Part shown: in pieces, positions 1 through 64,000 of the stretch
Numbering within the stretch: position 1 is the stretch's first letter
How the letters are laid out: each line of letters starts with the position of its first letter
Source of the DNA: an uncultured Planctomycetia bacterium
GTDB taxonomy: Bacteria > Planctomycetota > Phycisphaerae > FEN-1346 > JAACEH01
Length of the DNA: 64,000 nt
Assembly: GCA_903929765.1 (NCBI GenBank)
Contig: CAIYVX010000044.1
Span: 1 to 64,000, forward strand
Direction of reading: 5' to 3'
Made by a program: the position numbers and the translations under genes
Notes under the pieces: generated by a model
Told to the model about the DNA's origin: nothing
Databases searched by the model: none
The model's input: the letters and a program-made list of their open reading frames with translations, nothing else

Positions 1-256
1 AACAACACCCTCACCCTACCCTCCCCCGTCAAGGGGGAGGGGTGAAGAAACAACAGCAACAACAAAAGAAAAAGAAGAAGAAAAAAAGTTTGTCGTGGTG
101 TCGAGTACCGGGGGTTTCACCCCCGGCTAGGATCGCCGCGCCATTTCAGGGCGGAAAGCAACAACAGCAAAAAAAAACAGCTACAAAACAGCTTCCAGGC
201 GACCGGTTTATTCTGCATGGCCACGCAAGCGTGGACCATGCCACCCACCGTATGGA
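1..256. repeat. Intergenic repeat mosaic downstream of argD
   Basis: No gene is visible. The spacer holds an A-family element at 6-46 (CACCCTCACCC followed by a C-run/G-run hairpin and GGGGTGAAG), an A-rich run, an H-family element at 108-155 (GGGGGTTTCACCCCC hairpin, then CTAGGATC and TTTCAGGGCGGA; second copy at 33811-33861), and a C-family hairpin at 216-246 (CATGGCCACGC AA GCGTGGACCATG, then CCACCC). All lie in the same orientation as their copies elsewhere in the window. Confidence 0.8.
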
Positions 257-1444
257 TTACACTTCAGAAAGAGCAGACTCCAGGATGGCGATGCCCTCGT
301 CGAGTTCGGCCTGGGAGATCGTCAGGGGGGGCATGAGGCGGAGGACCGTGTCGTGGGTGCAGTTGGTGAGGAGGCCCTTAGCGAGGCACTTTTTGACGAC
401 CTCGGCGCCGCCCATGGCGAGTTCGACGCCAATCATCAGGCCGACGCCGCGCACGGCGGTGATCTTGGGCTGGCGCTGCTGAAACTCGCGGAGGCGGGTC
501 ATGGCGTAGGCGCCCAGGCGGTTGGTATTTTCGAGAAGGTGGTCGGCGAGGATGGTTTCCATGACGGCGCAGCCGGCGGCGGCGGCAATGCAGTTGCCGC
601 CAAAGGTGGAGGCGTGGGTGCCGGGCTTGAGGTAGGCGGCGACTTCTGGTTTGGCTTCGAGGCAGCCGATGGCGACGCCGCCGCCGAGGTGCTTGGCGAG
701 GGTCATGACGTCGGGAACGACGCCGGTGTGCTGGTAGGCGAACATTTTACCGGTGCGGCCGACGCCGGTCTGGACTTCGTCGAAGATGAGGATGAGGCCG
801 CGGTCGTCGCAGAGTTCGCGGAGTCCGGTGAGGAATTCGGGAGTGGCGAAGTTGACGCCGCCTTCGCCCTGGATGGGTTCGACGAGGATGGCGCAGGTTT
901 CGTCGTCAACGGCGGCCAGAACGGCGTCGAGGTCGTTGAGGGGCAGGTAGGTGAAGCCGGCGAGAAGGGGCTGGAAGCCCTGGTGGTATTTGCTCTGGGC
1001 GGTGGCGGAGATGGCGCCGAAGGTGCGGCCATGGAAGGAATGTTCAAAGGTGATGGTTTTATATTTTTCTTTGGGAGTGGCGAGGCGGGCGAGTTTGAGG
1101 GCGGCCTCGTTGGCCTCGGCGCCGGAGTTGCAGAAGAAACATTTGCCGCCGAAGGAGTTTTCGCTGACGAGCTGGGCGAGGCGGGCCTGGGGCTGGGTGT
1201 AAAGGTGGTTGGCCATGAAGAGGAGAGTGTCGGCCTGGTCCTTGATGGCGGCGACGAGTTTGGGGTGGCAGTGGCCGAGGCCGGTGACGGCCCAGCCGGA
1301 GAAGAGGTCGAGGTAGCGTTTGCCGTCAGCGTCCCAGACGTAGGAGCCCTGGCCGCGCACGATGACCAGGGGCTGGCGGGTGTAGTTGGCAATGACGAAT
1401 TTGTCGTAAAGCTCGAAGGTTTGCTGGGTGGTTAGAAAATCCAT
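257..1444 (-). CDS. argD: Acetylornithine aminotransferase family (PLP-dependent class III)
   Basis: Transfers an amino group between N-acetylornithine and 2-oxoglutarate in cytosolic arginine synthesis; some relatives act on succinyl-diaminopimelate or ornithine. The 395-residue protein has the fold-type I, class III pattern: NSGAEANEAALK near 106-117, FHGRT at 138-142, the PLP aspartate in FDEVQTGVGRTG (D222) and the Schiff-base lysine in LAKHLGGG (K251). I chose the ATG at 1444 over an in-frame one 24 bases upstream because AAGGAG lies 9 bases before it and the longer N-terminus is not family-like. argG, another arginine gene, is 7 kb away on the same strand. The class assignment is firm; the exact substrate rests on similarity. 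Confidence 0.88.
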   Translation of the reverse strand: MDFLTTQQTFELYDKFVIANYTRQPLVIVRGQGSYVWDADGKRYLDLFSGWAVTGLGHCHPKLVAAIKDQADTLLFMANHLYTQPQARLAQLVSENSFGGKCFFCNSGAEANEAALKLARLATPKEKYKTITFEHSFHGRTFGAISATAQSKYHQGFQPLLAGFTYLPLNDLDAVLAAVDDETCAILVEPIQGEGGVNFATPEFLTGLRELCDDRGLILIFDEVQTGVGRTGKMFAYQHTGVVPDVMTLAKHLGGGVAIGCLEAKPEVAAYLKPGTHASTFGGNCIAAAAGCAVMETILADHLLENTNRLGAYAMTRLREFQQRQPKITAVRGVGLMIGVELAMGGAEVVKKCLAKGLLTNCTHDTVLRLMPPLTISQAELDEGIAILESALSEV

Positions 1445-1673
1445 TGGGAACGACTCCTTCAACATCAAGAAGAAAAAAAGAAACCCTCACCCGACCCTCC
1501 GGGGTGAAGAAACAAAAGAAACAGCAACAAAGACTCACGGTTGAACAGTTAATTCTTCATGGCCCGTCTTCGCCGGACCATGCCACCCACGGTTGGGGTA
1601 GATCACAAAAACAGAAACAACAGCACCCTCACCCGACCCTCCCCCAAGGGGGAGGGGTGAAGAAGAAACAGCA
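1445..1673. repeat. Intergenic repeat mosaic
   Basis: Contains a short A-family element (1484-1507), a B-family hairpin (1558-1588, CATGGCCCGTCTTCGCCGG then ACCATGCCACCC) and a full A-family element (1624-1662), separated by A-rich AAC/AAG sequence. No coding capacity is supported. Confidence 0.8.
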
Positions 1674-3725
1674 CTATTCTTCAACCTCGCCCTTCTTCTG
1701 GGCCTGATAGGTGGCGACGATGGTTTGCTGCACGTGCGAGGGGACGGGATCGTAGTGGCTGAATTCCATGAGGTAGGAGCCCTGGCCGCCGGTCATGCTG
1801 CGCAGTTGGCTGTTGTAGGTGGAGACTTCGGCGAGCGGAGCGGTGGCGCGGATGATCTGCATGCCGCCGGCGCCGGAGTCCATGCCGGCGATGCGTCCGC
1901 GACGGGCATTGAGGTCGCCGGTGACGTCGCCCATGAAGTGGGCGGGGATGACGATTTCGAGGTTGACGATCGGCTCCAGGAGCGAGGGCTTGGCCTTGGT
2001 GACAGCGTCTTTGAAGGCGCCGCGGCCGGCGACCTTGAAGGCGATTTCCTTGGAGTCGACGGGGTGGTACTTGCCGTCGTAGACGGAGACGCGGACGTCC
2101 TGCAAGGGATAGCCGGCAATGACGCCTTCGACCAGGCACTCGTGGACGCCCTTTTCGATGGCGGGGAGGAACTGCTTGGGAATGGAGCCGCCGAAGGTGT
2201 CGTCGACGAATTCGAAGCCGGCGCCGCGTGCGAGCGGCTCGACGCGGAGATAGACTTCGCCGAACTGACCGGCGCCGCCGGTCTGCTTTTTGTGGCGGTA
2301 GTGGCCGTCGGCCTTGCCGAGGATGGTTTCGCGGTAGGGGATTTTGGGCGGCTTGCTGGTGACTTCGACCTGGAAGACGCGGCGCAGGCGGCTGAGGACG
2401 GCACCGAGATGGACGTCGCCGAGACCGTTGATGACCATTTCGTTGGTCTGGCGGTCGCGGACGACTTTGAGGGTGGGGTCCTGGTCGGCGAGTCGGCCGA
2501 GGGCGCCGGAGATTTTCTGTTCGTCGCCGCGGCTCTTGGGTTCGACGGCGAGGGAGTACATGGGAATGGGGAAGACGGGCTTCTGGACGCGGAGGTCCTC
2601 GCCGGCCCAGACGGTGCGGCCGATGCCGACTTCCTCGATTTTGCTGGTGGCGATGATGTCGCCGGCGACGGCTTCGGTGATGGGCTTGGTTTCCTTGCCC
2701 TGAACGCGGAAAAGGAGGGCGAAGCGGATTTCGCGGCGCTCGTCGTCGATGTGGGCCATGGCGTCGGCCTTGAGCGTGCCGCGATAAACGCGGAGGAAAC
2801 CGAGCTTGCCGACGAAGGGGTCGCTGGTGAGTTTGAAGATCTGGCCGACGAGGTTGCCGGCGGGGTCGGCGGCGATGACGACTTCGGTGGCGGCTTCGCC
2901 TTCGCCCTTGGTGGCCCGGGCCAGACGGCCGGTGGCGGGGCTGGGAAAATAATCGACGATGGCGTCGAGGAGTTCTTCGACGCCGAGTTCGGCCTTGGAG
3001 TTGGTGAAGAAAATCGGGATGAGGGTCTGGGCGACGAGGGCCTTGGTGAAGGTGGCCTTGAGTTCATCGGAGGAGATTTTTTCGTCGGCGAAGAAACGTT
3101 CCATGAGTTTTTCGTCGGCTTCGACAATGCTCTCGATGAGCTGCTGGTGGGTTTCGGCGACGTCGACGAGACCGGAACCTTCGGTTTTGCCGAAGGCGTC
3201 GATGTCGCCTTTGAAGTCGTGGCCCTGGCCGGTGGGGACCATGGCCAGCTTGCAGGCGTGGCCGAAGGATTCCTGGATATCGGCGACGACTTTCATCAGG
3301 TCGACATTTTCGCCGTCGCACTTGCTGATGACGATGGCGACGGCGAGGCCGCGCTTGAGGGCGAGGTCGAAGACGCGTCGGGCGGTGACTTCGACGCCGC
3401 CGGCGGCGTTGATGACCAGGACGGCGGTCTCGACGGCGGAGAGGCCGAGGGTGACCTGGCCGAGGAAGTCGGCGTAGCCGGGGCAATCGATGATATTGAG
3501 ATGCTTGCCCTTCCAGGAGGTGTGGAGGACGCTGGCGTCGATGGAAGCCTTGCGTTCCTTTTCCTCGTCGTCGAAGTCGGAGATGCTGGTGCCGTCTTCG
3601 GAAGAGCCGAGGCGGGTGGTGGCGCCGGTCTTGTGCAGAATGGCCTCGGCCAGGAGCGTCTTGCCGGAGTGGCTGTGCCCGATCAGGGCGAAATTGCGAA
3701 TGTCCTCGGTTTTAAGGCTGGCCAT
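1674..3725 (-). CDS. EF-G-like translational GTPase
   Basis: A 683-residue protein with the full EF-G plan: P-loop GHSHSGKT (16-23), DCPGYADF as G3, SKCD in place of the usual NKxD as G4, then domains II to V to the C-terminus. Switch I lacks the canonical RGITI and reads RKASI, as in paralogous EF-G-like proteins (EF-G2 type) of planctomycetes, spirochaetes and others; a specialised or stress role is more likely than being the main translocase. The ATG at 3725 has GGAGG five bases upstream, so I preferred it to a TTG start 12 bases earlier. The 3' end lies next to an A-family repeat. Substrate and cellular role cannot be read from sequence. Confidence 0.85.
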   Translation of the reverse strand: MASLKTEDIRNFALIGHSHSGKTLLAEAILHKTGATTRLGSSEDGTSISDFDDEEKERKASIDASVLHTSWKGKHLNIIDCPGYADFLGQVTLGLSAVETAVLVINAAGGVEVTARRVFDLALKRGLAVAIVISKCDGENVDLMKVVADIQESFGHACKLAMVPTGQGHDFKGDIDAFGKTEGSGLVDVAETHQQLIESIVEADEKLMERFFADEKISSDELKATFTKALVAQTLIPIFFTNSKAELGVEELLDAIVDYFPSPATGRLARATKGEGEAATEVVIAADPAGNLVGQIFKLTSDPFVGKLGFLRVYRGTLKADAMAHIDDERREIRFALLFRVQGKETKPITEAVAGDIIATSKIEEVGIGRTVWAGEDLRVQKPVFPIPMYSLAVEPKSRGDEQKISGALGRLADQDPTLKVVRDRQTNEMVINGLGDVHLGAVLSRLRRVFQVEVTSKPPKIPYRETILGKADGHYRHKKQTGGAGQFGEVYLRVEPLARGAGFEFVDDTFGGSIPKQFLPAIEKGVHECLVEGVIAGYPLQDVRVSVYDGKYHPVDSKEIAFKVAGRGAFKDAVTKAKPSLLEPIVNLEIVIPAHFMGDVTGDLNARRGRIAGMDSGAGGMQIIRATAPLAEVSTYNSQLRSMTGGQGSYLMEFSHYDPVPSHVQQTIVATYQAQKKGEVEE

Positions 3726-3876
3726 GAAATCCTCCAAAAACGGGTTATGAAAACAGGCTTCAGACCTAAGGCTTCAGACTTCAGGAACAGCAAAAGAAAC
3801 AACAACGGCAACGCCAAGCGGAAAACGGCCTTTGATAACAGCGTGGCTGCAAGCAGCCACCCTACATAACGACACG
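3726..3876. repeat. Heptamer tract plus D-family REP-like hairpin
   Basis: A degenerate heptamer tract (CTTCAGAC/CTTCAGG units, 3751-3783) is followed by a D-family element (3809-3867). The element has a conserved lead-in AAGCGGAAAACGGC, then the hairpin GTGGCTGC AA GCAGCCAC (3843-3860) and the constant tail CCTACAT. Read on the minus strand this is GTAG at the 5' foot of a hairpin, the arrangement of classical REP elements. Confidence 0.8.
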
Positions 3877-4596
3877 TTACAGATCGCCGAGGGCGGCGAG
3901 GGCGGCGGGCAAATTAATCGTGCCCTCATACAAAGCTCGGCCAATAATCATTCCGGCAATCGGCAGCCGGGCCAGGGCCTCGACGTCGGCCTGACGCGAG
4001 ACGCCGCCGGAGGCGACGACGGGAATCTTCGTCGCCCGGGCGAGCTTCTCGATCGCCTCGACGTTCGGCCCGGCCATCGCCCCGTCGCGGGCGATGTCGG
4101 TGTAGACAATGGCCGCCAGCGGCACCGGGCCAAGTCGAGCGAGATAGTCTAACACGTCGAGGGGGGTAGTTTCAAGCCATCCCCTGCTGGCAAGGCGACC
4201 ATTTCTGGCGTCGAGGCCCAGGACGACCTGGCCGGGTCGGTGGACGGCCATTTCGCGGAGCCACTCGGTGTCCTCGACGGCGCGGGTGCCGAGGACGACG
4301 CGCGAGACGCCGGAATCGAGATAGGCGGCGAGGGTGTCCTCGTCGCGGACGCCGCCGCCGATTTCGACGATGAGGGCGGTTTCGCGGACGAGGCGTTCGA
4401 TGATGGGGCGGCTGACGGGACGGCCTTCGCGGGCGCCGTCGAGATCGACGACGTGGAGGCGGCGGGCGCCCTGGGAACGGAAGCGGCGGGCGACCTCGAC
4501 GGGGTCGGCGGAAAAAACGGTTTCGCGGGCGAAGTCGCCCTCGCGCAGGCGAACGCAGTTTCCGCCGCGAAGGTCAATGGCGGGCCAGAGTTCCAT
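3877..4596 (-). CDS. hisA: HisA, ProFAR isomerase
   Basis: Cytosolic TIM-barrel isomerase of histidine synthesis that converts ProFAR to PRFAR by an Amadori rearrangement. At 239 residues it has normal HisA length. The general acid/base pair is present: D8 in PAIDLRGG and D129 in LGLDARNG. The half-barrel repeat IEIGGGVRD / VASGGVS supplies the two phosphate sites. The IGGGVR and DIARDGA context distinguishes it from HisF. It lies 171 bases downstream of hisH on the same strand, with a repeat-filled spacer between, so a common transcript is likely. Confidence 0.93.
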   Translation of the reverse strand: MELWPAIDLRGGNCVRLREGDFARETVFSADPVEVARRFRSQGARRLHVVDLDGAREGRPVSRPIIERLVRETALIVEIGGGVRDEDTLAAYLDSGVSRVVLGTRAVEDTEWLREMAVHRPGQVVLGLDARNGRLASRGWLETTPLDVLDYLARLGPVPLAAIVYTDIARDGAMAGPNVEAIEKLARATKIPVVASGGVSRQADVEALARLPIAGMIIGRALYEGTINLPAALAALGDL

Positions 4597-4767
4597 TCTC
4601 AGTCTTCAGTCCTCAGTCTTCAGTCTTCAGGTACGGCAAAAAAACAAAAGAAGAAGAAACGGCATCCCCCAGCAATGCTGGGGGCTTCAAAAGAAAAAGA
4701 AACAACAACGGCCACACAAAGCGGAAAACGGCATTTTACTGCGGCGGCTGCAAACAGCGCAACCGCC
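4597..4767. repeat. Repeat mosaic between hisH and hisA
   Basis: Holds a CAGTCTT/CAGTCCT heptamer tract (4597-4632), an E-family hairpin (4663-4690, CCCCCAGCAATGCTGGGGGC then TTCAAAAG) and a D-family element whose hairpin and tail run to 4773. The CTAC of its tail (4768-4771) overlaps the hisH stop codon. Confidence 0.8.
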
Positions 4768-5400
4768 CTACATATTCACAAAGTTTTCGAGCATGCGGAG
4801 GCCGACGAGCTGGCTTTTCTCGGGGTGGAACTGAGTGGCGAAGAGGTTGTCGCGCCAGACGCTGCTGGTGAACGGCGAGCCGTAGTCGGTGCGGGTGCTG
4901 ACCCAGGCGTCGGGGTCGGACGGGACGGCGACGAAACTGTGGACGAAATAAACCTGCGAACCGTCGGGGACGCCGGCGAGGAGCGGAGAGCGGCGCACGA
5001 TCTGGAGACTGTTCCAGCCCATGTGCGGGACTTTGAGGCGGCGGCCGGCGGCGTCGCGCAGGTCGGGCGGCAGGGCGAGGCACTGGCCGGGCATGAGGCC
5101 GAGGCCCAGGCAGCGCTCGACTTCGAGGCCGACGTCGCAGAGAAGCTGGAGGCCGAGGCAGATGCCGAGAAAAGGGCGGCCGGTGGCGACGAAGTCCTTG
5201 ACGGCCAGGTCGAGGCCGCGGCGGCGCAGGGCGGCCATGGCGTCGGGGAAGGCTCCGACGCCGGGGAGAATGAGGCGGTCAGCGCGGCAAACCTCGGCGG
5301 GATCCTGAGTGACGCAGACGGCGGCGCCGGCGCGTTCGACGGCCTTGGCGACGCTGCGCAGATTGCCCATTTCGTAATCGACGATAACGACGGAGGACAT
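4768..5400 (-). CDS. hisH: HisH, glutaminase subunit of IGP synthase
   Basis: Class I glutamine amidotransferase that feeds ammonia to HisF for imidazole glycerol phosphate and AICAR formation. The 210-residue protein has the nucleophile elbow LGICLGLQ (C81) and the His-Glu pair in QFHPEKSQ (H192, E194). I chose the ATG at 5400, with AGGA six bases upstream; the 13 residues before it in the open frame are hydrophobic read-through of spacer. The gene ends ATG TAG, and the final G plus TAG is the GTAG foot of a D-family repeat hairpin, so the stop codon is shared with the element. No hisF is in the window. Confidence 0.93.
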   Translation of the reverse strand: MSSVVIVDYEMGNLRSVAKAVERAGAAVCVTQDPAEVCRADRLILPGVGAFPDAMAALRRRGLDLAVKDFVATGRPFLGICLGLQLLCDVGLEVERCLGLGLMPGQCLALPPDLRDAAGRRLKVPHMGWNSLQIVRRSPLLAGVPDGSQVYFVHSFVAVPSDPDAWVSTRTDYGSPFTSSVWRDNLFATQFHPEKSQLVGLRMLENFVNM

Positions 5401-5580
5401 CGAATATCCTGAAAATACAAGAAAAATAAGAAACAGCATCCCCCAGCAATGCTGGGGGCATCAAAAGAAAAAGAAACAGCAACAACGGCAGCAACGGGTG
5501 ATTTTGGCGCAACCGGTGCACCCTCACCCGGCCCTGAAGGGCCACCCTCCCCCCTCAAGGGGGAGGGGTAAAACAGCACC
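5401..5580. repeat. Repeat mosaic upstream of hisH
   Basis: E-family hairpin at 5437-5462 and an A-family element at 5518-5573. The latter carries an extra small hairpin (CCGGCCCTGAAGGGCC) and is preceded by GCAACCGGTG, a lead-in also seen before the copy at 17417. Confidence 0.75.
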
Positions 5581-6276
5581 CTACTTCAGAATGACGATTT
5601 CGACGCGGCGGTTTTTGGACTTGTCGCCGCCCTTGGGGGCGTACTCGCCAAAGCCGACGGCACAGATGTGCCTGGGTTCGACGTCGCCGGCCTTGGTCAG
5701 GTCGCGGACGACAGCCAGGGACCGTTCGGTCGAGAGCTGCCAGTTATCGGCAAAATGGCTCTTCTTGATCGGGTCGGTGTCGGTGTGGCCCTCGACGCGA
5801 ATTTCCTTGCCGGCGTAGTGCTTCTTGACGACCTCGGCAATTTTCTTGAGCGTGGCCTTGCTGGACTCTTTGAGGACGGCCTTGCCGCTGTCGAAGAGGA
5901 TGGCTTCGGGCAGGGTGACGGTGACGGCGTGGGCGGTCTCGGTGACGTCCATGCCGGGTCCGAACTTTTCCTTGGCGCCGGTGTTTTCGATCATGGGATG
6001 GCCGGTCAGGCGCGACCCGGCCGGAGCCTTGGCGAGCTGGTCGCGGAGATTGGCGTTATCCGCCGAGAGGGCCTGATTCTGCTGCGTGAGGGACTGATTC
6101 TGGGCCGTGAGGGTTTCGTTGTCAGTCCGGCAGCGTTGGAGTTGGGCCGTCAGGCTGGCGTTATCCTTTTGTAAATCCGGGCCACAGGTGCAGCCGCCCA
6201 CGAACGACGCGAACACGAACAGCCCCGCCAGCAACATTGCACCCTTCACCAATTTTCTCGCTTTTTTCGCTAGCAT
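5581..6276 (-). CDS. OmpA-family lipoprotein with coiled-coil stalk
   Basis: A 231-residue predicted lipoprotein. A basic N-terminus and hydrophobic segment end in the lipobox VGGC (C29). A coiled coil follows (about 34-85, repeats like QNQSLTQQNQAL), then an OmpA-type peptidoglycan-binding domain (about 130-231) with ILFDSGKAVLK, VEGHTDTDP, ERSLAVVRDL and NRRVEIVI. It probably links the outer membrane to peptidoglycan. AAAGGAG lies 8 bases before the ATG. It has the architecture of Pal/YiaD-like proteins, but no tol genes are nearby. The TAG stop again lies in a CCTAC string next to an A-family repeat. Confidence 0.85.
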   Translation of the reverse strand: MLAKKARKLVKGAMLLAGLFVFASFVGGCTCGPDLQKDNASLTAQLQRCRTDNETLTAQNQSLTQQNQALSADNANLRDQLAKAPAGSRLTGHPMIENTGAKEKFGPGMDVTETAHAVTVTLPEAILFDSGKAVLKESSKATLKKIAEVVKKHYAGKEIRVEGHTDTDPIKKSHFADNWQLSTERSLAVVRDLTKAGDVEPRHICAVGFGEYAPKGGDKSKNRRVEIVILK

Positions 6277-6335
6277 GATCTCGTCTCCTTTCGCCGCAGG
6301 TCTGTGCCTGCGCCTGGGTTAATTGACACTTGAAA

Positions 6336-7214
6336 CTATCTAAAAACAACTTCCCAAAAGCCCCGCAGCCCCGGGGCGAACCAACCGACGATGGTCGTCT
6401 GGGCCAGACAGACGGCCCCGGCCGCAAGCGACAGAAACGGGCCGTAGGGCACCTCGTTGTCCTGGTGGCGAAGGAGGCGCCAAAGGCCGTAGACCAAGCC
6501 GAAAAACGGGGCGATGAAAAAGACCAGCAAGGCCCCTTCCCAGCCGAGCACGGCGCCGATCAGACCCATCAGGAGCACGTCGCCGAAACCCATGGCCTCG
6601 CGGCGAAAGGCGAGGCGGCCGAGGATGCGCGTGATCCAGATGATGCCGCCGCCGACCGCCAGACCCAGGAGCGAAAGAACCACGGCGTCGAGGCGATCCT
6701 GGTGAAACCAGTGCGGCCCGAAAGACCGGCTCATCAGGTCCGGAAAAATCGCACAGGCCGCCACAGCGACAATCATACCACCGTTGGTGACGACAGTGTA
6801 TATTTCTTTCGTCTTAAAATCGATGACGCTGGAGACGAGGAGCGCGGCGGCCAGGGCCATGTAGACGGCGTAAACGCCCCAGTGGGCCAGTTCGGGGCCG
6901 CGCACCTGGGCGATCATGAGTGCCCAATAGAAGCCGGCGAAGAGGGCGGCGGTGAAAAATTCGACGGCGGCGTATTCGATGGAGAATTTTTGGCCGCACT
7001 GGCGGCAGCGGCCGCGCAGGATGAACCAACTGAGGATCGGGAGGTTGTCGTAGGCGGCGATGCGTTTCTGGCATTTGGGGCAGTGCGAGGGCGGCCAGAC
7101 GATGGAGAGGCCGGCGGGGAGGCGGTAAATGCAGACGTTGAGGAAGCTGCCGACGCAGGCGCCGAGAAGAAAGAGAGCGACCGTCCAGTAAACTTCCCAG
7201 TAAAGTGGCGACAT
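6336..7214 (-). CDS. Prepilin leader peptidase / N-methyltransferase (PilD/GspO type)
   Basis: Inner-membrane aspartyl protease that cleaves and N-methylates prepilins. The 292-residue protein has the zinc-binding methyltransferase loop with two CxxC pairs (C45/C48 and C70/C73) and the catalytic aspartates in VIDFKTKEI (D132) and MGFGDVLL (D212; the family GxGD box). About seven membrane helices are evident. I start at the ATG at 7214 because upstream codons run into repeat DNA; its ribosome site is weak. A likely client is the pseudopilin at 39566-40384, whose N-terminus has the RAFTLIELL cleavage site. Confidence 0.9.
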   Translation of the reverse strand: MSPLYWEVYWTVALFLLGACVGSFLNVCIYRLPAGLSIVWPPSHCPKCQKRIAAYDNLPILSWFILRGRCRQCGQKFSIEYAAVEFFTAALFAGFYWALMIAQVRGPELAHWGVYAVYMALAAALLVSSVIDFKTKEIYTVVTNGGMIVAVAACAIFPDLMSRSFGPHWFHQDRLDAVVLSLLGLAVGGGIIWITRILGRLAFRREAMGFGDVLLMGLIGAVLGWEGALLVFFIAPFFGLVYGLWRLLRHQDNEVPYGPFLSLAAGAVCLAQTTIVGWFAPGLRGFWEVVFR

Positions 7215-7519
7215 GGTTTTCCCGTTCGTAAGCTGACGAGAAGTAATGGTAATCGGGAGTGAGTTGGGCGGCAAGGGAAAAGCAGTGGTCAGGGGGTAGT
7301 GGTCAGTTGACGGTGAACAGCAATAACAGCAAATATCCAATAACCAACACTCCATATCCAATCATGAAGTCGGATTCCGATCCGGGCAGTTTCTTCAGGA
7401 CAAAGAAGAACACACTTTGGCCCCGGTGAAGCCGGGGCTTCAAAGTGTGGCACCCGGAAAAAGAAAAGACCACGGGCGGGACGCCCGTGGGACTCATGGG
7501 CAAGATGCCCATGCCACTG
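7215..7519. repeat. Intergenic repeat mosaic, about 305 bases without a gene
   Basis: Contains a CAGTGGTCAG-like tract (7280-7310), an AATATCCAATAACCAA tract ending ATCATGAAG (7330-7368), a G-family hairpin (7410-7458, CACACTTTGG/CCAAAGTGTG arms around GCCCCGG..CCGGGGC; second copy at 28850), and two short palindromes: CCACGGGC/GCCCGTGG (7470-7490) and CATGGGC/GCCCATG (7495-7513). I see no gene or clear promoter. Confidence 0.75.
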
Positions 7520-8047
7520 TTATACCAAGCGATGAATCATCAGCCAGGTAAGGATGCGGCCGGCGATTTCGTCGGGGGCGAAATGGTCGGTGGAGATGGC
7601 GAAGTCGGCGGACTGTTCGTAAATTGGGCGGCGCTCGGCGAGGAGGCGGGTGATTTCCCCGAGGCCCCCCTGCCCGGTGAGGTTGGGGCGCTGGGCGGCG
7701 CTGGCGGGGTCGGATTGGAGGCGGGACCAGATGGTGGCGGGTTCGGCGCGGAGGTAAATCAGTTTGCCGGCGGATTTTAACGCCTGGCGATTTTCCTCGC
7801 GGAGGATGGCGCCGCCGCCGAGGCTGATGACCTGTTTATCGAGCGCGGCCACGTCCTTGACGACGGCGGTCTCGGCGTCGCGAAAGGCGTCCCAGCCGCG
7901 CGCGGAGACGAACTGGTCGATGGTCTGGCCGAGGCGGTCCTGAATGAGGGCGTCGGTGTCGAGGAGCGGCCAGGCGAGCTTTTCGGCCAGGATGCGGCCG
8001 ATGGTGGTCTTGCCGGTGCAACGGTAGCCGATGAGGAGGAGGTTCAT
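7520..8047 (-). CDS. aroK: Shikimate kinase
   Basis: Phosphorylates shikimate with ATP in the pathway to chorismate. At 175 residues it is the usual length for the family. Walker A GYRCTGKT (7-14), the Mg/shikimate motif DTDALI (31-36), the shikimate-binding FRDAE and LGGGAIL are present, as is the lid arginine in the AAQRPNL region. It stands alone between two repeat-filled spacers, with no other aromatic genes nearby. Confidence 0.93.
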   Translation of the reverse strand: MNLLLIGYRCTGKTTIGRILAEKLAWPLLDTDALIQDRLGQTIDQFVSARGWDAFRDAETAVVKDVAALDKQVISLGGGAILREENRQALKSAGKLIYLRAEPATIWSRLQSDPASAAQRPNLTGQGGLGEITRLLAERRPIYEQSADFAISTDHFAPDEIAGRILTWLMIHRLV

Positions 8048-8465
8048 GGAATTCGATTCCTATGTGCGTTGCCGGTTTCAACCGCCGGGGCGACGACAAC
8101 GACAACAACAACAGCGTCCCCCAGCAGTGCTGGGGGCTTCAAAAGAAGAAACAACAAAAGAAACAACGGCAAACGGCAAGCATTATACTTGAGCGTCTTC
8201 CGTTCATGGCCCGTCTTCGCCGGACCATGCCACCCACCGTTATGGTTTTTTCAACAACAGAAGAAGAAACAACAACACGGGCGACATATATGTCGCCCCT
8301 ACGAACGGCAAAAGAAACAACAAACAACAACCGGACAGGGTAGAACCCTGTCCCTACGAAAGAAAAAGAAGAAGAAGAAACAACAGCCGGGCGACCCATG
8401 GGTCGCCCCTACGAACGGCGACAGAAACAACAAACAAAACAGCCGGACAGGGTAGAACCCTGTCC
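8048..8465. repeat. Dense repeat spacer with four F-family REP-like hairpins
   Basis: In order: E-family hairpin (8114-8141), B-family hairpin (8205-8235) and four F-family elements with different arms but the same CTACG tail. These are GGGCGACATA/TATGTCGCCC (8279-8306), GGACAGGG/CCCTGTCC (8333-8358), GGGCGACCCA/TGGGTCGCCC (8389-8416) and GGACAGGG/CCCTGTCC (8445-8469). Arms vary while pairing is kept. The CTAC of the last copy contains the argG stop codon. No gene is visible in these 418 bases. Confidence 0.85.
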
Positions 8466-9701
8466 CTACGGTTTACGTTTCTTCCCGGCGGCGCGGGCCT
8501 GGGCGTAGACTTTCATGGGCAGGCCGAAGCAGCGGATGAAGCCGCCGGCGTCGGACGGGTTGTAGTCGCCGCCCATGGTGAAACTGGCCATGCCCTGGGA
8601 GTACAAAGAATAGGGGCTTTTGACGCCGGCGGGGAGGACGCTGCCTTTATAGAGCTTGACGCGGGCTGTGCCGGTGACGAATTCCTGCGTGGTGTTGACG
8701 AAAGAGTCGAGGGCGGCGCGGAGCGGGTGGAACCACTTGCCGTTGTAGACGAGTTCGGCGTATTTGTGAGCGACGAGTTCCTTGTAGTGGGCCAGGTCGC
8801 GCTCGAGGCAGAGCGATTCCAACATGCGATGGGCTTTGTAGAGAATCGTGCCGGCGGGGGTTTCGTAGACGCCGCGACTCTTGATGCCGACCAGGCGGTT
8901 CTCGACGAGGTCGGCGTGGCCGACGCCGTGGAGGCCGCCGATTTTGTTGAGGGCGATCATGATCTCGACGCCAGACAGGGCTTTGCCGTTGACGGCGACG
9001 GGGATGCCCTTTTGGAAGTCGATGGTGACGTAGGCGGCCTTGGCGGGGGCTTTTTCGATGGTGCTGGAAATGCCCCAGGCCTGGTCGAGCGGCTCGTTCC
9101 AGGGGTCTTCGAGTTCCGCCCCTTCGTGGCTCAGGTGCCAGAGGTTGCCGTCCTCGCTGTAGATCTTTTTCTTGGTCTGGCGAATCGGAATGTTGTGGGC
9201 TTTGGCATAATCAATGGCGGACTCGCGGCTGGTGAGCGTCCAGCGGGGATCGCGCCAGGGGACGATGACCTGGAGGTCGGGGGCGAGGGCCATGTAGGTC
9301 AACTCGAAGCGGACCTGGTCGTTGCCCTTGCCGGTGGCCCCGTGAGCGAGGGCGTCGGCTCCGAATTTTCTCGCCGCAGCAACTTGACGTGCTGCAATCA
9401 GCGGGCGGGCGATGCTGGTGCCCAACATATAATCCTGCTCGTAGACCGCGCCGGCTTTGAGCATGGGCCAGAGAAAGTCTTCGACGAAGGTCTGGCGGAG
9501 GTCTTCGACGACGATCTCCTTAGCGCCGCACAGCTTGGCCTTCTGGCGGACGCCTTCGAGTTCGACGCCTTGTCCGAGATCGGCGGCATAGCAGATGACC
9601 TCGCAGCCGTAGTTTTCGCGGAGCCAGGGAAGGATGACGGAAGTGTCGAGGCCTCCGCTGTAGGCGAGGACGACGCGGGAGATTTTTTTGGGTTGGGACA
9701 T
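8466..9701 (-). CDS. argG: Argininosuccinate synthase
   Basis: Condenses citrulline and aspartate with ATP in arginine synthesis. The 411-residue protein carries the PP-loop YSGGLDTS (14-21), [13 protein letters not shown], the [14 protein letters not shown] region and a C-terminal [13 protein letters not shown] stretch typical of the family. The start at 9701 has AAAGG about 7 bases upstream; a longer frame would add only hydrophobic read-through of an AT-rich repeat. The gene ends ...KRKP-TAG, with the TAG inside the GTAG foot of an F-family repeat hairpin. argH is not in the window. Confidence 0.95.
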
Positions 9702-9890
9702 GGGAGAACCTTTCGTAAAAGAATTAAAAATTAAAAATGCAAAATTAAAAATTAGAAGCAGAAGAAACAGAAGCAACGGCAACGCCAAGCGGAAAACAGC
9801 ATTTTATTTTTGGTGCGTGCAAGCACGCACCCTACATTATTTGCGGACAGTTTTTCTTGCATGGCCACGCAAGCGTGGACCATGCCACCC
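9702..9890. repeat. Repeat mosaic between argG and leuA
   Basis: AT-rich tract of GAATTAAAAATTAAAAATGC type (9719-9755), a D-family element (9782-9838) with hairpin GGTGCGTGC AA GCACGCACC (9812-9831) and tail CTACAT, and a C-family hairpin (9860-9890) that ends exactly one base before the leuA stop codon. Confidence 0.8.
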
Positions 9891-11444
9891 TTACTTTTTT
9901 CTTTTCGACGGCGCGGTGCGGGCTTCGCGGGCGAGGACGCGGTTGGTGGCGTCGAGCCAGGCGAGGGCGCTGGCTTCGAGGACGTCGGTGCTGAGGCCGC
10001 GCCCGGTGAGGAGGGTGCCGCCGTGGCGGACCTGGACGCGGACTTCGCCCTGGGCCTCCTGGCCGCCGGTGATGCTGCGAATCGTGTAGTCTTCGAGCTT
10101 CAATTCAAGTCTGGTGAGGCGTTCGATCGCGCGGAAAATGGCGTCGACGGGGCCGTCGCCGGTGGAGGCGTCGCAGGTGCGGACGGATTTGGCGTCGGTA
10201 AGCTCGACGGTGGCGGTCGGGATGGAACTGGTGCCGGAGGAGACGTGGAGGCTGGCGAGTTTCCAGACTTCGTGGGCGGTGTGGAGTTCGGTTTCGGCGA
10301 GGGCTTCGAGGTCCTCGTCGAAGATTTCTTTTTTGCGGTCGGCCAGGGCTTTGAAGCGTTCGTAGACGACTTCGAGCTTTTCGGCGGCGAGGGTGAAGCC
10401 GAGTTGCTTGAGGCGGACGGCCAGGGCGTGGCGACCGGAGTGTTTGCCGAGGACGAGGCTGGATTGTTTGAAGCCGACGGACTCGGGGCGCATGATTTCG
10501 TAGGTGGTGCGTTCCTTGAGGACGCCGTCCTGGTGGATGCCGGCTTCGTGGGCGAAGGCGTTTTCGCCGACGATGGCTTTGTTGCGCTGGACGGCCAGGC
10601 CGGTGACGCGGCTGACGAGGCGGCTGGTGGGGTAGAGCTTGGTGGTGTCGATGGTGGTGGTGACGCCGGGGAATTCGTCGGTGCGGGTGCGGACGGCCAT
10701 GACGACTTCTTCGAGGGAGCAGTTGCCGGCGCGTTCGCCAAGACCGTTGATGGTGCATTCGACCTGGCGGGCGCCGGCGCGAACGGCGGCGAGGGTGTTG
10801 GCGACGGCGAGGCCGAGGTCGTTGTGACAGTGGACGGCGATGACGGCTTTGTTGATATTTTTCACGTCGCGGAAGAGGCCGGCGATCAGGCCCTCGAAAT
10901 ACCAGGGCATGCTGTAGCCCACGGTGTCGGGGATATTCACGGTCGTGGCCCCGGCCGCGATCACGGCCTCGACGACTTCGGCCAGGAACTCCGGCTCGGT
11001 TCGCACCGCGTCTTCCGCGCTGAACTGGACATCGTCAGCCCACTGCCGGCCCAGCTTGACGCCGGCGACGGCCATGTTCACGATCTCGCTCTTGGTCTTG
11101 TTGAGCTTGAACTTGCGGTGAATCTCGCTCGTGGCCAGGACGACGTGAACCCGCCCGTGGCGCGCGGGAGAGAGAGCTTTGCCGAGGGCCACGATGTCCT
11201 TCTCGACGCAGCGGGCCAGGCCGCAGATAGTCGGACGACGCAGTTCACGCGAAATCGCTTGCACCGCCTCGAAGTCGTCGGGACTGGTGATGGGAAAGCC
11301 GGCCTCGATGACATCGACCCCGAGCAGGTCGAGGGCGCGGGCGACTTCGAGCTTCTGGGTGAGGTTCATGCTGGCGCCGGGACTCTGCTCGCCGTCGCGG
11401 AGCGTGGTGTCGAAGACGATGAGTCGATCTTTTTTCACAGCCAT
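9891..11444 (-). CDS. leuA: 2-isopropylmalate synthase
   Basis: Commits 2-oxoisovalerate and acetyl-CoA to leucine synthesis. The 517-residue protein has the DRE-TIM barrel (about 1-290) with [13 protein letters not shown] (11-23), IPDTVGY and the metal-binding HCHNDLG, then [15 protein letters not shown] and a C-terminal regulatory domain (about 380-517) of the kind that confers leucine feedback inhibition. GGAGG precedes the ATG by 7 bases. About 260 bases of repeat-rich leader separate it from a Leu-codon-rich leader peptide and terminator, so transcription is probably controlled by leucine-dependent attenuation as well. Confidence 0.95.
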
Positions 11445-11695
11445 GGGACATCCTCCGTAAAGAGAAACGATATTCTAGCGGACGGAACAGGTAAAGCAAC
11501 AAAAGGCTTAAGGCTAAAGGCTTAAGACTTAAGGAACGGAAACAGCAAAGAAACAACAACAGCAGTACCAGTCATTTCTGAGGGCTTGAGCCGAAACCCC
11601 TCACCCGGCACTTCGTGCCACCCTCTCCCAAGGGAGAGGGGTGTAAAAACAACGGCAGGGCAGAGATAAACTCTGCCCCTACGAACAGCAAAGGC
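11445..11695. repeat. Repeat mosaic between the leu attenuator and leuA
   Basis: CTTAAGG/CTTAAGAC heptamer tract (11503-11535), A-family element (11597-11643, with CCGGCACTTCGTGCC insert) and F-family element (11658-11686, GGGCAGAG/CTCTGCCC plus CTACGAAC). These sit inside the leuA mRNA leader, downstream of the attenuator. Confidence 0.8.
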
Positions 11696-11736
11696 AGAAA
11701 AAGAAAAAGCCCGCCACCGAATCCGGCAGCGGGCTT
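11696..11736 (-). terminator. leuA transcription attenuator (intrinsic terminator)
   Basis: On the minus strand AAGCCCGCTGCC and GGTGGCGGGCTT form a 12-bp stem (two G-U pairs) around GGATTC, followed by TTTTTCTTTTT. It lies 27 bases after the stop of the Leu-rich leader peptide and upstream of leuA. Ribosome stalling at the Leu codons would be expected to prevent its formation; the competing antiterminator was not resolved by eye. Confidence 0.85.
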
Positions 11737-11762
11737 CGCGTATTCCTGAAAGACATCAAGGG

Positions 11763-11882
11763 CTACGCGGAACCTCCTGCCGGGCCGGCGGTAAGCAACA
11801 GGCCCAAGGCGCGCAGGTTAAGGGCGAGCAGCAACCTGCCCGCCACAATATTCCGCCTGGCGCTGGTGAGGAGATTCGGCAT
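11763..11882 (-). CDS. leuL: leuA leader peptide (Leu-rich, 39 residues)
   Basis: A short open frame that fits a leucine attenuation leader. It starts ATG-CCG-AAT, with GAAAGGGA about 8 bases upstream, and ends TAG. Of its 39 residues 11 are leucine, in clusters at 4-5, 17-19, 21, 23, 26 and 28-30, using several different Leu codons (CTC, TTG, CTG, CTT). A consensus-like promoter lies just upstream and a strong terminator 27 bases downstream, with leuA as the next gene. Ribosome-mediated attenuation with such peptides is known for leu and ilv operons of proteobacteria and actinobacteria. The layout here is seen directly; the mechanism is inferred. Confidence 0.85.
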   Translation of the reverse strand: MPNLLTSARRNIVAGRLLLALNLRALGLLLTAGPAGGSA

Positions 11883-11906
11883 AAAAACGGTCCCTTTCAA
11901 GTCATG

Positions 11907-11935
11907 TTTATATCGTAGGGGGAGCGGGGAGTCAA
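11907..11935 (-). promoter_or_regulatory. Promoter of the leuL-leuA transcript
   Basis: TTGACT (11935-11930) and TATAAA (11912-11907) on the minus strand are separated by exactly 17 bases. The predicted start is about 20 bases before the leader-peptide ATG. Confidence 0.75.
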
Positions 11936-12112
11936 AGGAAAAAGGCAGACTTAAAAGGCAGACTTCAGACCTCAGGCTTCAGGCTTCAGGTACGGCAAAA
12001 AAAGAAGAAACGGCAACTACCTCCATTCGAACGGTATTCATTCATGGCCCGTCTGCGCCGGACCATGCCACTCGGCGGCAAGGGTGTGGGTTGAAACGGC
12101 GGCGGGAAAAGG
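11936..12112. repeat. Repeat spacer
   Basis: CTTCAGAC/CTTCAGG heptamer tract (11948-11992) and a B-family hairpin variant (12043-12072, CATGGCCCGTCTGCGCCGG then ACCATGCCACTC) in A-rich sequence. Confidence 0.7.
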
Positions 12113-12142
12113 TTGGTTTTTTGGGTGGGGAGTTATTATAAT
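12113..12142 (+). promoter_or_regulatory. Promoter of tRNA-Val
   Basis: TATAAT at 12137-12142 with a weaker TTGGTT at 12113-12118, 18 bases apart. The mature tRNA begins 13 bases after the -10 box. Confidence 0.55.
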
Positions 12143-12155
12143 GGGCGGGTTGCCG

Positions 12156-12232
12156 GGGCGCTTAGCTCAGTTGGTTAGAGCGCGTGGATCACACCCACGA
12201 GGTCACAGGTTCGAGTCCTGTAGCGCCCACCA
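12156..12232 (+). tRNA. tRNA-Val (CAC)
   Basis: Full cloverleaf: acceptor GGGCGCT/AGCGCCC, D stem GCTC/GAGC, anticodon stem CGTGG/CCACG with loop ATCACAC (anticodon CAC), T stem ACAGG/CCTGT with TTCGAGT, and encoded CCA. It decodes GUG. It lies just upstream of rpsO. Confidence 0.95.
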
Positions 12233-12320
12233 TGAAGAAAATACCGGCCGCCGCGCGAACCGGAAAAGTCAGGACCGAGAGTGCGGCCTCTCGCTCCCAA
12301 GTGTGGAAAGGATGTGGCAG

Positions 12321-12584
12321 ATGGCCGAGGCAAAGAAGACGGAAAAGATCAAAGAGTTTGCGGTGCATGAGGGCGACACGGGCAGCCCGGAAGTTCAGAT
12401 CGCCCTGCTGACGGAACGAATCCTGCATCTGACCGATCACCTCCAGACCCGCAAGAAGGATCATTCTTCGCGGCGCGGGTTGCTGCGCATGGTCGGTCGG
12501 CGAAACAGCCTGCTGAAGTATTTGCAGAAGAATGATTTCTCGCGGTATCAGGCGGTGGTGAAGCGATTAGGCTTACGCAAGTAA
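12321..12584 (+). CDS. rpsO: Ribosomal protein S15
   Basis: Small-subunit primary binder of 16S rRNA. The 87-residue product carries the family signature [37 protein letters not shown] and a basic C-terminus. AAAGGA lies 8 bases before the ATG at 12321; another ATG 9 bases earlier is less well placed. The rpsO-pnp order is a classic bacterial arrangement, here interrupted by about 250 bases of repeats. Confidence 0.96.
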
Positions 12585-12835
12585 GGTACGGCAACAGCAA
12601 GCGGAAGAAGAGCTTTTTAATGCAGGGTGGCTGCAAGCAGCCACCCTACAAAACAACAGCACCCTCACCCTATTCTCCCCCCTCCAGGGGGAGGGGTGAG
12701 GAAGCAGAAGCATGGTGCGTGCAAGCACGCACCCTACAAAACAGCAAGAAGAAAAATCTCGAAACGAACGCGAACAACGGGTTTACGTCGGGTCGGGTCT
12801 GGTCGGGTCGGATGGAAGGCGAAAGGAAAGAGACC
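12585..12835. repeat. Repeat mosaic between rpsO and pnp
   Basis: D-family hairpin GGTGGCTGC AA GCAGCCACC with CTACA tail (12626-12650), A-family element (12659-12700) and a second D-family hairpin with other arms, GGTGCGTGC AA GCACGCACC (12714-12738). Two GTAG-footed hairpins with unlike arms but the same frame lie within 90 bases. Confidence 0.85.
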
Positions 12836-14956
12836 ATGGCGGAGCGCGGACAGGAATTGGAAGTGGTTCGGGAAATCGGCGGACGGAAGCTGATCATTCG
12901 GACGGGCAAGCTGGCGAAGCAGGCGGCTGGGGCGGTGTGGGTGCAGTACGGCGACACGGTGGTGCTGGTGGCGGCAGCGGTGGCGCCGTGCAAGCGCGAC
13001 ATCGATTTCTTCCCGCTGTTCATGGATTATCGCGAGAAACAATATGCGGCCGGCAAAGTGCCACGCGGCTTTTTCAAGCGCGAAGGCCGGCCGACGGAGA
13101 AGGAAATTCTGACGATGCGGCTGATGGATCGGCCGATCCGGCCGCTCTTCCCGGAGGGGTACCGCGAAGAGGTGCAGCTCCAGGCCATCGTGCTGAGCTT
13201 CGATCAGGAAAACGAGTCGGACATTCTGGCGATGATCGGGGCGAGCGCGTGTCTGGGCGTGTCGCCGGCGCCGTTTGACGGCCCGCTGGGCGCGGTGCGG
13301 ATCGGGCGGCTGGACGGACAGTTTGTCGTGAATCCAACGTTTACGCAGTTGGAAGCGTGCGACATGGACGTGGTGCTGGCGGGGACGGCGACGGAGATCA
13401 ACATGATCGAAGTCGGGTCGAAGGAAGTGAGCGAGACGGACATGATCGCGGCCTTTGAGTTCGGGCATGCGGTGATTCGCGAGATCGTGGAGATGCAGAA
13501 CGAGTTGGTGAAGTTGACGGGCATTACGAAGACGTGGACGCCGCCGGAGCCGGATACGGAGTTGGCCGAGGCGGTCGGGAAGTATGAGAAGGAATTGCTG
13601 AAAATCCGCCGGCAGAGCGGCACGAAGCTGGAACGGGCAGCGGCGGTCGATGAGTTGAAGGACCGGATGCTGGACGAGCTTAGCCCGAAAGAGGCGGAGT
13701 TGCCGGAGTTTACGCGGGGCGAAGTGGCGGCGGCGTTCGACGCACTGAACGGGAAGCTGTTCCGGTTGCAGGCGCTGGAAGGCGTGCGGCCGGACGGTCG
13801 CGGGCTGACGGAGATTCGGCCGATCAGTTGCGAGGTCGGGATGATTCCGCGGACGCACGGGTCGGCGGTGTTCACGCGGGGCGAGACGCAGGCCCTGGTG
13901 ATCACGACGCTGGGCACGGGCGACGATCAGCAGGTGATCGACGGTCTGGCGCCGGAGTACAAGAAGCGGTTTATGCTGCAATATAACTTCCCGCCGTTTT
14001 CGGTGGGCGAAGTGCGGCCGATTCGCGGGCCGGGCCGGCGCGAAATCGGTCACGGGAACTTGGCGGAGCGGTGCCTGGAACGGGTGATACCGGCGCAGGA
14101 CCAGTTCGCTTACACGATGCTGGTGGTGAGCGAAATCCTGGAGTCCAACGGCTCGAGCAGCATGGCAACCGTCTGCGGCGCGACGCTGGCGATGATGGAC
14201 GCAGGCATTCCGATTTCGGACCCGGTGGCGGGGATTTCGATCGGGCTGGTGCTGGAGAAGTCGAAGACGGTGCTGCTGACGGACATCGCCGGCGAGGAAG
14301 ATCATTACGGCGACATGGATTATAAGATCGCCGGGACGCAGAAAGGCATCACCGGGATTCAGCTCGACGTGAAGGTGAAGGGGATTCCGATGAAGGTGCT
14401 GGCCGACGGGCTGGAGCAGGCCCGGTTGGCACGGCTGGAGATTCTGAAGAACATGCTCTCGGCGATTCCGTCGCCGCGGGCGAAGATCAGCGATTACGCG
14501 CCGCGGCTGCTCTTCATGCGGATCGATCCGGAAAAGATCGGGAAGGTGATCGGACCGGGCGGCAAGATGATCAAGAGCATCCAGGAAGAGAGCGGCGCGC
14601 GGATCGAGATCGAAGACGACGGCACGGTGATGATCAGTTGCCTGGAGATGAAGGGCGCGGAGATGGCGCGGGGCCGGATCGAGAACCTGACGGAAGAGAT
14701 CACCGTGGGCCGGGTTTATACGGGGACGGTGGTGAGCCTGAAGGAGTTCGGGGCGTTCATCGAACTGCCGATGGGGCAGGACGGCCTGTGCCACATCTCG
14801 GAGATTTCGGACAAGTACGTGAAGAACGTCGACGAGGTAGTGAAGGTCGGCGACACGGTGAAGGTGAAGGTGATCATGGTCGATCCGCAGGGGCGGATCA
14901 AGCTGTCGCGCAAGGCGGTGATGAAAGACGAGGCGGGCGGCGGCGAGACGAAGTAG
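12836..14956 (+). CDS. pnp: Polyribonucleotide nucleotidyltransferase (PNPase)
   Basis: Phosphorolytic 3'-5' exoribonuclease of mRNA decay. The 706-residue protein has two RNase PH domains (about 10-225 and 330-545), a helical domain between them, a KH domain (IDPEKIGKVIGPGGKMIK, about 560-620) and an S1 domain (VYTGTVVSLKEFGAFIEL to the end). GRRRIGHGNLAER-type catalytic residues appear here as GRREIGHGNLAER. AAAGGA precedes the chosen ATG (12836); an in-frame ATG 24 bases earlier is possible. A strong terminator follows the gene. Confidence 0.96.
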   Translation: MAERGQELEVVREIGGRKLIIRTGKLAKQAAGAVWVQYGDTVVLVAAAVAPCKRDIDFFPLFMDYREKQYAAGKVPRGFFKREGRPTEKEILTMRLMDRPIRPLFPEGYREEVQLQAIVLSFDQENESDILAMIGASACLGVSPAPFDGPLGAVRIGRLDGQFVVNPTFTQLEACDMDVVLAGTATEINMIEVGSKEVSETDMIAAFEFGHAVIREIVEMQNELVKLTGITKTWTPPEPDTELAEAVGKYEKELLKIRRQSGTKLERAAAVDELKDRMLDELSPKEAELPEFTRGEVAAAFDALNGKLFRLQALEGVRPDGRGLTEIRPISCEVGMIPRTHGSAVFTRGETQALVITTLGTGDDQQVIDGLAPEYKKRFMLQYNFPPFSVGEVRPIRGPGRREIGHGNLAERCLERVIPAQDQFAYTMLVVSEILESNGSSSMATVCGATLAMMDAGIPISDPVAGISIGLVLEKSKTVLLTDIAGEEDHYGDMDYKIAGTQKGITGIQLDVKVKGIPMKVLADGLEQARLARLEILKNMLSAIPSPRAKISDYAPRLLFMRIDPEKIGKVIGPGGKMIKSIQEESGARIEIEDDGTVMISCLEMKGAEMARGRIENLTEEITVGRVYTGTVVSLKEFGAFIELPMGQDGLCHISEISDKYVKNVDEVVKVGDTVKVKVIMVDPQGRIKLSRKAVMKDEAGGGETK

Positions 14957-14987
14957 CTGGCAGTAAAAAGAGAGGCGAAACGCCAAG

Positions 14988-15026
14988 ACCCGTAAGTCCG
15001 CGAGGACCGCTGCGGGTTTTGTTTTT
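14988..15026 (+). terminator. Intrinsic terminator after pnp
   Basis: ACCCG/CGGGT and GTCC/GGAC arms around GCGA form an interrupted stem that is followed by TTTTGTTTTT. It ends 12 bases before the next start codon, so the kinase gene may also depend on read-through or an internal promoter. Confidence 0.75.
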
Positions 15027-15038
15027 GAACGATGATTC

Positions 15039-15863
15039 ATGCCGACGATTGTGATGGCCATTCTCGTTTTGGTTTCGCTCATGGCCGGGGGCGCGGCTGG
15101 GGCTTGGGCGGCGGCGCGTCGGTTGAGGAAGGCGTTTGAAAAGACAAAAGAGTTGGAGGGGAAGGTGCGGGCGGCGGAGCATTTGGCGGAGGTGGGGCGG
15201 CTGACGGGCGGGTTGGCGCATGAGTTGAAGAATCCGCTGTCGACGCTGAATTTGAATTTGCAACTGCTGGCGGAGGAGTTCAAGAAGCCATCGACGGAGG
15301 GGGAGCGGCGCGCGGGGCGGAAGATCGAGGTGCTGCAGGAAGAGACGCGGCGGCTGGAGGATATTCTGGCGGCATTCCTGCGGTTTGCGGGACGGATGGA
15401 GTTGAATAGAGAGCGGCTGGATGCGGCGGAGTTGGTGCGCGACCTGCTGACGTTTTACGAGCCGCAAGCGGCGGCGCGGCGAATTACGGTGCGGCTGACG
15501 GTGGTGGACGGGTTGCCGGCGATCGAGGGCGACGGCGACCTCTTGAAACAGGCGCTCTTGAACCTTATCCTGAATGCCCAGGCGGCAATGCCGGAGGGCG
15601 GGGAGTTGATGTTCCGGCTGCGGGCGGAGCGCGGCGGGGTGAGGATTTCGGTGACGGACACGGGCGGCGGGATTGCGCCGGAGCGGGTGGGAAAGATTTT
15701 TGAGGCGTATTATTCGACGAGGCCCGGCGGGACGGGGCTAGGGCTGCCGATTGTGAGGCGGATTGTGATGGAGCATGGCGGGACGATTGCGGTGTCGAGC
15801 GAGGAGGGGCGGGGGACGGAATTTTGTATTTGGTTGCCGGGGGCGGAGGGAAGTAAAAATTAA
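15039..15863 (+). CDS. NtrB-like sensor histidine kinase
   Basis: A 274-residue kinase with one N-terminal membrane helix (about 4-24), a short coiled coil, a HisKA dimerisation domain with phospho-accepting H61 in GGLAHELKNPLS, and a HATPase domain with N box (NLILNAQAAMPEGG), G1 (DTGGGI) and G2 (GGTGLGLPIV). It has no periplasmic or PAS sensor domain, so the signal must come through the membrane anchor or a partner. It is followed by a sigma54 response regulator, its likely partner. The stop codon TAA lies inside an AAAAATTAAAAATG-type repeat, so the last residues (SKN) may derive from repeat DNA. Confidence 0.88.
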   Translation: MPTIVMAILVLVSLMAGGAAGAWAAARRLRKAFEKTKELEGKVRAAEHLAEVGRLTGGLAHELKNPLSTLNLNLQLLAEEFKKPSTEGERRAGRKIEVLQEETRRLEDILAAFLRFAGRMELNRERLDAAELVRDLLTFYEPQAAARRITVRLTVVDGLPAIEGDGDLLKQALLNLILNAQAAMPEGGELMFRLRAERGGVRISVTDTGGGIAPERVGKIFEAYYSTRPGGTGLGLPIVRRIVMEHGGTIAVSSEEGRGTEFCIWLPGAEGSKN

Positions 15864-15960
15864 AAATGAAAAATTAAAAATTAGAAGAAGAAAACAGCGT
15901 TCCCCAGCAATGCTGGGGGCTTCATAAGAAGAAAAAGAAGAAGAAACAAAAGAGGACGAC
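15864..15960. repeat. AT tract and E-family hairpin
   Basis: AATTAAAAATGAAAAATTAAAAATT tract (15858-15886, overlapping the kinase stop) and an E-family hairpin (15898-15924, CCCCAGCAATGCTGGGG) between the two-component genes. Confidence 0.75.
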
Positions 15961-17325
15961 GTGAGCGAAAGTCAGGATAAGGCGAGCATCCTCATTGTGG
16001 ACGACGACCGGAACCAGGCGGACGCGGTGGCGGAGACGCTGCAACGGGCGGGGCATGAGTGCGTGGTGGTGACGGCGCCGAGCCGGGCGGCGGGGCTTCT
16101 GGAGACGCGGACGTTCGACCTGGTGATCACGGACCTGATCATGGCGGACATGAGCGGGCTGGACATCCTGCGGGAGGTGAAGGCCGCCAGCCCGGGGACG
16201 GAGGTCATCGTCATCACGGGGCACGCCAGCGTGGAGACGGCGGTCGAGGCGATTAAGCAGGGAGCATATGATTATATTGAAAAGCCGTTGAATGTGGAGA
16301 TTCTGCGCGACCGGACGGCCAAGGCCCTGGAGCGGCGGCGGCTGGTGGCCCGGACGGCGGAACTGGCGGCGCAGATTGATGAACGGTTCGGGTTCAACGG
16401 TGTGATCGGGAACAATCCGCAGATGCGGCGCGTCATCGAGACGGCGCGGCAGATTGCCGGGACCAATGCGACGGTGCTCGTGACGGGCGAGAGCGGGACG
16501 GGGAAGGAACTGCTGGCGCGGGCGATTCACAACAATTCGCCGCGGCGGCATAAGAATTTTGTGGCCCTGAACTGCGCCGCCCTGAGCGAGGGGATTCTGG
16601 AGAGCGAACTGTTCGGGCACGAAAAAGGGGCGTTCACGGGGGCGGCGGCGGCGCGAAAAGGACGGTTCGAATACGCCGACGGCGGGACATTGTTCCTGGA
16701 CGAGGTGGGCGACATGCCTCTGGCGACGCAGATCAAGTTGCTGCGCGTGCTGGAAGACGGGCAGATCATGCGGGTCGGGTCGAACGAACCGATCCGGGTG
16801 GACGTGCGTCTGGTGAGCGCGACCAACCGCGACCTGGGACTGTGCATCGCGGAGAAGACTTTCCGGGAGGATTTGTATTTCCGGCTGAAGGTGGTGACGC
16901 TGACGCTGCCGCCGCTGCGGAATCGGGCGGAAGACGTGCCGCTACTGGTGGATTATTTTTTGAAGATGTTTGCCCAGCGGCACGGCAAGCCGATTCGGGC
17001 GGTGACGCCGGGGTGCCTGGCGGCGCTGGGGGCGTATGCGTGGCCGGGGAACGTGCGGGAGTTGCGGAACACGATTGAGACGATGGTGGTGCTGGCGCAG
17101 GGCGAGACGCTGGACGTGGATTTGCTGCCGGCGGAGATTTCGGGCGCGGTCGCTCAACCCCCCGCCCTGAGCGTGACGGGCGGGGCGATGACGCTGGAAG
17201 AGGCGGAGCGGCAACTGATTGCCGAGGCGCTGCGGGTGACGGAGGGGAATCGGCTGGAGGCGGCGAAGAGGCTGGGGATCGGAGAGAGGACGTTGTATCG
17301 GAAGATTAAGGAGTACGGGATTTAA
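15961..17325 (+). CDS. NtrC-family sigma54-dependent response regulator
   Basis: A 454-residue enhancer-binding protein. The receiver domain (about 8-125) has the acidic pocket DDD and phospho-acceptor D58. The AAA+ domain (about 148-375) has Walker A GESGTGKE (176-183), the sigma54-contact loop GAFTGA (223-228) and Walker B LFLDEVGD. A Fis-type helix-turn-helix ends the protein (EAAKRLGIGERTLYRKIKEYG). The GTG start has GAGGAC immediately upstream. It pairs with the kinase 97 bases before it. Its targets cannot be told from this window. Confidence 0.92.
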   Translation: MSESQDKASILIVDDDRNQADAVAETLQRAGHECVVVTAPSRAAGLLETRTFDLVITDLIMADMSGLDILREVKAASPGTEVIVITGHASVETAVEAIKQGAYDYIEKPLNVEILRDRTAKALERRRLVARTAELAAQIDERFGFNGVIGNNPQMRRVIETARQIAGTNATVLVTGESGTGKELLARAIHNNSPRRHKNFVALNCAALSEGILESELFGHEKGAFTGAAAARKGRFEYADGGTLFLDEVGDMPLATQIKLLRVLEDGQIMRVGSNEPIRVDVRLVSATNRDLGLCIAEKTFREDLYFRLKVVTLTLPPLRNRAEDVPLLVDYFLKMFAQRHGKPIRAVTPGCLAALGAYAWPGNVRELRNTIETMVVLAQGETLDVDLLPAEISGAVAQPPALSVTGGAMTLEEAERQLIAEALRVTEGNRLEAAKRLGIGERTLYRKIKEYGI

Positions 17326-17522
17326 AGCCAGTAAATGCAAAATTAAAAATGCAAAATTAAAAATTGAAGAAGAAAAAGAAGCAACAACAGGTTAGAGAGA
17401 TTTAGGAGCAACCGGTGCACCCTCACCCTACCCTCTTCCTCAAGGGGGAGGGGTGAAGAAGCAACGGCAAAACAGCAGGGCAGAGATAAACTCTGCCCCT
17501 ACGAACAACAAAAGAAGAAACA
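17326..17522. repeat. Repeat leader in front of mutL
   Basis: AATGCAAAATTAAAAATGC tract (17334-17369), A-family element (17417-17458) and F-family element (17478-17506, GGGCAGAG/CTCTGCCC with CTACGAAC). The A-rich string after it runs right up to the mutL ATG without a Shine-Dalgarno sequence. Confidence 0.8.
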
Positions 17523-19469
17523 ATGGGCGTGATACATAGACTCGATCCGCATTTGGTGAACCAGATCGCTGCGGGCGAGGTGATTGAACGTCCGGCGAGC
17601 GTGGTAAAGGAGTTGATGGAAAATGCGCTGGACGCGGAGGCGGCGCAGATCGACGTGGCGGTGGAGGCGGGGGGCGGGAAGCTGATTCGGGTGCAGGATA
17701 ACGGCGGCGGGATGGCGGCGGAGGACCTGGTGCTGGCGGTGGCGAGCCACGCGACGAGCAAGCTGGCGACGAGCGAGGATCTGGATCGGATCGGGACGCT
17801 GGGGTTCCGGGGCGAGGCGCTGGCGTCGGTGGGGTCGGTGAGCGAGATGACGGTGCGGTCGCGGCGGCCGGGCGACGTGGAAGGGCACGAAATCGCGGTG
17901 GCGGCGGGGAAGGCGGATGAGGTCCGCGTGGCGGGGGGTCCGCCGGGGACGATCATCGAGGTGCGGAACCTGTTTTACAACATTCCGGCGCGGCGGAAAT
18001 TTCTGAAGAGCGAGGCGACGGAGCTGGGGCACGTGGTGGAGGCGGTGGCGAACCTGGCCTTGGCCTATCCGCAGGTGGCGATGCGGCTGACGCACAACGG
18101 GCGGCTGGTACATGATCTGCCGGCGGCGCAGGGGGTGCGGGAGCGGGTGGCGGCGTTTTACGGGGCGGACCTGGCGGCGGGGCTGATCGAGGTGCGTGGT
18201 GATTCGCCGGCGGGGCAATTGTGGGGGCTGGTGGCGCCGCCGTCGGAAAGCCGGGCGTCGACAAAATGGCAATATCTATACGTCAACGGGCGATATGTGC
18301 GCGACCGGTCGCTGCTGCACGCGGTGCGGGAGGCGTATCGCGGGCTGGTGGAGGCGAACCGGCAGCCGGTGGTGTTCCTGTACTTGACGGTGCCGCCGGA
18401 AGACGTGGACGTGAACGTCCATCCGAGCAAGATTGAGGTGCGGCTGCGGAACGGGCAACAGATTTATCGGGAAATTCTGGGGACGCTGCGGGAGAAGTTT
18501 CTGACTTCGGATTTGGCGCCGCGGGTGAATGCGGGGTTTGAATCGACCGGCGGCGCGGCAGGGCCGCGACTGAGTTTGCCGGCGGCGGCGTGCGGGGTTT
18601 CAGTTTCAGAAGAAGAGCGGCAGGAGCGGGTACGGGCGTCGCTGGCGGATTTTTTCAGGCGGCCGGCGGAGAAGGTGCAGCCGAGGTTTTCGTATACGCC
18701 GGGTTCGAGCGGGGGCGGCGGTCAGAGCCATAACCCCTCACCCGGCCCTTCGGGCCACCCTCTCCCGAAGGAGAGGGGTGAAGAAGAAGAAACAACAACC
18801 GGACAGGGCAGAGCCCTGTCCCTACAAAAGGAAGAAGAAACGGCTGAGCCGCGGCGGCGGGTGTTGCAACTTTACAATACTTATCTGGTGGCCGAGACCG
18901 AGGACGGGATGTTGATCGTGGATCAGCACGCACTGCATGAGCGGGTGCTGTATGAGGAGTTGAAGCGGCGGATTGAGGCGGGACCGCTGGAGAGTCAGCG
19001 GCTGCTGATTCCGGCGGTGCTGGACGTGACGGAGGGCGAGCGGGCGTTCCTGGAGGAACATCGCGGGCAGTTGGTGCGGCTGGGGATTGAGTTCGAATTG
19101 TTCGGATCGCAGGCGGTGGGGATTCAGGCGTTTCCGGCGCTCCTGGCGACGCGGACGCCGCCGGAACGGGTGGTGCGGGACCTGCTGGATTGGGCGGCAG
19201 GGCGCGGGGCGGCGAAGCCGGCGGTGGAAGACGTGGTGGATGAGTTGCTGCACCGGATGGCCTGCCGGGGGGCGGTGAAGAGCGGGGAGGTATTGGCGCC
19301 GGAGGAGATCGAGGCGCTCCTGGCGACGCGAAATGTGGGGGAACAGACGGCGACATGCCCGCACGGGCGACCGACGACGCTGGTGCTGACGCGGGAAGAG
19401 ATTGAGCGGCAGTTCAAGCGGGATTATCGGAGTACGGAAGCAAAGGAGGATGAGACGATACCGTTTTAA
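17523..19469 (+). CDS. mutL: DNA mismatch repair protein MutL (endonuclease type)
   Basis: The 648-residue protein has the GHKL ATPase N-terminus (about 1-340: NQIAAGEVIERPASVVKELMENALDA, DNGGGM, GFRGEAL) and a C-terminal dimerisation/nuclease domain (about 445-648) with the endonuclease motif DQHA-x2-E-x4-E (467-478), CRGAVKSGE and CPHGRPT. It is therefore a nicking MutL of the MutH-independent type. The linker (residues 404-440) is encoded by an A-family plus an F-family intergenic repeat block inserted in frame. The start fits the family, but the 15 bases before it are A-rich repeat spacer with no ribosome site. Confidence 0.94.
   Translation: MGVIHRLDPHLVNQIAAGEVIERPASVVKELMENALDAEAAQIDVAVEAGGGKLIRVQDNGGGMAAEDLVLAVASHATSKLATSEDLDRIGTLGFRGEALASVGSVSEMTVRSRRPGDVEGHEIAVAAGKADEVRVAGGPPGTIIEVRNLFYNIPARRKFLKSEATELGHVVEAVANLALAYPQVAMRLTHNGRLVHDLPAAQGVRERVAAFYGADLAAGLIEVRGDSPAGQLWGLVAPPSESRASTKWQYLYVNGRYVRDRSLLHAVREAYRGLVEANRQPVVFLYLTVPPEDVDVNVHPSKIEVRLRNGQQIYREILGTLREKFLTSDLAPRVNAGFESTGGAAGPRLSLPAAACGVSVSEEERQERVRASLADFFRRPAEKVQPRFSYTPGSSGGGGQSHNPSPGPSGHPLPKERGEEEETTTGQGRALSLQKEEETAEPRRRVLQLYNTYLVAETEDGMLIVDQHALHERVLYEELKRRIEAGPLESQRLLIPAVLDVTEGERAFLEEHRGQLVRLGIEFELFGSQAVGIQAFPALLATRTPPERVVRDLLDWAAGRGAAKPAVEDVVDELLHRMACRGAVKSGEVLAPEEIEALLATRNVGEQTATCPHGRPTTLVLTREEIERQFKRDYRSTEAKEDETIPF
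18734..18825 (+). repeat. Intergenic repeat block inside the mutL reading frame
   Basis: A-family element (18734-18781, CCCCTCACCC ... GGGGTGAAG), A-rich linker AAGAAGAAACAACAACC, and F-family hairpin GGACAGGGC/GCCCTGTCC with CTAC tail (18801-18825). Composition and order match spacer copies elsewhere. It encodes about 30-36 residues (SPGPSGHPLPKERGEEE and so on) in the low-complexity linker without disrupting the frame. Confidence 0.9.
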
Positions 19470-19747
19470 GAAGGCTTCAGACCTCAGGCTTCAGACTTCA
19501 GGAACAACAGCAACAACAGCATTCCCCGATGAACGGTATTCATTCATGGCCCGTCTTCGCCGGACCATGCCACCCGCCATTTTCCTTGATGGAATAACTG
19601 AACAACAACAGCCCATGATGAAGGGTCATTATTCATGGCCCGTCTTCGCCGGACCAGGCCACCCGGCGGCTGGGGTATGGGATGAAACAACAACGGCAAC
19701 ACCATGCGGAAAACGGCATTTGATGTTGGCGGTTGTTACCAACCGCC
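19470..19747. repeat. Repeat mosaic between mutL and the HD gene
   Basis: Heptamer tract (19473-19502), two B-family hairpins (19545-19575 and 19634-19664) and a D-family element (19693-19753) with hairpin GGCGGTTG TTAC CAACCGCC (19728-19747). Its CTAC tail holds the stop codon of the convergent HD gene. Confidence 0.8.
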
Positions 19748-21328
19748 CTACATGGCGGTCAGGCGGCGGGCGAAGGCGGGGGGGATGGCGAGGCGGCGGC
19801 AGAAGGTGTCGGCGATTTGGGAGACGAGGCCGGGGCGAGAAACGGCGGCGGGGTGGACGAAGGCGAAGGCTTTCCAGAGGCCCTGGTATTTGCGGTTGAG
19901 AAGCTCGGCTTCGTCGTGGAAATCGGGGTGGTCGGAGAGAGGAACGATGCGGTTTTCCTCGAAGCGGACGGGGGCGGCAATGGCCTTGGCCTGCATCTTG
20001 CGCGGGGGGCAATAGACAATGACGCCGTGGGGTCCGAGGCCGGTGAGGGCGGAGAGTTCGGCCTGAAGATCGAAGAGGCGGCGACGACCGTCGGGGCGGC
20101 CGCGGAAAAAGTCGACGAATTTTTCGGGGTCGCCGATTTCGCGGGCGAGAGGTTCGGTGAGGACGGCGGCGGGGATGTAAAGTTGGCGATTGAGGAGGGC
20201 TTCGCCGAGGTCGCGGGATTCGGCGGCGCCGCTCAGGCGGCCGATCATGGCCTCGTCGCTGAGGGCGGGATTGATAACGGAATCGGGATCGTCGTAGGGG
20301 TTGGTGTCGCCGGGGAGGCCGCGCGCGGCCAGGCCGCGGGCGAGCATGGCGGAGGCGGCGACCTTGTTCTTGTGGTAGTAGACGCGTTCGGCCATGGAGT
20401 AGCGGAGGCGCATGAGGTTCATGATTTCGGAGGTGATGTCGATGCGGGCGTAGCCGCGCGGGCTGAGGACGTCGAGGGCGAGGCGGGGAGCGCCGGAGGG
20501 GCCGTCGCGGCCGATGAAGAAATAGTGGAGGAGGCGCTGGTCGAAGTCGCCGCGAACGCCGGTGTGGAAGAGGTCGCGGGCGGTGTAGTCGAGGAGGTCG
20601 GCGGAGACGGTGCCGGAGACGATGTCGGACATGAAAGGTTGAAAGAGGCCGCGCGCGGCGAGATCGCGGTAGGCGACGGCGGCGCGGCCGAGGAAGTCGA
20701 CATGGGCGGCGCGGTCGGGCCGTGAGGCAGCGCTGTCACCGGCGACGGCGAGCAGGTCGGGGAAGGAGCGCGGGGGCGAGGCGTCGGCGTCTTCGCGGAA
20801 GGCGAGGGTGAGGTAGACGAGCCAGCGGAGGCGCGAGTTGTCGAGGCCGGGGATGTAGGGGCGGGGCCGGTCGAAGACGCGGGCGACGGAGCTGCGCGGG
20901 TCGAAGAGAAGGAAGAAGAGGCGGGGACTATCGAGGGCGTCGTGCTTGAGGTAGATGTCCTGGAGTTCGTCTTCGAGGGTGTGGCCGAAGGGGATGTGGG
21001 TGAGGTCGTGGAGAAGAGCGACGGCAGAGACGATTTCGGCGAGGTCGGCGGTGGTCAGGCCCCCCTGCCCCGAGATGAACGGCGAGGCCGGGAGGGGCAG
21101 GCCGAGGCGGGCGTGGTTGGCATGGACGTGGCGGAGGATTTCGCGGCTGACCCAATAGGTGCCGACGGCGTGGGCGAAACGGGTGTGGGTGGCGCCGCGG
21201 TAGACGAGGTGGGCGAAGCCGAGTTGCATGATGCGGCCGAGGCGCTGGAATTCGGGGGTGTCGATGAGGTCGGCGGCAAGTTCGGAGAGGAGAATGTCGC
21301 CGTGGACGGGGTCGCGGTAGAGGCGCAT
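19748..21328 (-). CDS. HD-domain phosphohydrolase (SAMHD1/YdhJ-like)
   Basis: A 526-residue protein beginning RDPVHGDILLSELAADLIDTPEFQRL, the signature of deoxynucleotide triphosphohydrolase-like HD proteins. The metal site is complete: H53 in TRFAH, then LLHDLTHIPFGH (H107, D108, H111, H116). A second conserved stretch, DLLDYTARDLFHTGV, follows. Known relatives hydrolyse dNTPs or other phosphates, but the substrate here is unknown. The stop codon (ATG TAG) is the GTAG foot of a D-family hairpin. No operon partner is evident. Confidence 0.85.
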   Translation of the reverse strand: MRLYRDPVHGDILLSELAADLIDTPEFQRLGRIMQLGFAHLVYRGATHTRFAHAVGTYWVSREILRHVHANHARLGLPLPASPFISGQGGLTTADLAEIVSAVALLHDLTHIPFGHTLEDELQDIYLKHDALDSPRLFFLLFDPRSSVARVFDRPRPYIPGLDNSRLRWLVYLTLAFREDADASPPRSFPDLLAVAGDSAASRPDRAAHVDFLGRAAVAYRDLAARGLFQPFMSDIVSGTVSADLLDYTARDLFHTGVRGDFDQRLLHYFFIGRDGPSGAPRLALDVLSPRGYARIDITSEIMNLMRLRYSMAERVYYHKNKVAASAMLARGLAARGLPGDTNPYDDPDSVINPALSDEAMIGRLSGAAESRDLGEALLNRQLYIPAAVLTEPLAREIGDPEKFVDFFRGRPDGRRRLFDLQAELSALTGLGPHGVIVYCPPRKMQAKAIAAPVRFEENRIVPLSDHPDFHDEAELLNRKYQGLWKAFAFVHPAAVSRPGLVSQIADTFCRRLAIPPAFARRLTAM

Positions 21329-21510
21329 ATGTCGGCTTTCAAGGTTTTTCGGGGGTTACAAAATTAACAGCGAATATCGAATATCCAACACTCAATATCC
21401 AATCATGAAGGACGGATTCCGGTCGAATGGTTTTTTCTTCATGGCCCGTCTTCGCCGGACCATGCCACCCAACGTCAGGGGTGGTCGGGAAAGAAACAAA
21501 AAGATGCAGA
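21329..21510. repeat. Repeat mosaic
   Basis: CGAATATCGAATATCCAACAC-type tract ending ATCATGAAG and an attached GGATTCC (21367-21418; relatives at 7330, 30607 and 43833) and a B-family hairpin (21440-21470). Confidence 0.75.
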
Positions 21511-23469
21511 TTATCCGGCCGGCGGGGCGGCGTTGCCGTTGTTCGGATGGAACTCGGGGACGATGTTCTTGAAGACGCGGACAATGGCGGCCTTGTCGTT
21601 GGAGTTGAGCAGGGGCTGAAGTTGGGCGAGGGCGGCGGAGATCTGTTCGTCGCTGGAGGGCCGGACCTGCCAGATGCCGATTTTCTGGTGGTGGGTGGGG
21701 AGCATGTCCTCGCCGACGATGCTGAGTTCCTCGAAGAGTTTTTCTCCCGGGCGGACGCCGGTGAATTCGATTTTGATGTCGATGTCGGGCCGGTAGCCGG
21801 AGAGGATGATCATGTCGCGGGCGAGGTCGACGATTCTGACGGGGTCGCCCATGTCGAGGACAAAGATTTCGCCGCCCTTGCCCATGGCGCCGGCCTGGAG
21901 AACGAGCTGGCTGGCCTCGGGGATGGTCATGAAATAGCGGCGCATTTCGGGATGGGTGACGGTGACGGGTCCGCCCTGGGCGATCTGCTTGCGGAAGATG
22001 GGGACGACGGAGCCGTTGGACCCGAGGACGTTGCCGAAGCGGACGGTGACGAAGCGGGTGTCGCGGGAACGGCCGGAGGTATTGAGCCACTGGCAATAGA
22101 TTTCAGCGATACGTTTGCTGCAACCCATGATGCTGGTGGGGTTGACGGCTTTGTCGGTGGAGATCATGACCATGGCGTCGGCGCGGAACTCGGCGCAGAG
22201 GTCGGCGACATTTTTGGTGCCGAGGATGTTGTTCTTGACGGCCTCGCTGGGGTTGATTTCCATGAGGGGAACGTGCTTGTGGGCGGCGGCGTGGAAGACG
22301 ACCTGGGGCTGGACGTCCTGGAAGACGGTTTGAAGGCGTTGACGGTCGTAGACATCGCAGATGACGGCCCGCATCGGCTGCTGGCGGAAGGATTCGCGGA
22401 GTTCGCGTTCGATGAAGAAGAGGGCGTTCTCGGCCTGCTCGACCAGGACGAGTTCTTTGGGTCGGAAGGGCAGGACCTGGCGGCACATTTCTGAGCCGAT
22501 GGAGCCGCCGGCGCCGGTGATGAGGACGACCTTGCCGGTGAGCATGTGGCCGAGACTCTCGATGTCGAGGCGGACTTCCTGGCGTCCGAGAAGGTCGTTG
22601 ATATCGACCTCGCGGAGGTGGGAGAGGTCGGTGCGTCCTTCGATGAGGTCGGCGACGCCGGGGACGATGCGGAAGACGAGTTTGGAGCCCTTGCAGAATT
22701 CGATGATGCGGCGCAGGAGTTGGCGCGAGGGGTCGTGGAGGGCAATGACGAGTTCGTCGACTTCGTGCTTTTCGCAAAGTTCGCCGAGTTGGCTGGTGTC
22801 GCCGAAGACGGGGACGCCGTGGATGCGGCTGGGCTGGTTGGGATTGTCGTCGACGAAGCCGATGACGTGATAGCGTTCGACGGGGAGGCGTTGCATTTCG
22901 CGGAGGACGGCCTCGCCGGCGTCGCCGGCGCCGATGATGAGGGCGTTGGTCAGTCCGCCGGCGGCGATGGGGCGCATGCCTTCGCGGTAGATGCGGGCGG
23001 CGAAGCGGATGCCGCCGACGAGGGCGATGGTGCCGGCCCAGTCGATGATGAAGACGGCGCCGGGAACCTTCATGCTGACCGGGCTTAGGCCGCGCAGCTC
23101 CATGAGCTTACTGAAGATCAGGACGAAAAAGACGATGATGGCGCTGGAGACGTAACTGGCCTTGAAGGTTTCAATGAGGTCCTGGACGCCGACGTAGCGG
23201 CCCCAACTGCTGTACATACGAAAATACCAGAAGACGGCGAGCTTGATGACCAGGACGAAGCCGATGAGGCGAAACAGGCTGGGCCAGTAGGGCATAAACT
23301 CGGGGCTGGCGACGGTGACGAAGGGGGGCACCTTGAAGTCGAGGCGCAGACAATAGGCGCCCCAAAAGGAGACGGCGAAGAGGAGCAGGTGGATCAGGGC
23401 GACGAGGATGTTGCGCTGCCAGGGGGCCAGGGGTTGAGAGGTAGCGGTTTTAGGCAGCGACTCGGCCAT
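21511..23469 (-). CDS. Membrane-bound nucleotide-sugar 4,6-dehydratase (PglF/WbpM/CapD family)
   Basis: A 652-residue protein with four predicted membrane helices (about 20-150), a first Rossmann domain (LIIGAGDAGE, about 175-290) and a SDR dehydratase domain (about 310-600) with GAGGSIGSE and STDKAVNPTSIMGCSKR. In that segment a methionine replaces the usual catalytic tyrosine, as in the PglF/WbpM class that makes UDP-4-keto-6-deoxy-GlcNAc for glycan synthesis. The HAAAHKHVPLME motif is also characteristic. The ATG at 23469 has AGGA six bases upstream. It stands without other glycan genes, next to a GH94 phosphorylase. Confidence 0.9.
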   Translation of the reverse strand: MAESLPKTATSQPLAPWQRNILVALIHLLLFAVSFWGAYCLRLDFKVPPFVTVASPEFMPYWPSLFRLIGFVLVIKLAVFWYFRMYSSWGRYVGVQDLIETFKASYVSSAIIVFFVLIFSKLMELRGLSPVSMKVPGAVFIIDWAGTIALVGGIRFAARIYREGMRPIAAGGLTNALIIGAGDAGEAVLREMQRLPVERYHVIGFVDDNPNQPSRIHGVPVFGDTSQLGELCEKHEVDELVIALHDPSRQLLRRIIEFCKGSKLVFRIVPGVADLIEGRTDLSHLREVDINDLLGRQEVRLDIESLGHMLTGKVVLITGAGGSIGSEMCRQVLPFRPKELVLVEQAENALFFIERELRESFRQQPMRAVICDVYDRQRLQTVFQDVQPQVVFHAAAHKHVPLMEINPSEAVKNNILGTKNVADLCAEFRADAMVMISTDKAVNPTSIMGCSKRIAEIYCQWLNTSGRSRDTRFVTVRFGNVLGSNGSVVPIFRKQIAQGGPVTVTHPEMRRYFMTIPEASQLVLQAGAMGKGGEIFVLDMGDPVRIVDLARDMIILSGYRPDIDIKIEFTGVRPGEKLFEELSIVGEDMLPTHHQKIGIWQVRPSSDEQISAALAQLQPLLNSNDKAAIVRVFKNIVPEFHPNNGNAAPPAG

Positions 23470-23480
23470 GCGCAATCCTG

Positions 23481-23506
23481 AAAAAGTGCGGCCCGGTTTT
23501 GGGCCG
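23481..23506 (-). promoter_or_regulatory. Hairpin in the dehydratase 5' leader
   Basis: On the minus strand CGGCCC AAAACC GGGCCG is followed by CACTTTTTC a few bases before the ribosome site of the dehydratase gene. It could be a weak attenuator-like terminator or an mRNA-stabilising hairpin. A TACAAT box lies upstream (near 23520) without a convincing -35. Confidence 0.35.
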
Positions 23507-23886
23507 TCCGTAATTGTATCTCTATCGACAATCGGGACTTGCGAATTCAGCTTTCACGGTTCCGAGGTCGCGCGGCGTCAGGAGGAAGGGCATCATACCT
23601 GACCGGGCGGGAAGAGTCAAATCAAACGGCAGAGGACAGTGGGCAGTGGGCAGTGGGCAGTGGGCAGTGGGCAGTGGGCAGTGGGCAGTGGGCAGTGAAA
23701 AAAAAAGAAACAGAAACAGCCACCCCCGGCGATATGGGGGAAACAGGTACACCCTCACCCTACCCCTGAAGGGGGAGGGGTGAAGAAGCAACAGACTTGG
23801 ATGGTCGAACGGTCTTCATTCATGGCCCGTCTGCGCCGGACCATGCCACCCACCGTTTAGGGTGGACAAAGAAAAAACAGCAACGC
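23507..23886. repeat. Repeat spacer with CAGTGGG tandem array
   Basis: From 23637 to 23697 the heptamer CAGTGGG is repeated 8 times perfectly plus a partial copy. Then come an A-family element (23750-23784) and a B-family hairpin (23820-23851, GTCTGCGCCGG variant). No gene is visible in about 380 bases. Confidence 0.85.
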
Positions 23887-26181
23887 TCAGGCGAGGCGGC
23901 AGAGGATTTTGACTTTCTTCTTGCCGTAGCCGGCCTGGGGGACAGCGATGAAGTCGCCCTCGATGGGTGCGCCGTCAACAATAATGCCGGGTTCGCCGCG
24001 GCGCTCGATGGTGATTTCGAAAGTGGTGCCGCGGAACGGTCGGACATAACTGACGGTCTTCCACTTGGAAGGCAGGAGCGGGCGGAGGTGGAAGCCGCCG
24101 AGGGTGCGGCGGAAGCCCAGCAGCTTGTCGACGCAGATGAGGAAAAGCCAGCCGGTGGTGCCGGTGCGCCAGGGGTCGTCGGAGACGTGGTGCTCCATGC
24201 GCATGGCGGAGGGGCCGGTGTAGCCGTTGACCTGGGCGAAAGGCTCGCCGCGTTTTTCGTTGGGGAGGATGCGCATCATGGTGTCGAAGGCCTTGTCGGC
24301 GCGGCCGGCTTCGAAATCGGCGGCAATCTTGAAACCGGCGGCATGGCAATAGACGTTGCCGTTGGTGAAGAAGCCCGGGGGCGTGCCGGTGAGTTGGCCG
24401 ATGCCGGGCTGGTACTTGGTGAAGGGCGGCCAGTTGTGGACCGGGCCGACGGGGGTGTCGACGATGGGTTCGAGGAGCTGGGCGATTTTTTCGTACTGCC
24501 TGGCGTCGATGACGCCGGAGAGCATGGCCCAGGACTGGGGATTGATGAAGTACTTGCCTTCCTTGGCCTGCTTGGTGCCGATGCGGAGGCCTTCGTCGTT
24601 GATGGAGTAGATGAAGTGGTCGCCGTCCCAGCCGTGGGCGAGGATGTTTTTCTTAAGCTCCTCGAAGCGGGCCTGGCAGAGGGCGGCGAGTTTCTGGTCG
24701 CCCTTCCAGCCGGCGATCTTGCCGACGAGTTGGAGGGTGCGGGCCAGGGCGAAACTCATCCAGACGCCTTCGCCGCGGCCCTGGTGGCCGACGCGGTCCA
24801 TGAGGTCGTTCCAGTCGCCGAAATGGACGAGGCTGAGACCGTGCTCGCCGCGGTCGGCCCAGAGGAATTCCATGGCCTTGAGATTGTGTTCCCAGACGGT
24901 GGCCTCGCCCTGGTCGGAATAGGCGACGACTTCGTCGAGGAGCGCGAGGTCGCCGGTTTCCGAGAGGATGGCGTCGGTGGCGTGGCTGATCCAGGAGGGC
25001 GAGTCGGCGTAATGCTTGTCGGCGGCGGCGATGTCCATGCTGGGGACGCGGAAGGCGCGGGGGCAGAAGCCGTCGCTGCGCTGGTTACGGAGGGCCTTCT
25101 TGAGCATTTCGATGGCCCGTGGGGCGTTGATGACGCTCATGCCGGCGGCGTCCTGGCAGGTGTCGCGGTAGCCTTTGAAATAGAAGCGGGCCCAGTCGGC
25201 CATGAGGTAAAGCTGGTGCTTGAGCCAGACGGAGAAGAGGCGGTTGAAGTCGGGGTCGGGGGTGCTGAGCTGGAGACCGCCGAGGCGGGCGACGTTCTGC
25301 TTTTTGATGGCGGCGAGTTCGGCCTCGATTTTTTTCGGCGTGTCGAAGGCGCGGATCATCTTGCCGGCTTCCTTCTCGTCGAGGACGACGCCGAGGACGA
25401 GGTTGACGGTCTTCGAGGCCTTGGGCTTCAGGGCGAGGTTATGCTGAAAGACGCCGACAAGGTACTCGGCGCTGGCGACGGAGTTGCCGAGTTGGCCGAG
25501 TTCGATGCGTTCGGGCCGGGCGTAGTTTTTATATTTGCCGAGAAAATAATTTTTGGAAACGTCCCAGCCGTGGACTTTGGCGTCGGTGTGCATGAAGGCC
25601 CGGTACTTTTCTTCGACGACGGTGTGGGTGCGGTTGCGGAAGAAGAGGTAGTTGCCTTTGGGGACGAAGAAGGCGTCGAGGCCGCCGATGTAGCCGTAGG
25701 GCATGTTGACGCCGTCGAGCATGATATTGGCCAGGGGGAAGAGGGAGATGTTGCGGGCCTTGCGGGACTCGTTGGTGACGGTGACGGTCCAGACTTCGCC
25801 GGAGAAGTTTCGCGGGACGAAGAGGCGGAATTCGACGCGGAGACCGTTTTTGAGGACGCGGAGAATGGAGTAGCCGAGGCCGTGGCGCATTTCGTATTCG
25901 TCAACTTCTTCGAGGCAGGGCTGGAAGCCGGCGCTCCAGAATTCGCCGGTGTCGTTGTCGCGGAGGTAAAGCCAGCGCGGGTCTTCGCGCATGTCCTGTT
26001 TGCCGAAGAGGTTGGTGACGACGCCGCGCTCGTTCTGAAAGAGCGAACAGCCGTTCAAGCTGCCGCCGGCGCAGGCGAGGTAGGTGGGGTTCCAGAAAAA
26101 GTTGAACCAGTCGCGCGGGGTGTGGGGGGTGTTGACGACGTATTCGAGTCCGTCGTCGGAAAAGCGACCGTAAGTGCCCAT
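23887..26181 (-). CDS. GH94-family glycoside phosphorylase (cellobiose/chitobiose phosphorylase-like)
   Basis: A 764-residue inverting phosphorylase. The N-terminus reads YGRFSDDGLEYVVNTPHTPRDWFNFFWN, the start of the family's beta-sandwich domain; a long helical barrel follows, with the catalytic-acid motif HFGDWND near residue 455 and ATDAILSETGD and GYTGPSAMRMEHHVS further along. The substrate (cellobiose, chitobiose, laminaribiose or other beta-glucoside) cannot be set from this alone. No signal peptide is seen, so it likely acts in the cytosol on imported disaccharides. GAGGAG lies 7 bases before the ATG, and a clean promoter is present. The longer upstream frame is antisense to the etfB region and was not used. 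Confidence 0.88.
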   Translation of the reverse strand: MGTYGRFSDDGLEYVVNTPHTPRDWFNFFWNPTYLACAGGSLNGCSLFQNERGVVTNLFGKQDMREDPRWLYLRDNDTGEFWSAGFQPCLEEVDEYEMRHGLGYSILRVLKNGLRVEFRLFVPRNFSGEVWTVTVTNESRKARNISLFPLANIMLDGVNMPYGYIGGLDAFFVPKGNYLFFRNRTHTVVEEKYRAFMHTDAKVHGWDVSKNYFLGKYKNYARPERIELGQLGNSVASAEYLVGVFQHNLALKPKASKTVNLVLGVVLDEKEAGKMIRAFDTPKKIEAELAAIKKQNVARLGGLQLSTPDPDFNRLFSVWLKHQLYLMADWARFYFKGYRDTCQDAAGMSVINAPRAIEMLKKALRNQRSDGFCPRAFRVPSMDIAAADKHYADSPSWISHATDAILSETGDLALLDEVVAYSDQGEATVWEHNLKAMEFLWADRGEHGLSLVHFGDWNDLMDRVGHQGRGEGVWMSFALARTLQLVGKIAGWKGDQKLAALCQARFEELKKNILAHGWDGDHFIYSINDEGLRIGTKQAKEGKYFINPQSWAMLSGVIDARQYEKIAQLLEPIVDTPVGPVHNWPPFTKYQPGIGQLTGTPPGFFTNGNVYCHAAGFKIAADFEAGRADKAFDTMMRILPNEKRGEPFAQVNGYTGPSAMRMEHHVSDDPWRTGTTGWLFLICVDKLLGFRRTLGGFHLRPLLPSKWKTVSYVRPFRGTTFEITIERRGEPGIIVDGAPIEGDFIAVPQAGYGKKKVKILCRLA

Positions 26182-26226
26182 GCGGAGTCTCCTCAGAGTT
26201 AATGGTTTCCTGGAACAAAGGGCCTC

Positions 26227-26255
26227 ATTTAAGCGAGGGGCGGGGCGATTGTCAA
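26227..26255 (-). promoter_or_regulatory. Promoter of the GH94 gene
   Basis: TTGACA (26255-26250) and TTAAAT (26232-26227) with a 17-base spacer on the minus strand, 45 bases before the start codon. Confidence 0.7.
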
Positions 26256-26284
26256 GGAGCGGGACGGGAAAAGAAAAAACGGCA

Positions 26285-26313
26285 TTAACAATCGGGCGGG
26301 AATCCGGTATGAT
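26285..26313 (+). promoter_or_regulatory. Promoter of etfB
   Basis: TTAACA (26285-26290), 17 bases, TATGAT (26308-26313), then GGAGG at 26336-26340 and the GTG start at 26348. It is divergent from the GH94 promoter. Confidence 0.65.
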
Positions 26314-26347
26314 TCCGCATTCCACTTTTTTCTCTGGAGGCTGAGCG

Positions 26348-27145
26348 GTGAAGATTATTGTGCCCATTAAACAGGTGCCGGAGACGGCGGCGGTCAAGAT
26401 GGATGAGAAGACCGGGACGATGGTCCGCGAGGGCGTGGAGGCGATCATCAATCCGCTGGACCTGTACGGGCTGGAACTGGCGATTGAGTTGCGGGAGAAG
26501 TTCGGCGGTGAGGTGACGGCCCTGAGCATGGGTCCGCCGAAGGCCGAGACGGCGCTGCGCGAGGCGATGGCCATGGGCTGCGACCGGGGCGTACTGCTGT
26601 CGGACAAGGCGTTCGCGGGGGCGGACACGTGGGCCACGAGCTACACGCTGGCGACGGCCATCGGGAAGCTGGGGGAGTTTGACCTGATTATTTGCGGCGA
26701 GCGGGCCACGGACGGCGACACGGGCCAGGTGGGTCCGGCCATCGCCTCGTTCCTGGGTTTGCCGGTAGCGACATATATCAGCAAGTTCGAGGAGCGGCGC
26801 GAGGGGGCGGTGCGGGTGCACCGGCTGGTGGAGGACGGGTACGAGGTGCTGGACGTGCGGCTGCCGTGCGTGCTGACGGTGGTGAAGGAAGTGAGCAATC
26901 CGCGGTTGCCGACGCTGGGCGGGAAGATCAAGGCGCGGCAGAGCGAGATTCCGGTCTGGACGGCGGCGAGCATCGGGGCCGATCCGGAGAAGCTGGGGCT
27001 GAAAGGCTCGCCGACGCGGGTGGTGAAGATTCATAAGCCGAAGGTTTCGCGGCAGTGCACGAAAATGGCGGCGAGCGACGAGGCGAGCGCGGATAAGGCG
27101 GTGGAGGCGCTGGTGGAGTTTTTGGACAAGCGGGATTTGATCTAA
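26348..27145 (+). CDS. etfB: Electron transfer flavoprotein beta subunit
   Basis: Small ETF subunit that binds AMP and, with EtfA, carries electrons from acyl-CoA or other dehydrogenases to the respiratory chain. At 265 residues it has the typical length and motifs: VPIKQVPETAAVK, INPLDLYGLELAIEL, the signature around CGERATDGDTGQVGPAIA and LPCVLTVVKEVSNPRLPTLGGKIKA. It starts with GTG, with GGAGG 7 bases upstream. The order etfB-etfA is usual. No dehydrogenase or ETF-quinone oxidoreductase is in the window, so the electron donor is unknown. Confidence 0.94.
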   Translation: MKIIVPIKQVPETAAVKMDEKTGTMVREGVEAIINPLDLYGLELAIELREKFGGEVTALSMGPPKAETALREAMAMGCDRGVLLSDKAFAGADTWATSYTLATAIGKLGEFDLIICGERATDGDTGQVGPAIASFLGLPVATYISKFEERREGAVRVHRLVEDGYEVLDVRLPCVLTVVKEVSNPRLPTLGGKIKARQSEIPVWTAASIGADPEKLGLKGSPTRVVKIHKPKVSRQCTKMAASDEASADKAVEALVEFLDKRDLI

Positions 27146-27266
27146 AAATTAAAAATGCAAAATTAAAAATGAAAAATTAACAACGAAAAGAAGAAGCAGT
27201 ACCCTCACCCTACCCTCCCCCCTCAAGGGGGAGGAGTGAAGAAGAAACAAAAACGGGGAAACAAAA
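27146..27266. repeat. Repeat leader between etfB and etfA
   Basis: AAAATTAAAAATGCAAAATTAAAAATG tract starting at the etfB stop (27145-27182) and an A-family element (27200-27241). The A-rich remainder leads straight to the etfA ATG without a Shine-Dalgarno match. Confidence 0.8.
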
Positions 27267-28271
27267 ATGAATTGGGAAGGCGTGTGGATTCTGGCGGAGC
27301 AGCGCGGCGGGCGGGTACAGCGGATCTCGCACGAACTGCTGACGCGCGGGCGGGAACTGGCGGACAAGCGCGGCGGGAAACTGACGGCGCTGTTGCTGGG
27401 GCGGGCGGTGGAACAGGCGGATTTGGACGAATTGATTGCTCGCGGGGCGGACCGCGTGCTGCTGGTCGAGGACGAGGCGCTGGAAAATTTCCGGCCGGAG
27501 CCGTACATGCAGGTCTGCCGGCGGATGATCGAGAAATACCGGCCGGAGATTATTATCGCCGGGGCGACGAGCCTGGGCCGGACCTTGATGCCCTTCCTGG
27601 CGGTGCAGGTCAACGCCGGGCTGACGGCGGATTGCACGATTCTGGACATCGAGCCGGAGACGGGGAACCTGCTCCAGACCAGGCCGGCCATTGGCGGGAA
27701 CATTCTGGCGACGATCAAGACGCCGGAGGCGCGGCCGCAAATGGCAACGGTGCGACCGCAGAGCACGCGCCCGGCAGCGAAGCAGGCGGGCCGGCGCGGG
27801 GAGATTGTGCGCGAGACGGCGGCGGGCGTGGACCTTTCGAGCGGCGTGGCGCTGGTGCGGTTCGTGGGCAACGAAGACGCGGTGAACATCTCGGACGCGC
27901 GGAAAGTCGTGGCCGGCGGGCACGGGTTCAGAACGTCGGAAAAATTCCGAATGGTCTATGAACTGGCGGAACTGATGCAGGCGGCGGTGGGTGGGTCGCG
28001 TGACGCGGTGGACCGGGCCTGGATCACTTACCCGCACCAGGTGGGTCTGTCGGGGAAGACGGTGACGCCGGGACTATATATCGCCATCGGAATTTCGGGG
28101 GCGATTCAGCATCTGGCGGGAATGCAGACGGCGGAGACGATTGTGGCGATCAACAACGATCCAGAGGCGATGATTTTCAACGTGGCGGATTTCGGGATCG
28201 TCGGCGATCTGAACGAGATCGTGCCGCGGCTGATTGCGCGGCTGAAGGAGCGGCGAAAAGCGGCGAGATAA
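27267..28271 (+). CDS. etfA: Electron transfer flavoprotein alpha subunit
   Basis: FAD-binding partner of EtfB. The 334-residue protein has an N-terminal alpha/beta domain (about 1-200, GATSLGRTLMPFLAVQ) and the C-terminal FAD domain with QVGLSGKTVTPGLYIAIGIS and AIQHLAGMQ, then INNDPEAMIFNVADFGIVGDL. The start ATG-AAT-TGG fits the family; the sequence before it is A-rich repeat spacer with no clear ribosome site. It lies 121 bases after etfB. Confidence 0.95.
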   Translation: MNWEGVWILAEQRGGRVQRISHELLTRGRELADKRGGKLTALLLGRAVEQADLDELIARGADRVLLVEDEALENFRPEPYMQVCRRMIEKYRPEIIIAGATSLGRTLMPFLAVQVNAGLTADCTILDIEPETGNLLQTRPAIGGNILATIKTPEARPQMATVRPQSTRPAAKQAGRRGEIVRETAAGVDLSSGVALVRFVGNEDAVNISDARKVVAGGHGFRTSEKFRMVYELAELMQAAVGGSRDAVDRAWITYPHQVGLSGKTVTPGLYIAIGISGAIQHLAGMQTAETIVAINNDPEAMIFNVADFGIVGDLNEIVPRLIARLKERRKAAR

Positions 28272-28284
28272 AAGGAGACTTTTT

Positions 28285-28815
28285 ATGGACCCCGAAGCTC
28301 GCGAGTTTATTTGCAAGCTTTATCGCAGCCACCGCAGATTGCGTCTCTGGCGGTATATCCCTGCGGCCATTTATGGAGTAATCGGTTGCGCGGCACTGGG
28401 AGTTTTTGTTGGTTCGCGTCTGGGCTTCATTCACGGTCCTGTTCTAATGTTCACGATTGCCCTCCCCTGCCTTCTCGGGTTGCCCATATCCATTATGGCA
28501 ATATTAAAGCAACGAACTTTTGGCAGCCGCAGACTTGATGAACTGTTGGCCGACATGCAGGCCGCTGAATTGGTCACGGTTTCTGGCGGCTACGCTCCGT
28601 CGCTTGTTCAGACGGGCGATTCCTTTGCACCCGGTCGAGCGGTCGGAGTCTACCGGGTCGAATTAGATGGAGTCACCATTTATGTACCAACAAAAGTTGC
28701 AAGCAGATTTACGAGCAAGGGCGAAGCCACATTCACCTACTTTCCTAATAGCCATTACGTGTGGTCTGTGAATGGCGAAGTGATTTGGCGGCGCGGGAAT
28801 AGTTGGTTCTGGTAA
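28285..28815 (+). CDS. Small membrane protein of unknown function
   Basis: A 176-residue protein I do not recognise. Two hydrophobic helices (about 24-45 and 52-72) are joined by a short loop. A soluble C-terminal part (about 80-176) ends in a tryptophan-rich tail (YVWSVNGEVIWRRGNSWFW). AAGGAG lies 7 bases before the ATG, 13 bases after etfA. Codon use is visibly less GC-rich than in the neighbours, which suggests recent acquisition or relaxed selection. It could be co-transcribed with etfBA, but nothing ties its role to electron transfer. Confidence 0.7.
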   Translation: MDPEAREFICKLYRSHRRLRLWRYIPAAIYGVIGCAALGVFVGSRLGFIHGPVLMFTIALPCLLGLPISIMAILKQRTFGSRRLDELLADMQAAELVTVSGGYAPSLVQTGDSFAPGRAVGVYRVELDGVTIYVPTKVASRFTSKGEATFTYFPNSHYVWSVNGEVIWRRGNSWFW

Positions 28816-29066
28816 AGATGCGGTCAGGCGCTGGTTGGCGTGACGAAACACACACTTTGGCCCCGGCTGGGCCGGGGCTTCAAAGTGTGGCACCCGGATT
28901 CGCATCCCAAATCACCCCGTGCATCTCCAGTTCCCGCAATGAGTTGCGATTTCCCGAAAAAATTTGATTTTTTTCTTCCGCGGCGGTACGGATTCCTTGA
29001 TATAGAAAAGGAGTGTGACCGGGGGGCGAGTGGTCGGAAACTCTTTTGAGGGAAAGGGGTTTTGCA
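28816..29066. repeat. G-family hairpin and leader of the microprotein
   Basis: A G-family element lies at 28850-28896 (same arms and orientation as at 7410). The rest is an AT-richer leader to the Cys-rich microprotein. I see no convincing promoter; TTGATT at 28964 with TACGGA 17 bases later is a weak candidate. Confidence 0.6.
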
Positions 29067-29174
29067 ATGTGCCAGTCCTGCGGATGTGCGCCGTGCAAGA
29101 AGTGCGGTAAGGAAATCAAGAACGGGGTCTGCTCAGGTTGCGGGAAGGCGGCGGCCAGTTGCGCGTGCAAGTGA
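29067..29174 (+). CDS. Cysteine-rich microprotein (zinc-ribbon-like, 35 residues)
   Basis: The frame MCQSCGCAPCKKCGKEIKNG... has 9 cysteines in 35 residues (positions 2, 5, 7, 10, 13, 22, 25, 32, 34). The core CKKCGKEI-x4-VCSGCGK is a compact zinc-ribbon pair of CxxC knuckles, flanked by CGC and CAC. AAAGGGG lies upstream of the ATG and a perfect intrinsic terminator about 100 bases downstream, so it looks like its own transcript. The likely role is metal (Zn, Cu or Cd) binding or nucleic-acid contact. The codon pattern and conserved knuckles support coding; the function is unknown. Confidence 0.7.
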   Translation: MCQSCGCAPCKKCGKEIKNGVCSGCGKAAASCACK

Positions 29175-29273
29175 GTAGTCGGCCGGCGCGGGGAAGTTTG
29201 ATTTGGGCGAGAGACGGGGAACGTGTTGTTGAATTTGCGGCGAAAAACACGACCCGTTGACTCGCCTCTGGTG

Positions 29274-29307
29274 GCGGGACGGTCTTGGAGCCGTCCCGCT
29301 TTATTTT
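29274..29307 (+). terminator. Intrinsic terminator after the microprotein
   Basis: GCGGGACGG and CCGTCCCGC form a perfect 9-bp stem around TCTTGGAG, followed by TTTATTTT. Confidence 0.88.
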
Positions 29308-29515
29308 GGTGATAAAGAGAAGAAGCAACTACGGAGTTCACCGGCGATAGGTGCGAAACAGGTGCACCCTCACCCTACCCTCTCCCGTCAAGGGAGAGGG
29401 GTGAAGAAACAGAAACAACAAAAACAACGGCAACACCAAGTTGAAAACGGCATTTGACAGTGGCGGCTGCAAACAACGCATCCGCCCTACATAACAACGG
29501 CGGCAAATCCAAACA
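29308..29515. repeat. Repeat mosaic downstream of rlmN
   Basis: A-family element (29364-29405) and a D-family element (29436-29491) with the usual lead-in (CCAAGTTGAAAACGGC), the degenerate hairpin GGCGGCTGCAAACAACGCATCCGCC and CTACAT tail. Confidence 0.75.
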
Positions 29516-30571
29516 TTATTCATCTTCGTCGGCATCGAGGCGGGCGCGAAGCTGGCCGCAGGCGGCGTCGACCTCGGCGCCCTTGCGGCGGCGGACGCAG
29601 ACTTCGACGCCGGATTTTTCGAGGGCGGCGCGAAAACGTTCGACGGCGGCGGGGGCGGAGGGTTCGAGGTTCGGGCAGGCGGAGACGGGGTTCAAGGGGA
29701 TGAGGTTGACCATCGAGGGAAAACCGCCGACCAGGGCGGCAAGTTCGCGGGCGTGGGCGGGTTGGTCGTTGAGGCCGCGAATGAGGACGTATTCGAAGAC
29801 GATTTTTCGGGTGGTGCGGCGGCAATAGTCTTCGGCGGCGGCCATGATTTCGGCAATCGGAGTGCGGGCGGCGGCGGGCATGAGTTGGCGGCGCAGGGCG
29901 TCGTTGGGAGCGTGGAGGGAAATGGCGAGGTGATATTGGCGGCCGAGGTCGGCCAGGCGGCGAATGCCCTGCGGCGTGCCGCAGGTGGAGATCGAGAGGC
30001 GGCGGGCGCCGATGTTCAGGCCTTCGGGGGTGTGAATCAGGTCGAGGGCACGGGTGAGGTTATCGAAATTGGCGAGCGGTTCGCCGATGCCCATGAAGGT
30101 GACGTGGCTGAGGCGGCGGCCGGGCGGCAGGTGGTCGCGGGCGGCGAGAACCTGTTCGACCATTTCAAAGGCGGCGAGGTTGCGGACGAGGCCCTTTTCG
30201 CCAGAGGCGCAGAAGAGGCAGCCCATGGCGCAGCCGACCTGGCTGCTGACGCAGACGGTGCCGTGGTCGGCGGTGGCGAGGAAGGCGGATTCTATTGATT
30301 GGCCGTCGGCCAGGCGGAGGGCGAGTTTGAAGCTGCCGTCGGGCGAGTCGAATTTGCCGGCGACTTCGAGCGTGCGCAGCGAGTAGCGGGCGGCGAGGTC
30401 GCGGCGCAGGGCGGCGGAGAGGTTGGTCATTTCGTCGAAGGAGCGGACGTTGCGGGCGTAGACGGCTTCGAAGATTTGTTTGGCGACGAAGGGGCGCTGG
30501 CCCGCGGCGACGAGAGCGGCGCGGAGCTGGGAGAGAGTGAGAGAGGCGATGGGGAGTTTGTTATTATTCAC
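29516..30571 (-). CDS. rlmN: Dual-specificity rRNA/tRNA methyltransferase RlmN (radical SAM)
   Basis: Methylates C2 of A2503 in 23S rRNA and A37 in tRNAs. The product of about 351 residues has the radical-SAM cluster motif C-x3-C-x2-C (C114, C118, C121 in CAMGCLFC), GIGEPLANFDN, STCGTP and LAISLHAPND, and a C-terminal cysteine in DAACGQLR that fits the methyl-carrying residue. The start is uncertain: I chose the GTG at 30571, whose product begins VNNNKLPIAS; a TTG at 30595 is an alternative. Neither has a strong ribosome site. Confidence 0.9.
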   Translation of the reverse strand: MNNNKLPIASLTLSQLRAALVAAGQRPFVAKQIFEAVYARNVRSFDEMTNLSAALRRDLAARYSLRTLEVAGKFDSPDGSFKLALRLADGQSIESAFLATADHGTVCVSSQVGCAMGCLFCASGEKGLVRNLAAFEMVEQVLAARDHLPPGRRLSHVTFMGIGEPLANFDNLTRALDLIHTPEGLNIGARRLSISTCGTPQGIRRLADLGRQYHLAISLHAPNDALRRQLMPAAARTPIAEIMAAAEDYCRRTTRKIVFEYVLIRGLNDQPAHARELAALVGGFPSMVNLIPLNPVSACPNLEPSAPAAVERFRAALEKSGVEVCVRRRKGAEVDAACGQLRARLDADEDE

Positions 30572-30794
30572 GGTCTTTTGGCGGTAAAACAGCAACGGCG
30601 AACCGCAGAATATCGAATAACGAATATCGAATCATGAAGCCAGAGAAAACAGTGGTCAGTGGTTAGTGGCCAGTGGTCAGTAACAGTAGAAACAACAAAG
30701 CCTCCCAGCCGAACGGTCCCTATTCATGGCCCGTCTTCGCCGGACCATGCCACCCATCGTTTAGGGTGGACGAAAAAGAAGCAACAATAGACAG
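30572..30794. repeat. Repeat mosaic
   Basis: GAATATCGAATAACGAATATCGAATCATGAAG tract (30607-30638), CAGTGGTCAGTGGTTAGTGG-type tract (30649-30681) and a B-family hairpin (30726-30756). Confidence 0.75.
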
Positions 30795-31436
30795 CTATTC
30801 GATGAAGCCGGCGGCGCGGAGGCGGTCGAGGGTGAGCCCCCCGCCCTGCCCTGCGGCCAGGTGCTTTAAGACGTATTTGCCGAGGACGTCGGTTTCGATG
30901 TTGGCGCGGTCGCCGACTTTCATGGAGCCTAGCGTGGTGGCGGCGAGGGTGGTGGGAATCAGGGCGACGGAGAAGCGGCGGTCGGCGGCATCGACCAGGG
31001 TGAGGCTGACGCCGTCGATGGCGATGCTGCCTTTGGTGACCATCTGGGCGACCAGGGTCGGTTCGGCGTCGAAGAGCCAGAGGCGCTCGGGGCCGGAATC
31101 GCGGCGCTCGGCCAGGCGGGCGGTGGCGTCAACGTGGCCGAGGACGAAATGGCCGCCGAGACGAGAACCGACCGCGAGAGAACGCTCGAGATTGACGCGG
31201 TCGCCGGTGGAGAGGTCGCCGAGCGTGGTGAGGCGGAGGGTTTCGGGAATCGTATCGAAAGAGGCGATTGTTCCGTCGAGGGCGGCGACGGTCTGGCAGC
31301 AGCCGGAGATGTTGATGGAGTCGCCGAGCTTGACGCCTTCGGCCAACGGTCCGAGGTCGATGCGCAGGCGCTTGCCGGCGGAGGTAGATGAGGCGCCACG
31401 CACGGTGCCGAGAGATTCGATGATTCCGGTGAACAT
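30795..31436 (-). CDS. ribE: Riboflavin synthase alpha chain
   Basis: Dismutates two 6,7-dimethyl-8-ribityllumazines to riboflavin. The 213-residue protein starts MFTGIIESLGTV and has two similar lumazine-binding barrels; each carries an internal GDSINISGCCQTV / GSIAIDGVSLTLV block, and GGHFVLGHVD is present. The start lies only 14 bases past the scpA stop, within the same transcript. The ribosome site is weak, so translation may be coupled to scpA. No other rib gene is in the window. Confidence 0.93.
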   Translation of the reverse strand: MFTGIIESLGTVRGASSTSAGKRLRIDLGPLAEGVKLGDSINISGCCQTVAALDGTIASFDTIPETLRLTTLGDLSTGDRVNLERSLAVGSRLGGHFVLGHVDATARLAERRDSGPERLWLFDAEPTLVAQMVTKGSIAIDGVSLTLVDAADRRFSVALIPTTLAATTLGSMKVGDRANIETDVLGKYVLKHLAAGQGGGLTLDRLRAAGFIE

Positions 31437-31450
31437 GTCCGTCAGTATAC

Positions 31451-32500
31451 CTAAGCGTTCTTCTCTTCCGGCGGTTTTTCCGGCCCTTCCGGTGGCGATT
31501 CGGCGGGGGCTTCGCGGCCGAGAAGTTCGTCCTCGGAATAGATGGGCTTGTAGGTTTCGACGTCGGGGACTTTGATGGAGTCGAGGAGTTCGTCGAACTC
31601 GGTGGCCTGGGAATCGTCGCGGTCGAGGTCTTCCTTGAAGCGGCCTTCGGGGCGGTCGAAGCCATCGGCGGCGCGGGCGGCGCCGCGGGAGGTAATTTGG
31701 GCCTCGGGCGGGGCGAGCTTGTCGGAGCGGTCGATGACGGGTTCGCCGCCGTCCTCGCGCCAGAAGAGCCGCAGGTCGCCGAAGTCCTCGTCCTGGGTGA
31801 TGGCGATGAGGCGGCGGCGGATACATTCCAAAATCGCCAGGAAGGCTCCGACCAGATGCGAGCGGGCGACGGTTTCCTGGCCGGCGAAAAGCGAATGGAT
31901 AACGTCGGAGAACAGGGCGGTGCGGCGCTCACCCATGAGGGCCAGGAGCCGCTCGGCGATCTGTTCGATGGGCGTGTCGTCGTAGATGACTTCGCGCGGG
32001 GCGATGTTGATGGAGTCCATGATGCGGGCGAAGGCACTGAGCAGGTCCCAGATCTGGACGTCTTTCAGCATTTCGTCGAGGGCGTAGCGCTGCTCCTCGG
32101 GTCCGATGACGATTTCGGCGGCCGGGCGGTTGTAGCGGCGCAGTTGCTCGTCGCCGAGGGCTTCGAGGTCCTGGGCGGCGTCCTTGAAGCGTTTGTATTC
32201 GAGGAGCTGGCGGACGAGTTCGAGGCGCGGGTCGGTTTCGGGTTCCTCGCCTTCCTCGGCGGGCATTTCGGGCCGGGGCAGGATCATGCGGCTCTTGATT
32301 TCCATGAGCGTGGCGGCCATGACGAGGAACTCGCCGGCGAGGTTGATGTCCATGGCGGTCAAGACATTGAGATAGGCGATATATTGCTCAGTGATGCGCA
32401 GGATGGGAATGTCCTGAATCTCTACCTCTTCCTTGCGGATGAGGTAGAGGAGCAGGTCGAGGGGACCGGCGTAGTTGTCGAGATCGACGCGGTAAGACAT
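31451..32500 (-). CDS. scpA: Segregation and condensation protein A (kleisin)
   Basis: Bridges the SMC heads in bacterial condensin. The N-terminal domain starts YRVDLDNYAGPLDLLLYLIRKEEVEI (1-28) with ILPRPEMP around 72-79, and the winged-helix C-terminal domain contains HLVGAFLAILECIRRRLIAITQDEDFGDL. The 349-residue length exceeds the usual 240-280 because of an acidic, low-complexity tail of about 100 residues, which is predicted to be disordered. No Shine-Dalgarno precedes the ATG. The order M50 protease, trpS, scpA is a recurrent neighbourhood; scpB, usually next, is absent and replaced here by ribE. Confidence 0.9.
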   Translation of the reverse strand: MSYRVDLDNYAGPLDLLLYLIRKEEVEIQDIPILRITEQYIAYLNVLTAMDINLAGEFLVMAATLMEIKSRMILPRPEMPAEEGEEPETDPRLELVRQLLEYKRFKDAAQDLEALGDEQLRRYNRPAAEIVIGPEEQRYALDEMLKDVQIWDLLSAFARIMDSINIAPREVIYDDTPIEQIAERLLALMGERRTALFSDVIHSLFAGQETVARSHLVGAFLAILECIRRRLIAITQDEDFGDLRLFWREDGGEPVIDRSDKLAPPEAQITSRGAARAADGFDRPEGRFKEDLDRDDSQATEFDELLDSIKVPDVETYKPIYSEDELLGREAPAESPPEGPEKPPEEKNA

Positions 32501-32647
32501 AAAAGCAGTGGTCCGTGGTTAGTGGTCAGTAACAACAGCAACAACAGAAACAACAACAGCCTCCGATTCGTGCGTTTTATTTTTCATGGCCCGTCTTCGC
32601 CGGACCATGCCACCCACCCACAAGGGTATGGATGAAGAAACAACAGC
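32501..32647. repeat. Repeat spacer
   Basis: CAGTGGTCCGTGGTTAGTGG tract (32504-32530) and a B-family hairpin (32585-32615) in A-rich sequence between trpS and scpA. Confidence 0.75.
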
Positions 32648-33643
32648 CTACGGTTTTTTGCCCAGGCCGGTGAGGGAGAAGACCTCACGCATGGTTTCGG
32701 CGGCGCGGGCGCGGGCCTGCTCGGCGCCGCGGGTGAGAATTTTTTCGACGGCGTCCGGGTCGGCGGCTAGGACCTTTCGCTTGGCGCGGGGTTCGGCCAA
32801 AAGTTCGTTCACGACGGCGGCCAGGCGCTTTTTGCAGTCGGTGCAGCCCCACTTGGAGTTGCGGCACTGGTCGGCGATGGCGTCGTATTCGGCGGGGGAG
32901 AAGACTTTGTACCACTGGCAGACGTTGCAGTCGTCGGGGTGGCCGGGGTCCTTGAGGCGGACGCGGAGCGGGTCGGTGATCATGGTCATGATCTTTTTGC
33001 TGACGGTCTCCTCGTCGTCGGCGATGTCGATCTGGTTGCCGTAACTCTTGCTCATCTTGCGGCGGTCGAGGCCGAGGAGGCGCGGGGACTGAGTGAGCTT
33101 GCCCTGCGGCTCGGGGAAGACCTGGCGGCCGACGAGGTTGTTGAAGCGGCGGACGATTTCGCGGGCCAGTTCGAGGTGCGGCAACTGGTCCTCGCCGACG
33201 GGGACGACGTGGGCCTGGTAGAGGATGATGTCGGCGGCCTGGAGGCAGGGATAACCGAGGAAGGCGTAGTTGGTGAGGTCGCGTTCGGTGATCTGCTGCA
33301 TCTGTTCCTTGTAAGTGGGGCAGCGCTCGAGCCAGCCCAGCGGCGTGTAGCAGGACAGGACGAGGTGGAGTTCGGCGTGGGCGGGAACGTCGCTCTGGCG
33401 GAAGATGACGCTCCTTTCGGGGTCGAGGCCGCAGGCGATCCAGTCGAGGACGACTTCGCGCGTGTTGTCGAAGAGGCCGACGGGCTTTTCGTATTCGCTC
33501 ATCAGGGCGTGATAGTCGGCGACCATGAAGAAGCACTGGTAGTCGTCCTGGAGGGCCCGCCAGTTCGAGAGGGCGCCGACGAGATTGCCCAGGTGCAGGC
33601 GACCGGTGGGGCGCATGCCGGAGAGGATTCTTTTCTTTTCCAT
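32648..33643 (-). CDS. trpS: Tryptophanyl-tRNA synthetase with four-cysteine motif
   Basis: Class I synthetase of 331 residues with the HIGH-like HLGN (17-20) and KMSKS (196-200). The C-terminal region carries C239-x20-C260-x6-C267-x2-C270 (CRNSKWGCTDCKK), close to the [4Fe-4S] motif C-x22-C-x6-C-x2-C known in Thermotoga TrpRS, where the cluster sits near the anticodon-binding site. Most TrpRS lack it. The start at 33643 is favoured over one 9 bases upstream. The gene ends CCG-TAG, again G followed by TAG beside repeat spacer. Confidence 0.93.
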   Translation of the reverse strand: MEKKRILSGMRPTGRLHLGNLVGALSNWRALQDDYQCFFMVADYHALMSEYEKPVGLFDNTREVVLDWIACGLDPERSVIFRQSDVPAHAELHLVLSCYTPLGWLERCPTYKEQMQQITERDLTNYAFLGYPCLQAADIILYQAHVVPVGEDQLPHLELAREIVRRFNNLVGRQVFPEPQGKLTQSPRLLGLDRRKMSKSYGNQIDIADDEETVSKKIMTMITDPLRVRLKDPGHPDDCNVCQWYKVFSPAEYDAIADQCRNSKWGCTDCKKRLAAVVNELLAEPRAKRKVLAADPDAVEKILTRGAEQARARAAETMREVFSLTGLGKKP

Positions 33644-33919
33644 AGATCTCATTCCATTTACAGGCTTAAGACTTAAGGCTTAAGGCTTAAGACTTAAGGC
33701 TTAGGGCTTAAGGAACGACAAAAGCAACACCCTCACCCGACCCTCTCCACTCAAGGGAGAGGGGTGAAACAAAAAGAAGAAGAAAAAGAAGAAACAGTTT
33801 TTCGGGGGATCTCAAACCGGGGGTTTCACCCCCGGCTAGGATCCCCGCGCCCTTTCAGGGCGGACAGCAAAAGAAACAACAGCAACAAACAACTTTCGCC
33901 GGCCACTCGCCCTCCGCAG
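33644..33919. repeat. Repeat mosaic
   Basis: Long CTTAAGG/CTTAAGA heptamer tract (33663-33713), A-family element (33727-33769) and H-family element (33811-33861). Confidence 0.8.
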
Positions 33920-34585
33920 TTACATGTTAAAAAAAACCGCCGCCTGTTCGCCGACGAAGAAGCGGGCAAAAAAATCGATCGGATACATCAAAAAACTGAG
34001 ACCCGAACCGTTGCTCAACAAGACCAGAGCCAGGAGAATGATCGGCCCGTAACGGCTGAATTCCATGAAGCGTTCCTTGGCCGGGTAGGGCAAAAGTTCA
34101 CGGACGACGTGGTGGCCGTCGAGCGGGGCGATGGGCAGGAGGTTGAAGAAACAGAGGCCGAGGTTGAGCTTGACGGCGAGCATCAGGGCGACCAAGCCCC
34201 AGACGGCCATCTGTGTGGTCGGCAGGTAATCGAACAGCACGAGGCCGCGCAAGATCAGGCCGGCGACGGCGGCCATGGCAAAATTAGAGGCGACGCCGGC
34301 CAGGCTGACGAGGATGTCGTCGCGGCTGGGATGGCGGAAATTGTAGGGGTTGACCGGGACGGGCTTGGCCCAACCGATGGGGGCGAGCATGAGGCAGATG
34401 GTGCCGAGCAGATCAAGGTGAGCCAGTGGGTTGAGGGTCAGGCGGCCCATGAGCTTGGCCGTGTCGTCGCCGCAGCGCCAGGCGACGTAGCCGTGCATGA
34501 ACTCGTGCACGGTGAGGGCCAGCAGGACGACCGGCATGCGGATGACCAGGTCGGGAATGCTCGGTAAATGGAATAGGTTGCCCAC
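33920..34585 (-). CDS. M50 site-2 protease-like membrane metalloprotease
   Basis: A 221-residue membrane protein with the zinc motif HEFMH (H27, E28, H31) in a membrane helix, NPLAHLDLLGT, and the third ligand region NLLPIAPLDG. This is the compact SpoIVFB/FtsH-independent S2P subclass without PDZ or CBS domains. About five or six membrane segments are present. It probably cleaves membrane-anchored regulators within the bilayer; the substrate is unknown. It precedes trpS and scpA on the same strand, a common association. Confidence 0.88.
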   Translation of the reverse strand: MGNLFHLPSIPDLVIRMPVVLLALTVHEFMHGYVAWRCGDDTAKLMGRLTLNPLAHLDLLGTICLMLAPIGWAKPVPVNPYNFRHPSRDDILVSLAGVASNFAMAAVAGLILRGLVLFDYLPTTQMAVWGLVALMLAVKLNLGLCFFNLLPIAPLDGHHVVRELLPYPAKERFMEFSRYGPIILLALVLLSNGSGLSFLMYPIDFFARFFVGEQAAVFFNM

Positions 34586-34648
34586 GTGCGGAAGAGCGCT
34601 CCTAAAAGTTTAGCCCCGGAGTTTAATGGGATTGGGCGGAAAAGTCAA

Positions 34649-34677
34649 TTGATAGGCGGGCGGGGAGAGATTAGAAT
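34649..34677 (+). promoter_or_regulatory. Promoter of the GPH symporter gene
   Basis: TTGATA (34649-34654), 17 bases, TAGAAT (34672-34677), about 48 bases before the ATG at 34725. Confidence 0.65.
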
Positions 34678-34724
34678 CTGCGGTCCAGCGCGAGAAGGAA
34701 ATCGACACCGGCCAGGGAAGCCCC

Positions 34725-36233
34725 ATGAGCAAACCGTTCACAGCGACGAACCGCGTCCTCCATGAATGGGGCATCGGCGGCATATCTTACTACTGGATGT
34801 CGGCGGTTATTTTTTCCTTCCTGAGCTACGTCTTCATTTCCAGTTACGAGATGGACCCGGGCTGGGTGGCCCTGGCCATGACGCTGCCGCGCTTGATCGA
34901 CTTCGTACTCGATCCGCTGCTGGGGCGGCTGTCGGACAACCTGCACTCGCGCTGGGGCCGGCGGCGGCCGTTCATTTTCGTCAGTTCAATTATCGGGGCG
35001 GCGATGGTGGTCGGGGTCTGGTGGATGCCGCTGGATTGGGTTGATAAACCGCTCTGGAGCTTTACCCTGCTGCAACCTGACTTTGATTGGGACAAGCTGA
35101 GCCTGGCGTGGCAGTGGGCGCCGCACGTCATGCCCTGGAGCTTCCCGTATCTGCTGATCTTCACGACGCTGTTGTTCGCGGCCCTGGGCGTTTTCGAGAT
35201 GTCGCATACGGCCCTGAGCTACGAATTGTCCGACGACTACAGCCTGCGGTCGAAGGTCCAGGCGGTGCGGAATTTGTACTTCTGCCTCGGCGCCCTGGGC
35301 GGGGGCTTTACCTACTGGATAGCGCAACGAGCCTGGTTCGGCCACGGACACCAGGGCGAGGTCAACGGTTTCCGCCAGCTTTCGATCATCATGGCGGCGA
35401 TGGTGCTGGTCTTCGGGCTGATCCCGGCGTTTTGCTGCCGTGAGCGTTTTCAGAATATCAACCGGACGCACGTGCGGATCTGGCCGGCGCTGAAGGCGAC
35501 GCTGAAGAACCGGCCCTTTGCCTATGTGCTGGCCCTGCGGATTATCGGCATGCTGGGCGGCACCCTCTACACCAGTTTGATGTTCTACATCGGCGTCTAC
35601 AGCGTCTTCGGCGGGGACAAGGAGTGGTACACCCTTTTGATCTCCGGCGGGTACGGCATTGCCGGAGTCGTCCTGGGCTGGGCCCTGATTCCCCTGGCCG
35701 CCCCGATCACGCGGTGGCTGGGCAAGCGGCGCGGGCTGATCGTCTGCTATGGCTTCGGGGTGCTCGGGGCGGTGCTGACGCCGTTTTTCACGCTGCCGGG
35801 CCGGCCGTACCTGTGGTTCTGGTTCGGCTTCGCCTGCTTCCCGGCCAGCTTCGTCCTGAACAACCTGCTGGCTTCGGTCATGCCGGACATCTGCGACCTG
35901 GACGAGCTGGCCCACGGCGAGCGGCGCGAGGGCTTGTTCACGGCCGTGATGTCCTTCATCACTAAACTCGAAGCGTCGATCTGCACCGGCCTGGCCGGGT
36001 GGCTGCTGGTGCTTTCGGGCTTCGACCAGCACCTGATTCAACAGCCGCAGGCGGTGCTGGACAAGATGCGTCTTTACGCCTTCGCCCCGCTGATCGCCGG
36101 GGCCATCGTGACCTTCATCGTGGTCTGCTTCTTCCCGCTTAAAAAAGAGCTAATGGACAGCGTGCGGTCGCAACTGGACGCGCGGCACGCGGCCCTGAAT
36201 GTTGATGTCGAAACCACGGCCAAGTCAGAATAG
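34725..36233 (+). CDS. GPH-family (MFS) sugar:cation symporter
   Basis: A 502-residue protein with about 12 membrane helices. The cytoplasmic loop after helices 2-3 reads DPLLGRLSDNLHSRWGRRRPFIF, the glycoside-pentoside-hexuronide family signature, and ALSYELSDDYSLRSKVQAVRN is the second conserved loop. It imports a glycoside or uronide with Na+ or H+. An insert between helices 3 and 4 (about 105-130, PDFDWDKLSLAWQW) is longer than usual. A PHP-domain gene follows after 19 bases, probably in one operon. Confidence 0.88.
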   Translation: MSKPFTATNRVLHEWGIGGISYYWMSAVIFSFLSYVFISSYEMDPGWVALAMTLPRLIDFVLDPLLGRLSDNLHSRWGRRRPFIFVSSIIGAAMVVGVWWMPLDWVDKPLWSFTLLQPDFDWDKLSLAWQWAPHVMPWSFPYLLIFTTLLFAALGVFEMSHTALSYELSDDYSLRSKVQAVRNLYFCLGALGGGFTYWIAQRAWFGHGHQGEVNGFRQLSIIMAAMVLVFGLIPAFCCRERFQNINRTHVRIWPALKATLKNRPFAYVLALRIIGMLGGTLYTSLMFYIGVYSVFGGDKEWYTLLISGGYGIAGVVLGWALIPLAAPITRWLGKRRGLIVCYGFGVLGAVLTPFFTLPGRPYLWFWFGFACFPASFVLNNLLASVMPDICDLDELAHGERREGLFTAVMSFITKLEASICTGLAGWLLVLSGFDQHLIQQPQAVLDKMRLYAFAPLIAGAIVTFIVVCFFPLKKELMDSVRSQLDARHAALNVDVETTAKSE

Positions 36234-36252
36234 TTTTAAGAAAGGATTTTCG

Positions 36253-37530
36253 ATGGAAACTGAAATTACGACGCTGGAACAACGGCTGGACAGTTTTCGG
36301 CTGGAGGAGCGCCAGGCGGCGCTCGGGGAACTGGTCGCTCTGGCCGGGAAGGGGAAGATCGCCCTGCCCCGCCCCGGCGAGATGGTGAACCTGCACGCCC
36401 ATTCGTTCTATTCGTACAACGCCTGGGGCTATTCGCCGAGCCACATCGCGTGGCGGGCGCGGCGCGAAGGGCTGGCCATGATCGGACTGGTCGATTTCGA
36501 CGTGCTGGACGGGATTGACGAGTTTTTTGCGGCCTGCCGCGCGGTCGGGATCAAGGGCGTGGCAGGGATGGAGACGCGAGCGTATATACCGGAGTTTTCG
36601 ACACGGGAGACCAATTCGCCGGGCGAGCCGGGGATCACCTATCACATGGGCGTGGGGTTTGTGCAGTCGGCGATCAAGGACCCGGAGGCGGCGAAGTTTG
36701 CGGCCATGCTGCGCAGCAATGCGCGGAAGAGGAATGAGGACATGGTGCGGCGCGTCAATGCGTTCCTCGATCCGGTGAAGCTGGATTATGAGCAGGACGT
36801 TTGCCCGCTGTCGCCGGCGGCGACGCCGACGGAACGGCACCTGTGCGCGGCGTATCAGAAAAAGGCGGAGGAGGTTTTTCCGGAGGCGGCGGCGCGGGCG
36901 GGGTTCTGGGCCGGGAAGCTGGGGGTGACGGCGGAAAAAGCGGCGGTGCTGATCGGCGATGAGGTGAGCCTACAGGCGACGATTCGGGCGAAGACGATGA
37001 AATCGGGCGGCGCGGGGTACATGAAGCCGACGGCGGAGACGTTTCCGCTGATGACGGAGGTGAACAAATTTGTGGCGCGGCTGGGGGCGATTCCGACGCA
37101 GACCTGGCTGGACGGCACGAGCCAGGGGGAGAAGGATATCGAGGAATTGGTCGACCTGCAAATGGCGGCGGGGGTGGCGGCGCTGAACATCGTGCCGGAC
37201 CGGAACTGGAACATCAAGGATGCGGCGGTGAAGGCGGTGAAGGTGAAGAACCTCTACGACGTGGTGAAACTGGCGGATCGCAAGGGGCTGCCGATTGTTG
37301 TCGGCACCGAGATGAACGCTCCGGGCCTCAAGTTCGTGGACACGTTTGATTCGCCGGAATTAGCGCCGGTGGTGCCGTCGTTCCTGCGCGGGGCGTATAT
37401 CATCGCCGGACACACGGCGGCGACGCTGAAGGACGGGCGCGGGTATTTGAGCGACTGGGCGCGGGAGAAGTTCAAGGACGTGCGGAAGAAGAATGAGTAT
37501 TTTTATGAGGTGGGGAAGGCCACGAAATAG
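36253..37530 (+). CDS. PHP-domain metallo-hydrolase-like protein
   Basis: A 425-residue cytosolic protein. The PHP motif NLHAHSFYSYN (H48, H50) and later conserved metal-ligand candidates (GLVDFDVLDGIDEF, GMETRAY) indicate a polymerase/histidinol-phosphatase-type metal site. The middle (KPTAETFPLMTEVNKFVARLGAIPTQTWLDG) and end (VVGTEMNAPGLKFVDTFD) look like the remaining barrel strands. AAAGGA lies 6 bases before the ATG; a start 54 bases upstream would overlap the symporter. The link to a GPH symporter suggests sugar or sugar-phosphate metabolism, but the reaction is not known. Confidence 0.78.
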   Translation: METEITTLEQRLDSFRLEERQAALGELVALAGKGKIALPRPGEMVNLHAHSFYSYNAWGYSPSHIAWRARREGLAMIGLVDFDVLDGIDEFFAACRAVGIKGVAGMETRAYIPEFSTRETNSPGEPGITYHMGVGFVQSAIKDPEAAKFAAMLRSNARKRNEDMVRRVNAFLDPVKLDYEQDVCPLSPAATPTERHLCAAYQKKAEEVFPEAAARAGFWAGKLGVTAEKAAVLIGDEVSLQATIRAKTMKSGGAGYMKPTAETFPLMTEVNKFVARLGAIPTQTWLDGTSQGEKDIEELVDLQMAAGVAALNIVPDRNWNIKDAAVKAVKVKNLYDVVKLADRKGLPIVVGTEMNAPGLKFVDTFDSPELAPVVPSFLRGAYIIAGHTAATLKDGRGYLSDWAREKFKDVRKKNEYFYEVGKATK

Positions 37531-37578
37531 GGTCTGTCCCTATTTAATTTGGTGCGTGCAAGCACGCACCCTACATAA
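37531..37578. repeat. AGGGTCTGTCCCTATTT motif plus D-family hairpin
   Basis: The string GGGTCTGTCCCTATTTAATT (37530-37549) also occurs at 38577. A D-family hairpin GGTGCGTGC AA GCACGCACC with CTACATAA tail (37551-37578) follows and abuts the aldo/keto reductase stop codon. Confidence 0.8.
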
Positions 37579-38553
37579 CTACGCCGTCCGCTCTTCGTCG
37601 CGGTCGGTGGCTACGGGCACAAGCGGCGTCAGGGCGGAGATTTCGCGCCATTGGTCGGGCGACATTTCGTAATCGGCAGCGGCGAGGGAGGGTTCGAGTT
37701 GCTCGACGTTGCGGGCGCCGAGGATCGGGGTGGTGATGGCGGGGTTGGCGGCGACCCAGGCGACGGCGAGGGTGACGGGGTGGACGCCGGTACGCTTGGC
37801 GTAGTCGAGGAAGCGTTTGGCGATGTCCTGGTAGACGGCTTCGGCGTAGCGCTCGGCGTACATTTTGTTGACGGTGAGGCGGCCTTGCGGGGCGGCCTGG
37901 CCGGGTAGGTACTTTCCGGTCAGAATTCCGCCGCCGAGGGGGCTGTAGGAAATGACGGCCAGGTTTTCGGCCTGGGCCAGGGGCAGGATTTCGACTTCGA
38001 CGGTGCGCTTGGCCAGACTGTACATGGGCTGGAGCACCTGGACGGGTTGCCAGAGGTGGCGTGCGGCCAGCCCCAGGGCCGTGGCGATTTTCCAGGCCGG
38101 CCAGTTGCTGATGCCGACGTGGCGGACCTTGCCCTGGCGGACCACGTCCTCCATAGCCCGGAGGGTTTCCTCGATGGGCGTGAGGCGGTCGTCGGTGTGG
38201 CAGAAATAGATGTCGAGGAAGTCGGTGCCGAGGCGGCGCAGGGAACCTTCTAGTTGCTGGAAAATGTGGCGGCGCGAGAGGCCGGAGTCGTTGGGATCGT
38301 CGGTCATGGCGAAACCGACCTTGGAGGTGATGATCAGATTGTGGCGGCGGCCCTGGATGAGGCGGCCGAGGATTTCTTCGGCGCGGCCGTTGGAATAGAG
38401 GTTGGCACAATCGAAAAAGTTGAGGCCGGCGTCGAGGCAGCGGTTGAAGAGCCGGGCCGACATGGCCTCGTCGGCTTCCTTGCCGAAGGACATGGCGCCG
38501 TAGCAGAAGCGCGAGACGGTGAGGCCGGTGCGGCCGAGCGGGACGAATTTCAT
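37579..38553 (-). CDS. Aldo/keto reductase
   Basis: NADPH-dependent oxidoreductase of 324 residues. The TIM barrel starts with MKFVPLGRTGLTVSRFCYGAMSFG. The catalytic tetrad is in place: Asp in FFDCANLY, the Tyr of that stretch, Lys in IITSKVGF and His in YFCHTDD. It resembles the YghZ/Tas-type branch that reduces aldehydes or sugar derivatives. AGGAG lies 7 bases before the ATG. The product carries no signal peptide. Its substrate is unknown; convergence with the GPH-PHP pair hints at carbohydrate metabolism only by proximity. Confidence 0.9.
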   Translation of the reverse strand: MKFVPLGRTGLTVSRFCYGAMSFGKEADEAMSARLFNRCLDAGLNFFDCANLYSNGRAEEILGRLIQGRRHNLIITSKVGFAMTDDPNDSGLSRRHIFQQLEGSLRRLGTDFLDIYFCHTDDRLTPIEETLRAMEDVVRQGKVRHVGISNWPAWKIATALGLAARHLWQPVQVLQPMYSLAKRTVEVEILPLAQAENLAVISYSPLGGGILTGKYLPGQAAPQGRLTVNKMYAERYAEAVYQDIAKRFLDYAKRTGVHPVTLAVAWVAANPAITTPILGARNVEQLEPSLAAADYEMSPDQWREISALTPLVPVATDRDEERTA

Positions 38554-38589
38554 CGCGGATCTCCTAGAGAAAATAGGGTCTGTCCCTAT

Positions 38590-39408
38590 TTAATTACCGG
38601 GCGGGGCGTCGGCCGGCGGCCCGTGGAAGAAGAAATGATTCGGCCCGCCCTGGTCCGGCATGGCCTTGAGGGTTTGAAGCTGGTCCGGGGTCAGGTAGGG
38701 CGTCATGGCCGACAGAACCTGCAGATCCATGATCTGCTGCTGCGGCTGCATCGCGGTGTTCAGGTCGTCGATCTGCTTGCCGAGGCCCTCGAACTTCTGT
38801 CGCATCTGCGGGTCGTTTTCGGCGGCTTCGGGATTGGCAACGCCCTGGGCGATCAACTGCGTGAGCTGGCCGAAAAGCTGGTCCTGCTGAGCCCAGGTGT
38901 CCTTAAAGGCCGTTTCGATCTGGGGCTTGAGGTTCTCCATCACCCTTTTCAATTGGTTCTTCTGGGCGTCGGTCAGCTTGTTCTTGCCCCGGCTCTGATA
39001 TTCCAACTGCCGAAATTTGTCGTTAATCGGCAACTGGTAGCGGGCACTTTTCAGACCCTGAGTCATGAGTTGCGCAATCTGGGCGGCCTGGAGGGCCTGG
39101 CGGTCGGCGGGCTTGAGGGTGCTGAGCAAAGCGTTGGGGTCAAACGACCCGGTCGCGGCCGGGGCGGCGCTGTCGGCGGAAGCGTCCGAAGCTTCCGGCT
39201 CGGGAGCGGCGGGAGGCACGACCGCCACGGCGGGAACCGTCGCCGGCGGGGCGGAGGGCATCGCCGCTTTCGGCTGCTCGGCCACGGGCTGAACCTGGGG
39301 ACTTTCGCTTGGCGGCGCGGAGGGTCTCATTTTAGAAATCACCAGGCCTCCGGCGAAGCCGACGGCCAGGCAGCCAACTATGATAACCGTGATCAATAGC
39401 CAGCGCAT
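38590..39408 (-). CDS. Membrane-anchored periplasmic protein of unknown function
   Basis: A 272-residue protein with one N-terminal signal anchor (about 3-25), a Pro/Ala-rich linker (28-85) and a helical domain (about 88-255) with repeated TDAQKNQLKRVMENLKPQI and LTPDQLQTLKAM segments. These resemble the LTPEQ-type helical repeats of Spy/CpxP-like proteins, but the match is only partial. GGAGG precedes the ATG by 8 bases. The same GGGTCTGTCCCTATTTAATT motif flanks its 3' end. A chaperone or envelope-stress role is possible, not shown. Confidence 0.65.
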   Translation of the reverse strand: MRWLLITVIIVGCLAVGFAGGLVISKMRPSAPPSESPQVQPVAEQPKAAMPSAPPATVPAVAVVPPAAPEPEASDASADSAAPAATGSFDPNALLSTLKPADRQALQAAQIAQLMTQGLKSARYQLPINDKFRQLEYQSRGKNKLTDAQKNQLKRVMENLKPQIETAFKDTWAQQDQLFGQLTQLIAQGVANPEAAENDPQMRQKFEGLGKQIDDLNTAMQPQQQIMDLQVLSAMTPYLTPDQLQTLKAMPDQGGPNHFFFHGPPADAPPGN

Positions 39409-39565
39409 TTGAGCATCCTCCGACCAGGCCCGGCACGGCGACCGTGTTCTTCAGGAATCAGTATGTCACTTTCTGGACGGTCAATCAAGCCCATTGGGCA
39501 AGCCCGCATCATTCGCACGATGAAGCATGGCCACGCAAGCGTGGACCATGCCACCCGGATCTGAA
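39409..39565. repeat. Spacer with C-family hairpin
   Basis: A C-family hairpin lies at 39526-39556 (CATGGCCACGC AA GCGTGGACCATGCCACCC). The rest shows no repeat or gene. On the minus strand TTGACC near 39481 may belong to a promoter of the anchored protein, without a good -10. Confidence 0.6.
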
Positions 39566-40384
39566 TTATTGCATCGCGGTCCAGGGGCCGGTGCTGTAGT
39601 CGGGGACGTAGTACGGGGCGTTGGAGTCGCCGACGTAGCCGATCATGTTCTGGGCGTTGAGAATGGTGGTGGGTTCGAGACTTTCGACGTGGCCGTCGGC
39701 GAAGCAGACGTTGGCGCGGCCGCCGTGGCGGAAACAGAGGGTGGTGGAGTAATTCAGGCTCCAGGAGAAGCCGTCGAAGGTCCAGGGCGGGTCGAGGAGA
39801 CAATTGTTGCTGGCGACGCCGCGGCCCATCAGGCCGACCATGAGGGTGTCGGCGAACATGAAGACGGTGGCGGGATTGGAGACGGTGGCGGTCGTCTGCC
39901 AGGGATGGTTGGCGGTGTAGCACCAGCCGGGCGTGGAGGCGAGGCAAAGGTAGTAACCGTTGTAGCCGTAAGTGGTGCTGGGGCCGTCGAAATCGCCCTG
40001 GGGGACGTAGGAGCCGAAGGGCTGCATGGGGCATTCGAAGACGGAACTTTCCTGGCCGGCCTCCAGACCAAGATGGGGCCTGAGGATGCCGGAGGAATAG
40101 TCGGGCGGGTTGGAGTCGACTCCCCACCAATACCGGGGCAAATACGACTGCGCCGTGCAAGTGCAAAGAGGCGGATAGGCGCCGCGATAAAGAGCGGCAT
40201 AGTTCAGGGCGCCACAACCGATGGTGCGGAGGTTGGTGCGGCACTTAAGGTCGAGGGTGAGGCGGTAGGCGCCGGTCAGGGCCGGGGCCAGCAGTCCGAC
40301 GAGCAGGCTGATGATAGTGATGACGAGGAGGAGTTCGATGAGGGTGAAGGCGCGGGCGGAGGATTTGGACGCAGCACGGGCCAT
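39566..40384 (-). CDS. Type II secretion-type pseudopilin with H-X9-DG domain
   Basis: A 272-residue secreted pseudopilin. The N-terminus has the prepilin leader and cleavage context RAFTLIELLLVITIISLL, the substrate of a prepilin peptidase such as that at 6336-7214. The C-terminal part carries the planctomycete/Lentisphaerae-type H-x9-DG box (RHGGRANVCFADGHVESL). Ten or so cysteines suggest disulfide bonds. It is the first gene downstream of a minus-strand cobalamin riboswitch with a strong promoter and no other gene between, so its expression is probably cobamide-repressed. That is unusual for a pseudopilin. Confidence 0.88.
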   Translation of the reverse strand: MARAASKSSARAFTLIELLLVITIISLLVGLLAPALTGAYRLTLDLKCRTNLRTIGCGALNYAALYRGAYPPLCTCTAQSYLPRYWWGVDSNPPDYSSGILRPHLGLEAGQESSVFECPMQPFGSYVPQGDFDGPSTTYGYNGYYLCLASTPGWCYTANHPWQTTATVSNPATVFMFADTLMVGLMGRGVASNNCLLDPPWTFDGFSWSLNYSTTLCFRHGGRANVCFADGHVESLEPTTILNAQNMIGYVGDSNAPYYVPDYSTGPWTAMQ

Positions 40385-40521
40385 GAGTCACCGCCAGCAA
40401 AGGCCCGGAGCGTAGAAGCGGGGGTAAAGCCGGAGGGCGTCGCCGGTAACAAACGGCGTCGCGCCGCGGCCAGATTGGCCCCTTCAGCGTCCCAGGCACG
40501 GAGACGAAAACGAAGGTACGA

Positions 40522-40686
40522 CAAGGCAGGTATCCTGGCTTGCGGGTCAACCTCGAATCGCGCCTTCCGGGAGGAAAGACGAGTCAATCTCCCGTGGCAA
40601 CCGCGATTGTCGTCGCCGCATACAGTGACGGCCTCGCGCCGGCGTCGCACCGGCTTCCCTGCAAAGCGGCGCCAAGCCGCTCATGG
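40522..40686 (-). promoter_or_regulatory. Cobalamin riboswitch upstream of the pseudopilin gene
   Basis: Read on the minus strand, the B12-box GCCAGGATACCTGCC (40540-40525), the core GGGAAGCCGGTGCGACGCCG (40659-40640) and GCCACGGG (40598-40591) occur in the order and spacing of the adenosylcobalamin-type aptamer. The expression platform lies between 40522 and the start at 40384; no terminator was obvious, so control of translation is possible. Confidence 0.88.
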
Positions 40687-40691
40687 ACGGT

Positions 40692-40720
40692 ATTGTATCG
40701 CGGGAGGTGGCGAGTGACAA
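40692..40720 (-). promoter_or_regulatory. Promoter of the minus-strand cobalamin riboswitch
   Basis: TTGTCA (40720-40715) and TACAAT (40697-40692), 17 bases apart, placing the RNA start at the 5' edge of the aptamer. Confidence 0.75.
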
Positions 40721-40757
40721 GAAGAAGCCGGAAAAACCGGGTAAAAAACGGCGGCGC

Positions 40758-40786
40758 TTGACGGCAGGGTAAAACTGTTGTATAGT
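40758..40786 (+). promoter_or_regulatory. Promoter of the plus-strand cobalamin riboswitch
   Basis: TTGACG (40758-40763), 17 bases, TATAGT (40781-40786). The two divergent -35 boxes are 37 bases apart. Confidence 0.78.
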
Positions 40787-40792
40787 GCGGGA

Positions 40793-40980
40793 AGTAAATC
40801 GCAGGTGCCCTGAAAATCGGCCGTTGAGCCGGGGATCGGGGTGAAAAGGGAAGCCGGTGAGAGTCCGGCACGGTCGCGCCGCTGTAATCGGCAGATCGAC
40901 CCGCGGAGAAGCCACTGTCCTGGCACAGGACGGGAAGGCGCGGGTCGGTAAAGCCGAGAGTCAGAAGACCTGCCTGCGAC
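40793..40980 (+). promoter_or_regulatory. Cobalamin riboswitch upstream of the PEP-CTERM gene
   Basis: A complete B12 aptamer: AGGTGCCC (40803-40810), GGGAAGCCGGTGAGAGTCCG (40848-40867), CGCCGCTGTAATCGG (40877-40891), GCCACTG (40911-40917), GGACGGGAAGGCG (40928-40940) and the B12 box GTCAGAAGACCTGCCTG (40960-40976). It is followed by a 13-bp intrinsic terminator, consistent with transcriptional off-switching by cobamide. Confidence 0.96.
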
Positions 40981-41080
40981 GGTTACGAGCGTCTTCGCCC
41001 GAGAGACAGCGTAACGAAAGTTGCGGCAGTCGGCCCATCAGCGCACGGCGGGCCGGAGGAGTTTCCCAGACTTTCGTCGG

Positions 41081-41114
41081 CCCTGTTCTCGCCTTGGCGA
41101 GGGCGGGGTTTTTT
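41081..41114 (+). terminator. Riboswitch terminator (expression platform)
   Basis: CCCTGTTCTCGCC pairs fully (with some G-U) to GGCGAGGGCGGGG around TT, followed by six T. It lies 100 bases after the B12 box and about 235 before the gene. Confidence 0.85.
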
Positions 41115-41292
41115 GTTGGGCGGCGCGTCTGGCGCCGCACCCCTCCGGTCTCGTAACCCCCAGAATAAACGTATGGATTTTTTACCATGCGGACGGGCAA
41201 CGGCGGCAGCGCGTGACTGTCGCAGGCTGATCCGGTGACATTCGCTACAGGGGTGGCGAGCGTCCTCCGGCGGGGGCCGCAGGCTTTGGGCT

Positions 41293-41315
41293 GAGGAACT
41301 CAATTAGAGTTCCTC
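41293..41315 (+). promoter_or_regulatory. Leader hairpin before the PEP-CTERM gene
   Basis: GAGGAACTC AATTA GAGTTCCTC is a perfect 9-bp stem, about 20 bases before AAGGAG and without a T-run. It may stabilise the processed mRNA or insulate the ribosome site. Confidence 0.5.
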
Positions 41316-41350
41316 GGGCACAGGCCGGGTTTCTCAAGAAGGAGCTGGGC

Positions 41351-42214
41351 ATGAAAAGCTTTGTGGCGGTAAGTCTGGCGGTAGTGTTGGGCCTGTGCAG
41401 CGTGGCGGCGGCGAGTCCGTTTGCGGCAACGGTGGAGAGTTACAATACGGGCACCAGCGGGTACAACCCCTACTATACTGACCCGACGGTCGTCCTGGGC
41501 GCGCCGCCGACGATCACCACAAACTTCACTTCGGACTGGTCCGGCACGTACCCAGGGGCCGTGAACATGCTCAACCCCGTGTGGGCCGGCCCGGCGGGCA
41601 ATCCCCAGGAGTTGACCATCGGCACGGGCGGGTCGCTCATCGTGGGTTTCGACCACCAGGTGCTGAACAATTCCGCCAACCCTTACGGCATCGCCTTCCA
41701 GATTTTCACGAACGCCAGTTTCAATGGCCTGCCGCCGGACTACAACACGACCATTGCCAATGGGAGCATGGCGTTCGGCCAGCTCGGGCAGATCCGGGTG
41801 AGCCAGGACAAGACGACCTGGTACACGGTCGATCCGACGAAGCTCGGGACGACGTTCCCGATGCAGGCCTACCTGAGCGGCGACCCCACTGCGCAGGATG
41901 ACGGGGCGGCGCTGAGCAACTTCACGCTGCCGGTCGATCCGACGACGCAGTTGTCGCAATTCGCGGGGCTGACGGTGGAGCAGGCCCTGGCTTTGTACGG
42001 CGGCAGCGCGGGCGGGCTGGGAATCGACCTGAATGATCTGATCGACCCCGTCACCGGCCAATCGACAAACCTGCCGTGGATAAAGTACGTCGAGATCGAC
42101 GGCCCGACCAGCGCCCTCGTCGGATTTGCGGATACGAGCGTGCCGGAGCCGGCGACGCTGGGGCTGGCGGCGCTGGGGCTGGCGGGTTTGCTGTCGCGGC
42201 GGAAGAAAGGTTAA
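41351..42214 (+). CDS. PEP-CTERM sorted surface protein under cobalamin riboswitch
   Basis: A 287-residue exported protein: signal peptide (1-21), an all-beta body with PTVVLGAPPT and SLIVGFDHQVLNNSANPYGIAFQIF, and a C-terminal sorting tail with VPEPATLGLAALGLAGLL followed by RRKKG. The tail marks it for exosortase processing and surface attachment. AAGGAG precedes the ATG by 6 bases. The IVGFDHQV-type stretch reminds me of surface proteins found in cobalamin loci of other phyla; I cannot verify that here. It is followed after 5 bases by the propeller-dockerin gene, so both depend on the riboswitch. Role proposed: cobamide or corrinoid capture at the surface. Confidence 0.85.
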   Translation: MKSFVAVSLAVVLGLCSVAAASPFAATVESYNTGTSGYNPYYTDPTVVLGAPPTITTNFTSDWSGTYPGAVNMLNPVWAGPAGNPQELTIGTGGSLIVGFDHQVLNNSANPYGIAFQIFTNASFNGLPPDYNTTIANGSMAFGQLGQIRVSQDKTTWYTVDPTKLGTTFPMQAYLSGDPTAQDDGAALSNFTLPVDPTTQLSQFAGLTVEQALALYGGSAGGLGIDLNDLIDPVTGQSTNLPWIKYVEIDGPTSALVGFADTSVPEPATLGLAALGLAGLLSRRKKG

Positions 42215-42219
42215 GACCA

Positions 42220-43782
42220 ATGGCGGGAACTAATGGCGTGCGGCACACCCTCACCAGAATGTCCGTGATAACGGCGCTGCTGACGGGGTTGTTGGCCTCG
42301 GCGGCGCTGGGGGCCGACAACTACGTCCAGCGGGGGTACACGGCGGCAGGGAACAGCTACGTCACACCGCCGGTCTACCCCGACGGCAGTTCCCTGTCGC
42401 CGCCGACGATCACTGCGCCACGATTCACTGTAACCGGGTATAACCTGATCGGCCAAGCAGTCCCGGCGGTGGCGAATGAGCGGATTTTTGTGCTGGGCTA
42501 TAACGCGGCACACACCAGCAATTCCCTGCTGGCCTTCAGCGAGATCGACGGCCATCTGCTCTGGGCGACGGCCCTGCCGCTGGAAAACTTCGGCTACTAC
42601 AGCCGCTCGTCGCCGACGGTGGACCTGGCGGACAACCTGGTGCTGATGGCCTGCGGGGGCGACGGCACGGGCCTCGTGCCGAGCGTGATGACGGCGATAG
42701 ATATGACTACTGGTGCGATTTCGTGGCAGACGTCTCTGAGTTTCAACCCGATCATTAATTCCTGTATCTGCGTGACCAACTCACTAGGCCTGGTGGGCGA
42801 TGTCGAACCGAAGAACAGCATGATCATCCCCAGCCTGTTTGCAGTCCACCTCGACGGGCCAAATGTGGGGAAAATCGCCTGGAAAACGACACTGGCCGGA
42901 ATGTGGGGCGGCCAGGCGGCCTTCTGTGCCCAGACTAACGAACTCATCACGACGGACGAAGGTAGTTGCGGGGGTTATCTGCGGCAGTTCAGCCTGGGCG
43001 GCGCGGCAGGTTGGGTCTATGCTCTGCCCGAGGCCGGGCAGTATTATACCTTGCAGTCCTACGGCAGCTTCTATTCCGGCCTGGCCGTGGATGGCGGACT
43101 GGCCTACGTCGCAAGCTACAATTTCACCGTGCTCAACGGCCAGAACAACAGCCAACTGGCCTGCGTCGATGCGGCGACGGGGGCGGTCAATTGGACGGCG
43201 TCGTGCGAACGCACGGACGCGGTGCCAGTCGTGACGCCGGGACTGGTGATTCTGTGCGGCGGCGTCTATGATCTGAACGGGTTTCCGCCCTACGGAAGCC
43301 TGCCCAAAGTCCAGGTCTACAACAAGACGACGGGGGCGTTGTCGTGGACCTGGACGGGCCATGGCGCCTGGACGGTGCAGCCGGTAGTGGTGGGCAACGT
43401 GCTGTACCTGGGCGACCTGAACGCCAGCCTGTCATCCAACGCCCCGTGCCTCAGCTTTTCGGCCCTCGACCTGACCAAACAGCCGACCGATGCGGGATTC
43501 GTCATCAGCCGTTACCAGGGCGCGGGGAGCAGTCCGTCGTATGCGAATGGCAGCATCTATACCATTGGAGCGAACGGCTTGTACGCCTTCGGGCCGGTCT
43601 GGGGCGACATCAACGGCGACGGCGTGGCGGACGGCAACGACCTGGCGATTCTCAACGCGCGGCTCAACGGGCTGTCAACTGCCTACACCGAAGCCCAGTG
43701 CGACGTGAACCACGACGGCGTGGTGACGACGGCGGATCGGGTGATGCTGAGGAAGATTATGAATGGGGTGGCGGGGCCGTAG
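42220..43782 (+). CDS. Secreted PQQ-like beta-propeller protein with dockerin domain
   Basis: A 520-residue exported protein. A signal peptide (about 1-33) leads to a propeller built of PQQ/YVTN-like blades (LLAFSEIDGHLLWATALP, VMTAIDMTTGAISWQTSL, LACVDAATGAVNWTASC, VQVYNKTTGALSWTWTG). The C-terminus has a type I dockerin with two calcium loops (GDINGDGVADGNDLAIL and CDVNHDGVVTTADRVML). AAAGG lies 9 bases before the ATG, which is 5 bases past the PEP-CTERM stop, so translation is probably coupled. Blade count (perhaps seven or eight) was not fixed. Since BtuG, the Bacteroidetes B12-capturing lipoprotein, is also a propeller, a cobamide-binding role is a reasonable guess; a dehydrogenase role is less likely as no PQQ site is obvious. 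Confidence 0.85.
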   Translation: MAGTNGVRHTLTRMSVITALLTGLLASAALGADNYVQRGYTAAGNSYVTPPVYPDGSSLSPPTITAPRFTVTGYNLIGQAVPAVANERIFVLGYNAAHTSNSLLAFSEIDGHLLWATALPLENFGYYSRSSPTVDLADNLVLMACGGDGTGLVPSVMTAIDMTTGAISWQTSLSFNPIINSCICVTNSLGLVGDVEPKNSMIIPSLFAVHLDGPNVGKIAWKTTLAGMWGGQAAFCAQTNELITTDEGSCGGYLRQFSLGGAAGWVYALPEAGQYYTLQSYGSFYSGLAVDGGLAYVASYNFTVLNGQNNSQLACVDAATGAVNWTASCERTDAVPVVTPGLVILCGGVYDLNGFPPYGSLPKVQVYNKTTGALSWTWTGHGAWTVQPVVVGNVLYLGDLNASLSSNAPCLSFSALDLTKQPTDAGFVISRYQGAGSSPSYANGSIYTIGANGLYAFGPVWGDINGDGVADGNDLAILNARLNGLSTAYTEAQCDVNHDGVVTTADRVMLRKIMNGVAGP

Positions 43783-44049
43783 GAACTGTCTTGGGAAGCG
43801 TACCAGAGCGAAGCCACACGGAAACAGCTAATATCGAATATCCAACACTCAATATCCAATCATGAAGTGCAGATTCCGTACGAGCGGTTACGACGAAAAA
43901 CAGAACAACACCCTCGCCCTACCCTCTCCCGTCAAGGGAGAGGGGTGAAGAAGCAACAACCGGCCGTCGAACAGTCTCCCTTCATGGCCACGCTGCGCGT
44001 GACCATGCCACCCACCGTTATTGGCAGGCCAAGAAAAAACAACAACAAT
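43783..44049. repeat. Last repeat mosaic of the window
   Basis: TAATATCGAATATCCAACAC-type tract ending ATCATGAAG (43833-43866), A-family element (43908-43950) and C-family hairpin variant CATGGCCACGC TGC GCGTGACCATG (43983-44013). No member of these families was found beyond this point. Confidence 0.75.
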
Positions 44050-44853
44050 TCATAACTGTTCAATTCGCGGCAGGACGACCGGGCGGCCGTCGGGGCGGAG
44101 GGTCACGTCGGCGTCGATTTCGTAGACTTCGCGGACTTTGGCGGCGGTGAGGACTTCGGCGGGCGGGCCGGCGGCGACGACGCGGCCGGCGCACAAGAGG
44201 ACGAGGCGGTCGCAAAAAGCAGCGGCGACGTTGAGGTCGTGGCCGACGCAGAGGCAGGAGCGGCGCTCGGCGCGGGCCAGGTCGCGGAGCAGGCGGTAGA
44301 GTTCGTACTGGTGGCGGAGGTCGAGGAAGCTGGCGGGTTCGTCGAGGATGAGGAGCCGGGCTTCCTGGGCCAGGGCGCGGGCGAGCATGACGCGCTGGCG
44401 TTCGCCGCCGGAAAGCTCGTCGAGAAAAAGGTCGGCGAAAGCGGCGGCATCGACGCGGTCGAGGGCGGCGCGGGCGCGGGCCAGGTCGGCGGCGGATTCA
44501 AAACCCATGGCGCCCTGGTGCGGGCTGCGGCCCATGAGGACGGTCTCGAGGACGGTGAAGGCGAAGGCCGGGCGGTTTTCCTGCGGCAGGTAGGCGACGC
44601 GGCGGGCGTAGTCGCGGAGGCGGTAGTCCCCTGCCCTGCGACCGTCGATGAAGATTTCTCCGGCGGCGGGCGGGAGGAGCCGCATGGCCAGCTTGACGAG
44701 CGTGCTCTTGCCGGACCCGTTGGGGCCGAGGAGGCCGACGAATTCGCCCGGGGCGACGGAGAAGTTGACGCCGGAGAGGGCGAAGCGGCCCTGGCCGTAG
44801 GTGAAGCCGAGGTCGCGGACTTCGAGAGCGTTGGGCGCGGCGGGCGCGGTCAT
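44050..44853 (-). CDS. btuD: ABC transporter ATP-binding protein (BtuD/FecE type)
   Basis: A 267-residue ATPase: Walker A GPNGSGKS (43-50), signature LSGGERQRVMLARAL, Walker B LLILDEPASFLDL and the H-loop GHD. The sequence belongs to the iron-siderophore/cobalamin importer branch. The ATG overlaps the btuC stop by four bases (ATGA), so the subunits are translationally coupled. Assignment to cobalamin rather than siderophore or haem rests on the neighbouring riboswitches and the CobW gene. Confidence 0.88.
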   Translation of the reverse strand: MTAPAAPNALEVRDLGFTYGQGRFALSGVNFSVAPGEFVGLLGPNGSGKSTLVKLAMRLLPPAAGEIFIDGRRAGDYRLRDYARRVAYLPQENRPAFAFTVLETVLMGRSPHQGAMGFESAADLARARAALDRVDAAAFADLFLDELSGGERQRVMLARALAQEARLLILDEPASFLDLRHQYELYRLLRDLARAERRSCLCVGHDLNVAAAFCDRLVLLCAGRVVAAGPPAEVLTAAKVREVYEIDADVTLRPDGRPVVLPRIEQL

Positions 44854-45887
44854 GGCGCGGCTCCTTGCGGGGTGCGGCTGCGGCGCATCAGGAGGATGAA
44901 GAACGGCACGCCGCAGAGGGCGGTGACGACGCCGACGGGCAGGCCGCCGACGAGATTGTAGGGGACGAGTTGGACGAGGCGGTCGCCGATCATGAGGAAG
45001 ATGGCCCCACCGAAGATCGAGAGCGGGACGAGGAGGCGGTGATCGGAGCCGAAAATCATTCGCAATAAGTGCGGCACGATCAGACCGACGAAACCGATGG
45101 GTCCGGCGAGGCTGACGGAGACGCCGGCCAGGAGCGAGGCGACGACGAAGGCCGAGCGACGGCGGCGCTCGACGTGGAGGCCGAGGCTGGCGGCCACGTC
45201 TTCGCCGAAGGAGAGGAGGTTGAAACCGGCAGCCTGGTAGACGAAGACGGCCAGGCCGGCGAGGATGACCAGGGCGGCGACGGCGAGTTCGCCCCAACGG
45301 GCCCGGAGGCTGCCGAGGCCGCCCATGAGCCAGTAGATGATTTCGTTGCGGAGGCGGTCGCCGGCGAGGGCGGCCGTGAGCATGATGGCGGCGCCGAAGA
45401 AGGCGTTGACGATGACGCCGGTGAGGATGAGGCGGTAGGGATCGAGGCGACCGTGGCGCTGGGCGATGAGGTAGACGGCGCCGACGGTGACCAGGGCCAT
45501 GAGGAACCCGGCGAGGCCGGCGGCGCTGAGGGTGAGGCCGAGGGCGGGAATGGTGAAAGTGAGGCAGGAGACGGGCAGGAGCACGGTAGCGAGAATGACG
45601 CCGAGCGACGCTCCGCCGGAGACGCCGAGGATGTAGGGTTCGGCGAGGGGGTTGCGGAGCAGGGCCTGAAAGGCGACGCCGCTGGCGGCCAGGGCGGCGC
45701 CGACCAGAGCGGCGGTGAGGGTGCGTTCGAGGCGGCTGGAGAGAATCTGGTTGAAGGCGTCGGGCTGCGAGTCGCGGAGTTGCCAGATGTTTTCGGCCCC
45801 GACGACGAGCGAAAAGCCGGCGACGGCGAGCCAGAGGACGGCGGCCGCAGCGAGGATGAGAAAATAGCGGCGGACGGTGAAGCTCAT
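44850..45887 (-). CDS. btuC: FecCD-family permease (BtuC type)
   Basis: Inner-membrane permease of 345 residues with about ten helices and family motifs NPLAEPYILGVSGGASLG, GVIVNAFFGA, WLMGGLGS and the C-terminal GFVGLIVPHLLRMIFGSDHR. It forms the channel for a corrinoid or iron chelate. It overlaps the genes on both sides by four bases, so btuF, btuC and btuD form a single translationally coupled unit. Confidence 0.9.
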   Translation of the reverse strand: MSFTVRRYFLILAAAAVLWLAVAGFSLVVGAENIWQLRDSQPDAFNQILSSRLERTLTAALVGAALAASGVAFQALLRNPLAEPYILGVSGGASLGVILATVLLPVSCLTFTIPALGLTLSAAGLAGFLMALVTVGAVYLIAQRHGRLDPYRLILTGVIVNAFFGAAIMLTAALAGDRLRNEIIYWLMGGLGSLRARWGELAVAALVILAGLAVFVYQAAGFNLLSFGEDVAASLGLHVERRRRSAFVVASLLAGVSVSLAGPIGFVGLIVPHLLRMIFGSDHRLLVPLSIFGGAIFLMIGDRLVQLVPYNLVGGLPVGVVTALCGVPFFILLMRRSRTPQGAAP

Positions 45888-46798
45888 TTGGCGGCGTTCT
45901 CCAACTTGGCGGCGCGGTCGGGGTGCAGCGTGGCCAGCAAGAGCCGCGCGGCTTCGCCCATGCGCGGGCCGGGCATGGTCAGGTAGGGCTGACGGAGGAC
46001 ATAGACGTGCCCGGATTTGACGGCGGGGATGGATTGCCAGCGGCTCCAGGCGGCGCGGTAGTGTTCATCGGACTGGCCGGGGTCGATGTCGCCGGGGGCG
46101 CTGATGATAATGACCTCGGGTTGCCAGGTGACGACGGTTTCGATGCTGGCGGCGTGGTAGCTGTCGGTGGAAACGACGTTGCGACCGCCGGCCAGGGTGA
46201 GCATCTGGTCGAGAAAAGTGCCGCGACCGACGGCGCGGATTTCGGCCCCGCCGCCGATGGTGTCGGGAAAAGTGATGAGCGTGGCGACGGGGTCAGTGCC
46301 GCTTGCGGCTTCGCGGACAGCGGCGAGTTCGGCGGTGAGACGAGCGGTTAATGTTTTGGCGGCAGGTTCGACGCCGAGTTCGCGGCCGAGGAGGTCGATC
46401 ACGGCGTAGACATCGTCGACGGTTTCGATGTGCGGCGCGAGGGGGCGGATGCCGGCGGCGGTGAGGCGGTCGGCGGACTGAACGCGGGTGTGGAAGACGA
46501 TGAGGTCGGGCTTGAGGACGAGCAGGCGTTCGAGGTCAACATTGAGGGCGTCGCCGACGACGGGGAGAGCGAGGGCGGCGGGCGGATAGAGGCAATAGCG
46601 GGAGCGTCCGACGACGCGGTCGCCGACGCCGAGGGCGAAAAGGGTTTCGGTGACGCTGGGCACGAGGCTGACGACGGTGCGCAGGGCGGGCGGCTTGGCG
46701 GGTTGGGCCGGCAGCGCTGCGGAGTCGTGGCGACAGCCCGCGAGCGCAAAAAGAACCAAGGCAAGGCAGGTGATGATGTAACGGTGCGGCCGGATCAT
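45884..46798 (-). CDS. btuF: Periplasmic corrinoid-binding lipoprotein (BtuF type)
   Basis: A 304-residue solute-binding protein: signal sequence with lipobox LAGC (C22), then VSLVPSVTETLFALGVGDRVVGRSRYC, a BtuF/FhuD-like class III fold, and RWQSIPAVKSGHVYVL near the end. The VSLVPSVTETLFALG start is closest to cobalamin-binding members as I know them. No Shine-Dalgarno is present. A TTGACA-17-TAGACT promoter places transcription start on the ATG itself, so the mRNA is probably leaderless. No riboswitch lies in front of this operon. Confidence 0.85.
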   Translation of the reverse strand: MIRPHRYIITCLALVLFALAGCRHDSAALPAQPAKPPALRTVVSLVPSVTETLFALGVGDRVVGRSRYCLYPPAALALPVVGDALNVDLERLLVLKPDLIVFHTRVQSADRLTAAGIRPLAPHIETVDDVYAVIDLLGRELGVEPAAKTLTARLTAELAAVREAASGTDPVATLITFPDTIGGGAEIRAVGRGTFLDQMLTLAGGRNVVSTDSYHAASIETVVTWQPEVIIISAPGDIDPGQSDEHYRAAWSRWQSIPAVKSGHVYVLRQPYLTMPGPRMGEAARLLLATLHPDRAAKLENAAK

Positions 46799-46804
46799 GG
46801 CTAG

Positions 46805-46833
46805 AGTCTAAGAAGCGTGGGGAAGAATGTCAA
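46805..46833 (-). promoter_or_regulatory. Leaderless promoter of btuFCD
   Basis: TTGACA (46833-46828), 17 bases, TAGACT (46810-46805); the A of the btuF ATG (46798) is 7 bases after the -10 box. The -35 overlaps the 11-base palindrome GTCAAATTGAC (46829-46839), a possible operator. Confidence 0.72.
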
Positions 46834-46871
46834 ATTGACTTTGGGGCGACGAAGACAGCGAGAATAAATCC

Positions 46872-46899
46872 TTGACGATTTGGCGGGCTGCGATAGACT
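46872..46899 (+). promoter_or_regulatory. Near-leaderless promoter of the padR-osmC-cobW operon
   Basis: TTGACG (46872-46877), 16 bases, TAGACT (46894-46899); the ATG at 46908 begins 9 bases after the -10 box and has no ribosome site. The -10 sequence is the same as that of the divergent btuF promoter. Confidence 0.62.
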
Positions 46900-46907
46900 A
46901 TGCGACC

Positions 46908-47387
46908 ATGTCTACTACCAGAGCAAAACGGATAGTTAAACTCCTGGAATGTCCGTGTACCGGCCGGAACCTGGACAAGCTGATTCAGCCGGCGGTGCTG
47001 GCCCTGCTGGCCGGAGAGTCGATGCACGGCTACCGGCTGGTGCAGCGGCTGGGGCGGATGTCGATGTTCAAAGGACACGAGCCGGACACGACCGGGGTTT
47101 ACCGGTTCCTCAAGGCCATGGAAAAGCGCGGGCTGGTCGCGTCGGCCTGGGATCTTTCGGCGAGCGGGCCGGCCAAGCGGTGCTTCGAGTTGACAGCCAC
47201 GGGGCGAAAGTGCCTGGCGCTGTGGGGTACGACGCTCACGGATTATCAGAAGCAGGTGGGCGAACTGACGAAGGCCGTGCGAGCGGCGGCCGGGCGAACG
47301 GGACGATCAGGCGGGCGCACGCAGAAACGGACCGCGTGTTGCGCTTCAAAGAAAATGGTCCGAAAAGGGAGAACCGATAATGGGTGA
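46908..47387 (+). CDS. PadR-family transcriptional regulator
   Basis: A 159-residue regulator with a PadR winged helix (about 17-90: NLDKLIQPAVLALLAGESMHGYRLVQRL, YRFLKAMEKRGLV). An N-terminal CPCTGRN motif precedes the domain, and a basic Cys-containing tail (CCASKK) follows; these cysteines could sense metal or redox state. A TTG start 36 bases upstream is possible but falls inside the -35 box. It overlaps the next gene by 8 bases and is divergent from btuFCD, so control of both units is plausible, with the ligand unknown. Confidence 0.8.
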   Translation: MSTTRAKRIVKLLECPCTGRNLDKLIQPAVLALLAGESMHGYRLVQRLGRMSMFKGHEPDTTGVYRFLKAMEKRGLVASAWDLSASGPAKRCFELTATGRKCLALWGTTLTDYQKQVGELTKAVRAAAGRTGRSGGRTQKRTACCASKKMVRKGRTDNG

Positions 47388-47826
47388 GAAGAAGTCTGAG
47401 TGTTGTTCGGCGGGAACTGCCGGGCAGCCGGTGATGCAGGTGGTCTATGACCGGAACGTGCATACGGTGGCCTCGCACCGGCCCCTGAAGGCGACCATCC
47501 CGCTGGAGGGTTGCAGCGCTTTCGGCGGAAAAGGCGCCGACCTGAATCCGATTGATCTTATGGCGATGGGTGTGGCCAGTTGCCTGATGATCGTCATGGG
47601 CAAGACGGCGGAAGCCGAGAAACTGGACATCGTCGGAGCGAAGGCCGACGTCAGTTACGACCTGGTCAATTACCGCATCGCCGAGATCAAGGTGGCCATT
47701 TACCTGCCGAAGAAACTGTCGCCGGCGGAGCAGACGAAACTGGAGACGGCCAGCAAGAAGTGCCCGGTTTATCTGGCCATTCATCCCGACGTCAAGGTGA
47801 CGGTGAACTACGTCTGGCCGAAGTAG
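47380..47826 (+). CDS. OsmC-family protein
   Basis: A 148-residue OsmC/Ohr-like protein. The two redox cysteines are present: C68 in MAMGVASCLM and C128 in ASKKCPVYL, with the arginine-like region in RNVHTVASHRP. Such proteins reduce organic hydroperoxides, or in other subfamilies have unclear thiol chemistry. An extra N-terminal CC pair (ECCSAG) may bind metal. It overlaps padR by 8 bases and is followed after 35 bases by the CobW-family gene, so the three form an operon. Confidence 0.85.
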   Translation: MGEKKSECCSAGTAGQPVMQVVYDRNVHTVASHRPLKATIPLEGCSAFGGKGADLNPIDLMAMGVASCLMIVMGKTAEAEKLDIVGAKADVSYDLVNYRIAEIKVAIYLPKKLSPAEQTKLETASKKCPVYLAIHPDVKVTVNYVWPK

Positions 47827-47861
47827 CCTGAACGGGCGGGACAGTCAAAGGCGGTCATGGG

Positions 47862-48983
47862 ATGAGCAAAGTCACAGTCATTCTGGTGGGCGGGTTTCTG
47901 GGAGCGGGCAAGACGACGCTGCTCTGGGAGGCGGCGAAACGTCTGGCGGCGCGCGGTCTGCGGGCGGGGTTGATCACGAACGATCAGGCGCCGGACCTGG
48001 TCGATTCGGGACTGCTGGCGCACCAGGGCCTGGCGGTGCAGGAAGTGGCCGGAAGCTGCTTCTGCTGCAACTTTCCGGGGCTGATCAAGGCGGCGGAGAA
48101 CTTGCGGGGAGAAGGTCGGGCCGACGTTTTGCTGGCCGAGCCGGTGGGCAGTTGCACCGACCTGTCGGCGACGGTGCTTCAGCCGCTGAAGGCTTATTAT
48201 GGCGAGAACCTGCGGGTGGCGCCGTACTCGGTGCTGGTCGATCCGGCGCGGGTGCGGGTGCTGGCGGAGCCGCGCGGCGGGGACGAGTTTGCGGCGAACG
48301 TGCAATACATTTTCCGCAAACAACTCGAAGAGGCCGACACAATTGTGCTGAACAAGGCCGACCTGTTGTCGGGGGCGGAGGCGGCGCAACTCAAAGCGGT
48401 GTTGCGCGATCAATTTCCTGGTCGGCGGGTGCTGGCGGTCTCGGCGCTGACGGGCGAGGGGCTTGACGAGTGGCTGGACGGAGCGCTGGGCGGCGCGCCG
48501 GCGGGAGAGCGGATTGTGGCGGTGGATTACCAGGTTTACGCCGAGGGCGAGGCGGCGCTGGGCTGGCTGAACGCATCGGTGACGCTACATGCGGCGGAAG
48601 CGGTGGATTGGCGGGCGTTCTGCGAAGAACTCATGGCCGACATGCAGCGGCGGTTGGAGGCGGCGCAGGCGGCCATCGCCCATTTGAAACTGCTGCTGAC
48701 CGCGCCGTCGGGCTACCTGGCGGCAAACCTGACGAGCAGCGCCGGTCGGCCGGAGGTGCGCGGCAGCGTGCGGCCGGAGAACGAAGCCCTGTTGACGATC
48801 AACGCCCGGGTGCAGAGCGATCCGACGATGCTGCAACATGTGGTGACGGAATCTTTGGTGTCCGTCTGCGGCAACCGGATCAGTCCGCGGATCAAACGTC
48901 TGGCCTGTTTCGCCCCAGCCCCGCCGCGGCCGACGCATCGGTTCGAGCAGGTGGCCGGGCCACAGTCCGGCGGTCGGGACTGA
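47862..48983 (+). CDS. CobW-family (COG0523) GTPase
   Basis: A 373-residue G3E GTPase: Walker A GGFLGAGKTT (10-19), metal-binding CxCC (C67, C69, C70 in SCFCCNF) and G4 NKADL, and a C-terminal region with histidines. COG0523 proteins act as metal chaperones (Zn, Co) or in cobalamin synthesis and nitrile hydratase assembly. Position beside a corrinoid importer and cobalamin riboswitches favours a cobalt/corrinoid role. The GLITNDQAPDLVDSG stretch differs from CobW proper (NExGxxGxD), so a distinct subfamily is likely. Confidence 0.85.
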   Translation: MSKVTVILVGGFLGAGKTTLLWEAAKRLAARGLRAGLITNDQAPDLVDSGLLAHQGLAVQEVAGSCFCCNFPGLIKAAENLRGEGRADVLLAEPVGSCTDLSATVLQPLKAYYGENLRVAPYSVLVDPARVRVLAEPRGGDEFAANVQYIFRKQLEEADTIVLNKADLLSGAEAAQLKAVLRDQFPGRRVLAVSALTGEGLDEWLDGALGGAPAGERIVAVDYQVYAEGEAALGWLNASVTLHAAEAVDWRAFCEELMADMQRRLEAAQAAIAHLKLLLTAPSGYLAANLTSSAGRPEVRGSVRPENEALLTINARVQSDPTMLQHVVTESLVSVCGNRISPRIKRLACFAPAPPRPTHRFEQVAGPQSGGRD

Positions 48984-49048
48984 CTTTTTAGCCACATGGG
49001 CATAATCCGCCAGCATCCCCGAGAGTAAATACGACAGCTTTCCTGACT

Positions 49049-50893
49049 CTATTTATCGTCTTCAAGCATGATTGAGCGAAACTGGTCGATATCCTTCTGG
49101 GTAAAGCCGAGCGATTTCACATAGGCTTCCATTTTTCCCCGCCAGGTCGGCTGCGGGAAATTCGCTTTGAAGCCCTCGACCAGCAGGTCGAAGCACTCAC
49201 GATGGCTGAACCCAGGCGATTTGTTCCAGAAGCCGCTTGTTTCCCAGTCCTTATAGAGTTCCTCCTCGTCTACGCCGAGCAGCCCGTTCAGAACGAACGC
49301 GAGCGAGCCGGTGCGGTCCTGTCCGGCAATGCAGTGGAACACGATCGGATAATTCTTCTTGTCGCAGAAGATCTTGAACGATTTGGCGAAAGCTTCTTTG
49401 CCCCCCGTGGTCAGCAGGCCCTGGTAGGCCCAGGAGGAATTGTGCACCCAGGCCACCGTTGGGCCGAGCGGGGAACCCGTCATACCGTAGCATTCGTTGG
49501 TGCTGCGCAGGTCGAGGTCGGTCCTGATCCCGAGGTATTCAAGCATGTATTTCTTCATGTCGTCGTTCAGCCGCTTCGCCCCCGGCTCCACATCCTTGAC
49601 GACCTTGGCTATGTTTTCGAAGCTCTGTTCGTCGTTTATGATTTGGTTTTCCAGGATGGTCTTGATGGGGACGCGGGGCTGCGCCGCGCAGCACCAGTTC
49701 CAGCCAGCCGAGCCGCTGAGCAGGACCACGACGGCAAGGTTTTTGCCCTTCTTTACCTGGAGGTTGAAGATATAGTTGCTGGCCGCCGCCGGACTGAGTT
49801 CGTTGCCCAGCAGCTTGTCATAGACTTTGACGCCGTTGATGCGGAAATCCCAGAACCAGTCCCCGCCACAGCCGAGCTGCATGACGCCGTCAGCCGGTGC
49901 CGTGAATTCCTGCATGAAGACCGACAGCCCTTTGACAACGGGCTTGTCGAACGCAAATCGGCCCTCCTGATCCATCACGGCCTTTTCCCGTTTCGCGCCC
50001 AGAAGTTCTTCGGGCACTGCGGCGAGCTGCTCGATGGCCGCGAGATCAGCGCCGTCGAGCGTCGTCTTGGCCGGCCGGAACACCGACCAGGAAGGAGTCA
50101 GCGAGAACGGCACATAGTCGATCTCCGCCGGATTCTTCACCTGCTCCTGGAGCGCGGCGATCCTGGCCTGCAACTGTTCCCTTCCCTTGCGCAGCCTGCC
50201 GGTGTCCCGGTCCAACACGGCCTGCTCATCCTCATAAATGGTCCGGGCATTATCGTTCAAACCGGCGGTACGGAAAACAAGGTCTTGCTTCACCCGTTTG
50301 CCGTCCATCGCCTTGCGACCGCCGAAATCCCGCACGTTGGGTACGCCATCGATCCGCAGCAGTCGCGGCGCCTCGTCCGCGGTGGTGAACGTTCGTGCCG
50401 GCGACGAAGCGATTTGGCCATCGGCTGTCAGCGCTGTCACTTTCCAGTAATACAGCGTATGAATGCGCAGGCTGTCGAGCGATGCCTTGCCTTCATCAGT
50501 CTTGACAGTGCGTTCTTTGGAAAAATCCTGATTGTACGCGACATGCAGAGTGTACTTCGCGCCGTCGTGCCCGGCCCACTGCCACGAGAAACTGATCGGC
50601 TGGGGATAATACCCCGCTTTCTCGACCAGGAGCTGGCGCTTCTCGGAATCGGCGAAGAATTCGACGCGCTCTTTGCGGGGCAGCGCAAGATAGGCCTTCT
50701 GCGCCGCGTTGAGTTGCGTGACCTGCGCGCCAGCAGCAGGTTCCACCAGCGCGATCTCGGAGGCCTGGGCGGCTTGCGTCGCGCTCGCCGTCGGAGACGC
50801 TGGTTCGGCAAATGCCGGGACTGCCGCGAGGCCGCAAGTAGAAAAGATCAGCGCCGCCAACAGCGTCCAAGACCAATCCGTTATTTTTTTCAT
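49049..50893 (-). CDS. Secreted tyrosine-phosphatase-like protein with inserted domain
   Basis: A 614-residue exported protein: signal peptide (1-29), a fibronectin-like domain (about 85-170, YPQPISFSWQW to SPARTF), then a family-3 protein tyrosine phosphatase that starts DGVPNVRDFGGRKA and ends with the catalytic P-loop HCIAGQDRTG (about 520-529). Between these two parts lie about 250 extra residues: a coiled coil and a beta-sandwich resembling carbohydrate-binding or PA14-like modules (APADGVMQLGCGGDWFWDFR). AGGAG lies 6 bases before the ATG. The substrate may be phosphoprotein, phosphoinositide or sugar phosphate. Confidence 0.8.
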   Translation of the reverse strand: MKKITDWSWTLLAALIFSTCGLAAVPAFAEPASPTASATQAAQASEIALVEPAAGAQVTQLNAAQKAYLALPRKERVEFFADSEKRQLLVEKAGYYPQPISFSWQWAGHDGAKYTLHVAYNQDFSKERTVKTDEGKASLDSLRIHTLYYWKVTALTADGQIASSPARTFTTADEAPRLLRIDGVPNVRDFGGRKAMDGKRVKQDLVFRTAGLNDNARTIYEDEQAVLDRDTGRLRKGREQLQARIAALQEQVKNPAEIDYVPFSLTPSWSVFRPAKTTLDGADLAAIEQLAAVPEELLGAKREKAVMDQEGRFAFDKPVVKGLSVFMQEFTAPADGVMQLGCGGDWFWDFRINGVKVYDKLLGNELSPAAASNYIFNLQVKKGKNLAVVVLLSGSAGWNWCCAAQPRVPIKTILENQIINDEQSFENIAKVVKDVEPGAKRLNDDMKKYMLEYLGIRTDLDLRSTNECYGMTGSPLGPTVAWVHNSSWAYQGLLTTGGKEAFAKSFKIFCDKKNYPIVFHCIAGQDRTGSLAFVLNGLLGVDEEELYKDWETSGFWNKSPGFSHRECFDLLVEGFKANFPQPTWRGKMEAYVKSLGFTQKDIDQFRSIMLEDDK

Positions 50894-51332
50894 CAACAAC
50901 TCCTGCGAAGGCGATAAGCTTATCCGGGCTTGCCCGTCTGAGCCGCTCCAGCGGATTGCTCTGCGCCAATTCTATGCCTCACCACCCCGTTTGCAATCCT
51001 TTTCAATGGTTTCCATCCTCGGCGGATGACAAAGGCGCCTTCAGTTACCTGGGTGGCAATCTGAAGGACTTCTTCGGCTCGCGCTGCCCGCCTCCGCTCC
51101 GCCGCCCCAGGACGATCAATTTACAGAAGGGATTTCACCCCAACTGGGGATGGCTCTGGGAGAAAAGTGGTTGCTTTTCCGCTGTGAAAGTGTCATGTTA
51201 GTGTCTGAAGAGTCCGGCAGCGTTGCCGGCCAGAGGTCAAATGGGAAGTGTCGGTTTATGCGATTCGTCGGACCGTCTGGGGGTGTTTCAGACGCGGACG
51301 AATTCGGAAACAACAGGGGCGGAGGAATCAGG
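50894..51332. other. Divergent intergenic region
   Basis: About 440 bases with no gene or repeat. On the minus strand TTGCAA (50996-50991) and TAGAAT (50974-50969), 16 bases apart, fit a promoter for the phosphatase gene. GGAGG at 51321-51325 is the ribosome site of the plus-strand gene. Nothing else stands out. Confidence 0.5.
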
Positions 51333-53438
51333 ATGAAGATGGCAAAACTGGCGACGGTGTTGGCGGTGGCGATTCTTCTGGTCTCGAGCGCTGCCGGCCT
51401 GGTGCGGGCGGCGGACGCGGCGCTGCCCGATCCGGCGGCTTTTCTCGCGGACTTGATACAGAATGGAAACCTGCGGACGACGGGGACGGGCGAGCTGTTC
51501 TGCTGGCACGCCTCGGGCCAGGCGGAGACGTTCCTCTCGGCTTACGAGGCGTACCAGGATCCACGCTGGCTGGAAGCGGCGGAGAAGTATTATGACTTCT
51601 ATCTCGGCAAGTTGCAGAAGGATCCGGACGGCTATGAGGGCTGGATCGGCGATCCGGATTCGGCCGGCGGGGTGAAACTTTCGACCGACGCGCTGGTCGG
51701 CGACGCCATTCTCTGTGCCCCCCTGGCGCGGTTCGTGGAGATCGTGAACCGTGATCCGACGCTCAATAAAAAGTTCGGAGCGACGGCCAAACGGTACCTC
51801 GACCTGGTGACGCGGATCATGTGGGAAAAGTGGAACCACCGCAACTGCTATTACCAGGACGCCGCGGGCTGGGGCAGCTATCACACTTACGACAAGCTCG
51901 TCGACCTCAAAGCCAACAAATGGGTCGACGCTCCGAGCAACGAAGTCAGCGACAACCTGAACAAGCATTATGCCGCGTCGCTGGTCTTGCTGCGGCTCTG
52001 GCGGGCCACCGGCAACGAGCAGTACAAGGATCGCGTGGTCCGCATCTGCGGCCGGGCCAAGACCATGTGGCGCTACTATCCGGCCGAGGACCGCATTGTC
52101 TGGAACTACTGGATGCCGCACGGTCCCTATGACCTCGAAGGCCGCGCCCCCAAGAGCTGGGTCGCCGTCCACCCGGATCGTTCCGGGTACCAGGCCTGGG
52201 AAGTGTCGATGTTCGTCGAGGTCTACGATTCGGGCCTGGTGTTCGAGCAAGCCGATTTGGAGCGGATGATTCGCACCAACCACTGGATGGCCGAAGGGCC
52301 CGGCGGCAAGTGGCGGAACGCCGACGGCACGTCGCCGGCCGGCGAACTCTGGAGCGGTCTGGCCCGCTTCGACCCCGCGATTCGCGCCAAGTACGAGGCC
52401 CAACTGGCCAAGGGCGGCATCGAGAACCAGATTGCTGCGGCGTGGTTCAAGTACGTTACGGTCAAGGCCCCCGGCTGGCAACGGCTCTACGTTTCGGACC
52501 CGTCCAAGGTCCAGGTGGCTAAGGTTCCGCTGCAGCCTGGTCAGAATCTGACCATGACCGTCGTCATCCCTGACGTGGTGAATGTCGCCGGCAAAGAGCG
52601 GGTCCAATTTGCCACGCAGACGCGGCAGGCCGGGAAGCTCAAGATCGAGCTGCTCGACGCCGCAGGGAAGAATGTTCTCGGCACGCTGGCCGAAATTGAC
52701 ACCGACAAGGACTTGCAGTACAACGCTCCGTTCTGGGACGGTACGAATCCCAAGACCGGCAAGAAGGATCTCGGCGAATACCGCGTCCGCTGGACTCTGG
52801 GCGACGAGAGCCGCACGGCTGCGGTCTGGGTCAAGCAGGGCACGGTCACAAAACGCGACGGCCCGGAGGCGCTTAAACCGGGAGAGAAGATCACCATCGA
52901 TTTCGAGGGGCCGATGGACAAACGCTGGAAGTTGGAGAGCGCCGCCACCAGCACGGAGCAGGCTCACGGCGGCAAGCAGAGCCTCCAGGTCTCCGGCACG
53001 GCGCAACTCCGGTTCGGCAAGTCCGACGACCTGCCGGTCAAGGTCACCATGTGGATCTACGATGACGGGGCCAAGCACGGCGCAACGGCGGCCAACGGCG
53101 CCGCCTGGGGCGTGATCCCGACCGTCGGGGACAAGTTCTGTGCCTACGAGGTCTGGCGGAGCTACCTTGACGGCGACGGTCAATACGTCTGGGTCAACAC
53201 CGGCGAGAATCAGTGGTTCAATCTGCATCCTTCGGGCGTCACCCGCAAGAGCGGCTGGGTGGAATGGGTTTTCGATTTCACCGATCCGAAGAACGTCAAG
53301 GTCACCGGTAACGGTCAACCGGTGAAGAGTCTGGTGGCCAAGTTTACCCCCAGCGGAGCGATCGGCATTTACCTGCTGGGCGGTAGTTCTGCACCCCTCT
53401 ACGTGGACGACATCACGATCGATTATGCGAAGAAGTAG
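51333..53438 (+). CDS. Secreted alpha/alpha-barrel protein, possible polysaccharide-active enzyme
   Basis: A 701-residue exported protein. The signal peptide (1-25) is followed by a helical-barrel domain (about 30-370) in the style of six-hairpin glycosidases or lyases (SAYEAYQDPRWLEAAEKYYDFYL, RWRATGNEQYKDRVVRIC-like repeats). A FlgD-like or Ig-like beta domain (about 400-520, LLDAAGKNVLGTL, FWDGTNPKTGKKDLGEYRV) and a C-terminal beta-sandwich (about 530-701) follow, the latter resembling a carbohydrate-binding module. GGAGG lies 7 bases before the chosen ATG. I cannot assign a family or catalytic residues with confidence. Confidence 0.7.
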   Translation: MKMAKLATVLAVAILLVSSAAGLVRAADAALPDPAAFLADLIQNGNLRTTGTGELFCWHASGQAETFLSAYEAYQDPRWLEAAEKYYDFYLGKLQKDPDGYEGWIGDPDSAGGVKLSTDALVGDAILCAPLARFVEIVNRDPTLNKKFGATAKRYLDLVTRIMWEKWNHRNCYYQDAAGWGSYHTYDKLVDLKANKWVDAPSNEVSDNLNKHYAASLVLLRLWRATGNEQYKDRVVRICGRAKTMWRYYPAEDRIVWNYWMPHGPYDLEGRAPKSWVAVHPDRSGYQAWEVSMFVEVYDSGLVFEQADLERMIRTNHWMAEGPGGKWRNADGTSPAGELWSGLARFDPAIRAKYEAQLAKGGIENQIAAAWFKYVTVKAPGWQRLYVSDPSKVQVAKVPLQPGQNLTMTVVIPDVVNVAGKERVQFATQTRQAGKLKIELLDAAGKNVLGTLAEIDTDKDLQYNAPFWDGTNPKTGKKDLGEYRVRWTLGDESRTAAVWVKQGTVTKRDGPEALKPGEKITIDFEGPMDKRWKLESAATSTEQAHGGKQSLQVSGTAQLRFGKSDDLPVKVTMWIYDDGAKHGATAANGAAWGVIPTVGDKFCAYEVWRSYLDGDGQYVWVNTGENQWFNLHPSGVTRKSGWVEWVFDFTDPKNVKVTGNGQPVKSLVAKFTPSGAIGIYLLGGSSAPLYVDDITIDYAKK

Positions 53439-53527
53439 CTGGCCGGATACGCTTCCATCAGTTCGGCGGTAAACGGCTTGAGCAACGGCAGTACCCGCTC
53501 CGGTTCGTGTACCTCAAGATCAGCATA

Positions 53528-54745
53528 TTACCGGGTAATCCGATACAGGTGGACCTGGTAAGCCGTGAAGCTATCCGTGAACTTACCGTCGGCGATCTCG
53601 ATCTTGCGGTTCTCACCAAGGACTTCGGCTACAGCCAGCCCGGGTAAGCCGCTGACGGCAAAATGACCGGTAGTCGGAACGTTACGCATACCGATGGCAA
53701 AAAGATAGACCGCCCTGCCCTGTTTCTTGACCATGATATCTATTGGTACGCCACGGTCTGAACTGGCCACTGATGCCGCGTCTGGTTGGGTCGGCGAATT
53801 CAGAATGGGGGCCAGCTCGGTGATCTGGTGGTCAATGGCCGTGAGTGCCGCAAACATTTCCGGATCCTTCAGCACGGCTGCGGGGTCGCGGTGACCAGGC
53901 CGAAAATCGTGAACGAACCAGACCAGGCCCGTTGAGCCGTGGATAAGCGACATCCAAACCTCGGAGCGAACCTGTTCGGGCGTGGCCATGTGGTCAGGAT
54001 TGGCGATGTGGGTGCATTCCAGGGCGTTCCAGACGGGCTTGCGACCGTCCGTCCACTGACGAAGGCGGTCGAGTCCCTTGGCCACATACCAAAGATAGTT
54101 GAGGCCATCCGGACGGAGCACGATCTGGCCATCAGGCCCAGGTTCTTTAATGTTGGCGACCGGGTAGACGTCGTAGCTGACGAGGTCGGCGCCCTTGGCG
54201 TATTCACGGTATTGGTCGAGCGTCACACCCCGGTGGGGAAACAGGTCATTAGCCACACCCTGGCCACAGCCCAGGTACACCGGCCGCGTCGGATCGACTT
54301 CCTTCATCTGCCGGTAATCGCCGAGAATCTTCGCCGGCGGCACCGCGTGGCCGTCCGCCTGGCGGTTGTCCGGCTCGTCGCCGTGCATCCAGCCGATGAT
54401 GGTCGGGTCGGCGAGATGTTTAAGCCCCACCTCATTCTGGGCGCAGATGACCAACAAGCCGGCCTTCTTGAGCGTCGCCAGTTGTTGTTCGGTCGGCCCA
54501 TCCCACAGCCCCAGGAAGGTATTCACACCCATCGCCTGGTACTGGCCCGCCAGCTCGGGTTCCTGGCACCAGACCATAATCGGGAAGAAGTCCGGCCGCC
54601 CAATGGGGCTATTCTTCCACGGGCCAACTTGGTCGACGCCAGCCACCGGCGCGGTCGTCGTCCCAGCACAACCGGCCAACGTTGCGGCCAACATGGTTAC
54701 TGTGGCGACCAGAATAAGGTGGATTAGGACGCGAGCTGTTGGCAT
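53528..54745 (-). CDS. Lipoprotein with glycoside-hydrolase-like TIM barrel
   Basis: A 405-residue lipoprotein (lipobox LAGC, C26). The barrel contains FFPIMVWCQEPELAGQYQAMGVNTFLG, WMHGDEPDN with a candidate acid/base pair, ADLVSYDVYPV, VWNALECTH and STGLVWFVHDF. This layout is seen in putative beta-glycosidases of the GH42/GH5 type. A C-terminal beta domain ends the chain. GGGAG precedes the ATG at 54745; upstream codons in the frame add no family-like sequence. The polysaccharide target is unknown. It is convergent with the secreted barrel protein, and similar function is possible. Confidence 0.72.
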   Translation of the reverse strand: MPTARVLIHLILVATVTMLAATLAGCAGTTTAPVAGVDQVGPWKNSPIGRPDFFPIMVWCQEPELAGQYQAMGVNTFLGLWDGPTEQQLATLKKAGLLVICAQNEVGLKHLADPTIIGWMHGDEPDNRQADGHAVPPAKILGDYRQMKEVDPTRPVYLGCGQGVANDLFPHRGVTLDQYREYAKGADLVSYDVYPVANIKEPGPDGQIVLRPDGLNYLWYVAKGLDRLRQWTDGRKPVWNALECTHIANPDHMATPEQVRSEVWMSLIHGSTGLVWFVHDFRPGHRDPAAVLKDPEMFAALTAIDHQITELAPILNSPTQPDAASVASSDRGVPIDIMVKKQGRAVYLFAIGMRNVPTTGHFAVSGLPGLAVAEVLGENRKIEIADGKFTDSFTAYQVHLYRITR

Positions 54746-54882
54746 GAAGATCTCCCTGGTTAAAACCATTCGAGCCATCATCTTATCCCCAACAACGGGT
54801 TACTGCCAGCGGAACCCGTCGGCCTCAGCTCTGGACTTCAACTCTGGACATGATCGACCCGGCCACCGGCTTCGCGGCCCGT

Positions 54883-57288
54883 CTATTGCTCGGCCGGCGA
54901 GGCGGAACTCGCCGACGCGGCGGCCGCCTGTGCCGCCGCCTGTGCCGGCGTCGTGAGCGCCGAGGCATAGATCGCCAGGTTCATGGCCAGGGCCCGGGCG
55001 TCTTCCCAGGCGTAGCCGCGGCAATCAAAGGCCACGGCGCCGGTCTGACAATACATGATGTCGAAGGGGCTGTAGACGCCGACCATTTTCTCGCCCAGGA
55101 AAATTCCGAGGAACTCGGGATCAGGCTTGCCGATGCGCTCGCCGCGCAGGGCCGCAGTGAAGCCGAGGTTCTTGACGAAATAGCCGCCTCCGACCTGGGT
55201 CATCGACCCGGTCGAGAAGGAATTGTCACTCTCCAGCCGTTTGAGCGTCAGGCCCGCCTTGGGGAGCACGATCCGCAGTTGCTCGTCAAACCTGCGGCCT
55301 CCCAGCGTGGCCTCGGCAAAGAGGAACCCGCCGCCCGCGAGGTATTTCTTCAACCAGGCCAGGGCCGACTCGTCCAGGTCGCAACCATTGCGTCCGTTGA
55401 GATAGAGCATGGTCGTTTCCGGCGGAATGGCGGCGCCGGCGACGAGGGGCGCCGCCTCTTTGACGGTCAGGCCCAATTCCTTCTTCGTCGCCTCGGAGAG
55501 GGTTTCCCAGAGGTAATAGTTCCGGGCCACGTTCCAGTCGCCGCCGTGCTGGATGCGGGCCACGGTGACCAGTTCCGCGTCGCCCCGGCGCGGTTGCCCG
55601 CCGATGTATTTCTCACGGAAAGACGAGTCGTGCCGGGCCATCCGGCTGCGCAGTTTCCCGCGGTCCGTCGTGTAGGCGTAGAGGTTGCAGCCCAGTTCGA
55701 ACGTGCCCTTGTTACGTTCCAGGGCATTCATGCCCCAGACGCAGGAGATGTCGGTGGGCGAGTAGAACATGAAGGTCCGCACGCCGTCGCTGAGGCCCCA
55801 GAGCGGCACCAGACTGGGCATTTTCAGGTCCGCGGTCCAGAGCGGATGGGCCTTGTCGATCTTTTTAATTTCCCATTCTGGCCAGATTTCCTGGCAGGCC
55901 TTCCGCCAGGCCTTGTCGACGCTGTGGTTGCCGCAGGAGGCCTCGAAGAGAATGGTGCCGCCGGAGTCGGTGAAGTCGCGGAGCTTTTTCTTATCGGCGT
56001 CCGACAGCTTCAGTTCGTTCTCCATCGAGATGAAGAGGATGGGGGCGTCGTGCAATTCCTCCACCGGCGCGGTGAGACTGACCACCTGCCAGGTCATCGT
56101 TTGTTCCTTGAGGTCGCCGACGTAACGGGCCAGGAATTCCACGTCGTGGGGGTGGAGATCCCAGGGGCCGTCGTACTGGAGCTTGTTCATCAGGAGCGGC
56201 CCGCGCCCTTTGATCAGAAAGAGAACGGCGAAGGCGGTGTCGGGAATCGAACTGTTACCGGCGCCGCCGCCCATCTGGCCCATCATGGTCTGGGCGCCCT
56301 CGAAGTACCAGGCGTGCGACCCCAGATACTTGTTGCCGGTGGCAATGCCCACGCGCTCGACGGCGTAGAGCCAGTAGGGTATGGTTCCCATGCCCTGCGA
56401 CTTCGGATTCGACCCGGCCCTGAAGTTCTCGCCGAGCCACTTCACGCCGCGGTCGATGGCGGCCTGGACCAGTTGGGAGTGGCGGCCCGGGGAATGTTCC
56501 CCCTGGCAGGGACAGCCATTGGCCGGATCCAGCAGGTCGCGGGTAATCAACAGGCTGGCCGTCGCCGCCGCAGTCATCGACCCATAGCTTTCCCGGCCTT
56601 CCCACTGTCCGCCCCGACCGTAGTTCCAGCCGCCGTCTTCGCGCTGCTTGTCCAGATATAGCTTCTGCACCTTCACCAGGGGATCGATGCCGACTTCCAC
56701 ACCGCAGAGCATGGCCTGCTGTATCCCCAGGACGGCCAACTGCGTGTTGGAGAAGTCCCATCCGCCCCCCTTCTTGCCCTCGACGTAGTCCCAGGCCCCG
56801 CTGGGCAACTGAAAGCTCACCAGCTTTTTGACGTCCGTGGCCATGGAGGAGCGCAGGCCGGTCTTCTTGGCCGCATCCCCCTTATGATCGGCCTGTCGAT
56901 ATAGCTCAGCCGAGAGGACGAGCCGCAAAGCCAGAACGTAGGTCGTGTCCAGTTCCATTTCCCGCAGCGCCGCCAGACCTTTCTGAAACTCCGGCTTGGC
57001 GGTTTCGTGGGCATAGGCCAGGGCCGTCAGGGCCATGACGTCATTGCCGCCCGGATAAGTTCTGGCGCCGGCCTTGGAATCGTCCTGGCCAAAGCGTCCG
57101 GTGTCTTTATTCTGCGTCGACAAGAGTTGGGCCACGCCCCTGGCAATGGCGGCATCGATCTGCTCGGCCGTGATGGTCGAGGCCCGCGGCAGGGCCCCCG
57201 GCGGGACGCGCTCGGCCGTCTGAGCCAGACAGGACGCCACGAGCAGTCCGCTCAGAATTCCCGACCACAGAACACGCGCTAACAGCAT
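54883..57288 (-). CDS. Squalene-cyclase-like repeat protein with two DUF4159-like domains
   Basis: An 801-residue exported protein. A signal peptide (1-22) is followed by prenyltransferase/squalene-oxidase-type repeats (about 45-390; QLPSGAWDYVEG, REDGGWNYG). Two copies of a DUF4159-like alpha/beta domain follow: ELHDAPILFISMENELKLSDADKKKLRDFTDSGG and PETTMLYLNGRNGCDLDESALAWLKKYLAGGG. The C-terminus is Ala-rich low complexity. GGGAGG lies 9 bases before the ATG. Such proteins are common in planctomycetes near MoxR-VWA clusters, which are not present here. Function unknown; lipid cyclase activity is unlikely. Confidence 0.82.
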   Translation of the reverse strand: MLLARVLWSGILSGLLVASCLAQTAERVPPGALPRASTITAEQIDAAIARGVAQLLSTQNKDTGRFGQDDSKAGARTYPGGNDVMALTALAYAHETAKPEFQKGLAALREMELDTTYVLALRLVLSAELYRQADHKGDAAKKTGLRSSMATDVKKLVSFQLPSGAWDYVEGKKGGGWDFSNTQLAVLGIQQAMLCGVEVGIDPLVKVQKLYLDKQREDGGWNYGRGGQWEGRESYGSMTAAATASLLITRDLLDPANGCPCQGEHSPGRHSQLVQAAIDRGVKWLGENFRAGSNPKSQGMGTIPYWLYAVERVGIATGNKYLGSHAWYFEGAQTMMGQMGGGAGNSSIPDTAFAVLFLIKGRGPLLMNKLQYDGPWDLHPHDVEFLARYVGDLKEQTMTWQVVSLTAPVEELHDAPILFISMENELKLSDADKKKLRDFTDSGGTILFEASCGNHSVDKAWRKACQEIWPEWEIKKIDKAHPLWTADLKMPSLVPLWGLSDGVRTFMFYSPTDISCVWGMNALERNKGTFELGCNLYAYTTDRGKLRSRMARHDSSFREKYIGGQPRRGDAELVTVARIQHGGDWNVARNYYLWETLSEATKKELGLTVKEAAPLVAGAAIPPETTMLYLNGRNGCDLDESALAWLKKYLAGGGFLFAEATLGGRRFDEQLRIVLPKAGLTLKRLESDNSFSTGSMTQVGGGYFVKNLGFTAALRGERIGKPDPEFLGIFLGEKMVGVYSPFDIMYCQTGAVAFDCRGYAWEDARALAMNLAIYASALTTPAQAAAQAAAASASSASPAEQ

Positions 57289-57490
57289 CGCAGCATACCT
57301 CCCTAGGAGTAACGGTTCCTGCCACTCGGCGGGTCTCCATAGTAACGGTGTGGGGCACGGCGGACAAGAGACATTACGGCCCGCCGGATAACACGACCAA
57401 AAATCTCCGGTCTGCCCGCCGACACTGTACGCTTATCGTGATACAATCTCTAAAGTCGATAACAAACCTTGTTAACCGAAAGGATCGCCT

Positions 57491-60400
57491 GTGACTACCA
57501 AGCCCGCGGTCGCGCCAACCTCCGCTCCATCCGCCGCGCCCCGTCGCCACTGGCTGCGGCGAATCATCATCGGCGTGGTTCTGCTCATCGTCCTGGTCGC
57601 TCTCCTGGCGGCCCTGGCCCCGACGCTGGTCAGTTCCGGCCCCGGCACGCGGCTGGCCCTGTCCATTGCCAACGGCTACATTCCCGGCACCCTGTCCGCC
57701 GATGCACTTTCCGTCGGCTGGTTCTCCGGCGCGCGCATCGACGGCCTCAAGATCACCCAGCCCGACGGCAAGGTGGTCATCAATGCCGGCGTCTGGGCAC
57801 CCGACTTCAGCCTGTCCCGGGCCGCCGGCGGCGCTACCGATTTCGGCGTCATCACCGTCACCAACCCGAACATCAACTACGAACAGTACCCCGACGGCAC
57901 CAACTCCATCACCCGGGCTCTGGTCAAAGTCGCCCAGGCCGTTCAGGCCGCCGCTCCGACCAAAACCACGCCGCCGGGCCAGACCAACACCAACTATCGC
58001 GCCAGGCTCGTCCTGACCGGCGGCACTCTCCAGTTCGTTTCGCCCGGCCAGGCGCCCGTCACGGTCGAAAACCTGGCCGTCAACGCCCAGGTCGCTACCC
58101 TGTCCGCCCTGACCGCCGACTTCAAGGCCTCCGTCAAGCAGGGTGAAAACAGCGGCCAGATCGAACTGAGGAAATGTTCCGTCACCAACCTGTTCGACGC
58201 GTCCGGCCACCTTCAGGCCGACCGCGCCGCCTTCGACGTTGACGCCCGGCTCAGCAATCTGCCAATCGCCATGGCCGACGCCATCGCCAGCACGAGCGGC
58301 AACCTCGTCACCCTGCTCGGCGACAAGGCCGACGCCGAATTCACCGTCGCCGGGTCGCTGGCCAACCTGACCGGCCACACCAAGTTCACCACTTCCAAGC
58401 TGAGTGCTCAGGCCGACGTTACCGCGACCAAAACGGACGTCACGGCCGGGGCTTCCGTACACATCGCCGTCGATCCCGAGACCTGGGCCCGCTTGACCAC
58501 CACCGGGAGCGGCGCGCCGCTCCTGCCCGCCATTACCCGGCCCGCGGTGTTCGACCTCACGCTCGACAAAACCACAGAGCCGATCAAAGAAAGCCGCATC
58601 GACCTCGCCGCTATCCTCAAAAAAATCACCATCAGGCCCGTCGAACTGGCCTTTAATACGCCCGCTGGCGAATCACCCGCGCCCGCCACCTTCGCCCTGG
58701 CCGCCAACCAGATCAACCTCACCATCCCGTCAACCTTGGTCGCTGCCGTCGTTCACCAAAAAGCCGCTGGAAATGCCGACCTCGCCAAGATCGGCCTGAC
58801 TCAACCAATGACCGTCAACGTCGAGGTCAACGAACTGGTTCTTACCACGGGTTCTCCCTCCGGCTTCTCCTTCAAGGCCAAAGTCAGTTCGCCAAAGATC
58901 GCCGCCGTTGGTTTGCCACAGTTCGACGCCGTCACCGTGACCGGCCTCGACGCCGCACTTTCCGGCGAGTCGGTCGGCGGCAAGATCAGGGCTTCCGCCA
59001 ACCTCGGACTCCAGGAAATCATTTTTCCGACCGACCAGCGCCTGGCCACCACGCGGCTCTCCAATCTGAACCTCTCCATTCCTGCCGTGGCGATCTCCAA
59101 CGCCGGGGCGAGCGGCCATGAATTGAAAGCCTCGTTCGCCACCGACATTCTGCGCGGCGAGGAAAAGGGCACGCTCACCGCCGACGTAAATATGACGCCA
59201 GGTAAAACTCTCACCTTCTCCGCCTCAACCACGGCGGTCAATCTGCCGCTCGACCTGGCTGACATCCTGGCCAACCAGAACGGCAAACTGGTCGCCATCG
59301 CCGGGCCGAAAGTCGAAAACTTCACCGCCAGCGCCGCCAGCGCCACGGCCGACAACGGCGCCATTCATTTCGCCTGCGAGGCCAGGACCGCCAACCTCAC
59401 CGCCAAATTCGCCGGCCTGGTCGCTCCGCAGGACCGCCTCGAAATGCACGATTCGTCCTTCGCCCTGAGCCTGACGCCGCAATCGTTCGACGCCCTGATG
59501 TCGGTCACGTCGTCGGCCCAGGCCGTTTCGTTACAGCAGAACTCCCAGGCCTCCGTCACCATCGCCAATTTGCTTGTCCCCCTGCCCAAAGCAGCGCCGG
59601 TCGGCCAGGCCGCCCCCTTCACCCTCGATCCCGAGCGGACCAGGGCCGACATCACATTCGCCATGCCCCAAGCCGCCTTCAAGCTGGCCGAAACCGGCGA
59701 CGTCGTCGCCCTGAAGGACTTCTCGGCTCACCTCTCGACCCAGAATCCCGCGAAGGAAATGACCGCCCTAATCACCGCCCAGTTCAACTCCGCCGGCGCT
59801 GCCGGGGCCATCGATTCCCACACCACTATCACGAACCTCGTCGACGCCAAAGGCAACCTCCAACTTTCCAGCGTTGCCGTTGATACCAACACGAAACTGA
59901 AGGAAGTTCCCCTGCGGCTCATCGACGCCCTGGCCGGACTGGGCGGCAAGCTCGTCCGCTCGCTCGGACCCACGCTCCACCAACTCGATCTGACTGCCAA
60001 GTCCGCCGGCCGCGACCAACCGATTGATTTCACCGTCGCCGCCCAATCTCAGTTCCTCGACGCCAATCTCAGCGGCGCGTTCACACCCGGCAGGCGAATC
60101 ACCGTGACCAAAGGATCGGCGGCCACGTTGACCATCACTGACGACATTCTCTCCATCATTCAATCGTCCACCGTCCCGGCCGACCGCAAGATCGCCCTCC
60201 AGCAACCGGCCAAGTACCGTCTGGCGATCGTCGCTGCCGAAATCGCCTGGCCTGAAAATAAAAAAACCAGCGCCGCCGCATCCGCTGAGCCTATGCGCAT
60301 CGACCCGGCGCATACCAGGCTCAACGTTGAACTGACCGGCGAACCGACCGCCATCCTGCTTCGCGACTCCGGCGAAGTCGCCACCTTCTCGAACCTTAAA

Positions 60401-61657
60401 ATCTCCGCCCAGACCGACAACCCGACCGCCGAGACCGTGGCCAACGTCCATTTCGACGTCCAGATCGGCAAGACCGGCGAGACGCCCGTCACCGGCAAGT
60501 TCGACTCCAAAACCACCCTCAAAAACCTCGCCGGCGCCGATGGCCTGATCCAGATTGCCAAGGCTTCCGTCGCCTCCGAAACGTCGCTCGAAAACGTGCC
60601 CACCGCGCCGCTCGACGCCCTGGCCGCCACCAACGGCAAGCTCGGCGAACTCCTCGGCCCGACCCTGGCCGCTTCCGTTTCCGCCAACTATCAGCCCGGC
60701 GTCGGCGGTCCGGTACACGTCAAGCTCACCAGCGGGAACACCCAGGGCGATCTGCCCTTCTCGCTCGACAAGGACACCGCCCTCCACCTGACGCAAGACG
60801 CCAAAGTTTCGGCCAAGCTCACGCCCGGCCTGTCCAAGAATCTCGGCCTGGCCAGCCCCCTGCTCTTTCAGGCCGTCCAGTCGGACAAGCCCATTGATGT
60901 CTTTCTGCGAAGCAACGCCTTTACCGTGCCCCTCTCGCCCGTCGATATCGCCAAGGCCCGCGTCGACGGCGAGGTCGATCTCGGCACCGTCACTATGCAA
61001 AACGGCGGGCTGCTGAAGCTTACCTCGCTCATGCTCAGTCAACTCGGCTCCTCCGCGCCGCAAAGCGACACCATGCCCGCGACCTTCACGCCGCTGGTCT
61101 TTCATCTGGATAAGGGAATTATCAGCACCAACGACATGTGGCTCAGTTCGCCGCTGCTGACCATGGGCACGCAGGCCGTTTCCGTAAACCTCAATCCGGC
61201 ACTCCAGCCCGGTCAGCCGTTCAAGGCCGGCCTGGCGCCGGCCAAGATTCTGATCGGCCTCTCTGGCCGCGACCTGGCCCGCGTCAAGGAACTCCAAGGC
61301 ATCTTCGACCCCAACTATGTCTACGAGATTCCCGCCTCCGGCCCCGTCGACGCCATCAAGCCCGACTACGGCAAGTTCGTCGCACAGATCGCCGAACTAA
61401 AGGTCAAGGCTGCCGCCCAGAAACAACTCAAGAGCTTAGGTTCACTTGGCGCTATAGGCACCAAGGTTCTCGCCATGCCGCAGGCCGATCAGCAGGCCGA
61501 GATTCAGAAACACTGGCCCAACCTGCCCAAGGCCCCGGCGCCCGCCGGCAACCAATCCGCCGCGCCAACCGCTACACCGCCACCGCCGCCGTCCACACCG
61601 CCGACCCAGAAGCCGGTGCTGCCAGCGCTGCCAAAACTGCCGAAGCTGCCTTTCTGA
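57491..61657 (+). CDS. Giant AsmA/TamB-like anchored periplasmic protein
   Basis: A 1388-residue protein. A basic N-terminus and one membrane helix (about 23-45) are followed by an AsmA-like start (GTRLALSIANGYIPGTLSADALSVGWFSGARIDGL) and then long repetitive beta-rich stretches in which motifs such as IDALAGLGGKLVRSLGPTL and LDALAATNGKLGELLGPTL recur. The C-terminus is Pro-rich (about 1350-1388). Proteins of this kind form lipid-conducting bridges across the periplasm in diderms. The GTG start has AAAGGA 6 bases upstream. The coding strand is C-rich, unlike the G-rich plus-strand genes of the first 20 kb. Confidence 0.78.
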   Translation: MTTKPAVAPTSAPSAAPRRHWLRRIIIGVVLLIVLVALLAALAPTLVSSGPGTRLALSIANGYIPGTLSADALSVGWFSGARIDGLKITQPDGKVVINAGVWAPDFSLSRAAGGATDFGVITVTNPNINYEQYPDGTNSITRALVKVAQAVQAAAPTKTTPPGQTNTNYRARLVLTGGTLQFVSPGQAPVTVENLAVNAQVATLSALTADFKASVKQGENSGQIELRKCSVTNLFDASGHLQADRAAFDVDARLSNLPIAMADAIASTSGNLVTLLGDKADAEFTVAGSLANLTGHTKFTTSKLSAQADVTATKTDVTAGASVHIAVDPETWARLTTTGSGAPLLPAITRPAVFDLTLDKTTEPIKESRIDLAAILKKITIRPVELAFNTPAGESPAPATFALAANQINLTIPSTLVAAVVHQKAAGNADLAKIGLTQPMTVNVEVNELVLTTGSPSGFSFKAKVSSPKIAAVGLPQFDAVTVTGLDAALSGESVGGKIRASANLGLQEIIFPTDQRLATTRLSNLNLSIPAVAISNAGASGHELKASFATDILRGEEKGTLTADVNMTPGKTLTFSASTTAVNLPLDLADILANQNGKLVAIAGPKVENFTASAASATADNGAIHFACEARTANLTAKFAGLVAPQDRLEMHDSSFALSLTPQSFDALMSVTSSAQAVSLQQNSQASVTIANLLVPLPKAAPVGQAAPFTLDPERTRADITFAMPQAAFKLAETGDVVALKDFSAHLSTQNPAKEMTALITAQFNSAGAAGAIDSHTTITNLVDAKGNLQLSSVAVDTNTKLKEVPLRLIDALAGLGGKLVRSLGPTLHQLDLTAKSAGRDQPIDFTVAAQSQFLDANLSGAFTPGRRITVTKGSAATLTITDDILSIIQSSTVPADRKIALQQPAKYRLAIVAAEIAWPENKKTSAAASAEPMRIDPAHTRLNVELTGEPTAILLRDSGEVATFSNLKISAQTDNPTAETVANVHFDVQIGKTGETPVTGKFDSKTTLKNLAGADGLIQIAKASVASETSLENVPTAPLDALAATNGKLGELLGPTLAASVSANYQPGVGGPVHVKLTSGNTQGDLPFSLDKDTALHLTQDAKVSAKLTPGLSKNLGLASPLLFQAVQSDKPIDVFLRSNAFTVPLSPVDIAKARVDGEVDLGTVTMQNGGLLKLTSLMLSQLGSSAPQSDTMPATFTPLVFHLDKGIISTNDMWLSSPLLTMGTQAVSVNLNPALQPGQPFKAGLAPAKILIGLSGRDLARVKELQGIFDPNYVYEIPASGPVDAIKPDYGKFVAQIAELKVKAAAQKQLKSLGSLGAIGTKVLAMPQADQQAEIQKHWPNLPKAPAPAGNQSAAPTATPPPPPSTPPTQKPVLPALPKLPKLPF

Positions 61658-61669
61658 GCACGGCGCCTA

Positions 61670-61698
61670 TTGACTGAAAACGGAGTCTGGAACATCAT
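61670..61698 (+). promoter_or_regulatory. First of two tandem promoters before the peroxiredoxin gene
   Basis: TTGACT (61670-61675), 17 bases, CATCAT (61693-61698). The stretch CCTATTGACTGAAAACGG is repeated at 61786. Confidence 0.5.
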
Positions 61699-61788
61699 AC
61701 GGACGAGGTCCGAATGGTTGCGAAAATGGGCTCACTTTGCCGACAGGTCCACGGTAAAAAATATTCGCTGGCGGCACATCGGAACCTA

Positions 61789-61817
61789 TTGACTGAAAAC
61801 GGGAACTAGCGCATCAT
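61789..61817 (+). promoter_or_regulatory. Second tandem promoter before the peroxiredoxin gene
   Basis: TTGACT (61789-61794), 17 bases, CATCAT (61812-61817), a copy of the unit 119 bases upstream, and about 15 bases before the ribosome site. Confidence 0.55.
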
Positions 61818-61838
61818 TCAGGTGGAGGGAGAGGAAGG

Positions 61839-62450
61839 ATGGAAAAAATGAGATTAACCGACATGTACAATACAGCATTATTTATCGTGCTAACCGTCGC
61901 CGGGCTGCTGGTTCTGCCCGGCTGCCAGAGGACGCCTTCGGCCATGTCCATGGAGACCGCGGCGGCCGGACGCAGCGAGTTCGCCGGACAGCCGGCCCCG
62001 GACTTCACCCTGATGAATCAAGATAGCCAGCCGGTGGCCTTGAGCCAGGAGCGCGGCAAATGGGTGGTGCTCTATTTCTATCCCAAGGACGACACCCCGG
62101 GCTGCGCCTGCGAGGCCAACGAATTCACCGAGCTCCTGACCCAGTTCCGGAACATGAACGCCCTGGTGTTGGGCATCAGTGCCGACTCGCCGAAGAGCCA
62201 CCGGTTGTTCATCGAAAAATACAACCTGAGCCTCACGCTGCTGAGCGACCCCAACCACGCCGTGATGAAACGCTACGGGGCCTGGGTCGAGAGTTCGCTG
62301 GGCGACAAGAAAACCGAGCGGGTGATCCGCAGCACGTTCATCATCGGGCCACAAGGAACCGTGCGGTACCACTTCCCCGAGGTAATTCCGCAGGGCCACG
62401 CGGAGCGGGTCCGGGAGAAGCTGGCCGAGTTGCAACGGGGAGGTATGTAA
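61839..62450 (+). CDS. Exported lipoprotein peroxiredoxin (BCP/PrxQ type)
   Basis: A 203-residue thiol peroxidase in an exported, lipid-anchored form: hydrophobic segment with lipobox LPGC (C29), then the Prx fold (APDFTL, VVLYFYPKDDTPGCACEANEF). The peroxidatic cysteine is C89 in TPGC. The resolving cysteine five residues later, usual in PrxQ, is missing (N94), whereas C91 forms a CxC with C89. This suggests a 1-Cys or unusual resolving mechanism. The AGGAAGG before the ATG is strong. It is preceded by a duplicated promoter-like sequence. Confidence 0.88.
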   Translation: MEKMRLTDMYNTALFIVLTVAGLLVLPGCQRTPSAMSMETAAAGRSEFAGQPAPDFTLMNQDSQPVALSQERGKWVVLYFYPKDDTPGCACEANEFTELLTQFRNMNALVLGISADSPKSHRLFIEKYNLSLTLLSDPNHAVMKRYGAWVESSLGDKKTERVIRSTFIIGPQGTVRYHFPEVIPQGHAERVREKLAELQRGGM

Positions 62451-62557
62451 GCGACAGATGAGATGAGTAAGTCAGGCACGAGGGCGAAACGGATCGTCTT
62501 CGCGGAGTGGGCCCTCGAGGCCCTGGACAGCAGTATTGGAAAATAGGGAGGATAGTT

Positions 62558-64000
62558 ATGAGAAATGTATTGATTGTCAGTCTGTTAGTGGCGGTAGGTG
62601 CGCTGGTTGCCGGGGGGTGCAGCACCTGTTCCACCGGCACTTGTCCGTCCGGCGGCGCGACGGCCAGCAGCGGCGGCACGTGCAACATTTGCAGCAACCC
62701 GGCCGAATGCAAGATCGTGATCGACAAGACGGGTCCGAAGGACGTGACCGTGGGCAAGGAATACTCCTACTGCATCCAGGTGAAGCAAAACAGTTCGCAT
62801 CCCGCCGAGGGCGTCACGGTGACCGAATTGCTGCCGGATAACTTCCAGTTGATTTCGACCTCGCCGCAAGCCACCCAGAATGGCAAGACTCTGGTCTGGA
62901 ATTTGGGACATTTCAACGGGAATGAATCGAAACTGCTGAACGTGACGGGCAAGGCCACGGCAACCGGAATATGCACCGGCTGCACCACCTGGACCTGCTC
63001 TCCGCCGCGCGTCTGCCTGACCACCAACGCCACCAGCCCGGCGATTGCCGTGACGCTGACCGGGCCGACGTACGCGGTCCTGTGCGATACGCTGAAGTAC
63101 ACGGCCCGGGTCACCAACACCGGCACCGGCAAGGCCAGCGGCATCAAGGTGCGTGACGATCTGCCGACGGGCATGACCAGCCTGGGCGGACAGGGCGCCC
63201 TGGAAGGCGACGTGGGCGATCTGGCTGCGGGCGAATCGAAGGACGTAATCCTGACGACCCGGGTCGGCAAGAGCGGCATGTACACCAACGTCGTGTCGGC
63301 CACGGCGGACGGCGGACTGACGGCCAATTCGCAGACCATCGGCACCGAGGTCAAAACTCCGGCTCTGGTGGTGACCATGTCAGCTCCGGCCGAACGGTTC
63401 ATCGGTCGCCCGGTGGACTACACGATCACGGTCCGCAACAACGGTGACGCGGCAGCAAAGAACACCATGCTCGAACAAAAGGTGCCGCATAGCGTTAAAC
63501 TCGTCAACGCCAGTAACGGCGGCGCGGATGTCGGCACGCTCATTCGCTGGGATCTCGGGACGATCAATCCGGGCGAGGAAAAGACGGTGACTCTGACCAT
63601 CACCTCGACCGAAAAGGGCGACCTGCGGACCGAGGCGATGGCTTCCGCCTATTGCGGCGAAGGCAGCAGTAACACCACGACGGCCGTTAGGGGCGTTCCG
63701 GGCATCAGCTTCTGCACCGTCGGCCTCCAGCAGGCCATCGAAGTCGGAGCCACCGAAACCTATCGGACCACCGTGTCCAACGAGGGCAGCGACTCCGACG
63801 CGAACGTCGTTCTGGTGTTCACGATACCGGCCGAACAGACCTACGTCGGGGCCAAGGGGCCGACTGAAGCCACCGTTAACGGCAACACCGTGACCTTTGC
63901 CCCAATCAGCAGCCTCGAACCGGGCAAGACCGTCACCTTTGACGTGATGACCAAGGCCATCAGCGACGGCGACAGCCACTTCAAGACCACCCTGAGCAGC
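62558..64000 (+). CDS. DUF11/CARDB-type repeat lipoprotein (partial, runs off the window)
   Basis: Open from the ATG at 62558 to the window end (481 codons, no stop). A lipobox AGGC (C21) and a Cys-rich segment (STCSTGTCPSGG... CNIC) are followed by repeats of about 115-125 residues with the DUF11 pattern (TGPTYAVLCDTLKYTARVTN, IGRPVDYTITVRNNG), which are extracellular Ig-like modules often found in planctomycete surface proteins. GGGAGG lies about 6 bases before the ATG. It follows the peroxiredoxin gene by 107 bases. The 3' end is outside the window. Confidence 0.82.
   Translation, partial: MRNVLIVSLLVAVGALVAGGCSTCSTGTCPSGGATASSGGTCNICSNPAECKIVIDKTGPKDVTVGKEYSYCIQVKQNSSHPAEGVTVTELLPDNFQLISTSPQATQNGKTLVWNLGHFNGNESKLLNVTGKATATGICTGCTTWTCSPPRVCLTTNATSPAIAVTLTGPTYAVLCDTLKYTARVTNTGTGKASGIKVRDDLPTGMTSLGGQGALEGDVGDLAAGESKDVILTTRVGKSGMYTNVVSATADGGLTANSQTIGTEVKTPALVVTMSAPAERFIGRPVDYTITVRNNGDAAAKNTMLEQKVPHSVKLVNASNGGADVGTLIRWDLGTINPGEEKTVTLTITSTEKGDLRTEAMASAYCGEGSSNTTTAVRGVPGISFCTVGLQQAIEVGATETYRTTVSNEGSDSDANVVLVFTIPAEQTYVGAKGPTEATVNGNTVTFAPISSLEPGKTVTFDVMTKAISDGDSHFKTTLSS

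Follow-up and report, generated by a model that had tools for sequence, protein, structure and literature searches.

REP elements consist of a GT[AG]G foot followed by a hairpin, and REPtrons, which combine them with RAYT genes, reportedly do not seem to move as single units (PMC6006769). Their dissemination has been described as poorly understood (PMC8266576). REPs can also lie inside genes. In Opitutus terrae, Rickettsia conorii and others, GTAG and CGTC REPs occur in frame within coding sequences, including the repair genes uvrA, uvrB, recBCD and polA, and it has been proposed that such intragenic copies are tolerated in linkers or loops (PMC3733652). The Rickettsia palindromic elements (RPEs) terminate in CGTC, and REPs of the CGTC kind have no dedicated transposase (PMC3733652). 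For transposons of the IS200/IS605 group, orientation tracks replication through use of the single-stranded lagging-strand template (PMC5371812).

Here we describe a repeat block inside the mutL gene of an uncultured Planctomycetia bacterium. The block lies in a window of 64,000 nucleotides, the whole stretch of DNA that was analysed, and we followed its constituent families through the rest of the genome. It is a further instance of known in-frame REPs (compare PMC3733652). New with respect to the literature searched are composites of several families joined by A-rich linkers within proteins, a RAYT gene with REPs inside an essential gene, and single REPs whose orientation follows replication.

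The repeat block inside mutL

MutL residues 404-440 (within HNPSPGPSGHPLPKERGEEEETTTGQGRALSLQKEEET) are encoded by positions 18734-18840, where the frame is open, and lie between the Pfam domains DNA_mis_repair (residues 210-325) and MutL_C (residues 449-589) found by Pfam scan. The sequence-only reading had proposed that a repeat is translated here between the ATPase and endonuclease domains of MutL. ORF and Pfam evidence agree with this, and with the ORF open through the whole block the repeat is now protein-coding DNA. Alignment with relatives shows the ATPase motifs and the DQHALHERVLYEE endonuclease-type motif to be intact. A chance origin of the block is excluded, since its 93-base pattern matches once in the window and never in 100 shuffles, and blastn of the block against its own genome gives 52 matches, itself included, most of them outside mutL. 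In an AlphaFold2 model built from an alignment of 16 MutLs, the block falls within a segment of pLDDT below 50 (residues 380-441) flanked by two well-modelled domains. As modelled, the block forms part of a disordered stretch that links the ATPase and endonuclease domains; its effect on the protein is most likely close to neutral.

Table 1. Coordinates of the mutL block, its neighbouring spacer blocks and the valS ORF.
Feature	Position	Strand	Basis
mutL, 648 aa, host gene of the block	17523..19469	+	ORF, Pfam, alignment with relatives
A-family element, nested palindrome CCCTCACCC-GGCCC.TTC.GGGCC-ACCCTCTCC.CGAA.GGAGAGGGGTGAAG	18734..18783	+	sequence, genome copies, fold
Linker, A-rich, T-free	18784..18799	+	sequence
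F-family REP hairpin; reverse complement is GTAG + GGACAGGGC.TCT.GCCCTGTCC	18800..18825	+	identity at other loci, fold
A-rich tail of the block	18826..18840	+	sequence
Spacer block 5' of mutL: AAAATTAAAAATT tract, linker, A element, linker, F-type hairpin (GGGCAGA..TCTGCCCCTAC), linker	17330..17520	+	
Spacer block 3' of mutL: CTTCAG heptamer tract, two H2-type REPs, G-type REP, linkers	19470..19750	+	
valS ORF, 1308 aa; RAYT and REPs in frame	L096:11100-15023 = G000 C82:71100-75023		

Copies of the block elsewhere in the genome differ in how closely they resemble it. The closest full-length second copy is 91% identical (contig C63, position 2874), and the A part reaches 98% identity (C82:63271). 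Contigs C63, C23 and C39 carry the 26-base F hairpin without a single difference, which with mutL makes four loci. The block had been described as exactly what spacers contain; this holds for the F hairpin but is slightly too strong for the A part and for the block as a whole. Five loci, mutL included, have the parts in the order A-linker-F, and their flanks are unrelated. The majority of A, F, H and S copies are single or in other combinations. The proposal that the elements are mobile or copied as composite blocks thus gains from these five loci and from REPs that flank RAYT genes (see below), but most copies are not composite.

The linker sequence is shared by none of the 12 relatives compared, the closest of which belongs to the same family (MutL 65% identical). 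The common ancestral linker that the sequence-only reading had set against an insertion therefore did not appear in the alignment. The stretch from NVHP to DQHA measures 167 residues here and 145-182 in the 12 relatives, and alignment with them revealed no net length gain at the linker. Because the relatives' linkers are equally long, we infer a net insertion at mutL rather than demonstrate it: what stands of the claimed insertion is repeat DNA without counterpart in relatives. To judge from the sequence comparison, the block may have taken the place of a hypervariable linker or filled it. The spacer block 3' of mutL likewise has no counterpart in the homologous spacer of one relative, G001.

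Element families, RAYT genes and inserts in other genes

Most of the families share one architecture. Folding of the complementary strand showed that F, G, H1, H2, S and N each have an unpaired foot followed by a hairpin. The foot is GTAG in F and G, GTGG in H and N, and GAAG in S; the A element, a nested palindrome, has no clear foot. F, G, H and N thereby carry the GT[AG]G foot that defines REP elements, with F resembling the G type (GTAGGG), and S and A are REP-like only. The families are dispersed and present in high copy, with 68 H elements genome-wide and 189 A, 72 F and 56 S elements in 1.79 Mb. H stems show compensatory changes (CATGG/CCATG to CGTGG/CCACG, CCCG/CGGA to CCTG/CAGA, and also CCGG/CCGA), and no copy of H was found in the 40 relatives among the 41 genomes searched, this one included. 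G001 has GTGG-type REPs of its own (contigs C27, C2 and C17): the N pattern matches exactly at 138 places, often in inverted pairs. Its top repeat islands showed no A-rich linkers. Rfam identified only one tRNA and two cobalamin riboswitches in the window and no family at the elements. The riboswitches (40508-40691, minus strand; 40786-40993, plus strand) are divergent and about 95 bases apart.

The genome contains eight matches to Y1_Tnp (PF01797). Four RAYT genes are flanked by cognate elements, one each on contigs C59 (S), C22 (G) and C33 (H) and one at C82:54929 (J type). No RAYT was found with A or F elements, the families that make up the mutL block, on its flanks. A further RAYT lies within valS, where about 260 residues of the editing domain derive from N-type REPs and a complete RAYT, in frame, followed further on by an A element. 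All of these inserts are absent from eight relatives in alignment, and the genome yielded no other ValS. The internal RAYT matches PF01797 (E 6e-6) and PDB 4ER8, a TnpA_REP (E 5e-6), with PNHIH (the HUH motif) and a downstream Tyr aligned. By these sequence features, namely Y1_Tnp domain, HUH motif and downstream Tyr, the ORF inside valS classes as a RAYT/TnpA_REP. An AlphaFold2 model of the ValS-RAYT region has a mean pLDDT of 45, too low to be informative.

In-frame blocks are widespread. We sampled 1.79 Mb of the 3.83 Mb genome (47%) in stretches; the assembly is fragmented (116 contigs), repeat-rich and 96% complete. Self-comparison for high-copy islands yielded 859 islands and 659 blocks. 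Of these blocks, 67 are in frame inside coding ORFs, a count that holds some false positives (such as C23:88380-88625) and from which a strict frame filter left out mutL; on this count the elements are mainly extragenic, as REPs are. The block at C23:88380-88625 combines S, A and F elements immediately upstream of a fumarase-like start; its T-free linkers keep it open, so it is probably untranslated. Because of such false positives, 30 ORFs were checked against Pfam; in 25 of them, conserved domains either flank the insert on each side or extend across it. Named by their Pfam domains, these 25 include valS, uvrA, trmE/mnmE, hypF, feoB, murD, folC and nuoG, as well as a trpE-like gene, a squalene-hopene cyclase and glycosyltransferases. 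In several genes presence and absence are clean. FolC aligns with a gap of about 55-60 residues in G001 at the insert, and HypF has QRMATQAWTMPP, an H element, at the place of a short turn in PDB 3VTH. The TrpE-like protein, which shows little net gap against G001, is a weak case.

The linkers and several other tracts are not hairpins. A-rich linkers are nearly T-free (A 63%, G 20%, C 16%), a T-poverty that stems partly from the search criterion, and they show a 3-base periodicity like that of triplet repeat growth. In the window they occur in spacers, for example at 45-84, 8312-8470 and 17366-17385. Heptamer-like CTTCAG/CAGTGGG tracts and AAAATTAAAAATT tracts (3754-3785, 19471-19501, 23628-23697, 9721-9753) stand at the 5' end of many spacer blocks.

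Orientation relative to replication

Elements and linkers keep to one strand irrespective of the genes around them. From position 1 to 44045 of the window, GC skew is positive, and all typed hairpin elements, together with almost all linkers, are on the plus strand whatever the gene orientation. The window's own contig carries 90 plus and 0 minus elements over 1-50 kb and 0 plus and 8 minus elements at 90-110 kb, a flip that accompanies the skew. Typed elements are gone from about 44 kb of the window on, and the skew changes sign between 50000 and 60000, a region that is a candidate replication terminus or rearrangement boundary.

The same polarity extends across the genome sample. In the 1.79 Mb, each family other than J has 75-96% of its copies on the positive-GC-skew strand, compared with 486 of 1047 genes; the J pattern gives no orientation signal because it is self-complementary. 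As rpoB, rpoC, rpsL, tuf, atpA and atpD lie on the positive-skew strand, we take it as the leading strand. The fraction of elements on the leading strand is 0.878 (of 915), against 0.50 for a contig-flip null with a maximum of 0.81, and a rotation null also falls below the observed polarity. Counted by cluster the polarity is 324 versus 60, and by contig 32 versus 4. In 227 of 237 multi-element clusters all elements share one orientation, which is not the inverted pairing of REPINs. Inserts in genes behave alike: 40 of 46 follow the polarity, with 26 read sense and 20 antisense. Element density climbs about sevenfold with absolute GC skew, from 1.6 to 11.3 per 10 kb (Spearman 0.56). The heptamer-like and AAAATTAAAAATT tracts, not being hairpins, nevertheless have replication polarity, and A-rich tracts near repeats share that of the elements (319 of 352 on the leading strand). 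For these non-REP tracts (AAAATT, CAGTGG, linkers), common polarity is something of which RAYT gives no account.

The strand that carries the GTRG foot is the one opposite the leading strand. Since IS608 targets the lagging-strand template, the chemistry here is not that of IS608 by simple analogy. We found no report of replication polarity of REPs in the open-licence papers searched.

Origin of the blocks and relation to known systems

We consider it likely that RAYT/REP elements spread by replication-coupled single-strand transposition and are tolerated in frame in loops and linkers. The mutL block would then combine REP-type elements, small hairpins that cannot move on their own, with A-rich linkers joining them. 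Hairpins with a GTAG, GTGG or GAAG foot would be mobilised in trans by RAYT (TnpA_REP, HUH-Y1) transposases, whose activity would be the agent of spread. Travelling on single-stranded DNA at the replication fork, they would leave insertions of one polarity, presumably on the lagging side; one possibility is that REP single strands are joined into nascent lagging-strand gaps. Genes would be hit too, and the survivors would be in-frame insertions in loops or disordered linkers, aided by T-free linkers, which lack stop codons in all frames, and by elements with most of their frames open. A broader formulation strikes us as evenly balanced: that REP insertion is strand-specific and coupled to replication, records its polarity throughout the genome, in spacers and coding sequence alike, scales in density with replicational strand asymmetry, and has been active enough to place a RAYT with REPs in the only ValS and REP-coded peptides in perhaps a hundred proteins, MutL and UvrA among them.

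Other processes could produce some of these patterns. Composite blocks might be copied as units by recombination or gene conversion between repeats, not by transposition, as the A-linker-F order at five loci, with one hairpin identical in four, would suggest; the unrelated flanks of these loci and lone H-type elements in genes such as hypF make this rather unlikely. Strong polarity and a density that increases with absolute GC skew would also be expected if selection set the polarity and the elements were oriented chromosome-architecture signals (like KOPS) or terminators. This is unlikely, because the polarity is common to about ten unrelated families, low-complexity tracts included, in-gene inserts keep it whichever strand the gene is on, and compensatory stem variation speaks for structure and against a fixed motif. 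Retrotransposition of small hairpin RNAs that bear heteropolymeric A-rich tails, with a reverse transcriptase making the copies in a bacterial analogue of SINEs, would explain why A-rich, T-free tracts follow the elements in the same polarity. We rank this lower, as improbable, because no reverse transcriptase was found: genome G000, in its 96% complete assembly, has no RVT_1 match, so the repeats do not qualify as retroelements. Moreover, elements flank RAYT genes, the periodicity of the tracts resembles triplet repeat growth, and several insertions (HypF, ValS) have no A-rich tract.

Explanations that deny insertion altogether fare worse. With 116 contigs and many repeats, an assembly invites the suspicion that in-frame blocks are mis-joins or pseudogenes. 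Yet in 25 of the 30 ORFs tested the frame remains open for hundreds of residues and homology is found on either side, the insert-bearing ValS is the only valyl-tRNA synthetase found, and the catalytic motifs of MutL are intact, so we regard artefact or decay as very improbable. Scarcely credible is an ancestral MutL linker that resembles repeats by accident: its overall length is inside the relatives' range, but its sequence occurs in none of those compared, which refutes the idea at sequence level, and its DNA recurs across the genome, mostly outside mutL, with the F hairpin identical at other loci.

The in-frame blocks show how mobile non-coding repeats turn into protein sequence at large scale, essential enzymes and repair proteins included. 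The combination of many REP families, RAYT genes and a 5:1 cluster polarity is genomic evidence for replication-coupled single-strand insertion, which is now testable.

Compared with described systems, the repeats are closest to REP/BIME/REPIN elements and RAYT REPtrons (PMC2817692, PMC3116915, PMC6006769, PMC8266576), sharing the GT[AG]G foot and hairpin, RAYT genes with cognate REPs, tens to hundreds of copies and several families in one genome. They differ in being mostly single, direct REPs of one polarity with A-rich, T-free linkers instead of inverted pairs, in having an additional GAAG-foot family, and in a RAYT with REPs in frame inside valS. By description they also resemble RPEs (cited in PMC3733652), short palindromes in frame in functional proteins. 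With IS200/IS605 elements (IS608, ISDra2; PMC5371812) they share an orientation that follows replication and HUH-Y1 single-stranded DNA chemistry; those, however, are autonomous insertion sequences with left and right ends, whereas these are small non-autonomous hairpins. As in Opitutus terrae and Rickettsia conorii, in-frame insertions into genes are many and repair genes are among the targets. Unlike that case (PMC3733652), in whose description mutL is not mentioned, the insertions here include multi-family composites with linkers, and their replication polarity has been measured.
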